40,210 bases of DNA from Alphaproteobacteria bacterium (GTDB lineage Bacteria > Pseudomonadota > Alphaproteobacteria > Acetobacterales > Acetobacteraceae): contig VGDL01000031.1 in the NCBI GenBank assembly GCA_016869735.1, positions 1 through 40,210 of the forward strand, in the 5' to 3' direction. The position numbers were made by a program, and so were the translations under genes. The notes under the pieces were generated by a model, which saw only the letters and a list, made by a program, of their open reading frames with translations, was not told the origin of the DNA and did not search any database. Positions 1-40,210 of this stretch are shown one piece after another; the stretch's first letter is position 1, and every line of letters starts with the position of its first letter.

Positions 1-986
1 CGCCCCCTGATCCCTTGCAGCCCGAGCGCATGGATCAGCGCATCTTCGCGCCCATGCGTTACCCAAACCTCCTCGGCGCCTGTGGCAGCACAAGTTTCCA
101 GCAATTCATCCCAATCCGCGTGATCTGAAATCACCAGCGGCAATTCCACGCCACCCTGGCGCGCGCGCTGGCGCACACCCATCCAGCCAGAGGCATTGGC
201 GACCACAGGTTCCGCTAACCGCCGCGCCCAGCGATCAGCAATGGCGGAAGGCGGCGCCAGTACAATCGTGCCCTTCAGCGCATCCTTGCGCGCAACCGTT
301 GCTGGCAGCAGCGGGCCGAGCGCCACACCCAATTCCTCATAGACAGCGCAAAGCCCCTGCTGCGCGCCATGCAAATGGATCGGACGATCATAACCCGCTT
401 GGCGCAACATGCGGATCAGGCGCTGGCATTTGCCAAGCGCATAGCAGCCAATCACATGGGTGCGTTCCGGGAATAGCGCTGCCGAGCGCAACAGCCGCGC
501 AATCTCTCCCATCGCATCGGGGTGACGGAATACGGGCAACGCGAAGGTCGCTTCCGTGATGAAGACATCGCAGCGCTCAACCTCAAAAGCCGTGCAGCTT
601 GGATCGGCGCGGCGCTTGTAATCGCCGGAAACCACCACGCGGCTGCCCTGCCATTCCAGCGCAATCTGCGCCGAACCCAGCACATGCCCCGCCGGGCGCA
701 GCCAAAGCTTCACGCCATTGATGGTGATCACCTCCCCATAGCGCAGCGCCTGCTGCGTGGCGCCAGCGCGGCCTTCGCCGAGCCGCGCGGTCATGATCGC
801 CAAAGTCTCGGGCGTTGCCAGCACCGCCGCATGGCCGGGGCGCGCATGGTCCGAATGGCCATGGCTGATCACGGCGCGGTCCACGGCACGCAGCGGGTCA
901 ATGAAAAACCCACCCGGTTCGCAGAACAACCCGGCCGGGGTTACTTTTAGCCAGGTCTCGGGATGGGGGGCGGTGGTGAAGGCCAT
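1..986 (-). CDS. Ligase-associated DNA exonuclease, metallo-beta-lactamase fold (partial, C-terminus beyond left edge)
   Basis: The minus strand is open from an ATG at 986 to the window edge, giving about 328 codons. The N-terminus reads MAFTTAPHPETWLKVTPAGL, followed by CEPGGFFIDP and the metal-binding motif HGHSDHARPG, as in the metallo-beta-lactamase/beta-CASP-like exonucleases encoded with bacterial ATP-dependent DNA ligases. Further on are GHVLGSAQ and SGDYKRRADP, both typical of the family, and near the edge HADWDELLE. The likely role is nucleolytic end processing of DNA in a repair pathway shared with the helicase and PdeM next door. It is divergent from the helicase, with 49 bp between the starts. 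An ATP-dependent ligase gene would be expected beyond the left edge, but this cannot be seen. The reading frame extends upstream of the ATG without another good start. Confidence 0.9.
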   Translation of the reverse strand, partial: MAFTTAPHPETWLKVTPAGLFCEPGGFFIDPLRAVDRAVISHGHSDHARPGHAAVLATPETLAIMTARLGEGRAGATQQALRYGEVITINGVKLWLRPAGHVLGSAQIALEWQGSRVVVSGDYKRRADPSCTAFEVERCDVFITEATFALPVFRHPDAMGEIARLLRSAALFPERTHVIGCYALGKCQRLIRMLRQAGYDRPIHLHGAQQGLCAVYEELGVALGPLLPATVARKDALKGTIVLAPPSAIADRWARRLAEPVVANASGWMGVRQRARQGGVELPLVISDHADWDELLETCAATGAEEVWVTHGREDALIHALGLQGIRG

Positions 987-1035
987 GCGGTTCCGGTCTT
1001 GCGTCGGCGGCTTGTCGCGCCATAGATAGCGCTGA

Positions 1036-3570
1036 ATGCGAACATTACCAGAACCTTTTGCCGGCTGGTTTGCGGCGCGTGGCTGGCAGCCGCGTGCGCA
1101 TCAGCTTGCCGTTCTGGATGCCGTGGCGGGCGGTGAGCACGCGCTGCTGGTGGCGCCAACCGGCGGCGGCAAGACATTGGCGGGGTTTCTGCCCACGCTT
1201 CTTGACCTGAACAACGCCCCGCGGGAGGGCTTGCACACGCTCTATATCTCACCCTTGAAGGCGCTCGCGGTGGATATTGCGCGCAATCTGATGGCGCCGA
1301 TTGGCGATATGGCGCTGCCCATTCGCGTTGAAACCCGCACCGGCGATACGCCAGCCAATCGCCGCGCGCGGCAACGCGCGGCACCGCCGCATATCCTGCT
1401 AACCACGCCGGAAAGCCTGACACTGTTGCTCTCCCAACCCGACGCCGCCGCGTTTTTCGCCGGCCTCGGCAGCATCATCATTGATGAAATCCATGCGCTG
1501 GCCGGCACCAAGCGCGGCGATCAATTGGCACTCTGTCTCTCGCGTATTGCCGTGCTGGCGCCGGGTGCCAAACGCATCGGGCTTTCCGCAACCGTCGCTG
1601 TGCCGGAAGCCTTGCGCGCCTGGTTGGCGCCGGATGCGCAAGCGGGCTCTGTCCGGCTGATCACCGCAGAGGGCGGCGCGGCGCCGGTCTTTGATATGCA
1701 ATTGCCGGAAGGCCATTTGCCCTGGGGCGGGCATATGGGTCTGGCTTCGATGCCCGAGGTCTATCGGCGCATCGAAGCCGCGCGCGTCACCATTGTTTTC
1801 GTCAATACCCGCGCCCAGGCGGAATTAAGCTTCGCCGCACTGTGGCGCCTGAATGAGGCTTCGCTGCCCATCGCACTCCATCACGGCAGTCTTGAAATTG
1901 ACCAGCGCCGCAAGGTGGAAGCGGCCATGGCGGCGGGCAAACTGCGCGCGGTGGTGGCCACCGCGTCACTCGATCTCGGCATTGATTGGGGGGATGTGGA
2001 TCAGGTGATCCAGATTGGTGCGCCCAAGGGTGTTGCGCGGTTGTTGCAGCGCGTGGGCCGCGCCAATCACCGCATGGATGAGCCATCGCGTGCTGTGCTG
2101 GTGCCGGCCAATAGGTTTGAGGTGATTGAATGCGTCGCCGCCGTGGAAGCCGCCGCCGCAGGCGAATTGGATGGTGACCCGCCGCGCCCGGGTGGGCTTG
2201 ATGTGCTGGCGCAGCATGTGCTGGCCATGGCCTGTCATGCGCCATTTCATCCGGATGAGCTTTATGCCGAAGTGATTCGCGCCGCGCCCTATGCCGCACT
2301 TACGCGGCGCGATTTTGATGATGTGGTGCGCTTTGTCGAAGATGGCGGCTATGCGCTGGCGGCTTATGAGCGTTTCCGTCGGCTGTTTCGCGATTCCGAA
2401 GGCCGGCTGCATATCCGTGATGCGCGTGTGGCCCGGCAATTCCGCCTGAACCTTGGCACCATCGTCGAAACCCCGATGATCAAGGTACGGATGCGCGGCG
2501 GCGGCACCTTGGGTGAGGTGGAGGAATGGTTTGTCTCAACCCTGGCAGCTGGCGATTGCTTTCTGTTTGCGGGCCAGGTGGTGCGCTATGAACGGCTCGA
2601 CCCCGCTGCGGTGATCGTCAGCCCCGGCGGCGGTGATGATCCCCGCGTGCCGGTTTATGCCGGTAGCCGCATGCCGTTGACGACCTGGCTTGCCGCGCGG
2701 GTGCGCGCGATTTTGCATGATCCTTCGCGCTGGGCGCATTTGCCAGCGCAGGTGCAGGAATGGCTGAAGCTGCAATCGCTGCGGAGTGAATTGCCGCCAT
2801 CCGATGGGCTTTTGATTGAAACCTTCCCGCGCGGTGGGCGCTGGTTTCTTGTGGCCTATACTTTTGAAGGGCGGCTCGCGCATCAGACCCTTGGGCTTTT
2901 GGTGACCAAGCGCATGGAACGCCTCGGGATGGGGCCGCTTGGCTATGTCGGCACGGATTATGTGCTGGCGATCTGGTCCGCCTTTGAACCGACCGGTGTG
3001 GAAAGGCTATTTGCGGAAGACATATTGGGCGATGAGATGGAGGAATGGCTTGCGGAATCTTCCATGCTGCGGCGGAGTTTCCGCAATATAGCGACCATTG
3101 CGGGCCTGCTGGAAAAGCACCATCCGGGGGCAGAGAAATCAGGCCGGCAAATGACGATGAATGCGGATTTGATTTACGATGTACTGCGCCGGCATGAACC
3201 GGATCACATTCTTTTGCGCGCGACGCGCGAAGAAGCCGCGCGGGGCCTGACGGATGTGGCGCGCATCGCTTCCCTTCTCGCGCGTATTCAGGGGCGCATC
3301 ACGCATCGCGCACTATCGCGTGTTTCGCCCTTGGCGGTCCCCGCCCTGATCGAAGAAGGCCGCGAATGGGTGGCGGGCGGTGCAGAGGATGCCCTGCTGG
3401 CGGAAGCCGCCGCGCTGGTTGCGGAGGCCACCGATGGCGCAGAAGAATTTGGCGAGACGCTCGCCGACATGACTGATGGCATCATCACGCGCGGCGCCTC
3501 GGCACGGCCAAAACCGCGTGAAGCGCGGCGGTCGCGCTTTATCCGCAGCGCCCCAAGGCGCGCCTCATGA
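1036..3570 (+). CDS. Ligase-associated DEXH-box DNA helicase (Lhr-like)
   Basis: An 844-residue superfamily 2 helicase of the Lhr-like, ligase-associated group. Visible motifs in order are the Walker A APTGGGKT near residue 41, the DEIH box in IIIDEIHAL, SATVA (motif III), and the motif VI region QRVGRANHRMDEPS. A long C-terminal half, characteristic of Lhr-type enzymes, follows the two RecA domains. Its length is normal for the group (about 800-850). It probably unwinds or remodels damaged DNA together with the neighbouring exonuclease, PdeM and an ATP-dependent ligase. The start is the first ATG of the conserved frame, 49 bp from the divergent exonuclease start, so the two genes must share a promoter region. 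Its stop overlaps the pdeM start by ATGA, implying translational coupling. Confidence 0.93.
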   Translation: MRTLPEPFAGWFAARGWQPRAHQLAVLDAVAGGEHALLVAPTGGGKTLAGFLPTLLDLNNAPREGLHTLYISPLKALAVDIARNLMAPIGDMALPIRVETRTGDTPANRRARQRAAPPHILLTTPESLTLLLSQPDAAAFFAGLGSIIIDEIHALAGTKRGDQLALCLSRIAVLAPGAKRIGLSATVAVPEALRAWLAPDAQAGSVRLITAEGGAAPVFDMQLPEGHLPWGGHMGLASMPEVYRRIEAARVTIVFVNTRAQAELSFAALWRLNEASLPIALHHGSLEIDQRRKVEAAMAAGKLRAVVATASLDLGIDWGDVDQVIQIGAPKGVARLLQRVGRANHRMDEPSRAVLVPANRFEVIECVAAVEAAAAGELDGDPPRPGGLDVLAQHVLAMACHAPFHPDELYAEVIRAAPYAALTRRDFDDVVRFVEDGGYALAAYERFRRLFRDSEGRLHIRDARVARQFRLNLGTIVETPMIKVRMRGGGTLGEVEEWFVSTLAAGDCFLFAGQVVRYERLDPAAVIVSPGGGDDPRVPVYAGSRMPLTTWLAARVRAILHDPSRWAHLPAQVQEWLKLQSLRSELPPSDGLLIETFPRGGRWFLVAYTFEGRLAHQTLGLLVTKRMERLGMGPLGYVGTDYVLAIWSAFEPTGVERLFAEDILGDEMEEWLAESSMLRRSFRNIATIAGLLEKHHPGAEKSGRQMTMNADLIYDVLRRHEPDHILLRATREEAARGLTDVARIASLLARIQGRITHRALSRVSPLAVPALIEEGREWVAGGAEDALLAEAAALVAEATDGAEEFGETLADMTDGIITRGASARPKPREARRSRFIRSAPRRAS

Positions 3571-4274
3571 ACGCGGCACCGCTTCATTTGGGGGCAGAGC
3601 GTGTCATGCTCGACCCCGCTGGCGTTTTGCATTGGCCGGCGCAGAAGCTGCTTTGTGTGGCGGATCTGCATCTGGAAAAGGCGAGTGCCTTCGCCCGCGC
3701 CGGCTATTTCCTGCCGCCTTATGATACGCGCGAAACCCTGGCACGGCTCGCGCTGCTGATCCGGCGCTATGGCCCGAAGCGGCTGGTATTTCTGGGTGAT
3801 AGTTTCCATGATGCCGATGGCGCGGCACGCCTTTCGCCCACGGATCGTGCGGCGCTGCGGCAGCTTTTGCAGGGGCTTGAGCCCATCTGGGTCCTCGGCA
3901 ATCACGACCCCGCGCCACCGTGCGATCTGCCCGGTGAGGCTTTTGTTGAATGGCGCCAGGGCCCGATCAGCTTCCGCCATATCCCAAGCCCCTTTTCGCG
4001 CCAGGCGCCGCCGGAAATCGCCGGGCATTTGCACCCGAAGGCAACCGCGCCGACGCGCGCGGGCGGCATTTCCCGCCCCTGTTTTGTCGCCAATCCGCGC
4101 CGCGTGTTGATGCCGGCCTTTGGCGCCTTCACCGGCGGGCTTTGCGTGACCGATCCCGCCATTGCCCGGCTTTTCCTGCAGGGCGGGCGCGCCTTTTTGC
4201 TGGGGGAGGAGCGGCTTTACTCCTTTCCCCTGGCTGGTCGGGGGCATGGCGCAGCACCGCAACAGGGCGCATGA
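3567..4274 (+). CDS. pdeM: Ligase-associated DNA damage response endonuclease PdeM
   Basis: A 235-residue calcineurin-like metallophosphoesterase. The metal-ligand motifs are all visible: DLHLEK near the N-terminus, GDSFHD, GNHDP and GHLHPK. This arrangement and length match PdeM, the nuclease found with the Lhr-like helicase and the ATP-dependent ligase/exonuclease in many proteobacteria. The ATG overlaps the helicase stop (ATGA), so the two are probably translated as one unit. The product should act as a Mn-dependent DNA nuclease in the cytoplasm. Family membership is clear; the precise substrate is inferred from the family. Confidence 0.9.
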   Translation: MNAAPLHLGAERVMLDPAGVLHWPAQKLLCVADLHLEKASAFARAGYFLPPYDTRETLARLALLIRRYGPKRLVFLGDSFHDADGAARLSPTDRAALRQLLQGLEPIWVLGNHDPAPPCDLPGEAFVEWRQGPISFRHIPSPFSRQAPPEIAGHLHPKATAPTRAGGISRPCFVANPRRVLMPAFGAFTGGLCVTDPAIARLFLQGGRAFLLGEERLYSFPLAGRGHGAAPQQGA

Positions 4275-4276
4275 TG

Positions 4277-4310
4277 CACATCGTGCCCCGTAATGACGGG
4301 TCACGATGTG
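4277..4310 (+). terminator. Long imperfect hairpin just after pdeM
   Basis: The arms CACATCGTG (4277-4285) and CACGATGTG (4302-4310) are perfectly complementary. After one mismatch the stem continues with CCCGT/ACGGG and a 4-nt AATG loop. The hairpin begins two bases after the pdeM stop codon. There is no run of T behind it, so it may be a factor-dependent terminator or an mRNA-stabilising structure, or an operator for the downstream DUF169 gene. Confidence 0.5.
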
Positions 4311-4385
4311 ACTGAATTTGAGCGACTGATTCACCGCTTCGGCCTTCAGCCTACGCGGATCAGGCGCTAGCTGGAGGAACAAGCC

Positions 4386-5198
4386 ATGCCCGACGCCCTA
4401 CCAACTACCGAAACACCCGCGCTTGATGCCAAGGCCATTGCCGAACTGGCCCGCCAGCTCAGCGAATTGCTGAAGCTGCGCACCTTTCCCATTGGCATGA
4501 AGCTCTTTGATGACGCCGAGGAAATGGCGAAAATCCCCGGGCTCCGTCGCCCGACTGAGGGCAAGAAATTCTCCACCTGCCAATTGGTGACACAGGCGCG
4601 CATCGCCGGCTTCACCATGGGCATTACGGAAGAAAACGTGCCGGGCTTCAGCAATTGCGGCGGCGTGATCGGGTTGAATGAACCCTCAGAACTTTATCTC
4701 TCTGGCCGCAAGTTTGAAGGCGTGTGGTTTGAAAACCGCGAAGCGGGCAGGCTGCATCAGGCGCAAATGCCGCGCGTGCCGGCGCGCTATAAGGGGCTGG
4801 TGGTCGCGCCTCTTCGTTCCGCGCGGCTTGATCCGCCCGATATCTGCCTGTTCTACGCGAACCCGGCGCAGATGATCCTGTTCATCAATGGCCTCCAATG
4901 GAAGAACTACAAGCGCTATGATTTTTCGATTACCGGGGAAAGCGCCTGCGCCGATTCCTGGGGCCGTGCTTTGCGCGATAAAACCGTATGTCTTTCCATC
5001 CCCTGCTATGCCGAACGCCGTTATGGTGGTGTGGCCGATGATGAGATGCTGATGGCCTGCCCGCCTGAGGATTTGGCGCGCGCCGTGGAAGGCTTGCTCG
5101 GCCTTTCCAAGGCAGGGCTGCGCTACCCAATCATGCCCTATGGTCCGCAGGCAGACCCCGCGGATGGCATGGCGAAATCCTATGCGGGGAAAAGCTGA
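4386..5198 (+). CDS. DUF169 family protein
   Basis: A 270-residue protein of the DUF169 family, whose function is not established. It shows the family's conserved Cys-containing motifs: KFSTCQLV, FSNCGGVIGL, GESACADSWG and LSIPCYAERRYGG. The N-terminal segment LSELLKLRTFPIGMKLF is also typical. It starts at an ATG preceded by a good ribosome-binding site (GGAGGAAC). The gene stands alone on its strand between pdeM and the convergent fusA, separated from each by a hairpin. The regularly placed Cys residues suggest metal or Fe-S binding, but that is only inference. There is no signal peptide or membrane segment, so it is probably cytoplasmic. Confidence 0.88.
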   Translation: MPDALPTTETPALDAKAIAELARQLSELLKLRTFPIGMKLFDDAEEMAKIPGLRRPTEGKKFSTCQLVTQARIAGFTMGITEENVPGFSNCGGVIGLNEPSELYLSGRKFEGVWFENREAGRLHQAQMPRVPARYKGLVVAPLRSARLDPPDICLFYANPAQMILFINGLQWKNYKRYDFSITGESACADSWGRALRDKTVCLSIPCYAERRYGGVADDEMLMACPPEDLARAVEGLLGLSKAGLRYPIMPYGPQADPADGMAKSYAGKS

Positions 5199-5230
5199 CA
5201 CGCGTTTCGCGCAGCAGCGAAGCCCAAACA

Positions 5231-5261
5231 AAAACGGCGCGGGAAGGCCCCGCGCCGTTTT
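5231..5261. terminator. Bidirectional rho-independent terminator between DUF169 gene and fusA
   Basis: A perfect 13-bp stem, AAAACGGCGCGGG (5231-5243) with CCCGCGCCGTTTT (5249-5261), has a 5-nt loop. It ends in a T run when read on either strand (TTTT on plus, TTTTTGTTT on minus). It lies between the convergent DUF169 gene and fusA and should stop both transcripts. Confidence 0.9.
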
Positions 5262-5284
5262 GCGTTTCAGCGGTAAAGCCAGCC

Positions 5285-7366
5285 TTAGGCCGACTTCGCC
5301 ATGATCTCATCCGCGATGTTGCGCGGCACGGGATCGTAGTGGTGGAACTGCATGGAGAAGGAAGCCCGCCCCTTCGTCATGCCACGCAGGTTCGAGATAT
5401 AGCCGAACATTTCCTTAAGCGGCACATGCGCGCGCACAATCACGCTGGTGCCTGCCATGTCCTGGCTCTGGATCACGCCGCGGCGGCGGTTCAAGTCACC
5501 CACCACATCGCCCACATGGTCGGATGGCGTGGTCACTTCCACATCCATGATGGGTTCCAGGATCACCGGGCCGGCCTTCTTCATGCCTTCGCGGAAGCAA
5601 GCCTTGGCGGCGATTTCAAACGCCAGCGCGCTTGAATCGACATCATGGTACTTGCCATCCACCAGGCTGTACTTGAAGTCCACGGTGGGGAAGCCAGCGA
5701 GTACGCCGGTATCGGCCTGCACCTTGATGCCCTTTTCAACCGCCGGGATATATTCGCGCGGCACGGAACCACCAACAACGCCGTTGACGAATTCGATGCC
5801 TTCGTTGCGTTCCTTGGGTTCGAAGATGATTTTCACTTCAGCGTATTGGCCCGAACCACCCGACTGCTTCTTGTGGGTATAGGTTTCGGTATGCGCGCGG
5901 CTGATGGTCTCACGATACGCCACCTGCGGCGCGCCGATATTCGCATCCACACCATATTCGCGCTTCAGGCGGTCAATGATGATTTCCAGATGCAATTCGC
6001 CCATGCCGGAAAGGATGGTCTGGCCGCTTTCCTGATCGGTACGCAGCCGCAGGGAAGGATCCTCGCCTGCCAGCTTCTGCAGGCCAAGGGTCATCTTCTC
6101 GACCCCTTCCTTGGTTTTCGGCTCCACGGAGATGTCAATCACGGGCACCGGGAAGGCCATGCGTTCCAGGATCACCGCATCTTCCTGCGCAGCAAGGGTG
6201 TCACCCGTGCCGGTATCCTTCAGCCCCACAAAAGCCGCGATATCGCCCGCGAAGACTTCCTTGATTTCTTCGCGCTTATCGGCATGCATCTGGAACATGC
6301 GGCCCACACGTTCCTTGTGGCCCTTGGTGGTATTCAGCACCTGGTCGCCCGAACGCAGCACACCGCGATAGACGCGCACAAAGGTCAGGTTGCCGTATTT
6401 GTCATTGATGATCTTGAACGCCAAGCCAGCGAAAGGCTCGTTTTCATTGGCGGGGATCACGCGGCGATCGGCCGTTTCATCCTGGCCTTCTTCTGGCGCA
6501 ACCTTGATGCCTTCACGGTCAATCGGGGAAGGCAGGTAATCGATCACCGCATCCAGCAAAGGCTGCACGCCCTTGTTCTTGAAGGCCGTGCCGCACAGCA
6601 CCGGGCGGAATTCGCCGGAAATGGTGCCGCGCTTGATGCAGCGCTTCAGGGTTTCGATGCTGACATCGCCCTTGTCGAAATATTCTTCCATGGCGGATTC
6701 GTCGATGCCGACCACGGTATCAAGCAGCTTCTGGCGATATTCGGCGGCCTTATCGGCCAAATCGGCGGGGATCGGCGCTTCATGATACTTGGCGCCGAGT
6801 TCGTCACCTTCCCAGATCAACGCCTTCATCTCCACCAGGTCAACAATGCCCAGGAAGGTATCTTCAATGCCAATCGGCAATTGCAGCGCAACCCAATTGA
6901 TGCCGAGCTTTTCCGTCAGCGTATCGGCAGCGCGATAGAAATCGGCGCCGGTGCGGTCAAGCTTGTTGATGAAGATGATGCGCGGCACATTGTAGCGGTC
7001 AGCCAGGCGCCAATTGGTCTCGGACTGCGGCTGCACGCCGGCCACGCCTTCAATGATGAAGATCGCGCCATCCAGCACGCGCAAGGACCGGTTCACTTCA
7101 ATGTTGAAGTCAATATGGCCGGGCGTATCAATGATGTTGATGCGGTGGTCATTCCACACGGCGGTCACGGCAGCAGAGGTGATGGTAATCCCGCGCTCAC
7201 GTTCCTGGTCCATGTAATCGGTCGTGGTATTGCCTTCATGCACTTCACCGATCTTGTGGGACTTGCCGGTGTAGTACAGGATACGTTCGGTCGTGGTGGT
7301 CTTGCCCGCGTCAATATGCGCGGTGATGCCGATATTGCGGATACGATCAAGCGGGGTACGCGCCAC
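5285..7366 (-). CDS. fusA: Elongation factor G
   Basis: A 693-residue translational GTPase that drives ribosomal translocation. The GTPase motifs are present: AHIDAGKT (residues 16-23), RGITITSAA (switch I), DTPGHIDF (G3) and NKLD (G4, where NKMD is usual). Later EF-G domains follow, with [10 protein letters not shown] and a normal C-terminus. I chose the GTG at 7366 because the protein then begins [12 protein letters not shown] as in the family and has a GGAG ribosome-binding site seven bases upstream; the longer open frame to 7429 has no family similarity. The gene is monocistronic here, with no rpsL, rpsG or tuf beside it, whereas bacterial fusA normally sits in the str operon. It may be a relocated or second copy. 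The NKLD and [12 protein letters not shown] variants mildly favour a divergent paralogue. Confidence 0.95.
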
Positions 7367-7381
7367 GGTGGGTCTCCATAA

Positions 7382-7412
7382 GCGAAAGCCGGACGCCCGC
7401 CCCGGCTTTCGC
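7382..7412 (-). promoter_or_regulatory. Inverted repeat in the fusA leader
   Basis: The arms GCGAAAGCCGG (7382-7392) and CCGGCTTTCGC (7402-7412) are perfect complements around a 9-nt loop, 15 bp upstream of the fusA GTG. It could fold in the 5' untranslated mRNA or serve as a protein-binding site. The rest of the 211-bp divergent region up to 7577 shows no convincing promoter pair that I can name. Confidence 0.45.
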
Positions 7413-7577
7413 CGGTCGCCGCCCGCCATAAGGGTTCAGGGTTTAGTCCTCGATGAGCGCTATCTGCGATGTTCGGGCGCGGTTTGCAAGCGCAAAGGGG
7501 CGGTGCGGGTGGTCTTTCCTCACTTTGGGTTACGCTTTGTTGCCCCCAAGCTGCCCGGATTTGGCTAGATACGCCCC

Positions 7578-8873
7578 ATGAGGCCCGAGCCCTTCATCGC
7601 TGCGATCCGATTCGGCCATGGGCGCCGCCCCTGGGAACCGCTGCCGGCCAACCCCAGCGCTGCGCTGCTGGCGGAATTGGACAATATGGCCACGCCCCGC
7701 CTGACCGAAGCCGCGCTGCCCGATCTGGCAGCGATAGGCGCCATGATCCGCGAAGATGGCGAATCGGCACGTCAGGGGCAGGGGCGCCCGCATCAGGCGC
7801 GCCTCTGGCGGGCAGAGGTCAGCGCGGCGCTGGCCGAAACCCTCACCAGCGCGGCCCCGTTTCGTGAAAGGCTTGTCCAGTTCTGGGCCAATCATTTCAC
7901 TGTGGCGCGCGGGAAAGTGCCCTATGTTGTTGGCCATTTCGTCCGCGAAGCCATCAGGCCGCATGTCACGGGCAGGTTCTCAGACATGCTGCTGGCCGTG
8001 GTGCGCCACCCGGCCATGATCGGCTATCTGGATAATCAAGGCTCGGTCGGGCCCAATAGCCGTGCTGCCCAAGGGCGCCCGCGTGGCCTCAATGAAAATC
8101 TGGCCCGCGAAATCCTGGAATTGCACACGCTGACCCCCGCCGCAGGTTAAACCCAGGCCGATGTCACCAGCTTCGCCAATATCCTGACAGGCTGGTCCAC
8201 CGCCCCGGTGAACCCGCCTTTCGGGTTTGTCTTTCGCAGCGCTGCCCATGAACCAGGCGCCAAGACCCTCATGGGGCAAGAGTTCATGGAGGGCGAACAA
8301 GGCGGTCTTGCCGCCCTTGCCTGGCTTGCGGATCAGGAGGCAACGCATCGGCATTTGGCACGCAAGCTCGCGATCCATTTTGTGGCTGATTCTCCCCCGC
8401 CGGCGGCGGTGGACGCCCTTTTCGCTGTCTTGCGGGATACGCGCGGTGATTTGGGGGCGGTGGCGCGGCGCTTGGTTGCGCTGGACGCCGCCTGGAAGCC
8501 CCCTTTGTCCAAGCTGCGCGCGCCCGTGGATTACATGATGGCCGTCTTGCGCGCCCTTGAAGCTCCGGCCCAGATCACCGCAGGGCTGATCAATACATCT
8601 CAGTTTCTGGGCCAACCCATCTGGAATGCGCGCGCGCCCAATGGCTGGCCCGACCAGATGGCGGATTGGGCCGCGCCGGAGGCGATCTTACGGCGCGTGG
8701 AATGGGCCTTTGGCCAAGCCGGGCGCGGTGCCGGCCGGGATGCTGCCACCCTGGCCGAAGCCGTGATGGGCCCCTTGATCCAGCCCGAGACCTTGCGCGC
8801 TGCGTCTCGTGCCGGTTCCGCCCGTGAAGCGCTGACCTTGGTGCTCACCAGCCCGGAGTTTCAGCGCCGATGA
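7578..8873 (+). pseudogene. DUF1800 family protein, interrupted by an in-frame TAA at 8148
   Basis: The frame is open from the ATG at 7578 to 8147, meets TAA at 8148-8150 and continues in the same frame to a TGA at 8871. Joined, it encodes about 431 codons of a DUF1800 protein. Family hallmarks lie on both sides of the stop: FWANHFTVARGK, NENLAREILELHTL before it, then TQADVTSFANILTGWS and GWPDQMADW after it. In relatives the interrupted position is a Tyr followed by TQADV, so a TAT or TAC codon has become TAA by one base change. DUF1800 proteins are usually encoded with DUF1501 proteins, as here, where the stop overlaps the DUF1501 start by ATGA. The cause could be a true nonsense mutation, readthrough or a sequencing error. 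Confidence 0.9.
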
Positions 8874-10072
8874 ACAAGGCCCATCTCCCCGCTCTTGGGC
8901 GCCGCGCTTTGCTGCTGGGGCTTGGCGCCAGCCTTGCCTTGCCTGGGGTGCGCCTTGCCTTCGCCCAGGCCCCCGGTCCGGCGCGGCTGGTTGTGGTGCT
9001 GCTGCGCGGTGGGCTTGATGGGCTTTACGCTGTACAGCCCTATGCCGACCCTGATTTTACCGAGCTTCGCGGTCCCTTGGCTTTGCCCGAACCGGGCCGA
9101 GAGGATGGGCTTTTGGACCTTGGCGGGCGCTTTGGCTTGCATCCGCGCCTTTCCTGCATCCATGCCATGTTCCGGGAAAATGAGGCGCTGATCCTGCACG
9201 CCGTGGCGGGGCCTTGGCGCACCAGAAGCCATTTCGATGCGCAGGATTTGCTTGAAAGCGGCGCGGAACAGCGCCTGGCGAGTGGTTGGCTCAATCGCGC
9301 GCTGGCAGCGCTGCCCCCACCCCCAGCCGGGCGCGCTGCCGGGCTTGCCATTGGCACGACCACGCCGCTTTTGCTGCGGGGCAGGGCGCGGGTTGATAAC
9401 TTCATGCCGCGCGGTGTGGCTGAGCTGCCGCCGGATTTGATGGCACGCATTCTGGACCTTAACGCGCGCGATCGGGCGCTTGGTCCCAGCCTGCGCGATG
9501 GTGTCCGGGCGCGGGGCTATGTGCTGGAAACCCTAGGGGAGGCCGCACGCCAGCGCCCGGCACCTGGGGGCCAATTCGCCGTGCTGGCGAAGGCTGCCGG
9601 CCAATTGATGGCCGCACCCCAAGGCCCGAGTGTCGCCGCCTTTGAATTGGGCGGCTGGGACACCCATGCCCAACAAGCTGCCCGGCTGAATGCGCCCCTG
9701 GCGCAGATGGATGAAGGGCTGGTCGCGCTGAAACAGGCACTGGGTGATGTCTGGCGGCGCACTGCGGTGCTGGTGGTGACGGAATTTGGCCGGACCGCGC
9801 GGGTGAATGGCACCTTGGGCACGGATCACGGCACGGGGGGTGCTGCCTTTATTTTGGGTGGGGCAGTCCAGGGCGGGCGCATGCTTGGGGATTGGCCCGG
9901 CCTCGCCCCGGCCAAGCTATTCCAGAACCGTGATCTTTGGCCCACCACGGATATACGAAGCCTCGCCAAGGGCTTGCTCAGGGATCATCTGCGCTTGCCC
10001 AGGGCGGCGGTTGATGCCGCTTTCCCAAATAGCGGCGAAACGGCGCCGCTTGGCGGGATCATCCGCGTGTGA
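8870..10072 (+). CDS. DUF1501 family protein, Tat-exported
   Basis: A 400-residue member of the DUF1501 family, related to the alkaline-phosphatase/sulfatase fold. The N-terminus has a twin-arginine signal (LGRRALLLGLGASLALPG, then an Ala-rich cleavage region ending FAQA), so it is probably exported folded. Family motifs are LVVVLLRGGLDGL, ELGGWDTHAQQ, VVTEFGRTARVNG and GTDHGTGGAAFILGG. It overlaps the end of the DUF1800 gene by four bases, and the two families are almost always encoded side by side. The enzyme's substrate is unknown. If the upstream nonsense codon is real, translational coupling to this gene may be weakened. Confidence 0.9.
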   Translation: MNKAHLPALGRRALLLGLGASLALPGVRLAFAQAPGPARLVVVLLRGGLDGLYAVQPYADPDFTELRGPLALPEPGREDGLLDLGGRFGLHPRLSCIHAMFRENEALILHAVAGPWRTRSHFDAQDLLESGAEQRLASGWLNRALAALPPPPAGRAAGLAIGTTTPLLLRGRARVDNFMPRGVAELPPDLMARILDLNARDRALGPSLRDGVRARGYVLETLGEAARQRPAPGGQFAVLAKAAGQLMAAPQGPSVAAFELGGWDTHAQQAARLNAPLAQMDEGLVALKQALGDVWRRTAVLVVTEFGRTARVNGTLGTDHGTGGAAFILGGAVQGGRMLGDWPGLAPAKLFQNRDLWPTTDIRSLAKGLLRDHLRLPRAAVDAAFPNSGETAPLGGIIRV

Positions 10073-10081
10073 ACAGGCGCC

Positions 10082-11029
10082 TCAGGTCAAGCTGATGTTC
10101 TCAGCCGCGATCAAATCGCGCATTTCGGCGCGCTCGGTGGCCAGGAAACGGGCGAAGGCTTCCGGCCCTTCTGCCGCGGGTGTCAGGCCAAGTGCCGCCA
10201 GCCTTGGCGCCAAAGCGGGTTGTTCCACCGCATCCTTGGCGGCGGCGGCAAGGCGCGCAATCAGCGGGGCCGGGGTGGCGGCTGGCGCCAAAAGCCCAAG
10301 CCAATCGCCCATTTGAAACCCGGCGAAACCCTGTTCGCTAATGGTTGGCGGGGCCGGGAAGGCCGTGCCGCGCGCCGGCGCGGAAAGCCCGATGGCGCGG
10401 GCCTTGCCATCCCGGATCAAGGGCGTTGCCAGCGCCAATGAGGTAAAGCCAAAGGGCACATCGCCACGCAACAAGCCGGCCATTTGATCCGCCCCGCCGC
10501 GATAGGGAATATGCTCCCCCTTGATCCCAGCCCGCCGCAGCAGGCTGGCCGCCGCCAGATGGGTGCGGGAACCGACGCCAACGCTGCCATAACGCGCCTC
10601 CTGCGGGTTGGCGCGCAGCCTGGTGATCAGGGCGGGCAAATCCGCCGCATCGTATTCGGCGCGTGTGATGAGAATAAGCGGCAGCGTCGCCATCAGCGTG
10701 ACGGGCGCAAGGTCGCGCACATAATCAAAGCCAAGCCCGCGCATCAGGAAGGGATTGACCGATTGCCCCCCGGAATCGAGCAGGATTGTTCCGCCATCCG
10801 GTGCCGCCTGCGCGACAAAGCCGGCCCCCACGGCGCCGGAAGCGCCGCTGCGGTTTTCCGGGGTCACCACGCTGCCCAACACTTCCCCCATCCGGGGCGC
10901 GATGAGCCTTCCCAGGATATCGGTGCTGCCGCCAGGCGGAAAAGCGATGATCAGGCGATTGGCCCGTTCCGGCGCTTGCGCCAAAGCGGGGGAGGCCAGA
11001 AACCCGGCCAGGATCGTTCGACGAAACAT
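10082..11029 (-). CDS. Bug-type tripartite tricarboxylate transporter substrate-binding protein
   Basis: A 315-residue extracytoplasmic solute-binding protein of the Bug/TctC family. It begins with a short signal peptide (MFRRTILAGFLASPALAQAP) followed by RLIIAFPPGGSTDILGR and NRSGASGAVGAGFVAQAAPDG, which are diagnostic of the family. I start it at the ATG at 11029; the longer open frame has no signal peptide and no similarity. No TctA or TctB membrane genes are nearby, which is common for the very numerous Bug proteins of this group of bacteria. The ligand is probably a carboxylate but cannot be read from the sequence. It lies downstream of uraH on the same strand, 68 bp apart. Confidence 0.88.
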   Translation of the reverse strand: MFRRTILAGFLASPALAQAPERANRLIIAFPPGGSTDILGRLIAPRMGEVLGSVVTPENRSGASGAVGAGFVAQAAPDGGTILLDSGGQSVNPFLMRGLGFDYVRDLAPVTLMATLPLILITRAEYDAADLPALITRLRANPQEARYGSVGVGSRTHLAAASLLRRAGIKGEHIPYRGGADQMAGLLRGDVPFGFTSLALATPLIRDGKARAIGLSAPARGTAFPAPPTISEQGFAGFQMGDWLGLLAPAATPAPLIARLAAAAKDAVEQPALAPRLAALGLTPAAEGPEAFARFLATERAEMRDLIAAENISLT

Positions 11030-11097
11030 AGGGTGGACCCTAGTGATCCTGTCATTCCGGTCAAATGAATCTTGAATGACGGGTCCAGAATCGCGCT

Positions 11098-11460
11098 TCA
11101 GGACCCGCGATAGGTCGCGTAACTCCAGGGCGAGCAAAGCAACGGCACATGGTAATGCCCCTGCTCCGCCGAGAGCCCGACCGCAAGGGTCACCACATCC
11201 AAAAAGGGCAATTCTGCCCCTTGGCTGCGGGCGCGAAAATACGCGGCCACGGCAAAGCGCAATTCGTAGCGGCCCGGGATGAAATCGGCAGCGCTCATCA
11301 GCGGGCCATCGGTGCGGCCATCGGCATTGGTGAGCCGCGCCACCACCAAAACCGGCGCAGGGTCCAAGCGCCAAAGCTCTACCGCCATGCCTTCGGCCGG
11401 AATGCCCTCAGCCGTGTTCAGGACATGCGTTGAAAGGGAACCGGGTCCGCTGCGGGCCAT
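11098..11460 (-). CDS. uraH: 5-hydroxyisourate hydrolase (transthyretin-like)
   Basis: A 120-residue transthyretin-related protein that hydrolyses 5-hydroxyisourate, the first product of urate oxidation, to OHCU. Signature segments are LSTHVLNTAEGIPA at the N-terminus, FIPGRYELRF in the middle, HYHVPLLCSPWSYATYRGS at the end; the C-terminal YRGS is the family hallmark. The start at 11460 is 14 bp from the end of puuD, whose product makes the substrate, so the two form an operon for urate breakdown. No uraD or allantoinase is visible in the window. Confidence 0.94.
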   Translation of the reverse strand: MARSGPGSLSTHVLNTAEGIPAEGMAVELWRLDPAPVLVVARLTNADGRTDGPLMSAADFIPGRYELRFAVAAYFRARSQGAELPFLDVVTLAVGLSAEQGHYHVPLLCSPWSYATYRGS

Positions 11461-11474
11461 GGGGGGATGCTCCT

Positions 11475-12659
11475 TCAGTCCAGGGGTGCGCCGGCGGCGA
11501 CCCAGGCGATCAGCTTGGCGCGTTCGTCCGGCGTGATCTCGGTCATATTGCCGGGGGGCATGGCTTCAGTCTGCACCTGCTGGCGCATGGAAGCCGCCCA
11601 GCGGCGGATTTGTGCCGGGCTTTCCATGATCACGCCCTTGGGCGCCACCGCAATGCCCTCAAAACTTGGGCGGGCGGCATGGCAGGTGGCGCAGCGCGCG
11701 GCGACAATGGCCTGAACTTCCGCAAAGGGGGGCACCTCGGCGCCCGTATATTCCTGCTTGCCCGATTGCACGATGAAGAAGGCAGCGACCATGGCCACGA
11801 CTGCCCCGGCGGGCAGCCAAAGCGCGTTTTCCCCTTTCTGGCGCAGCACGAAGAATTGCCGCACCAAGGCGCCGGCCAGGCCAATCACCAGCAGGATCAG
11901 CCAATTCAGCGGGTGCTGCCAGGTCATGGGGTAATGCGGTGAGATCATGATGAAAATCACCGGCAGCGTCAGATAGGTATTATGCACGCTGCGTTGCTTG
12001 CCCCAGCGGCCATATTTCGGGTCGGGCGTGGCGCCCGCACTCATGGCGGCCACCATTTTGCGCTGGCCCGGGATGATCACCATGGCGACATTGGCGACCA
12101 TGATGGTGCCGGTCATGGCCCCCACCTGCAAAAACGCGCCGCGGCCCGAGAAGACCTGGCAGGAGACATAAGCCACCACCGCCAGCGCCACGGCGCCGAT
12201 CACGCCGAGCAGCGTTTCATTCTCGCCAAGCTTGGAACGGCAAACCAGATCATAGGCGACCCAGCCGCCCACCAGCATCCCCGCGCTAATGCCAATGGCC
12301 TGCCAGGGGGTGAGGGGCATCACGGCAGGGTCAATAAGGTAGCTGGATGCCTGGCCCCAATAGATCAGCACGAAAAGCGCAAAGCCGCTGAGCCAGGTCC
12401 AATAGGCTTCCCATTTGAACCAATGGAGCTTTTCCGGTAGCTTTTCCGGCGCCAGGATGTATTTGCGCTTGTAGTAAAACCCCCCGCCATGGACCGCCCA
12501 TTGCTCACCGCGCACCAGCGGGTTTTTGTCCGCCGGCGGGTCAAGCTGATTGTCCAATGAAATGAAATAGAAGGACGCCCCGATCCAGGCGATGCCCGTG
12601 ATCAGGTGCAGCCAGCGTATGGCCAGATTGACCCATTCGGAGAGGGCGGCGAAATCCAT
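11475..12659 (-). CDS. puuD: Urate hydroxylase PuuD, membrane urate oxidase with cytochrome c domain
   Basis: A 394-residue integral membrane protein. The first ~300 residues hold several hydrophobic helices and the family-specific LHLITGIAWIGASFYFISLD and GGGFYYKRKYILAPEKLP. The C-terminal ~90 residues form a cytochrome c domain with one haem site C323-A-T-C-H327 and a probable axial Met in EAMPPGN. PuuD oxidises urate to 5-hydroxyisourate and passes the electrons to the respiratory chain through the haem rather than to oxygen directly. It is followed by uraH in the same transcript. It is divergent from serA with 132 bp between the starts. Confidence 0.94.
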   Translation of the reverse strand: MDFAALSEWVNLAIRWLHLITGIAWIGASFYFISLDNQLDPPADKNPLVRGEQWAVHGGGFYYKRKYILAPEKLPEKLHWFKWEAYWTWLSGFALFVLIYWGQASSYLIDPAVMPLTPWQAIGISAGMLVGGWVAYDLVCRSKLGENETLLGVIGAVALAVVAYVSCQVFSGRGAFLQVGAMTGTIMVANVAMVIIPGQRKMVAAMSAGATPDPKYGRWGKQRSVHNTYLTLPVIFIMISPHYPMTWQHPLNWLILLVIGLAGALVRQFFVLRQKGENALWLPAGAVVAMVAAFFIVQSGKQEYTGAEVPPFAEVQAIVAARCATCHAARPSFEGIAVAPKGVIMESPAQIRRWAASMRQQVQTEAMPPGNMTEITPDERAKLIAWVAAGAPLD

Positions 12660-12791
12660 TGGTAATCCCAGGCAAAGGGCTTCTGTTGCCGCGCCACAAT
12701 GCGTCGCAAGATGCGATCACGGCAAGGGCAAAGCCGCGCGGGGCGGATTGCCCCTTGAAACCCGGCCGAATGAGGCGCAGGAGCGCCCCCC

Positions 12792-14042
12792 ATGAGCACA
12801 ACCCGCCTTTCCCTCCCCAAGGACAAGATCAAGATCCTGTTGCTTGAGGGCATTTCCGATAGCGCTGTCGAGCTTTTGGCCGATGCTGGCTATCGTTCCG
12901 TCAAACGCGAAAGCAAGGCGCTGGATGGCCCAGTGCTGGCACGCGCGCTGAAGGGCGTGCATGTGCTGGGCATCCGTTCCCGCACCCAGGTGACCGAGGA
13001 AGTGCTGGCGGCGGCGGATCGGCTGATCACCATTGGCTGCTTTTGCATCGGCACTAATCAGGTGGCCCTGGAAGCGGCGGCTTCGCGCGGCATTCCCGTT
13101 TTCAATGCGCCATTTTCCAATACGCGGTCGGTCGCGGAACTGACGCTTGGCGAAATCATCATGATGATGCGCGGCATCTTCCCGAAATCCAATGCCGCGC
13201 ATCGTGGGGAATGGGACAAATCGGCGGCCAATAGCTGGGAAGTGCGCGGCAAGACGCTTGGCATTGTGGGCTATGGCAATATCGGCGCGCAGCTTTCGGT
13301 GCTGGCGGAAGCCTTTGGTATGCGGGTGATCTATTTTGATCACACGACCAAGCTGCCGCATGGCAATGCGCAGCCCATGCCAAGCCTGCATGCGCTGCTG
13401 GCCGAATCTGATGCTGTGACGGTGCATGTGCCCGAAACCGCTGAAACCATGGGCATGATTGGCGAAGCCGAGATTCGCGCCATGAAGCCAGGCGCGGTTT
13501 TCGTGAATAATGCGCGCGGCACGGTCGTGGATCTTGAAGCGCTTGCGCGTGCAATGCAGGATGGCCATGTGCTGGGCGCGGCGGTGGATGTTTTCCCGGT
13601 TGAGCCATCCCGCAATGGGGAGGCTTTCGTCTCCCCCTTGCAGGGTCTGCCGAATGCGATCCTGACCCCGCATATCGGCGGCAGCACTGGCGAAGCGCAG
13701 TCGCGTATCGGCCAGGAAGTGGCACGGAAATTGATTGATTTTTCCGACACGGCGGCGACCTTTGGCGCGGTGAATTTCCCGCAGGTGCAATTGCCCGCGC
13801 GGCCATCGGGTGCGCGTTGGACCCATGCGCATCGGGACACGCCTGGCATGCTTTCCCGCATCAATGAAATTTTTGGCCGGCGCGGCTTGAACATCTCTGC
13901 CCAGTTTCTGCAGACCGCCGGCGATATCGGCTATCTGGTGATTGACAGCGCGGAGGCGCGGAAGGAAGCCGAAGAGATTCTGGCCGAGCTGCGCGAATTG
14001 CCGGGGACCATCCGCGCGCGGCTGATCTACGAACGCCATTGA
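12792..14042 (+). CDS. serA: D-3-phosphoglycerate dehydrogenase
   Basis: A 416-residue enzyme that oxidises 3-phosphoglycerate, the first step of serine synthesis. It contains the NAD-binding GIVGYGNIGAQ near residue 156, the catalytic segment VNNARGTVVDLEAL, the His-containing LTPHIGGSTGEAQ, and a C-terminal ACT domain (RDTPGMLSRINEIF onward) that usually senses serine. The length fits the short, ACT-bearing type of SerA found in many proteobacteria. It is monocistronic here. Its usual partner serC is not adjacent; only a 5' fragment of a serC-like gene occurs elsewhere in the window, at 36435. Confidence 0.96.
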   Translation: MSTTRLSLPKDKIKILLLEGISDSAVELLADAGYRSVKRESKALDGPVLARALKGVHVLGIRSRTQVTEEVLAAADRLITIGCFCIGTNQVALEAAASRGIPVFNAPFSNTRSVAELTLGEIIMMMRGIFPKSNAAHRGEWDKSAANSWEVRGKTLGIVGYGNIGAQLSVLAEAFGMRVIYFDHTTKLPHGNAQPMPSLHALLAESDAVTVHVPETAETMGMIGEAEIRAMKPGAVFVNNARGTVVDLEALARAMQDGHVLGAAVDVFPVEPSRNGEAFVSPLQGLPNAILTPHIGGSTGEAQSRIGQEVARKLIDFSDTAATFGAVNFPQVQLPARPSGARWTHAHRDTPGMLSRINEIFGRRGLNISAQFLQTAGDIGYLVIDSAEARKEAEEILAELRELPGTIRARLIYERH

Positions 14043-14048
14043 CCGGTT

Positions 14049-14097
14049 AACTGTTCGGGCGGGGGCGGGTTTTCTGTCCCCGCACGGTTCCTTTTTT
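14049..14097 (+). terminator. Probable rho-independent terminator of serA
   Basis: The arms AACTGTTCGGG (14049-14059) and CCCGCACGGTT (14079-14089) pair with one G-U and one mismatch, and are followed after two C by six T at 14092-14097. It begins six bases after the serA stop. Confidence 0.65.
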
Positions 14098-14116
14098 GAG
14101 AAATCCCCGCTAAGGG

Positions 14117-14136
14117 ATGTCAACTTCAGCTGACAT
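14117..14136. promoter_or_regulatory. Small inverted repeat upstream of the 3-hydroxybutyrate dehydrogenase operon
   Basis: ATGTCA (14117-14122) and TGACAT (14131-14136) are inverted repeats spaced by 8 bp, ending 9 bp before the start codon at 14146. This is a possible operator. The half sites are short, so chance is not excluded. Confidence 0.3.
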
Positions 14137-14145
14137 AGGTGTTCC

Positions 14146-14940
14146 ATGGAACGCATCCTTGCGGGGCGCTCGGCGCTCGTGACCGGTTCAACCTCAGGCA
14201 TTGGGCTTGGCATTGCGCTGCTCCTGGCCGAATCGGGTGCCAAGGTGATGCTGAATGGCATGGGCAGGCCTGAGGATATCGCGGCGGCGCGCGCCAAGGT
14301 CGGCGCGGCCATGGGCGGGGGTGACGCGCCCCATTCGGCGGCAGACCTTTCCAAGCCTGAAGGCGTGCGCGCCATGGTGGCGGAAGCTGAGGCCGCTTTG
14401 GGGGGCGTGGATATTCTGGTGAATAATGCCGGCATTCAATTCGTGAGCCCGGTTGAAGATTTCCCAGAAGACAAATGGGATGCGATCATCGCGATCAATA
14501 TGTCGTCCAATTTCCACGCCATTCGCGCCGCCTTGCCGGGGATGAAGGCGCGTGGCTGGGGGCGGATCATCAATATCGCTTCCGCGCATGGGCTGGTCGC
14601 GAGCCCCTATAAGATTGCTTACGTCGCCGCCAAGCATGGCGTGGTTGGCATGACCAAGGTGGTGGCACTCGAAATCGCGGAGACACCCATCACCTGCAAC
14701 GCAATCTGCCCTGGCTTTGTCAGGACGCCTTTGGCCGAGGCGCAGGTGAAGCCGCTTGCCGATAAATTCGACATTTCGGAAGAAGCGGCACTGCGCGATC
14801 ATTTGCTGGTGAAGCAGCCATCGCGGCGCTGGATTGAGGTTGAGGATATTGCGCGCATGGCGCTTTATTTGTGCGGCCCCGGTTCTGGCGCGGTGAATGG
14901 CGCTGCCTTGTCCATTGATGGCGGCTGGCTCGCTGCGTGA
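14146..14940 (+). CDS. bdhA: 3-hydroxybutyrate dehydrogenase (short-chain dehydrogenase)
   Basis: A 264-residue short-chain dehydrogenase. The cofactor site TGSTSGIG, NNAG motif, catalytic Ser146, Tyr159 and Lys163 (YVAAK) are all present. The segments INMSSNFHAIRAALPGMK, TCNAICPGFVRTPL and LLVKQPSRRW are characteristic of NAD-dependent D-3-hydroxybutyrate dehydrogenase, which links poly-hydroxybutyrate breakdown to acetoacetate. Its TGA overlaps the patatin-like gene start, and the third gene also overlaps, so the three form one operon. The upstream spacer holds a small inverted repeat. Substrate assignment is from family resemblance and context. Confidence 0.88.
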   Translation: MERILAGRSALVTGSTSGIGLGIALLLAESGAKVMLNGMGRPEDIAAARAKVGAAMGGGDAPHSAADLSKPEGVRAMVAEAEAALGGVDILVNNAGIQFVSPVEDFPEDKWDAIIAINMSSNFHAIRAALPGMKARGWGRIINIASAHGLVASPYKIAYVAAKHGVVGMTKVVALEIAETPITCNAICPGFVRTPLAEAQVKPLADKFDISEEAALRDHLLVKQPSRRWIEVEDIARMALYLCGPGSGAVNGAALSIDGGWLAA

Positions 14941-16040
14941 TGGACACGAATGCCGCCGCGGGGAAGGGGATTGAGGCGCGGGCGGATGAATTGGCTTCGC
15001 CCGCTGTTGCAAAGCCGGTGGCAAAAAAGCGGCTCAGCCTGGCGCTGCAAGGTGGTGGCACGCATGGCGCCTTCACCTGGGGCGCCATGGAGCGCCTTTT
15101 GGAAGATGAGCGTATTGAATTCGATGGGCTTTCCGGCACATCGGCGGGCGCCATCAATGGCGCAATGGTGGTGCAGGGGCTGATCGAAGGCGGCCCGGCG
15201 GGGGCAATTACCGCGCTGGATCGTTTCTGGCGGAGCATTGCAGCCAATCTGGCCGTCAGCCCCTTGCAGGCGCTGCCTTGGGAAAAGGCGATGTGGGGGC
15301 ATGACCTGACCTGGTCCATCGCCTACCGCACATTCGACACTCTTTCGCGCCTACTTTCGCCTTATCAGATCAATCCCTTCCCGATCAATTACAACCCGCT
15401 GCGCGATGCGCTGAACCAGAGCATTGATTTTGAGCGGCTGCGTGAGGAAACCAAGGCACCGCGCCTGTTTGTTTCTGCGACCAGCGTGCGCACCGGCAAG
15501 CCGCGTGTCTTCACCCGCCGTGAAATCACGCCAGATGCCCTGCTGGCATCCGCCTGCCTGCCGCAAGTCTTCAAGGCGGTGGAGATTGATGGTGAGCCCT
15601 ATTGGGATGGTGGATACCTGGGCAATCCCGCGCTATGGCCGCTTTATGAACAGGGCGGGCCGCCCGATATCATGCTGATCCAATTGAACCCGCAAGTGCG
15701 CGAAGAAATGCCGACAAGCGCTTCGGATATCGTCAATCGGCTGAATGAAATCACCTTCAATGGCAGCCTGATGGCGGAAATGCGCGCCATTGATTTCGTG
15801 CAGCGCCTTTTGGATGCGGGGCGGCTGGAACAACCGCGCTATCGGCGCCTGTTCATTCATTTGATCGAGGATGAGGACAGGCTGAGATCCTTCAAGCTTT
15901 CGACCAAATTCAATGGCGATTGGGAATTTTTGTGCATGCTCCGCCAATTCGGGCGCGATGCGGCAGACAGATGGCTGACCGACCATTTTGATAAGCTCGG
16001 CCGCGAAAGCAGCGTGGATATCCGGGAACGCTTCCTGTGA
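14940..16040 (+). CDS. Patatin-like phospholipase family protein
   Basis: A 366-residue patatin-fold serine hydrolase. The oxyanion motif LQGGGTHGAF, nucleophile motif GTSAG with Ser68, and the Asp of the dyad in DGGYLGNP (Asp223) are present. I use the ATG at 14940, which overlaps the bdhA stop by one base (TGATG); a GTG three bases earlier is in the same frame. Co-transcription with 3-hydroxybutyrate dehydrogenase suggests a lipid- or polyester-related job, possibly at the surface of poly-hydroxybutyrate granules, but this is inference. There is no signal peptide, so it is probably cytoplasmic or peripheral. Confidence 0.88.
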   Translation: MDTNAAAGKGIEARADELASPAVAKPVAKKRLSLALQGGGTHGAFTWGAMERLLEDERIEFDGLSGTSAGAINGAMVVQGLIEGGPAGAITALDRFWRSIAANLAVSPLQALPWEKAMWGHDLTWSIAYRTFDTLSRLLSPYQINPFPINYNPLRDALNQSIDFERLREETKAPRLFVSATSVRTGKPRVFTRREITPDALLASACLPQVFKAVEIDGEPYWDGGYLGNPALWPLYEQGGPPDIMLIQLNPQVREEMPTSASDIVNRLNEITFNGSLMAEMRAIDFVQRLLDAGRLEQPRYRRLFIHLIEDEDRLRSFKLSTKFNGDWEFLCMLRQFGRDAADRWLTDHFDKLGRESSVDIRERFL

Positions 16041-16807
16041 CGGCCAAGGATATCTGGGACGCCAAGACCTATTTGCAGTTTGAAGATGAAAGGCTGCGCC
16101 CGGCGCTGGATTTGATCGCGCGCATTCCGCATGAAGCGCCGAAGCTGGTCGTGGATTTGGGCTGCGGCGCGGGCAATGCGCTGCCGGTGTTGGCCGCGCG
16201 CTTTCCATCGGCGCGCGTGATGGGCGTGGATGGCAGTGCAGCGATGCTCGCCAAGGCTGCCGCAGCGGGGTTTGAAACAGCGCAGGCGGATATCAATGCT
16301 TGGGTGCCGGAAGCGCCTGCTGATGTGATTTTCAGCAATGCCGCGCTGCAATGGTTGGGTGGGCATGTCGCGTTATTTCCGCGCCTGCTGGAATGCCTCG
16401 CACCCGGCGGCGTGCTGGCCGTGCAAATGCCTTCCATGCATGCCGCGCCCTTGCGCGCGGTTCAGGAGCGCATCGCGCGTGAGGGCCCCTGGGCCGAGGT
16501 CTTGCAGCGCGTGAAAGGCGCACCAGCCATTCTCACGCCGGAAGCCTATTACGCGCTGCTCAGCCCGCGTGTCACAAAACTTGAGATGTGGGTGACGGAA
16601 TACATCCATGTGCTGCAAGGCGATGACCCGGTGGTGCGCTGGGCCATGGGGACAAGCCTGCGGCCCTTTCTGGATGCTTTGGGGCCGGAAGGCAGCAAGG
16701 GTTTTTTGGCGGAATATGCGGCAGCGATGCGAAGCGCCTATCCGCCGGGGCCGGATGGGGCGGTGCTGCTGCCGTTTCGGCGGTTGTTTTTGCTGGCGCG
16801 GAAGTAG
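16037..16807 (+). CDS. tam: Class I SAM-dependent methyltransferase, trans-aconitate 2-methyltransferase type
   Basis: A 256-residue SAM-dependent methyltransferase. Motif I is VVDLGCGAGNALPVLA, motif II-like GVDGSAAML, then VIFSNAALQWLGG and PGGVLAVQMPSMH, which match the Tam family that methylates trans-aconitate, a toxic by-product of citrate metabolism. It starts at a GTG that overlaps the patatin-like gene stop (GTGA), the third gene of the operon with bdhA. It ends three bases before the stop of the convergent MFS gene. The exact methyl acceptor is assumed from the family. Confidence 0.85.
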   Translation: MTAKDIWDAKTYLQFEDERLRPALDLIARIPHEAPKLVVDLGCGAGNALPVLAARFPSARVMGVDGSAAMLAKAAAAGFETAQADINAWVPEAPADVIFSNAALQWLGGHVALFPRLLECLAPGGVLAVQMPSMHAAPLRAVQERIAREGPWAEVLQRVKGAPAILTPEAYYALLSPRVTKLEMWVTEYIHVLQGDDPVVRWAMGTSLRPFLDALGPEGSKGFLAEYAAAMRSAYPPGPDGAVLLPFRRLFLLARK

Positions 16808-16810
16808 GGG

Positions 16811-17980
16811 TTACCCCCGCGCCAAATCTCGCCGGAACCAAACGTACAGCGCCAGCGCCGCACCAAGCGCCACCACCGCGAAGAAAATCGGCACTGTCGC
16901 GCTGCCTGTGACATCCCTCAGCCACCCGGCAAAGGCCGGGCAACCCGTGCAGCCGGCGTAGAACCACACGAAATACACACCCAAACCGCGCGCACGGCGT
17001 TCCGGCGCCACAGCCTCGGCCGCCAATGCCGAAAACACCGTGATCGGCAGGGCGTAGCAGAAGCCATGCAGCAGGCCGAGAAATGGCGCCCAGCCCACAT
17101 CCGCCATCGGTAAGGCGAGGGCGGCCAGCATGGCCAGCAAACTCGCGCCAATCGCCATGGGGCCCGCCACGCCCGCACGGCGCGCGAGCCAAGCACCCAG
17201 GGGCACCGCCAGCATATTCGACCAGGAAATCAGGGAGGTCGCGAAATTCGCCTCCGCCAGGCCAAGCCCGCGCGCCATCAGCATCGGCGGCGCGAAGCTC
17301 ACCAGCACCATATAGGCGCCATTCACCAGCGCCCAGCAGGCGCCGGCCAGGCACATCCGGCGAAACTCATCCCGCGTGAGTGCGCTGCCAGAGGCATTGC
17401 TGATCGGCAGCGCGCGCGGTTCCGGCCCACGCGCCAAGGCTACCGCGATGAAGGTAACGCCGGCGCCGAAAGCCGCCACCTGATAGGGAAATTGCCAGCC
17501 ATGATCAGGCACAAAACCGGGGAGCGCCGCCTGCGCTGCAGCAATGCCGAGCGGCCATCCCAGCACATAAACCGCCATGGCGGGAAAAAGGTCTCGGCCC
17601 AGAAAGCGGTCCTGCACCATTTTTGTGAGCAGCAAAATCACCAGCAGCGTGCCAAGCCCCATGAGCAAGCGCCCCGCGATCAGTAGCGTTATATCTTCCG
17701 CATGCGCTGAAACAACGGCTCCCAGGATCAGTAATACCAAGCCCAGCAGCACGCCGCGTCTGTCGCCCAATCGTCGCGCGACCAGACCCAAAGGATAGGC
17801 CAGGAAAAGCCCCGGCAGCCAGAACAAACCAACCAGCGTGCCAAAGCCCGCCCAATCCAACGCGAAGGCTTCCACCAAGGTAGGACCAGCCGCGCCGGGT
17901 GCCTGGAACATCGCGCCCAAGGCAGCGCGCAGGATGAAGACTGCCAGCAAAAACGCTGTGGCTGACTTCAAAAAGCCCAT
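16811..17980 (-). CDS. MFS transporter
   Basis: A 389-residue major facilitator superfamily protein with about twelve hydrophobic segments. The loop after helix 2 reads GLVARRLGDRRGVLLG, the MFS signature. I start it at the ATG at 17980 (MGFLKSATAFLLAVFILRAA), since the longer frame begins with non-membrane sequence that is the shadow of the DUF3293 gene. It overlaps the end of that gene by 13 bp. The substrate cannot be told. It lies convergent and nearly abutting with the methyltransferase gene. Confidence 0.87.
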   Translation of the reverse strand: MGFLKSATAFLLAVFILRAALGAMFQAPGAAGPTLVEAFALDWAGFGTLVGLFWLPGLFLAYPLGLVARRLGDRRGVLLGLVLLILGAVVSAHAEDITLLIAGRLLMGLGTLLVILLLTKMVQDRFLGRDLFPAMAVYVLGWPLGIAAAQAALPGFVPDHGWQFPYQVAAFGAGVTFIAVALARGPEPRALPISNASGSALTRDEFRRMCLAGACWALVNGAYMVLVSFAPPMLMARGLGLAEANFATSLISWSNMLAVPLGAWLARRAGVAGPMAIGASLLAMLAALALPMADVGWAPFLGLLHGFCYALPITVFSALAAEAVAPERRARGLGVYFVWFYAGCTGCPAFAGWLRDVTGSATVPIFFAVVALGAALALYVWFRRDLARG

Positions 17981-18357
17981 ATCAGCCGCGCCTTCGCCCC
18001 GCGCCGCAGCGCGACCATCGCGTTTTGCCGAGACAGCCGCGCAAGCTGCCTGCCGCGCGCCGCACTGATGCCGATGAAGCAATGCGCTTCCCACCAGCTT
18101 TTGGCGCCGCCCTTACCTTCAAGATACGGCAACCCTCGCAAGCGTTCGCGGAGCGCTGCATGGCGCCGTGTATTCCAGCCTGGTGGCATCCGCCGGCTGA
18201 AGGGATTGCCGGCAGCGATAAATACGCCTTCATGCACGCGCCAGCCGCTTAGCAACCCATCCAACGCCGGCGCGTGTTGACCGATGCGCGCGGCATGCGC
18301 GCCCGCAAAATAGCAGGAAGCGCGATAGTCGCGTTCAAGCCTTGCTCTGCGCATCAT
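17968..18357 (-). CDS. DUF3293 domain-containing protein
   Basis: A 129-residue small protein of the DUF3293 type: a start with RLERDYRASCYFAG, a central VFIAAGNPFSRRMPPGWNTRR, and GGAKSWWEAHCFIGIS toward the end. The family's function is unknown. The ATG at 18357 overlaps the stop of the rRNA methyltransferase gene (ATGA), and a second ATG follows immediately. The gene end overlaps the MFS start, so methyltransferase, DUF3293 and MFS genes are likely one transcript. Confidence 0.75.
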   Translation of the reverse strand: MMRRARLERDYRASCYFAGAHAARIGQHAPALDGLLSGWRVHEGVFIAAGNPFSRRMPPGWNTRRHAALRERLRGLPYLEGKGGAKSWWEAHCFIGISAARGRQLARLSRQNAMVALRRGAKARLIWAF

Positions 18358-19544
18358 CTGAGCTGCATCAGGATGCCCTTGAGGTAGGCGCTTTCGGGCA
18401 ACATGGGGTGCAGAGGGTGATCGGGGCCTGCGCCGCCCATATGCAGAATGCGCGCTTCCCGCCCGGCGCGTTGCACGCCCCAGGCGACAGCATCGGCGAA
18501 TTCGCCCGGCGCGACATGATGGCTGCAAGACGCAATGAAGAAAAAGCCGCCCTTCTCCACCAAAGTCGCGCCCAGCCGTGCGAGTTTGCCATAAGCGCGC
18601 AGCCCCGCCGGTTGATCCTTGCGCGCCTTGGCGAAGGCGGGCGGGTCCGTGATCACCACGCCAAAACGCTTGCCCGCACCCACCATGCGTTCCAGCGCTT
18701 CAAGCGCCTCGGCCTTTTGAATCTCCACCCGATCTGCAACGCCATTGCGCTGCGCCGCTTCATGCGCGAGTGCCAGCGCTGCCTCGCTGCGGTCCAACAG
18801 CGTCACATGCGCTGCCCCCGCAACCGCGGCAGAAATCCCAAAGCCGCCCGTGTGGCAAAAGGCGTCCAATACCGTGGCCCCCTTGGCAAGACGCGCGACG
18901 CGGGCGCGGTGTTCACGCTGATCGAAGAACCAGCCGGTTTTCTGCCCGCCCAAGGGATCAACGGCAAAGGTCAGGCCGCTTTCTTCCACCGTGATTATGC
19001 CCGCTTCGCCATGCAGCAGCTTGGTTTCTTCGGCCAGACCCTCCAGCGCGCGCACGGCGCTGTCATTGCGGGCAATCACCATGCGGGGTGCGATCAGGGC
19101 GTGTAGCGCGTCCAGGATCAGCGGTGTCGCGGCTTCCATCCCGGCGCTATTGGCCTGGATGGTCACCGCATCGCCGTAGCGATCAATCACCAGGCCCGGC
19201 AGGCCATCCGCTTCGGCATGGATCAGCCGGTAATGCGGGCGGTCAAACAGCTTGTCGCGCAGCGTTAGCGCTTCTTGCAGGCGTCTCCTGAACCAATCCG
19301 CATCACAGGCGGCATCGGGGTTGCGATCCAGCTTGCGCGCGCCAATCAGCGAATGTGGATTGAAATGCCAAACGCCATGCTTGACGCCATCATCGCCTTC
19401 CAGCCGCACAACACTACCGGGCGGCAGCGCCTTGGCCGCCGGGGTCATCGCGATTTCATTGGAAAAAGCCCAAGGATGGCCGGCCTTCACGCGGCGGTCT
19501 CGGCCAGGGAGCAAACGGATAACGGGTGGTAGGGCAACATTCAT
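18354..19544 (-). CDS. Class I SAM-dependent rRNA (cytosine-C5) methyltransferase, RlmI/RlmK-like
   Basis: A 396-residue protein with the layout of RlmI-type 23S rRNA methyltransferases. A PUA-like N-terminus (LLPGRDRRVKAGHPWAFSNEI) comes first, then a middle domain with HAEADGLPGLVIDRYGD, and a Rossmann methyltransferase domain with AFCHTGGFGISA, ITDPPAFAK and the catalytic-cysteine segment ASCSHHV. It likely methylates a cytosine in 23S rRNA. The ATG at 19544 leaves the usual short lead before the PUA domain; an in-frame ATG at 19556 is the alternative. It is divergent from panC, 60 bp apart. Confidence 0.88.
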   Translation of the reverse strand: MNVALPPVIRLLPGRDRRVKAGHPWAFSNEIAMTPAAKALPPGSVVRLEGDDGVKHGVWHFNPHSLIGARKLDRNPDAACDADWFRRRLQEALTLRDKLFDRPHYRLIHAEADGLPGLVIDRYGDAVTIQANSAGMEAATPLILDALHALIAPRMVIARNDSAVRALEGLAEETKLLHGEAGIITVEESGLTFAVDPLGGQKTGWFFDQREHRARVARLAKGATVLDAFCHTGGFGISAAVAGAAHVTLLDRSEAALALAHEAAQRNGVADRVEIQKAEALEALERMVGAGKRFGVVITDPPAFAKARKDQPAGLRAYGKLARLGATLVEKGGFFFIASCSHHVAPGEFADAVAWGVQRAGREARILHMGGAGPDHPLHPMLPESAYLKGILMQLR

Positions 19545-19604
19545 GCGCCGGACCATGGCGGTTTGCCGCTTGTCCCGCAATGCGCAAAGCGCCAGTAAGC
19601 GCTG

Positions 19605-20450
19605 ATGTTGATTTGCCGAGATCTTCCTTCGCTGCGGGCCGCTACTGCGGCGCTGCGTGGCAATGGCCGCCGCCTGGGCCTGGTGCCCACCATGGGCGCG
19701 CTGCATGATGGGCATCTTGCCTTGCTGGGTGCCGCGCGCGCTGCCGGGGCGGGCGCGGTGGCCGCTTCCATCTTTGTCAATCCGCTGCAATTCAACGCCA
19801 ATGATGATTTGGCGCGCTACCCGCGTGATGAAACGGGCGATCTCAATAAGCTGCGCGGCGCTGGCTGCGATTTGGTCTGGTTGCCGCCGGTGGAAGCCAT
19901 GTATCCGCCTGGCAGCGCCAGCGTGATTGAGGTTGCCGGCCCATCCAAGGGTTTTGAAGGCGATGCGCGGCCTGGGCATTTCCGCGGCGTCGCGACCGTT
20001 TGCGCCAAGCTGTTCCTGCAAAGCAGCGCCGATATCGCTGCTTTTGGGGAAAAGGATTGGCAGCAATTGCAGGTAGTGCGGCGCATGGCGCGCGATCTGG
20101 ACATCCCCATCCATATCGAAGCGGTACCCACGATTCGCGAAGTCGATGGGCTTGCCATGTCATCGCGCAATCGGTTCCTGAGCGCGGCAGAGCGTGCCAC
20201 GGCGCCGGTGCTTTATCAGGTCATGCAGGATGTGGTGCGGGTGATCGCGGCTGATGGTGCCGTTGCGCAGGTTCTGGCGGAAGGCGAGGCTCGTCTGATC
20301 GCCGCAGGCTTTGCGCCCGATTATCTGGCACTCGTCGCGGCGGAAACGCTGGAGCCGTTGCAGCAGAAAACAACGGCACCGATGCGGCTTTTGGCGGCGG
20401 CGCGGCTTGGGGCGGTTCGCTTGCTCGATAACATTGCGGTTCCAGCGTAA
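19605..20450 (+). CDS. panC: Pantothenate synthetase
   Basis: A 281-residue pantoate-beta-alanine ligase, which makes pantothenate from pantoate, beta-alanine and ATP. It shows the nucleotide-binding VPTMGALHDGHLALL, FVNPLQFNANDDLARYPR, the substrate-site segment FGEKDWQQLQVVRRM, and the KMSKS-like MSSRNRFL. Length is normal. It stands alone on its strand; panB is not in the window. It converges with the EamA gene, seven bases apart. Confidence 0.96.
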   Translation: MLICRDLPSLRAATAALRGNGRRLGLVPTMGALHDGHLALLGAARAAGAGAVAASIFVNPLQFNANDDLARYPRDETGDLNKLRGAGCDLVWLPPVEAMYPPGSASVIEVAGPSKGFEGDARPGHFRGVATVCAKLFLQSSADIAAFGEKDWQQLQVVRRMARDLDIPIHIEAVPTIREVDGLAMSSRNRFLSAAERATAPVLYQVMQDVVRVIAADGAVAQVLAEGEARLIAAGFAPDYLALVAAETLEPLQQKTTAPMRLLAAARLGAVRLLDNIAVPA

Positions 20451-20457
20451 CGGGTGC

Positions 20458-21333
20458 TTAGCCGCGCACCGCCAGCACCACGCCCGACAATACCAAGGCC
20501 AGCGCCAGAATTTCGCGCAGGCCGAAGGGCTCATCCAGAAACAGCGCCGCGCCCACAACGCCGACCACGGGCGTGATGACCGTGCCGAGCGAAGCAAGTG
20601 ACGCCGGCAACATTTTCAGCGCCGCAAACCAGGACAAATAGCAAAGCCCCAGCGCAAAAACGCCGCCATAAATCAGCAGCCCAATACCCAGCGCCGAAAC
20701 ATGGCTGAAATCCAAGGGATCAAAAATTGCCGCGGCGACGACAAGCGGTGCCACGCCAATGCCAACCTGCCAGGCGACAGCACTGGAAGGCGGCAGGCCA
20801 AGCGGCATGCGTTTGGTCAATACGGTGCCAAGGGCGAATAACACGGCGGAGCCCAAGCCCAAGGCAACCCCCGGCAATTTGGCGATGCCAAGATCAAGCC
20901 CCTTGCCCAGCACCAGATAAACCAAGCCTGATAGCGCCAGCACCAGCGCCAGAATGCGCGCAAGGCTTGGTCTTTCGCCCAGAACCAGCCAGGCGAAAAC
21001 CGCCGCCCAGACTGGCATGGTGTAGCAAATGATCGTGGCTTCCGACGCGCCAAGCCACAGCAGGGAAAAGCTCGCCAACCCCATCCAGGCTGTGACATTC
21101 AGAAGCGAAATCAGCGTCAGCCTGCCCCAAATCGCGCGCGGCACTGCAAGGCTTTGCTGTTGTGCCAGCGCCACCACCAACAGCACCACAAAACCAAGCC
21201 CGCCGCCAATCGCGCGTGTGGTGAGCGGTGGCAATTCAGCGAGCAGCACCTTCATCGCCGGCCAATTCATTCCCCAGCCGACGGTCGTGATCACCAGCAG
21301 CAATAACCCGCGCTGGGTGGCGGCAGAATTCAA
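20458..21333 (-). CDS. EamA/DMT family transporter
   Basis: A 291-residue membrane protein with about ten hydrophobic segments and two EamA repeats. It starts GLLLLVITTVGWGMNWPAMK, and the second repeat ends VITPVVGVVGAALFLDEPFG. Members export small metabolites or amino acids; the substrate is unknown. The start is a TTG at 21333 that overlaps the stop of the upstream aldolase gene (TTGA), so the two are co-translated. Confidence 0.86.
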   Translation of the reverse strand: MNSAATQRGLLLLVITTVGWGMNWPAMKVLLAELPPLTTRAIGGGLGFVVLLVVALAQQQSLAVPRAIWGRLTLISLLNVTAWMGLASFSLLWLGASEATIICYTMPVWAAVFAWLVLGERPSLARILALVLALSGLVYLVLGKGLDLGIAKLPGVALGLGSAVLFALGTVLTKRMPLGLPPSSAVAWQVGIGVAPLVVAAAIFDPLDFSHVSALGIGLLIYGGVFALGLCYLSWFAALKMLPASLASLGTVITPVVGVVGAALFLDEPFGLREILALALVLSGVVLAVRG

Positions 21334-22115
21334 TGCATGAAATCCGGTTCTTCCCGCGTCAGGATGCGCTTGATGCTTTCCAGATGCAGCCTGGCACTTT
21401 CACGATCGCCTTCGCGCATCTGCGCATAGGTGCGCGCGGCAATCTCGGCCGGCACTGGCTTCAGCTTGCGCCCCGTGCCCATCGCCAGGCGCTGCGCTTC
21501 CGCTGCACGTTCCAGATAGTAAAGATCATCCCAGGCTTCGGCGATGCTGGCACCTACGACCATGACGCCGTGGTTTTTCATGAAGACGATATCGGCATCA
21601 CCAATGGAAGCGGCGATGCGGTCGCCTTCACTCTCATCCAGGGCGAGGCCATTGTAATCCTCATCCACCAGGGTGCGGCCATAGAATTTCAGCGCGCTTT
21701 GGCCGGCCCAAACCAAGGGCGGGCCTTCAAGCATGGCAAGCGCGGTGGCATTCGGCATATGCGTATGGAACGCCGCCTTGGCGCGGGGTTTGTTCATGTG
21801 CATGCGCGCATGAATGAAAAACGCCGTCGCTTCCGGCACGCCGTCGCCAGCCACCACATTGCCCTTGAAGTCGCAGACCAGCAGGCGCGATGCGGTCATT
21901 TCCGAGAATGCCCAGCCATAAGGGTTCACCAGAAACAGATCGTCCCGCCCCGGCACCACGAAGGAGAAATGGTTGCAAATCCCCTCATGCAGGCCAAGCC
22001 GTGCGGCCATGCGAAAACAGGCCGCCAAATCCACCCGCGCCGCGCGCACGGCTTCCGCATCCAATTCGGAGTTGCGCAGAATAGCGGGGCTGGAGGTTTC
22101 AAGCGCATGGGCCAT
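21330..22115 (-). CDS. Class II aldolase/adducin family protein
   Basis: A 261-residue class II aldolase fold. It has the substrate/metal region ARLGLHEGICNHFSF, the zinc-binding FHTHMPNATAL, and the second His motif KNHGVMVVG. Family members include fuculose-phosphate aldolase and decarboxylases; the exact reaction cannot be told. I place the start at the ATG at 22115 (MAHALETS), which has an AGGAG eight bases upstream. It lies upstream of and overlaps the EamA exporter gene and is divergent from the periplasmic binding protein gene. Confidence 0.86.
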   Translation of the reverse strand: MAHALETSSPAILRNSELDAEAVRAARVDLAACFRMAARLGLHEGICNHFSFVVPGRDDLFLVNPYGWAFSEMTASRLLVCDFKGNVVAGDGVPEATAFFIHARMHMNKPRAKAAFHTHMPNATALAMLEGPPLVWAGQSALKFYGRTLVDEDYNGLALDESEGDRIAASIGDADIVFMKNHGVMVVGASIAEAWDDLYYLERAAEAQRLAMGTGRKLKPVPAEIAARTYAQMREGDRESARLHLESIKRILTREEPDFMH

Positions 22116-22139
22116 GATGTTTCTCCTGGTGGCAGGCAT

Positions 22140-22155
22140 GGGTTAGTATCAACCC
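22140..22155. promoter_or_regulatory. Inverted repeat between divergent aldolase and binding-protein genes
   Basis: GGGTT (22140-22144) and AACCC (22151-22155) flank six bases in the 66-bp divergent spacer. This is a candidate operator shared by both promoters. The arms are short and the call is weak. Confidence 0.3.
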
Positions 22156-22181
22156 GTAAGATGCACATGGGGACCTGGAAG

Positions 22182-22937
22182 ATGCAACGCCGCGCGTTAT
22201 TTGCTGCCCTTGCCTTGCCGGCGCTCGCCCTGGCCCAGACAGCGCCTCTCAAGCTGCTTGGGACTGGCGCGGTAGCGGCTTCGGTTCGTGATATCGCCAC
22301 GGCCTTCTCGGCCCGCACTGGTCGCGCAGTGGAACTGCAAACTGCCAATGCCGGCGTCGTCGCGCGCCGCTTGCGAGAAGGGGAGGCCGCCGATCTGGTG
22401 CTGAATAGCGCCGCGCAAATTACGGCCTTAGGTAATGCCGGCTTGGTGCACGGCGATACGGCGCGCGAATTGGGCCGCATGCTGATTGGGGTGGCGGTGC
22501 GCGAAGGCGCGGCGCGGCCAGATATCAGCACGGAAGCCGCCTTGCGCGCAGCCATCCTGGCCGCCCCGATGATCGCCCATTCCGATCCGGCTACAGGGGC
22601 GACCGCCGGCACCCATGCGGCGCGTCTGATTGAAAGGCTGGGGTTGGCCGAGGCGATGCGCGCGCGCGTGCTGGTGTTTCCGGGTGGCGGCGCTGCCGTT
22701 GGCGCCGTGGCGGAAGGCCGGGCGGCGCTTGCCATCTCCCAGATCAGTGAAATCATCGCTGTGCCGGGGGCGGCGCTGGTGGGGCCGCTGCCTGAATCAG
22801 CGCAGCTTGTGACCCCCTATTGGGGTGCCATCGCGACGCGCGCCGTTGATCCGGAGGGTGCCCGCGCCTTGCTGTCTGCACTCATTGGCCCGGAAGGCCA
22901 GGCGCGCTTTCGCGCGGCCGGTTTCGCGGTAGGCTGA
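22182..22937 (+). CDS. Periplasmic substrate-binding protein, molybdate-binding (ModA)-like
   Basis: A 251-residue exported binding protein. It begins with a short signal peptide (MQRRALFAALALPALALAQ) and then LLGTGAVAASVRDIATAFSARTG, the type II periplasmic-binding fold of the ModA/extracellular-binding protein 1 group. The segments EAADLVLNSAAQITALG and GRAALAISQISEIIAVPGAALVGPLP match that group. No permease or ATPase genes are adjacent, so it is an orphan; oxyanion binding is only one possibility. In-frame ATGs at 22161 and 22167 would add seven or five residues. It is followed at once by a small hairpin and then by the amidohydrolase gene. Confidence 0.8.
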   Translation: MQRRALFAALALPALALAQTAPLKLLGTGAVAASVRDIATAFSARTGRAVELQTANAGVVARRLREGEAADLVLNSAAQITALGNAGLVHGDTARELGRMLIGVAVREGAARPDISTEAALRAAILAAPMIAHSDPATGATAGTHAARLIERLGLAEAMRARVLVFPGGGAAVGAVAEGRAALAISQISEIIAVPGAALVGPLPESAQLVTPYWGAIATRAVDPEGARALLSALIGPEGQARFRAAGFAVG

Positions 22938-22958
22938 ATGCCCCTGGACAGGGGGCAT
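22938..22958 (+). terminator. Short hairpin directly after the binding-protein gene
   Basis: ATGCCCC (22938-22944) pairs perfectly with GGGGCAT (22952-22958) around a 7-nt loop, starting on the base after the stop codon. Only two T follow, so it is at best a weak terminator or a processing barrier. Confidence 0.35.
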
Positions 22959-23006
22959 TTGGCACGCCAAACGCAAAATAAATCCAACGCGGGAAAGTAA
23001 CGGAAC

Positions 23007-24251
23007 ATGAGCGGCACAAATCAGCGCATTGATGGCAAGCGGCTGTGGGACAGTCTGATGGCGATGGCCGAAATCGGCGCCACGCCCAAGGGCGGCGTGA
23101 AGCGCCTGACGCTGACCGATGTGGACAAGGCCGGGCGGGATCGTTTTCGCGGCTGGTGCGAGGCTTTGGGCCTGACCGTCCGCGTTGATTCCATCGGTAA
23201 TATGTTTGCCCGCCGCGAAGGCCGCGACCCCTCTCGCCTGCCCGTGCTGCTCGGCAGCCATCTCGATAGCCAGCCCACCGGCGGCAAATTCGATGGCGCT
23301 TTGGGTGTGATTGCCGGGCTTGAGGTGATGCGGAGCATCCATGACCTGAATATCGTCACAGAAGCGCCGATTGAATTGGTGAATTGGACCGATGAGGAAG
23401 GCAGCCGCTTCGGCCATTCGCTGATGGGCAGCGGCGTTTGGGCCGGCATCTATACGCAGGAAAAAGCCTATGGCCTGCGCGATGTGGATGGAGTCAGCGT
23501 GGGTGATGCGCTGGACGCCATTGGCTATAAGGGCCCGCATAAGGCGGCACCCTTCCCGGCGGATGCCTATTTCGAACTCCATATCGAACAGGGCCCGATC
23601 CTGGAACGTGAAGGCAAGCAGATTGGCGTGGTCACCGGCGCGCAGGCGCAGGTTTGGTATGATGCCGTGATCATTGGGCAGGATAGCCACGCCGGCACCA
23701 CGCCGCCTTCCGCACGGCGCGATGCGCTGGTGGCGGCCGCACGCGTGATTGAGCGTGTGGATCAGCTGATGCGCGCGCGGGGTGAGGATGGCCGCGGCAC
23801 CGTGGGCTTCCTGCAAGTGCTGCCGGCCAGCCGCAATGTGGTGCCGGGCGAAGTGCGCTTCAGCGTGGAATTCCGCCACCCGTCAGATGCGCAAATCCAG
23901 GGCCTGGCCGAAAGCTTCCCGGAAGAAGCGCGCAAGCTGGTGGAGGCCAATGGCTGCAAGCTGGAATTGACGGAGCTATTCCGCATCCCCGCGCAACCCT
24001 TTGATGCTTCCTGCGTTGATCTGGTGCGCGAGGCCGCCAAGCGCCTTGGCTTGGCATCGCGTGAGATCATCTCGGGCGCCGGGCATGATGCGGTTTATGT
24101 CGCGCGTTCGGTGCCAACCGCGATGATCTTCACGCCTTGCAAGGATGGGCTTTCGCATAACGAGGCGGAGAGCATCATGCCGGAAGAAGCTGAGGCCGGC
24201 TGCCAAGTGCTGTTTGAAGCGGTGGTGGCACGGGCAAATCGGGCGATCTGA
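23007..24251 (+). CDS. Zn-dependent amidohydrolase, N-carbamoyl-L-amino acid hydrolase/allantoate amidohydrolase family
   Basis: A 414-residue M20-family dimetal hydrolase of the hydantoinase/carbamoylase group. The expected metal ligands lie in GSHLDSQPTGGKFDGALGV, TDEEGSRFG, ELHIEQGP and LSHNEAESI; the dimerisation-domain motif SHAGTTPPSARRDAL is also present. Members hydrolyse N-carbamoyl amino acids, ureidopropionate or allantoate. The presence of urate-oxidation genes (puuD-uraH) in the same window makes allantoate a plausible substrate, but the two loci are 11 kb apart and pyrimidine breakdown is equally possible. Confidence 0.9.
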   Translation: MSGTNQRIDGKRLWDSLMAMAEIGATPKGGVKRLTLTDVDKAGRDRFRGWCEALGLTVRVDSIGNMFARREGRDPSRLPVLLGSHLDSQPTGGKFDGALGVIAGLEVMRSIHDLNIVTEAPIELVNWTDEEGSRFGHSLMGSGVWAGIYTQEKAYGLRDVDGVSVGDALDAIGYKGPHKAAPFPADAYFELHIEQGPILEREGKQIGVVTGAQAQVWYDAVIIGQDSHAGTTPPSARRDALVAAARVIERVDQLMRARGEDGRGTVGFLQVLPASRNVVPGEVRFSVEFRHPSDAQIQGLAESFPEEARKLVEANGCKLELTELFRIPAQPFDASCVDLVREAAKRLGLASREIISGAGHDAVYVARSVPTAMIFTPCKDGLSHNEAESIMPEEAEAGCQVLFEAVVARANRAI

Positions 24252-24324
24252 GGCGCTAGACACTACTGCCATAAGAGCACCTCTAGTCATAATGAGGGAA
24301 GTAAGTTTTTTGTAGCGGGGCAAA

Positions 24325-24531
24325 ATGCGTGCAAGCTTTTGTCTTTTACCATTCGCCATATTTCTGGGTGCCTGTGTTGGGCCAACAGTTGTCGTCATGC
24401 GGAATCCTGAAACAAACGAAATCATTCAGTGCAAAGGGGCCAACACTGGCCTTAGCGTTACGGCAGAGAGTATAGCGGCGCGCGATTGCGCAGCTGGCTA
24501 TACTGCGGCTGGTTGGGTTAGGATGAATTGA
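24325..24531 (+). CDS. Small putative lipoprotein
   Basis: A 68-residue product with a lipoprotein signal (SFCLLPFAIFLGAC) placing the acylated Cys at residue 17. A short mature part contains MRNPETNEIIQCKG and ends AARDCAAGYTAAGWVR. Similar small lipoproteins with the MRNP...C pattern occur across alphaproteobacteria, and none has a known role that I can name. The two mature Cys could form a disulphide. It sits alone in a pocket whose base composition is visibly less GC-rich than its neighbours, which suggests acquisition or relaxed selection. The ribosome-binding site is weak. Confidence 0.65.
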   Translation: MRASFCLLPFAIFLGACVGPTVVVMRNPETNEIIQCKGANTGLSVTAESIAARDCAAGYTAAGWVRMN

Positions 24532-24747
24532 GCTTCTAATTCGTCTCTATTTACTCCACTTTCATCTTCCAGACCGAATAATGAAGGTGGAGGTGCCTTC
24601 GACAGGCGTAAACGGTCTGTTGGAATATTTGCCATAAGACGAAATGATGTGTTCCAGCGCTTTCTTGTTCAAAACACAGACGTTTCAAATTTTTTCATTC
24701 GAATGCGTTGTTTTTTGGGCTGCTGAGCTGCCGAGATCTTTATCTCC
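24532..24747. other. AT-richer intergenic stretch, no gene recognised
   Basis: About 216 bp with runs of T and A and no open frame of note, between the small lipoprotein and the VIT1/CCC1 gene. I see no tRNA, clear terminator or repeat beyond the shared decamer TGCCATAAGA, which also occurs near 24269 and is probably chance. Confidence 0.5.
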
Positions 24748-25503
24748 CTATCCCCCTACCAACTTCGCCACGATATAAGCAACACCGGCGGCCAGCCCGC
24801 CGATGAATAGGGTCTGCACCGCGCCGCGCGCCGCAGGCAATCCGGTTGCTTTCGCCTTCAGCCAGCCGAACCCCGCCAGCGCCACGCCGGTGATGCAGCC
24901 AGAAATCACCAAGGCCTGTTGCGTACTGTCCAGCAGCATATAAGGCGAAAGCGGCAATAGCCCGCCCACCACATAGGCGCCGCCAATCGTGATGGCTGAA
25001 CGCGCCGCGCGATCGGGCTGGGGTTCCTTCAAATCCAATTCGAAGCGCATCATGAAATCCACCCAGCGGCGCTTATCGGCGCAGATGCTGTCCACCGCCA
25101 TGCGCAGCGCATCTCCGCGCACACCATAGCGATGCAGGATCGCGGCGACTTCCCAGCGTTCGCGATCCGGGTAGATTTCGGTTTCTTCTTCTTCGCGCCG
25201 GCGTTCGGCGGTGAAATGCTCGGCCTCCGTGCGCGCGGCCAGATACCCACCAAGCCCCATCGCAACACATCCGGCTGCAATTTCCGCAAGACCCGCCGTG
25301 ACAATCAGTGGATTGGCCGCAACCGCGCCCGACAAGGCCGCCGCCAGCGCAAAGGGCACGGTCAGGCCATCGGCGGTGCCGATGACCAGATCGCGCACCA
25401 CCTCATTCTGCGTGAAATGGCGTTCCTCATGCGGCGGGCCGGGCGGCATGGGCCAAAGCCCATCGCGGCTTGGCGCTTCGGATTCGGGGGGCTGTGTGAT
25501 CAT
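24748..25503 (-). CDS. VIT1/CCC1 family Fe/Mn transporter
   Basis: A 251-residue membrane protein of the vacuolar iron transporter family. The first helix carries VIGTADGLTVPFALAAALSG with the conserved Asp-Gly, followed by a helix with AEIAAGCVAMGLGGYLAARTEAE. A cytoplasmic Glu-rich metal-binding segment (AERRREEEETEIYPDRE) and three C-terminal helices come next. Members move Fe2+ or Mn2+ out of the cytoplasm in exchange for protons. It lies 33 bp downstream of the metal ATPase with the hemerythrin-like domain, so the two likely form an iron or related metal detoxification unit. Confidence 0.9.
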   Translation of the reverse strand: MITQPPESEAPSRDGLWPMPPGPPHEERHFTQNEVVRDLVIGTADGLTVPFALAAALSGAVAANPLIVTAGLAEIAAGCVAMGLGGYLAARTEAEHFTAERRREEEETEIYPDRERWEVAAILHRYGVRGDALRMAVDSICADKRRWVDFMMRFELDLKEPQPDRAARSAITIGGAYVVGGLLPLSPYMLLDSTQQALVISGCITGVALAGFGWLKAKATGLPAARGAVQTLFIGGLAAGVAYIVAKLVGG

Positions 25504-25536
25504 CTCAACTCAGGTTTTAGCGCAGAAACGAGTGGT

Positions 25537-27750
25537 TTAGCGAGGGGAATGCGCCGCCGCTACTTCCGTGAGGCCCCCTGGCGCCTCGGCAAGCGGTAAC
25601 AGCGCCGAAAACCGATCCGCCAGCCCCTCGATTTCGGTATGCATGCGCAGCAACACCCCAAGCGGATCCTGCCCACCAAGCCGCGCGGCGGCTTCCGGGT
25701 AAAGCGCGCTTTCCTCGGCGGCCTGATGCGGCAGCAATTCATCGCGGAGCCGCCGTTCCAGCGCGCGCAATTCGGCAAGCTGCGCCGGGCCGTCATGCAG
25801 GCTCTCACCCGCGCCGCGCAGGGCCTCGGCCAGATCGCGCAGCCCGGCATGTTCGGCAACGCGCTCGGAAAGCCCGGCCTCGCCAGACAGTTGCGCCACA
25901 GCGCCATCCTTCCCGGGTAGTAGGGCGCGCAGAGCATAAAGAATGGCCGCGACATCAATCGCTTCCTGCAACAGCGCGCCAGCCAGCGGGCTCAGCCAGC
26001 CGAAGGCGGCGGCGACCATGGCCAGCAGCGACAACCCCATGCCGAGCAAAATCGCTTGCAGCGCAATGCGCCGTGCGCGGCGTGCAATGGCGATGGCTTC
26101 CGGCGCACGGTCCAACCTGTCCGCCAGCAGCACAACATCGCCTGCCTCGGCCGCCGCCGCGGTGCCATGCGCGCCCATGGCAATGCCGACATCAGCGGCG
26201 GCCAATACCGGCGCGTCATTCACGCCATCACCCACCATGGCGACCGGGCCATTCGCGGCCTCGGCCTCGAGCGCCACCAATTTTCCTTCCGGGTCCCGGT
26301 CTGCCAGCATGGCATCCAAACGGAGTGCCGCCGCGATGGGCGTGGCGGCAGCGGCGCGATCCCCCGTCACCATCAGAATGCGCGCAACGCCCAGTTGGCG
26401 GAGTGCCCGTACGGCGCGGGGCGCTTCTTCGCGGAGCCCATCCGCCATGATGAAGGCCGCTGCCGCGCGCCCTTCCACCGCCAACCAACCGACCGAACCA
26501 GCGGCACTTACCAAGGCGGCGGCGAAAAGCCCGCCTTCGGGGCCCATATTGCGGCCAATCAGAAAGCCCTCACTGCCAAGGGTCAGCGCCTTGCCATCCA
26601 CCAGACCGGAAAGCCCGCCGCCCGGCGTTTCCTCCACGCTTTCGGGCACGGGCAGATCAAAGCCACGCGCCCGTGCTGCGGCGACCAAAGCGACAGAAAC
26701 CGGGTGCGTCGAAGCCTGCGCCAAGGCGGCCGCCAGACGCAGCGCCGCATCGCGGCCAAGGGCAGCGTCGGCCTCAATCCCCGCCCGCCTCGGCCGACCG
26801 GGGGTCAGCGTGCCGGTCTTGTCGAAAATCACCGTGCGAATGCGCGCCAACCGCTCCAGCGCGGCGCCACCCTTCAGCACGATGCCGCGCCGCGCCACGA
26901 TGCCGCGCCGCGCCGCGCGACCAATGCCGGCAACCAGCGCAATGGGCGCGGCCAGGATCAGCGGGCAGGGGGTTGCCACCACCAGCACCGCCAGCGCGCG
27001 GCGTGGATCGCCGCAAATCAACCAGGCCACGCCAGCCACGCAACAGGTCAGAATGATGAAGGCAATCGCCCAACGATCCGCGAGCCTGACAAGCGGCGCA
27101 CGCGCTTGCGCCGCAGCCTGCGTCAGCCGGATGATGGCGGCGTAAGTGCTGGTTGCTGCCCCCGCGCTGGCCTGCATGCGAAAGGCGCCGCCGGCATTCA
27201 CCGCACCGCTGCGCAGCCTTGCCCCTTGCTGTAACGAAACCGGCAGAGGTTCGCCGGTCAGCATGCTTTCATCAAGCGTTGCGCCAGCATCTTCCAGCGT
27301 GCCATCGGCGGGGACTGTTTCTCCGGGGCGGACCAGCAGCAGATCGCCGGGCGTGATGGCATCCAGTGTGATGTCGCTGATTTCGCCATTGCTGATGCGC
27401 GCCGCACCGCGCGGGGCGCGGGCCAGTAGGTCCGTCAGCGCCCCTTGCGCGCGGCCCTCGGCCCAGGATTCAAGCGCCTCGCCACCTGCGACCATCAACG
27501 CAATCACGGCGGCGGTAGCGGCCTCATCCAACGCCAAGGCGCCCAGGATGGAGAAAAGCGCAATCACATCCACGCCAAGCCGCCCACCCCGAAGTGAGCG
27601 GATCACCCCCAGGGCCACATGCAGCGCAACCGGCAAGGAAGCCGCAGCCCAGGCGATCGTGGCGTAAGCGGTATTGCCCGAAAGATGCAGCACGATGCCC
27701 GCCACCAGCCCGGCCAACACCCAAGCCAGCAGCAGCCGCGCGCTATTCAC
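25537..27750 (-). CDS. P1B-5-like heavy-metal P-type ATPase with C-terminal hemerythrin-like domain
   Basis: A 737-residue metal-transporting ATPase. It lacks an N-terminal HMA domain. Helix 4 carries the TPCP metal site (Cys262), the phosphorylation motif is D310KTGTLTPG, and MVTGDRAAA and MVGDGVNDAP complete the catalytic core. After the last helices a ~110-residue domain follows, with H675QAAE and H704TEIE pairs as in hemerythrin/HHE domains. TPC plus a C-terminal hemerythrin-like domain defines the P1B-5 group, one member of which (Sinorhizobium Nia) exports Fe and Ni. The frame opens at 27783; I prefer the GTG at 27750, which overlaps the rodA stop. An 18-bp duplication inserts six residues after helix 4. 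It is followed by a VIT1/CCC1 gene. Confidence 0.88.
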   Translation of the reverse strand: MNSARLLLAWVLAGLVAGIVLHLSGNTAYATIAWAAASLPVALHVALGVIRSLRGGRLGVDVIALFSILGALALDEAATAAVIALMVAGGEALESWAEGRAQGALTDLLARAPRGAARISNGEISDITLDAITPGDLLLVRPGETVPADGTLEDAGATLDESMLTGEPLPVSLQQGARLRSGAVNAGGAFRMQASAGAATSTYAAIIRLTQAAAQARAPLVRLADRWAIAFIILTCCVAGVAWLICGDPRRALAVLVVATPCPLILAAPIALVAGIGRAARRGIVARRGIVLKGGAALERLARIRTVIFDKTGTLTPGRPRRAGIEADAALGRDAALRLAAALAQASTHPVSVALVAAARARGFDLPVPESVEETPGGGLSGLVDGKALTLGSEGFLIGRNMGPEGGLFAAALVSAAGSVGWLAVEGRAAAAFIMADGLREEAPRAVRALRQLGVARILMVTGDRAAAATPIAAALRLDAMLADRDPEGKLVALEAEAANGPVAMVGDGVNDAPVLAAADVGIAMGAHGTAAAAEAGDVVLLADRLDRAPEAIAIARRARRIALQAILLGMGLSLLAMVAAAFGWLSPLAGALLQEAIDVAAILYALRALLPGKDGAVAQLSGEAGLSERVAEHAGLRDLAEALRGAGESLHDGPAQLAELRALERRLRDELLPHQAAEESALYPEAAARLGGQDPLGVLLRMHTEIEGLADRFSALLPLAEAPGGLTEVAAAHSPR
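26879..26914. repeat. Perfect 18-bp tandem duplication inside the metal ATPase gene
   Basis: The unit at 26879-26896 is repeated exactly at 26897-26914. It is in frame and turns the usual RAARRGIVLKGGAALE into RAARRGIVARRGIVLKGG, that is, a six-residue insertion in the cytoplasmic end of helix 4, between the TPCP site and DKTGT. Confidence 0.92.
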
Positions 27751-28888
27751 GCATGGGTCCCAATTCGGCGTCTCGGTGCACATAGGCTGACAGCAAAAGC
27801 CCGAACCCGATCATCACCGTCAGCATGGCCGAACCGCCATGGCTGATCAGCGGCAGCGGCACGCCGCCCACCGGAACCGCTCCGGTGACCATGGCGACAT
27901 TCACAAACACATAGAGGAAGAAGTTGGTGCCAAGCCCAATCGCGAGAAGCCGACCGAATTGATCGCGCGACCGAAAAGCGACGATGTAGCAGAATACAAT
28001 CACCGACAGCAGCATGAACAGCGTGGCGATGGCGCCGATGAAGCCGAATTCCTCGGCGATCAGGGTGAAGATGAAATCCGTGTGCTTTTCCGGCAGGAAG
28101 TTCAAATGCCCCTGTGTGCCTTGCAGGAAACCCTTGCCGGACATGCCGCCCGACCCAAGCGCGATCTTGGATTGGATGATGTTGTAGCCTGCACCCAGCG
28201 GGTCGCTTTCCGGATCGAGGAAGGTGGTGATGCGCGCGCGCTGATAATCGCGCAACTGATCGTAGGCGATGGGTGCCGCGATGGCAGCTGCGCCTGCCAT
28301 CAGCGCGAATTTCCACCAGCGCATGCCGGCTGCCCAGAACACTGCGGCGCCTACCATACCAGTGATTAGCGCGGTGCCGAGATTGGGCTGCTTCAGAATC
28401 AATGCGACCGGCACCAGCACCATCAGCGCGGGCGGGATCAGGAAAAGCGGATTGCCCATGCGTTCCCAGGAAGCGCGATGAAACCAGGCCGCCAATCCCA
28501 GCGCCAGCATGATTTTCATCAACTCCGATGGTTGCAGTTGCACGGGGCCGAGATCAATCCAACGCTGTGCGCCCTTGCCGACATTGCCGTGAAACAGCAC
28601 CAGCACCAGCAGGCTGAGTGCAATGGCATAACCCACCCAGGCGAAGCGCAGGATGAACCTGATATCAATGAAGGCGATGCTCAGCATGATCACCAGGCAA
28701 AACCCGAAGCGCAGCGCGTGTTTCTGCGCATAGGCATCAGGATTGCCGCTGCCTGCCGTGAGCAAAGCCACATAGCCAATGGCGGCAATGCCACCCAACA
28801 GCAGCACAAAAAGCCAGGGCACGCGCCAAAGCTTGGAAACCAGGCCAGCGCCGCGACTTTCCGTGAGCAGCCGGCGTTCAAAAATCAT
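27743..28888 (-). CDS. rodA: Peptidoglycan glycosyltransferase RodA
   Basis: A 381-residue SEDS-family protein with about ten membrane segments, which polymerises glycan strands for cell elongation. Typical segments are GAQRWIDLGPVQLQPSELMK, LKQPNLGTALI, and GFLQGTQGHLNFLPEKHTDFIF, and near the end VGGVPLPLISHGGSAML. It is last of the mreB-mreC-mreD-mrdA-rodA operon and overlaps the end of mrdA by ATGA. The metal ATPase start overlaps its stop, so the elongation operon may read into the ATPase. Confidence 0.96.
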   Translation of the reverse strand: MIFERRLLTESRGAGLVSKLWRVPWLFVLLLGGIAAIGYVALLTAGSGNPDAYAQKHALRFGFCLVIMLSIAFIDIRFILRFAWVGYAIALSLLVLVLFHGNVGKGAQRWIDLGPVQLQPSELMKIMLALGLAAWFHRASWERMGNPLFLIPPALMVLVPVALILKQPNLGTALITGMVGAAVFWAAGMRWWKFALMAGAAAIAAPIAYDQLRDYQRARITTFLDPESDPLGAGYNIIQSKIALGSGGMSGKGFLQGTQGHLNFLPEKHTDFIFTLIAEEFGFIGAIATLFMLLSVIVFCYIVAFRSRDQFGRLLAIGLGTNFFLYVFVNVAMVTGAVPVGGVPLPLISHGGSAMLTVMIGFGLLLSAYVHRDAELGPMRE

Positions 28889-30792
28889 CGGCCAAGCTCC
28901 GCCACGCGCGGGTCTCGGGGTGTGGGATTGGGGGGCAGGCGCTGGAAGGCTTCCACCAGAATATCCCGCGCAAGCGGTGCGGCAGCGCCCGATCCACTGG
29001 TGCCGTGTTCCACAATGACCGAAAGCGCGAAGACCGGATTGTCATACGGCGCATAGGCGACAAATAGCGCATGCGGCCGCCATTCGCGCGGCAGGGTCGC
29101 GACATTGAAACCCCTTTCGCGCTGTTCACGAGAGATACGCCTGACCTGCGTTGTGCCGGTCTTGCCTGCCATCACGCCATATTGCCCGGGTAGCCGTGCG
29201 GCGCCCGCCGTGCCGCCGCCATTCACCACTGCCCACATGGATTCACGGATAACGCGCAAATCGGCTTCCGGTATGCCGAGTGATGGCCAATCCTCGGGCT
29301 TGCCGCCGCGCAGCGGCTGGCCGGCAATGGCGCGTGTCAGATGCGGCTGCACGGCACGGCCTGTGGCAAGCCGCGCGGTCATGACGGCAAGGGATAGCGG
29401 TGTCAGCTGATAAAACCCCTGGCCGATCCCATGTACAATCGTATCGCCGATATTCCAGGGATGGCCCTGCGCCTGCCGCCAGCCGCGCGTTGGCACCAGC
29501 CCGCGCCGCGTCCCGGGCAATTCGATGTCAAGCTCCACGCCAAGCCCGAAGCGATTGGACATGGCGGCGATCTTGTCCATGCCGGTGCGGCGCGCCATTT
29601 CGTAGAAATAGACATCGCAGCTTTGTGCAATGGCGGTGCGCATATTCATCCCGCCATGGCCACTTTGTTTATGGCAATGGAAGCGATTATCGCCGAAATC
29701 GAAATGGCCGGGGCAATACACAATATCGCCAGGCCGACACACCTTGGCTTCCAGCGCTGCGAGTGCCACCACCATCTTGAAGGTGGACCCCGGCGCATAA
29801 AGCCCATTCGTTGCCTTGTTGATCAGCGGCGTGGAACGCGAAGCAGTCCATTGCCGCCATTGGGCGGCGCTGACACCTGAATTGAAGATATTCGGGTCAA
29901 AGGAAGGCTTGGTCGCCATGGCGAGTATTTCGCCATTGCGCGCATCCAACAGCACCGCGGTTGTGCCTTCCTCGATCTTATTGCGGATGGCCTTTTGCAG
30001 TCCGGTATCGACCGAAATCTGCACATCCTGTCCGGGAATCCCTTCGCGCCGATCCAATTCACGGATCACGCGGCCAACGGCATTCACTTCAACCTGCACC
30101 GCACCGGCGCGGCCGCGCAGCACGCGGTCATGGAAGCGTTCAAGCCCGGCACGGCCCACACGCATGCCGGGCAGGTTCACAATGCCCTCATCGCCCGCTT
30201 CCTGTTCGGTCGGTGTGCCAACATAGCCAAGCACATGCGCCAGATGTTCGGTTTCGGGATAGATGCGGGTTGTGCCCATATCCACGGAAACGCCGGGCAG
30301 GTCGGGCGCATTGACCTCAATCGCCGCCATTTCTTCCCAGCTCAGGAATTCGCGCAGGATGACGGGAACGAAGCGGCGATTGCGGCGGATATCGCGTTCT
30401 ATCCTTGCCTTTTCATGATCCTGCAGGGGCACGATGCGGGCGAAGGTTTCAATCGTGGCCGTGACATCGGTGGTCTGTTCTGCCACCAGCAGGGCGCGCC
30501 AATTCAGGCGATTGCCCGCCACCACTTCACCGCGCCTGTCCAAAATACGCCCGCGCGGCGGCGCGAAAAGCCTGGCACTGACGCGATTTTCTTCTGCCAA
30601 GGTCGCGTAGCGCCGGCCTTCTTCAATCTGCAAGCGATAAAGCCGATGCCCCAAAAACCCGAGCGCGCCCAACTGCACCACACCAAGGAAAGCGGCACGG
30701 CGGGTGAAAATGCTGCGGCGGCGTTCTTCTTCCCGCTTGATGTTTGTATTGGCGCCAAGCCCAGCCACACGCCGCCCGGGCCAGAACTTCAT
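28885..30792 (-). CDS. mrdA: Penicillin-binding protein 2 (transpeptidase)
   Basis: A 635-residue class B PBP, the transpeptidase partner of RodA in the elongasome. It has a single N-terminal membrane anchor (AAFLGVVQLGALGFLGHRLYRLQ), a pedestal domain beginning NRVSARLFAPPRGRILDRRG, and the transpeptidase motifs S336TFK, SCD and KTGT. SCD takes the place of SxN, as in many PBP2s. Lengths and order are normal. It overlaps mreD upstream and rodA downstream by ATGA in both cases. Confidence 0.96.
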   Translation of the reverse strand: MKFWPGRRVAGLGANTNIKREEERRRSIFTRRAAFLGVVQLGALGFLGHRLYRLQIEEGRRYATLAEENRVSARLFAPPRGRILDRRGEVVAGNRLNWRALLVAEQTTDVTATIETFARIVPLQDHEKARIERDIRRNRRFVPVILREFLSWEEMAAIEVNAPDLPGVSVDMGTTRIYPETEHLAHVLGYVGTPTEQEAGDEGIVNLPGMRVGRAGLERFHDRVLRGRAGAVQVEVNAVGRVIRELDRREGIPGQDVQISVDTGLQKAIRNKIEEGTTAVLLDARNGEILAMATKPSFDPNIFNSGVSAAQWRQWTASRSTPLINKATNGLYAPGSTFKMVVALAALEAKVCRPGDIVYCPGHFDFGDNRFHCHKQSGHGGMNMRTAIAQSCDVYFYEMARRTGMDKIAAMSNRFGLGVELDIELPGTRRGLVPTRGWRQAQGHPWNIGDTIVHGIGQGFYQLTPLSLAVMTARLATGRAVQPHLTRAIAGQPLRGGKPEDWPSLGIPEADLRVIRESMWAVVNGGGTAGAARLPGQYGVMAGKTGTTQVRRISREQRERGFNVATLPREWRPHALFVAYAPYDNPVFALSVIVEHGTSGSGAAAPLARDILVEAFQRLPPNPTPRDPRVAELGR

Positions 30793-31352
30793 GGCGCATT
30801 CTCCGCCCGGCGCATCGCTTCATGCGCGCGCGACAGCAGAATGGCGATGGGTGGATAAAACCCTGTTGCCAGCAACAATGTATGGAAAATCGGCGGCCAT
30901 GGCGGCAGACTGAGCAGCAGCAAGGCCGTGAAACCCCAGGTAAGCAGCGTCGCGCCCAAGGCGCCCACGCAAAAGCAAAGCCACACGACAATAAAACCCT
31001 GCCGCGCCAACCAAAAACGCAGCCGCATCGCCGCGCCATGCAAGGCAAGTAAGGCGATGATGTGGACCCCAAGCGGCGCCATGGTCAGGAAATCCAGCAA
31101 GAGCCCAAGCACAAAGACCATTGGCGGCGCCATGCCGGCAGGGCGAAACACGGTCCAGAAGGCAATCGATGGCATGGCCAGCGCGAAGGCCAGCGCCGGC
31201 AGGCCGCTCGGCGTCGCGGATAGGATCAGCACCAGCGCGGTGGAGACCAGCGGAAAAGCCAGGCGCAGCAGCGCCTCAAGCCGACGCGGCAAATCCTGCG
31301 GCGGTTCCGGGCGCCCGGGCGGTGGCGCGCGGAGTTTTGGCGCAAGGCTCAT
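30789..31352 (-). CDS. mreD: Rod shape-determining protein MreD
   Basis: A 187-residue small membrane protein with about five helices, placed between mreC and mrdA, which identifies it as MreD. FVLGLLLDFLTMAPLGVHIIALLALHG is characteristic of the family. It helps assemble the MreBCD-RodA-PBP2 complex in the inner membrane. It overlaps mrdA by ATGA and follows mreC by nine bases. Confidence 0.93.
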   Translation of the reverse strand: MSLAPKLRAPPPGRPEPPQDLPRRLEALLRLAFPLVSTALVLILSATPSGLPALAFALAMPSIAFWTVFRPAGMAPPMVFVLGLLLDFLTMAPLGVHIIALLALHGAAMRLRFWLARQGFIVVWLCFCVGALGATLLTWGFTALLLLSLPPWPPIFHTLLLATGFYPPIAILLSRAHEAMRRAENAP

Positions 31353-31361
31353 AGGCTGGGC

Positions 31362-32228
31362 TCAGCGCCGAGACGCGCGCGGTTCCGGGCGCGCCACCGC
31401 TTCCGGCGGCAGAATGCCCGAAAGGCCAAAATCAAATAGCCGCACCATTTCCAGATGATCGAGCCGCGCGAATAGCTCCACTTCCAGCGATCCTTGCGCG
31501 TTACGTCGAACCACGCCGACCGGCAGGCCGGCCGGGAAGGCATTGGCCTGCGCGCTGGTGACCACCCTTTCACCTTCCTGCGGAATGACGCCTTCCGGCC
31601 AATGCGCCAGGCGCGGGCGGGCCCCATTGGTGCCGGCCATCACCGCGCGCGCGCGGCTGCCTTCCAGCGTGACTGGCACGCGGCTGTTCATGTCGGTCGC
31701 CAGCAATACGCGGGCGGAACGGGACCCCACTTCAGTCACCCGGCCCACAAAGCCACGTTCATCCAAAGCTACCTGGCCCTTGCGGATGCCATGCTGGGGC
31801 GGGATGGAAAGCAGCACGGCGCGGGCATAGGTGCCGCCACCATCTGCCACGACCCGCGCGGCGTGAAAATTGGGCGCACCTTCAGGCATGAAGCCAAGCT
31901 GGCGGCGGAGTAGCGCATTTTCCGATTCAAGCCCCAAGGCCGCCGCATGCCAGCGGCGCAGACGCTCATTTTCCTCACGCAGCCTTGCATTGTCACTGCG
32001 CAGCGTCGCCAGGCCACGGATTTCCGCCACCGCTTCTTCAACCGCATTCACTGGCTGGGATATCGCCGCGTAAATCGGCGCCAGCGCATCAGAAAGCGTG
32101 GAGCGCATCCGTTCCACCAGCAGCGTATCTGCCTTGCCCAACAGCATCACCCCAAAGGCAAAAGCAATCATGATCGGCAGCGAAAGCCGCGCCAATACCT
32201 GCCGTAGCGGGATGCTGAGCCTGATCAC
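31362..32228 (-). CDS. mreC: Rod shape-determining protein MreC
   Basis: A 288-residue periplasmic scaffold protein. A short N-terminal cytoplasmic tail and one membrane helix come first (LSLPIMIAFAFGVMLLG), then a coiled coil around residues 60-100 (LRSDNARLREENERLRRW), then the beta-rich MreC domain containing QHGIRKGQVALDERGFVGRV and ATDMNSRVPV. It links MreB to PBP2. The gene follows mreB by 21 bp. Confidence 0.95.
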   Translation of the reverse strand: MIRLSIPLRQVLARLSLPIMIAFAFGVMLLGKADTLLVERMRSTLSDALAPIYAAISQPVNAVEEAVAEIRGLATLRSDNARLREENERLRRWHAAALGLESENALLRRQLGFMPEGAPNFHAARVVADGGGTYARAVLLSIPPQHGIRKGQVALDERGFVGRVTEVGSRSARVLLATDMNSRVPVTLEGSRARAVMAGTNGARPRLAHWPEGVIPQEGERVVTSAQANAFPAGLPVGVVRRNAQGSLEVELFARLDHLEMVRLFDFGLSGILPPEAVARPEPRASRR

Positions 32229-32249
32229 GCGGGGCTACCTTGGTCCCTT

Positions 32250-33383
<1,134 letters not shown>

Positions 33384-33417
33384 TTACCCCCCCTGGCCCT
33401 GATCCTCAAGCCGTAAT

Positions 33418-33436
33418 CCGGGGGGCTGGCCCCCGG
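33418..33436 (-). terminator. GC-rich hairpin after leuA
   Basis: CCGGGGG (33418-33424) pairs with CCCCCGG (33430-33436) around a 5-nt loop, seven bases beyond the leuA stop on the minus strand. No T run follows, so it is only terminator-like. It separates leuA from mreB. Confidence 0.45.
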
Positions 33437-33442
33437 GGCGCT

Positions 33443-35023
33443 TCAGGCCCGCAGCACCGCCGGCGGTTCGGTGCGTTCGCGCTTGACCAAAAGCTTGTTC
33501 AGCGCATGCACATAGGCGCGGGCCGAGGCGACAATGGTATCCGTATCCGCCCCCTGGCCATCCACCAGCTTGCCGGCTTCTTCCAGCCGCACGGTGACCC
33601 GCGCCTGCGCATCCGTGCCGCCCGTGACGGATTGCACGGCATAGAGCTTCAGGTTGACTTCATGCGGGAAGGCCTGGCGCAGCGCATTGAAGGTGGCATC
33701 CACCGCGCCATCGCCCGCCGCCACCCCTTCGCGCCTTTCGCCATCCACTTCGAGCGCGATAGAGGCCGTGGGGCGGGTATTCATCCCCGTCGCGACCGTG
33801 AGTGCCAGCAGCTTCAGCCTATCATTCTGGCGGACCACCTCATCATCCACCAGCGCCACAATATCTTCATCATAGACCACCTTCTTGCGGTCCGCGAGGT
33901 CCTTGAAGCGGCGGAAGGCGTCGTTCAGCTGATTGTCGCCAATCTCATACCCCATGGCCTTCAGCTTGTCGCGGAAGGCAGCGCGGCCGGAATGCTTGCC
34001 CATCACCAGCGAAGATGTGGACCAGCCGACAGATTCCGGCGTCATGATTTCATAGGTGGATTTGTCCTTCAGCACGCCATCCTGATGGATGCCAGATTCA
34101 TGGGCGAAGGCATTGCGGCCCACAATCGCCTTATTGGGCTGTACATCAAAGCCCGTAATCGTGGCGAGCAAGCGGCTGGTCTTCAGGATATTCTGCGTGA
34201 CAATGCCATTGGCCACCGGGATCGCATCGGCGCGCGTGCGCAGCGCCATCACCACTTCTTCGATCGAGGCATTGCCCGCGCGTTCGCCAATGCCATTGAT
34301 GGTGGCTTCAATCTGGCGCACGCCGGCACGAATGGCAGCAAGCGTATTCGCCACCGCCAGGCCAAGGTCATTATGATTATGCGCGGACAGGATCACCTGA
34401 TCCGCCCCCGGCACGCGTTCCCGCACCATGGTGAAAATGCGCGTCATATCCTCAGGCAGAGCATAACCGACCGTGTCAGGGATATTGATGGTAGTAGCCC
34501 CCGCCTTGATGGCGGCTTCCACACAACGGCAAAGGAAATCCGGGTCCGTCCGCGTGCCATCTTCCGCCGACCATTCCACATCATCCGTGTGCTGGCGGGC
34601 GAGGCCCACGCTGCTGGTCACCAATTCCAGCACCTGTTCCGGTTCCAGCCGCAGCTTGACCCGCATATGCAAGGGACTGGTCGAAACAAAGGTATGGATG
34701 CGCTTGCGTGCCGCCGGCTTCACCGCCTCAGCCGCGCGCAGAATATCCGCCGGCGCGGTGCGCGACAGGCCGCAAATCACCGGGCCATCCTTGGCAAAAC
34801 GCTGCGCGATGGACAGCACGCTTTCAAAATCCCCCGGCGAGGCAATGGGGAAGCCCGCTTCCATCACATCAATGCCCAATTCCGCCAAAGCTTCCGCCAT
34901 GCGGAGCTTTTCCTGGAGGTTCATGGAAAAACCGGGGGACTGCTCACCATCGCGCAGCGTGGTGTCGAACATGATGATGCGGTTATCGGCCAGCTTGCCG
35001 AAAGAAGGATGATTTATGGCCAT
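33443..35023 (-). CDS. leuA: 2-isopropylmalate synthase
   Basis: A 526-residue enzyme for the first committed step of leucine synthesis, condensing 2-ketoisovalerate with acetyl-CoA. The catalytic domain contains MFDTTLRDGEQSPGFSM, EAGFPIASPGDFE, and the metal-binding HNHNDLGLAVANT; the C-terminal regulatory domain that binds leucine follows (KLLALTVATGMNTRPTASIA). I start it at the ATG at 35023, with an AGGGG about ten bases upstream; an in-frame ATG at 35044 is the alternative. A leader peptide and competing RNA pairings precede it, suggesting attenuation. Confidence 0.96.
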   Translation of the reverse strand: MAINHPSFGKLADNRIIMFDTTLRDGEQSPGFSMNLQEKLRMAEALAELGIDVMEAGFPIASPGDFESVLSIAQRFAKDGPVICGLSRTAPADILRAAEAVKPAARKRIHTFVSTSPLHMRVKLRLEPEQVLELVTSSVGLARQHTDDVEWSAEDGTRTDPDFLCRCVEAAIKAGATTINIPDTVGYALPEDMTRIFTMVRERVPGADQVILSAHNHNDLGLAVANTLAAIRAGVRQIEATINGIGERAGNASIEEVVMALRTRADAIPVANGIVTQNILKTSRLLATITGFDVQPNKAIVGRNAFAHESGIHQDGVLKDKSTYEIMTPESVGWSTSSLVMGKHSGRAAFRDKLKAMGYEIGDNQLNDAFRRFKDLADRKKVVYDEDIVALVDDEVVRQNDRLKLLALTVATGMNTRPTASIALEVDGERREGVAAGDGAVDATFNALRQAFPHEVNLKLYAVQSVTGGTDAQARVTVRLEEAGKLVDGQGADTDTIVASARAYVHALNKLLVKRERTEPPAVLRA

Positions 35024-35065
35024 GATAGGGGTTCCCCTGGGCATTCAATGGGTTGCGTGGAATGA

Positions 35066-35119
35066 AAGGCTTCCCCTGAGCGATGCCCGCCGCGCGCGGC
35101 AAGCCTTCACGCCCAGGGG
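35066..35119 (-). promoter_or_regulatory. Competing RNA pairings before leuA, candidate attenuator
   Basis: On the minus strand four segments come in order: CCCCTG (35119-35114), AAGGCTT (35107-35101), CAGGGG (35078-35073), AAGCCTT (35072-35066). Segment 1 pairs with 3 and 2 with 4, and the two pairings exclude each other, the layout of an attenuator. The 2-4 stem encloses a GCCGC/GCGGC mini-hairpin and is followed by a short pyrimidine tract. A second CAGGGG at 35039-35034 includes the leuA ribosome-binding site and could also pair with segment 1. Confidence 0.5.
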
Positions 35120-35208
35120 CGGATAAGTCGAAGCCCAAGTAGCGCGCAGGCGGGAGCAGGGGCAGAAACCCCATGATCCAGGCCGAAGCGACGCGAAACT
35201 TCACGCAT
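35107..35208 (-). CDS. Putative leucine leader peptide of leuA
   Basis: A 33-codon frame begins at the ATG at 35208 and ends ALLGLRLIRPWA before TGA. The four late Leu codons are CTA, CTT, CTT and CTT (35142-35125), codons that stand out in a GC-rich genome whose genes mostly use CTG. No ribosome-binding site precedes the ATG, but promoter elements place the transcription start at or next to its A, so it would be leaderless. A leaderless leader is known for trpL of Sinorhizobium. Its function as an attenuator sensor for leucyl-tRNA is inferred from codon content, position before leuA and the RNA pairings that follow. Confidence 0.6.
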   Translation of the reverse strand: MREVSRRFGLDHGVSAPAPACALLGLRLIRPWA

Positions 35209-35215
35209 GAAGCGG

Positions 35216-35245
35216 AGAATAGGAGGGGAGGGGGCGGGAAGGCAA
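35216..35245 (-). promoter_or_regulatory. Probable sigma-70-type promoter of the leuA leader
   Basis: On the minus strand TTGCCT (35245-35240), an 18-bp spacer and TATTCT (35221-35216) are followed after seven bases by the leader ATG at 35208. Each hexamer matches four of six consensus bases. Confidence 0.5.
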
Positions 35246-35268
35246 GGGGTTTTGCTGAGGGGACAGGT

Positions 35269-35323
35269 CAGGGAGGGCTTTGCCCTCCCTGAAACCCACC
35301 CACCAAAGGCCCGAGGCCTTTGG
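35269..35323. repeat. Pair of perfect hairpins, REP-like or terminator element
   Basis: Hairpin one has arms CAGGGAGGGC (35269-35278) and GCCCTCCCTG (35282-35291) with a TTT loop. Hairpin two has arms CCAAAGGCC (35303-35311) and GGCCTTTGG (35315-35323) with a CGA loop. They lie between the EamA gene and the leuA leader promoter, so they may end EamA transcription. The two-hairpin layout resembles dispersed intergenic repeats known in related genomes, from memory and not verified here. Confidence 0.6.
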
Positions 35324-35350
35324 AAACCATGACTTGGGCGCTCAACCCCC

Positions 35351-36229
35351 TCAGGGCTGCTCAAACTCCCGCGCCACCGCAACGCGCCTCACCCTTTCGC
35401 GCACCGAGATATAGACCGCGCAGGCAATCAGAATACCCACACCAAAAAACGTCCAACCATCAGGCATTTCGCCAAAGAACCACCAGCCGGCCAGCGTCGC
35501 CATGATCATCTCGGTATAGGCCAAGGGCGCCAGCAGCGATGCCTCGGCCATGGTATAGGCGCGCGCAATCAGGAAGTGCCCGGCCACCGCAATAGCTGCC
35601 AGCAGCAGCAACAAGCCCCATTCCCCGCTATCGGGCGCCTCCCATAAAAAGGGCAGCGTCAGGCTCATCATCGCGGCCCCCATCAGGCTGGTGTGGAAGG
35701 TTGTCATCAGCGGGTCTTCATCCCGCGCGAGCCGCCGCGTGATCAGCATGTAAAGCGCCATGCAGGTGCCGGATGCAAAGGCCAAAGCCATGCCTGGATT
35801 GAAGTCCTGCAAACCGGGCCGGATAATGATCAGCGTGCCGCAAAAGCCAATCGCAACCGCCGCCCAGCGCCGAGGGCCGACCTTTTCCTTCAGCAAAAGC
35901 GGCGAAAGCGCCGTAATCAGCAAGGGCTGCACGAAGAAAATGGCTAGGCTATCGGCAATCGGCATGAAGCCGATGGCGCCGAAGAAAAAGCCGGTGGACC
36001 CCAGCAGAAACGCTGCGCGCGCCGCATGAAAGCCGGGCCTTTCCGGCACCAGGCAGCGCGGCCCGGCCATCCGCCAGGCAAAGGGCAGGATGAAAACGGC
36101 CCCAAAAAACATCCGCGCCCAGACAATTTGCAGAATGGGAATGCCGCCCTGGCCCAAAAATTTGGCGCAAACATCCAATAGCGGCAGCACCCCCATGGCC
36201 ACCACCATCAGCGCCACGCCGCGCAGCAT
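35351..36229 (-). CDS. EamA/DMT family transporter
   Basis: A 292-residue membrane protein with about ten helices in two EamA repeats. The first repeat starts MLRGVALMVVAMGVLPLLDVCAKFL and contains QIVWARMFFGAVFILPF, and the second ends GWWFFGEMPDGWTFFGVGILIA. I use the ATG at 36229, preceded by a GGAA; the upstream frame to 36370 has no similarity. It is unlike the EamA gene at 20458 in sequence. The substrate is unknown. Confidence 0.87.
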   Translation of the reverse strand: MLRGVALMVVAMGVLPLLDVCAKFLGQGGIPILQIVWARMFFGAVFILPFAWRMAGPRCLVPERPGFHAARAAFLLGSTGFFFGAIGFMPIADSLAIFFVQPLLITALSPLLLKEKVGPRRWAAVAIGFCGTLIIIRPGLQDFNPGMALAFASGTCMALYMLITRRLARDEDPLMTTFHTSLMGAAMMSLTLPFLWEAPDSGEWGLLLLLAAIAVAGHFLIARAYTMAEASLLAPLAYTEMIMATLAGWWFFGEMPDGWTFFGVGILIACAVYISVRERVRRVAVAREFEQP

Positions 36230-36434
36230 TGAATTTTGTTCCAAGCGATTGTCTTTCCCGAATCCCGGCGGAGCGCACCCTACGCCATGTTGCGGCTTTG
36301 GGCGCGGGCGGCACCCCAGCCAGCGGAAACCCCCGCCATTATTTTTTTTCTGACATCTTCCCAGACGCAACCAAAGCGCGGGTCACGCCTCCCCCCTCAT
36401 CGTGGCGCATTCGCTTCTGGAAGGGAGGCACATC

Positions 36435-36605
36435 ATGGCAATCGCCACCAAGCCGGCGAACCGTCCGGCGAACCCGCGTTTTTCATCCAGCCCTTGCGCC
36501 CTGCCGCAGCCGGCTTCAACAAGAACGCCTTCTGCGCGTCGAGGCGATCGGGCTTTCCGGCATCAGCCCTGCATCAGCTTGTCATCAGGCTGGGCAGCCA
36601 GGTGA
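36435..36605 (+). pseudogene. 5' remnant of a serC-like gene (phosphoserine aminotransferase)
   Basis: An ATG at 36435 with a strong ribosome-binding site (GGGAGG, six bases upstream) opens a frame reading MAIATKPANRPANPRFSSSP then CA. This matches the N-terminus of alphaproteobacterial SerC, where RPANPxFSSGPCAKRPGW is usual. After codon 22 (36500) the similarity stops and the frame runs in unrelated sequence to a stop at 36605, inside the convergent dctM gene. The rest of SerC (about 350 residues) is missing. This looks like a gene truncated by rearrangement, perhaps when the TRAP cluster arrived. The rest of the 36230-36573 spacer holds nothing else I recognise except a run of eight T at 36348-36355. 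Confidence 0.6.
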
Positions 36606-37893
36606 TGATCCCAGGAAAGATCATACACAGCCCAAGCCCAAGGAGCATGAGCAATACGAAGGGAGTCTGCGATTTATAGATATCCATCATCGTGATGCTG
36701 GGGGGTGCCACTGCCTTCATGTAGAACAGGTTGAAGCCGAAGGGGGGCGTCAGGTAGGCCAATTCCATATTGATCACGAACAGAATGGCAAACCACAGAG
36801 GGTCAAACCCAAGCGAGATCACAATCGGGAAAAAGATTGGCGCCGTCAAAAGCACAATGCCCGAAGGGTCGAAGAACATGCCAAGGACGAACAGGATAGC
36901 CATCATGGTAATGATCACCATCCAGGGATCGCCGACTTCCTTGATCAATGTGCCGACCAGAGACGAAGCGCCCGTGACCGCGTAAAGTGAGGTGAAGGCG
37001 GAGGCGGCAAACACAATCCAGATCACCATGGCGCTCAGTTTGAGGGTGATGAAAAGCGCCGAGGTGAAATTCGCCCGGGTCAATGTTCGCTTAAGCGCTG
37101 CACTCACAATCGCCCCCAGGGCGCCGATCGCCGAAGCCTCGCTTGGTGTTGCGATGCCAAAGAACATCGAGCCCATGACGGCAAAAATCAGGCCAATGGG
37201 AAGCAACAAAGCTCCTAAAAGTTTCAGTCTGTCGCGCAGAGGTAGCCTTGCCTCGAAGGGTACGGCTGGCCCCAAATCCTTCTGGAAGTGGGAACGAATG
37301 AGGATATAGGCGACGAACAGGCCGCTCAGTAGCAACCCAGGCAGGATGCCTGCGATGAACATCTGGCCCACCGAAACCCGCGATGTCAGGGCCAGAATGA
37401 TCATCAGGACACTGGGCGGAATCAGAATACCAAGCGATCCGCCTGCCGAAATACAGCCTATGGCGATTCGTTTGCTGTAGCCTCGCTTGAGCATGGATGG
37501 AAGCGCGATCAATCCCATGGATGTTGTGGCGGCGCCGCTAATGCCGACCATCGCTGCAAACATGGTGCAGATAAGAACTGTGCCAGCCGCCAAGCCTCCA
37601 CGAAGCCCGCCCATCCAGTGATACATCAGCTCATACATGTCTTCGGCAATGCCGCATCGTTGCAGCATTGCGCCCATGAATATGAACATCGGCACAGCCA
37701 CAAGCAGAAACATATCCATGGCCATGTATGTTCGATTGGCCAGGATGGGCAGCGCGTGCGGGCCCCAAAGGATGATGATAAAAACCGTGGCCACGCCGCC
37801 AATGGCGAATACCAGGGGAAGCCCCGCGACCAGAAGCAGCACCAGGCTACCGAACAGGATAATCGTGAGCCATTCAGGGCCTAGCGCGAGCAT
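36574..37893 (-). CDS. dctM: TRAP transporter large permease (DctM-like)
   Basis: A 439-residue membrane protein with about twelve helices, the large TRAP permease that drives Na+-coupled uptake. Family segments are FVAVPMFIFMGAMLQ-like sequence near residue 65, FAAMVGISGAATTSMGLIALPSM, and SAGGSLGILIPPSVLMIIL, with LAYLTPPFGFNLFYMKAV near the end. A GGAGG precedes the start. It follows dctQ by 54 bp and dctP further upstream. Base composition looks less GC-rich than the mre or leuA genes, consistent with acquisition. Confidence 0.95.
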   Translation of the reverse strand: MLALGPEWLTIILFGSLVLLLVAGLPLVFAIGGVATVFIIILWGPHALPILANRTYMAMDMFLLVAVPMFIFMGAMLQRCGIAEDMYELMYHWMGGLRGGLAAGTVLICTMFAAMVGISGAATTSMGLIALPSMLKRGYSKRIAIGCISAGGSLGILIPPSVLMIILALTSRVSVGQMFIAGILPGLLLSGLFVAYILIRSHFQKDLGPAVPFEARLPLRDRLKLLGALLLPIGLIFAVMGSMFFGIATPSEASAIGALGAIVSAALKRTLTRANFTSALFITLKLSAMVIWIVFAASAFTSLYAVTGASSLVGTLIKEVGDPWMVIITMMAILFVLGMFFDPSGIVLLTAPIFFPIVISLGFDPLWFAILFVINMELAYLTPPFGFNLFYMKAVAPPSITMMDIYKSQTPFVLLMLLGLGLCMIFPGIITWLPSLMTS

Positions 37894-37947
37894 CTGAATC
37901 CTCCAGAAAGGATGTTTCCGTTTTGTGTCAGGGAGAGCATGGCGCGC

Positions 37948-38511
37948 TTATCCGACAGGCGTAGAGTCGGAGGTGCCGCCCGGAACATAGGTTCGGACGG
38001 GAAAAACATCGTGCCCCTTGGCCAGGATGCCGATATTGCGGATCAGTTGCGCAAGAACCTGCATCAGAAAAAGAAAACAGCCGACCGGCAATGTGGTGCG
38101 AAGCGGGTAATAGATCGGCTTCCAGTGGGACATTGTGGTCTCACCGATCTGCCAGGAATTGATCGTGATCTCGAGCGATACCCAGAAAAGCACCCCGAGA
38201 TAAAGAAAGGCGAAAGCACTGGTTATGACATCAAGCAGGGCGCGCCCGCGCGGCGGCAGCCTTCCCCAGACGATGTCAACATTGATGTGGCCGCCGGCCA
38301 GATAAGTATAGGCTCCACCCAGAACGATGTAGGCCCCAAAGATAAAAAGCGATACTTCATAGGCCCAATGACTTGGTGAATTCAGGAAATAGCGCATCAC
38401 GATTTCCCAAACCATGATGAAAAGCATCGGGCAGATCATGAAGGCGACGATCCAGGCGAATTTGGCGTTCAGCCAATCCGTGAAGCGAAGATAGGCTTCA
38501 ATGACTGCCAT
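37948..38511 (-). CDS. dctQ: TRAP transporter small permease (DctQ-like)
   Basis: A 187-residue membrane protein with four helices, the small TRAP permease. It shows WEIVMRYFLNSPSHWAYEVSLF, GAYTYLAGGHINVDIVWGRLP and YYPLRTTLPVGCFLFLMQ, all typical of the family. The ATG at 38511 has a GAGGA eight bases upstream. It sits between dctP and dctM. Confidence 0.93.
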   Translation of the reverse strand: MAVIEAYLRFTDWLNAKFAWIVAFMICPMLFIMVWEIVMRYFLNSPSHWAYEVSLFIFGAYIVLGGAYTYLAGGHINVDIVWGRLPPRGRALLDVITSAFAFLYLGVLFWVSLEITINSWQIGETTMSHWKPIYYPLRTTLPVGCFLFLMQVLAQLIRNIGILAKGHDVFPVRTYVPGGTSDSTPVG

Positions 38512-38634
38512 CTTTAGGTCCTCATTTCCTTGAATTGCCGCATAGGGCGCTTCCCTCATCGTGTGCCATGCGCTGGGCCATGGCGGCGGTCAGAAGGGTC
38601 GCGTTTGGATCTGGCAAATGTTCAATCACGCTGT

Positions 38635-38676
38635 CCTGATGAAGCCGAAATGGTGTGACCAAACGGCTTCATCAGG
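38635..38676 (-). other. Long perfect stem-loop between dctP and dctQ
   Basis: CCTGATGAAGCCG (38635-38647) pairs perfectly with CGGCTTCATCAGG (38664-38676), a 13-bp stem. Inside, TGGT and ACCA can add four pairs around a GTG loop. It is nine bases past the dctP stop on the minus strand. With no T run it is more likely to protect dctP mRNA or partly terminate, giving more binding protein than permease. Confidence 0.7.
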
Positions 38677-38685
38677 CACGTGGCG

Positions 38686-39843
38686 TCAAACAGGCAGGCG
38701 CTTCGGGCCGTAATAATCCCTATAGACCTGCCGCGCATTGGTGTAGATATCGATCACCTTGTCGATATGGGGCATCTTGCCCTTCATGCTCAAGAACCGA
38801 TTCCAGCACCAATCGGCGGCCTTCACCAATTCATCATCAGGTATCATGATGGTTTGCATGCCACCATCGGCGAGCCTTTTGCGACCACGCACATCGGTCG
38901 GGATCGTGAGCGCTGAGATATCACAATTCATGACCCGTGACGCGGAGATCATGACTTCCTGCAGGTCAGCCGGCATGGAATTGAAGGTTCGCTGATTCAT
39001 GATGACCTCAGTAACGTCATAGGGAACGACTGAGGGGTTGATGTAGTATTTGCAAACCTCGTGCATTTTCATGCCGGCCCAGGCATCCGGGGAACCGAAG
39101 GCCGCCGCATCCAGGATGCGCGTTTGGATCGCGGTGTAGACTTCACCGCCGGGCACTGTGACGATCGATGCGCCATTATGCACCAGCCAATCCGCCCAGA
39201 TGCCGAAGGCACGAACCTTCATGCCGCGGAAATCGGCATATTTCGCAACGGGCCTGGTGGATACCATGGCGCCCCATTCATCAGAACACTGGTAGGTAAG
39301 ATGCGCCACGTTATGGGGGCGATAGGCTTCCTGGAAAATTTCCTTGATGCCCATGTATTGATAGATCAGTTCATAGAACTCAAGATTTGTGAACGGGAAG
39401 AAAGGTACCGCCCACAGATATTCGGCGACAGGCACAATGCCGCGATGATAGATCGGCGCAGTCACGGCGAGATCCGCCACGCCGGAGCCAACACCACGGA
39501 ATGTCTCTCCAATCCCGAGCAGCACTTCGGCATTGAAATTCGTGATTTCAATGCGCCCACCTGACATTCTATTGACGCGCTCCACGAATAGCCGCGCGGA
39601 GCGGTCCTGCGATTCGATACCGATTCCGCGGTCCTGCGATTCGATACCGATTCCAGTCCAGTTGCTCTGAAGCTTCAGGCGGAAGGTCCGGTTCTGCGCA
39701 TGGGCGATGCTTGGCGCCGCAAGCGCCGCAGACCCAACGCCCGCTGCGCCCACTGCGGCAGATTTAAGGTAGCTGCGGCGGTCCAGCGCCGTATTCGCCT
39801 GGGCGCTTTCTTTCCCCGCAACATCATCTTTTTGTTTCGACAT
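38686..39843 (-). CDS. dctP: TRAP transporter substrate-binding protein (DctP-like), Tat-exported
   Basis: A 385-residue periplasmic binding protein of the TRAP family. It has a twin-arginine signal (LDRRSYLKSAAVGAAGVG ending SIAHAQ). The mature part includes GGRIEITNFNAEVLLG, the region around WAVPFFPFTNLEFYELIYQY, FRGMKVRAFGIWADWL with the conserved Arg that usually binds the carboxylate, and AAFGSPDAWAGMKMHEVCKYY, as in the 2-oxo/keto-acid-type DctP proteins. The ATG at 39843 has an AGAGGAA six bases upstream. A 27-bp tandem duplication near the N-terminus repeats GIGIESQDR. It is the first gene of the dctPQM operon. The ligand is unknown. Confidence 0.94.
   Translation of the reverse strand: MSKQKDDVAGKESAQANTALDRRSYLKSAAVGAAGVGSAALAAPSIAHAQNRTFRLKLQSNWTGIGIESQDRGIGIESQDRSARLFVERVNRMSGGRIEITNFNAEVLLGIGETFRGVGSGVADLAVTAPIYHRGIVPVAEYLWAVPFFPFTNLEFYELIYQYMGIKEIFQEAYRPHNVAHLTYQCSDEWGAMVSTRPVAKYADFRGMKVRAFGIWADWLVHNGASIVTVPGGEVYTAIQTRILDAAAFGSPDAWAGMKMHEVCKYYINPSVVPYDVTEVIMNQRTFNSMPADLQEVMISASRVMNCDISALTIPTDVRGRKRLADGGMQTIMIPDDELVKAADWCWNRFLSMKGKMPHIDKVIDIYTNARQVYRDYYGPKRLPV
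39601..39654. repeat. Perfect 27-bp tandem duplication inside dctP
   Basis: The unit at 39601-39627 recurs exactly at 39628-39654. It is in frame and doubles the nonapeptide GIGIESQDR close to the mature N-terminus. Bases on either side do not extend the repeat. Confidence 0.95.
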
Positions 39844-40031
39844 AAGCACTTCCTCTCCCGATTGGTTTTTTTAAAAACGAATTACTTAAAGGTAACGCTG
39901 TGCAGGATACTCCTTCTTGTCAATAGTTATTTTGAGTAACCCCATGCGGCTATCGGCTCGGGAACGTTGTACGATCCGCTTGCAGGTTCTGCTCGGCCGG
40001 GGAAAATTATTCTGGTGTGAGACGGAAAATT
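39844..40031. promoter_or_regulatory. AT-rich region upstream of dctP
   Basis: The first ~90 bp are clearly AT-rich, with a GTTTTT/AAAAAC inverted repeat near 39865-39878 and a GTTA-N7-TAAC pair near 39925-39939. These could hold the dctPQM promoter and an operator. No -35/-10 pair is convincing enough to fix. Confidence 0.35.
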
Positions 40032-40210
40032 TCAGCCCTGCGTCCGCAACACGGTAAACCGAGCGCTATTGCCTGGGCGCAGCCCAATGCAGGATTTTTT
40101 GAAGTGCCAAGGCGCGTCATTCGCGCCCATTTCGGCATCCGTGGTTGCCGACGCTATGCTGTTCGACGCCCAGACCAGTCGCGGACCGCCAAGCAACAAA
40201 CAGAAGGGCG
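40032..40210 (-). CDS. Possible partial frame at the right edge, unrecognised
   Basis: The minus strand is open from the edge for 59 codons to a TGA at 40032. The translation contains ANDAPWHFKKSCIGLRPGNS and ends RFTVLRTQG. I recognise no family. It may be the C-terminal end of a gene beyond the window, or non-coding sequence; other frames here are also open for part of the way. Confidence 0.25.
   Translation of the reverse strand, partial: PFCLLLGGPRLVWASNSIASATTDAEMGANDAPWHFKKSCIGLRPGNSARFTVLRTQG

Follow-up and report, generated by a model that had tools for sequence, protein, structure and literature searches.

The stretch of DNA we analyzed (hereafter, the window) spans 40,210 nucleotides of contig VGDL01000031.1, from a member of the Acetobacteraceae. 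On its minus strand lies leuA, which encodes 2-isopropylmalate synthase and is preceded by a promoter-like hexamer pair, a short open reading frame and a set of complementary segments (Table 1). The frame runs from an ATG at 35208-35206 to a stop at 35109-35107, translates to MREVSRRFGLDHGVSAPAPACALLGLRLIRPWA and ends in ..ALLGLRLIRPWA. A preliminary description, made from the letters alone, had read this arrangement as a leader peptide, leaderless and rich in leucine, with a candidate attenuator before leuA; the promoter-like pair, the 33-codon frame and the four late Leu codons (CTA CTT CTT CTT) to which it pointed are all present. Its remark that CTA and CTT are unusual in this genome was overstated, as CTT is the second most common Leu codon in six genes of the window (47/253; CTA, 11/253), yet at these rates the probability that all four late codons would be CTA or CTT is approximately 0.003. 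In the two closest relatives, L138 and L199, the position of TATTCT reads TAAACT and TAATCT, respectively. Between 34950 and 35400, neither a sigma-70 consensus site under a strict promoter-scan rule nor a terminator-like site was detected. Farther upstream, between a gene for an EamA-type transporter and the leader, a double palindrome (AGGGAGGGC..GCCCTCCCT and CCAAAGGCC..GGCCTTTGG) occupies 35257-35323; it recurs upstream of leuA in L138 and L199, has a near copy at G000:C50 (96% over 69 bases) and, less closely matched, another at C45 (82%), and looks like a repeated palindromic element.

Table 1. Coordinates of leuA and of the features preceding it in the window
Feature	Position	Strand	Basis or remark
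leuA, 2-isopropylmalate synthase	33443-35023	minus	NF002087 and TIGR00973 above cut-off
-35-like TTGCCT	35245-35240	minus	TTGCCT also in relatives L138 and L199
-10-like TATTCT	35221-35216	minus	7 nt before leader ATG; 18-nt spacer from TTGCCT
Leader ORF (leuL-like), 33 codons + TGA, probably leaderless	35208-35107	minus	Frame kept in the two closest relatives; in-frame Leu enrichment
Terminal codons CTA CTT GGG CTT CGA CTT	35142-35125	minus	Presumed to sense leucine and to form the 5' strand of P1
Nucleotide block CTTCGACTTA	35133-35124	minus	CGACTTA/CGACTAA in family; present or varied elsewhere in class
P2 5' arm CCCCTGGGCG	35119-35110	minus	Leader stop directly after arm in window; arm carries stop in most relatives
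P2 3' arm CGCTCAGGGG	35082-35073	minus	Covariation; RNAalifold
Inner hairpin within P2 loop, predicted	35104-35085	minus	Minimum-free-energy fold
AAGCCT	35072-35067	minus	Predicted partner of leader GGGCTT (35136-35131) in window lineage
GCCCAGG at leuA Shine-Dalgarno	35042-35036	minus	Possible partner of leader CTTGGGC (35139-35133), read from sequence
leuA Shine-Dalgarno AGGGGA	35038-35033	minus	By eye

Comparison with related loci suggests that the leader frame is coding. Among the eight codons up to the CTT, at least three encode Leu in frame at 167 of 192 non-redundant loci, and the other two frames reach this number at 7 and 0 loci. The stop follows directly after a CCC codon in 133 of the 192 and two codons later in 51, the latter corresponding to the WA* ending found in the window. 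When the window and its two nearest relatives were compared, the codon changes in frame divided into 3 synonymous and 1 not, 6 and 2, and 3 and 3; read in the other frames, just 2 of the 33 codons that changed did so synonymously. The start of the frame is likewise patterned. A TTG..TANNNT pair followed by an in-frame ATG at 4-11 nt occurs at 53 of the 192 loci, versus 4 with an out-of-frame ATG and 0.6 in shuffled sequence, and in 38 of the 53 the distance from TANNNT to ATG is 6-7 nt. As 35 of these 53 loci belong to the family, the near-leaderless start recurs at least there; most of the 192 loci lack such a start under the TTG..TANNNT rule. The frame, its end and its spacing from the promoter-like pair recur in relatives. 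Two features associated with attenuators follow: the leader appears to carry a terminal run of codons for the product of the regulated pathway, and it lies upstream of the matching biosynthetic gene.

Beside the stop codon, a 10-bp hairpin, P2, shows covariation, and the CCCCTG..CAGGGG pairing of the preliminary description proves to be part of it. P2 positions are paired in 94.9% of cells versus 89.1% after shuffling (0/500 shuffles reach the observed value), a percentage that is inflated because alignment A1 and the 192-locus set required a minimum of P2 complementarity, with the shuffle comparison less affected. The covariation score was 0.299 versus 0.181 for shuffles (0/500), sliding the arms out of register left at most 56% paired, and RNAalifold, unaided, recovered the same ten pairs. 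The preliminary description had proposed relatives with a broken frame or unconserved paired segments as one observation that would count against it, and neither was found for the frame and this main hairpin. Its two further pairings fared less well. The first segment of the proposed AAGGCTT (35107-35101) and AAGCCTT (35072-35066) pair reads GAAAGCCTGCC in the two closest relatives, and folding instead predicts that AAGCC(T/C), kept as AAGCCT in L138 and as AAGCCC in L199, pairs with leader GGGCTT. Pairing of CCCCTG with a second CAGGGG at the leuA Shine-Dalgarno is not conserved, with a z of only -1.8 over 182 loci: the window has GCCCAGGGG at this site and its two closest relatives have GCCCAGGGA and GCCCGAGGA, and the pairing comprises 9 pairs in L004 and 8 in L199 and is broken in L138. 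Pairing of the P2 3' arm with downstream sequence, where many family loci contain CCCTGAGG-like copies, was weak (z -2.45).

A second interaction, P1, links the Leu codons themselves to the region before leuA. When the Leu-codon stretch of each leader was paired with its own or with foreign leuA upstream regions, the own region was strongly preferred (z -14.9 over 182 loci; controls, -1.4 and -1.8), and a second comparison over 148 loci gave z -14.2 (shuffled leaders, +1.1). We mapped 278 segment pairs over 151 loci. The strongest joined the Leu-codon segment to the Shine-Dalgarno region, -18..-7 of leuA (z -5.6), and the second strongest joined CGACUUANNNN to -30..-19 (z -5.5); the two fit a single antiparallel helix, and their reversed controls were near 0. 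Other top pairs were local or had a partner just after P2, and the third-ranked pair had a reversed control of -4.2. A z of -4 was passed by 8 real pairs and also by 2 of 278 reversed controls, so single values in this map are indicative only. Five-letter words complementary to the block CTTCGACTTA precede leuA at 69 of 158 loci, versus 33.9 in shuffled sequence and 40 for reversed words. TAAG and TAAGT, which would match the block at its UUA end, showed no enrichment before leuA, and P1 therefore does not explain the whole of the CGACUUA invariance.

Among the duplex tests of P1, only the pooled own-versus-foreign comparison is strong. The ungapped test per locus is weak, reaching p<0.05 in 15.6% of 96 family loci and 23.1% of 134 class loci; in this test and in the 182-locus test, a copy at the Shine-Dalgarno stood in as the P2 arm for L004. 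A segment test of leader -18..-1 against -60..-31 was set aside for its permutation sd of 40.6. The position of the P1 partner varies between lineages, and in the best duplexes the leader covers at least 4 nt of the Shine-Dalgarno window at 107 of 148 loci with their own downstream region versus 91 of 148 with a foreign one. In the window, the candidate partner at the Shine-Dalgarno (GCCCAGG with leader CTTGGGC, also listed for L138 and L199) is not favored by the predicted fold. Local hairpins at the Shine-Dalgarno, noted by eye for the window lineage, were not enriched overall (13 versus 10.1 shuffled, n = 158).

We modeled how a ribosome on the Leu codons could alter these structures. Equilibrium folding of 153 loci predicts that P1, with 13.9 expected pairs, coexists with P2 (0.88). 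A modeled stall at the Leu at -3 reduces P1 from 13.9 to 0.3 expected pairs and keeps P2 at 0.87, and a stall at the last CUU removes P1 and lowers P2 from 0.88 to 0.20. With the P2 covariation and the P1 coupling, this modeling suggests an RNA structure that a ribosome on the Leu codons could alter, a further attenuator property, and it fits a leucine-dependent release of leuA. The gain in mean unpaired Shine-Dalgarno is modest, from 0.37 to 0.45; exposure rises by more than 0.15 at 45 of 153 loci and falls at 7, versus 10 and 7 with a control footprint. In the window, the modeled stall lowers exposure from 0.43 to 0.14 because other pairings take over, and at L138, L199 and L005 it changes exposure little. 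Coupling of the Leu codons with the Shine-Dalgarno is thus seen across many loci, but in the window itself the folding models support neither this pairing nor a leader that masks the leuA Shine-Dalgarno.

The element is widespread around leuA. In the family sample, LeuA was found in 103 of 120 genomes, and with two truncated genes omitted this gave 101 loci, the window included. CGACTTA or CGACTAA stands ahead of leuA in 97 of them, mostly closing a Leu-rich frame, and three of the four others (L013, L062, L079 and L082) retain a closely similar block. Of 289 class genomes, 42, again including the window, contain the pattern CGACTTANNNNCCCCTGRNC, whereas its reversed control is present in 2; all 30 loci listed of the 42 lie upstream of a same-strand leuA-like gene, one of these at 30% identity. 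A scan of named genomes returned at least 119 stretches with the pattern, and the titles among the 80 matches listed include Acidiphilium, Gluconobacter, Komagataeibacter, Acetobacter and Caulobacter, together with metagenome bins labeled Azospirillaceae, Geminicoccaceae, Rhizobium and Novosphingobium. Loci L106-L253 have a leuA homolog within 600 nt in 142 of 148 cases; five of the six misses are near the end of the available sequence, and the sixth, L243, looks like chance. These loci were picked by the CGACTTA pattern, which makes the invariance of CGACTTA among them true by construction; the family loci and L254-L333 were picked by LeuA.

A search at E≤1e-120 detected LeuA in 134 of 278 class genomes. 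From class LeuA loci without the exact pattern we took 80 (two from one genome, G238), leaving out some weaker or truncated ones. A CGACTT-like word occurs in 21 of the 80, in some by chance; many carry a variant with Leu for Arg (..CTCCTTANNNGCCCCTGAGC..), others are without the element, and in 32 a script located the block together with a stem resembling P2. We also built a covariance model, R1, from 75 sequences, partly from genomes later searched with it, and applied it to the class and to a phylum-wide sample under Infernal's stricter filters. R1 matched 86 of the 278 class genomes, once each, and all 86 matches precede leuA: 78 lie within 400 nt upstream of LeuA, two lie approximately 410 nt upstream and are separated from LeuA by a cupin-domain gene, three precede a long-form, distantly related LeuA (TIGR00970 and NF002991 above cut-off) and three precede a LeuA cut by the contig end. 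Of the 134 genomes with LeuA, 80 have an R1 match and 54 have none at these settings. In the phylum-wide sample, for which the division between class and other genomes is not given, 55 of 299 genomes matched and 54 of these belong to the class; the lone match outside (E 0.008, inside a long open frame) is taken as chance. Checked individually, ten listed loci of this sample, the window included, and the match in one further genome (G534) all precede leuA, and a partial comparison of handles shows 19 of the 55 to be shared with the class search.

Two small groups of loci stand apart. At L345, L346 and L349, the leader element precedes the long-form 2-isopropylmalate synthase, and the short form was not found there at E≤1e-120, as if the control had been retained with the function through a replacement of the enzyme. 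At L352 and L353, the element is separated from leuA by a small gene with a cupin domain (PF07883), an arrangement that suggests a cupin-leuA operon under leucine control.

We consider it probable that the element is a ribosome-mediated leucine attenuator in which the sensing codons double as an anti-Shine-Dalgarno strand. By comparison, this reading draws on conservation of the frame and of where it stops, on its bias toward Leu and its near-leaderless starts, on P2 and the multi-locus P1 coupling, and on the link between model matches and leuA; from these we infer the transcript start, leader translation, stalling and the direction of control. The transcript would begin at the leader ATG, and the leaderless 33-codon peptide would be translated from it. 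With leucine plentiful, the ribosome would clear the terminal codons CUA CUU GGG CUU CGA CUU, reach the stop beside P2 and depart. P2 would then fold, and the Leu codons with CGACUUA would pair with a stretch reaching into the leuA Shine-Dalgarno, forming P1 and lowering leuA expression. With leucine short, a ribosome stalled on the terminal Leu codons would block P1, and leuA would be translated. Because P1 uses the Leu codons, these would serve both as sensor and as anti-Shine-Dalgarno strand. In the window, P1 has only a short Shine-Dalgarno portion, and a GGGCUU/AAGCCU stem stacked on P2 is predicted instead.

The main alternative is transcriptional attenuation, in which P2 would be a terminator, either intrinsic or aiding Rho, and a ribosome at the last Leu codon would cover the P2 5' arm and let polymerase proceed. 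In family loci, CUUA lies at a constant distance from the P2 arm, which agrees with this, as does the loss of P2 under the modeled stall at the last CUU. However, at least four T in the 8 nt after P2 occur at only 17 of 192 loci, so P2 is unlikely to serve as an intrinsic terminator class-wide, and the hairpin with U-tract of a classical attenuator seems to be present in single loci such as L255; the window region, as noted, has no terminator-like site, and termination leaves the coupling of P1 with the leuA upstream region unexplained. We therefore regard this alternative as possible but unlikely; the rarity of U-tracts together with the footprint modeling favors translational control across the class, and the output is probably mainly leuA translation. 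Termination may nevertheless operate in some lineages. At L255, from an AT-rich family member, P2 has grown into a long stem with eight T after it, likely a true terminator, and the output in that lineage may therefore have switched from translation to transcription; at L254, P2 is followed by TTTCTTTTT. For the circuit drawn in the preliminary description, the attenuator itself is thus well supported by sequence comparison, and the details of terminator and ribosome-binding-site masking are not: one of its pairings is unconserved, U-tracts are rare, and it is the Leu codons and CGACUUA, rather than CCCCTG, that couple to the leuA upstream region.

In nascent-peptide arrest of the TnaC type, a ribosome is held at the stop codon. 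An arrest of this kind here, with a LRLxxP-stop end responding to leucine or a related metabolite, would draw on LRLxxP being the commonest peptide end and on the frequency of a stop directly after P (133/192), but LLL variants lack the Arg, the window group continues to WA*, and CGA and CTT are kept as codons rather than merely as residues; we judge it improbable. If the frame were incidental and the element a structured RNA recognized by a ligand, a small RNA or a protein, this would account for a family CGACUUA kept beyond the apparent needs of coding or P1, but the strong in-frame Leu bias, the conservation of where the frame stops and its near-leaderless starts make this the least probable reading of all.

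If the attenuator reading is correct, alphaproteobacteria would have a defined, testable control by leucine of the step that commits to its synthesis, and the leader would be a clear case of sensing codons doubling as an anti-Shine-Dalgarno strand on a leaderless transcript. Model R1 is usable for annotating leuA leaders. A puzzle is that 96-97 of 101 family loci retain the seven nucleotides CGACUUA, when the peptide could be preserved with synonymous codons. A broader proposal, which we regard as evenly poised, is that the element is an old, alphaproteobacteria-wide and uncatalogued leucine gauge whose sensing codons also cover the leuA ribosome-binding region, that it was kept even where leuA is of the long form, and that it arose in parallel to the actinobacterial LEU element; the strongly kept CGACUUA may add a further reading step to this gauge.

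The enterobacterial leu attenuator, represented in Rfam as the Leu leader, is a terminator/antiterminator switch. It resembles the element described here in sensing Leu codons within the leader peptide of a leu gene, and differs in that the window region gave no credible match to any Rfam leader, the hits at E≤1 being sub-threshold ones to mir-3192 and HOTTIP_1; CUA control codons have been discussed for it (PMC1183508). The parallel drawn in the preliminary description, to the leaderless trpL of Sinorhizobium, is borne out by published accounts of trpL in Sinorhizobium meliloti, in which transcription attenuation yields the small RNA rnTrpL (PMC7298713, PMC10117765): both are alphaproteobacterial leader peptides with a transcript starting at the ATG, and trpL differs in its amino acid, tryptophan, and in relying on transcription attenuation. 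Alphaproteobacterial RNA motifs have been described as serC, speF, suhB, ybhL and metA, with no leuA leader among those named in the abstract, and the words leucine and isopropylmalate are absent from the main text of that report (PMC1273637). Our literature search, whose reach did not extend to the Vitreschak et al. 2004 survey of proteobacterial attenuators, found no apparent description of a leuA leader of this kind.

Closer counterparts come from another phylum. In Streptomyces lividans, leuL1 is described as leaderless, with 15 residues including five Leu and no typical terminator (PMC8079986), and the leuA leader peptide of Corynebacterium glutamicum is reported to contain four consecutive Leu codons (PMC4046766); both place a leucine leader peptide before leuA, as here. 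For the actinobacterial LEU element upstream of leuA, Leu codons are proposed to pair with the leuA Shine-Dalgarno, and its authors, citing Leu-codon mutants, considered a regulatory protein likelier than classical attenuation (PMC1262725), a doubt that counsels caution for an attenuator reading here too. Compared by description, LEU, known from reports on Actinobacteria, contains an internal pseudoknot, whereas the alphaproteobacterial element, analyzed for P1, P2 and pairwise segment couplings, has a simple covarying hairpin beside the stop and a CGACUUA block. The two share their location upstream of leuA and a leader peptide with a run of Leu, and no terminator is described for LEU (PMC1262725); the pairing of Leu codons with the Shine-Dalgarno proposed for LEU has a counterpart here in the coupling over many loci, though not in the folds of the window. 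The LEU element is the nearest described system.
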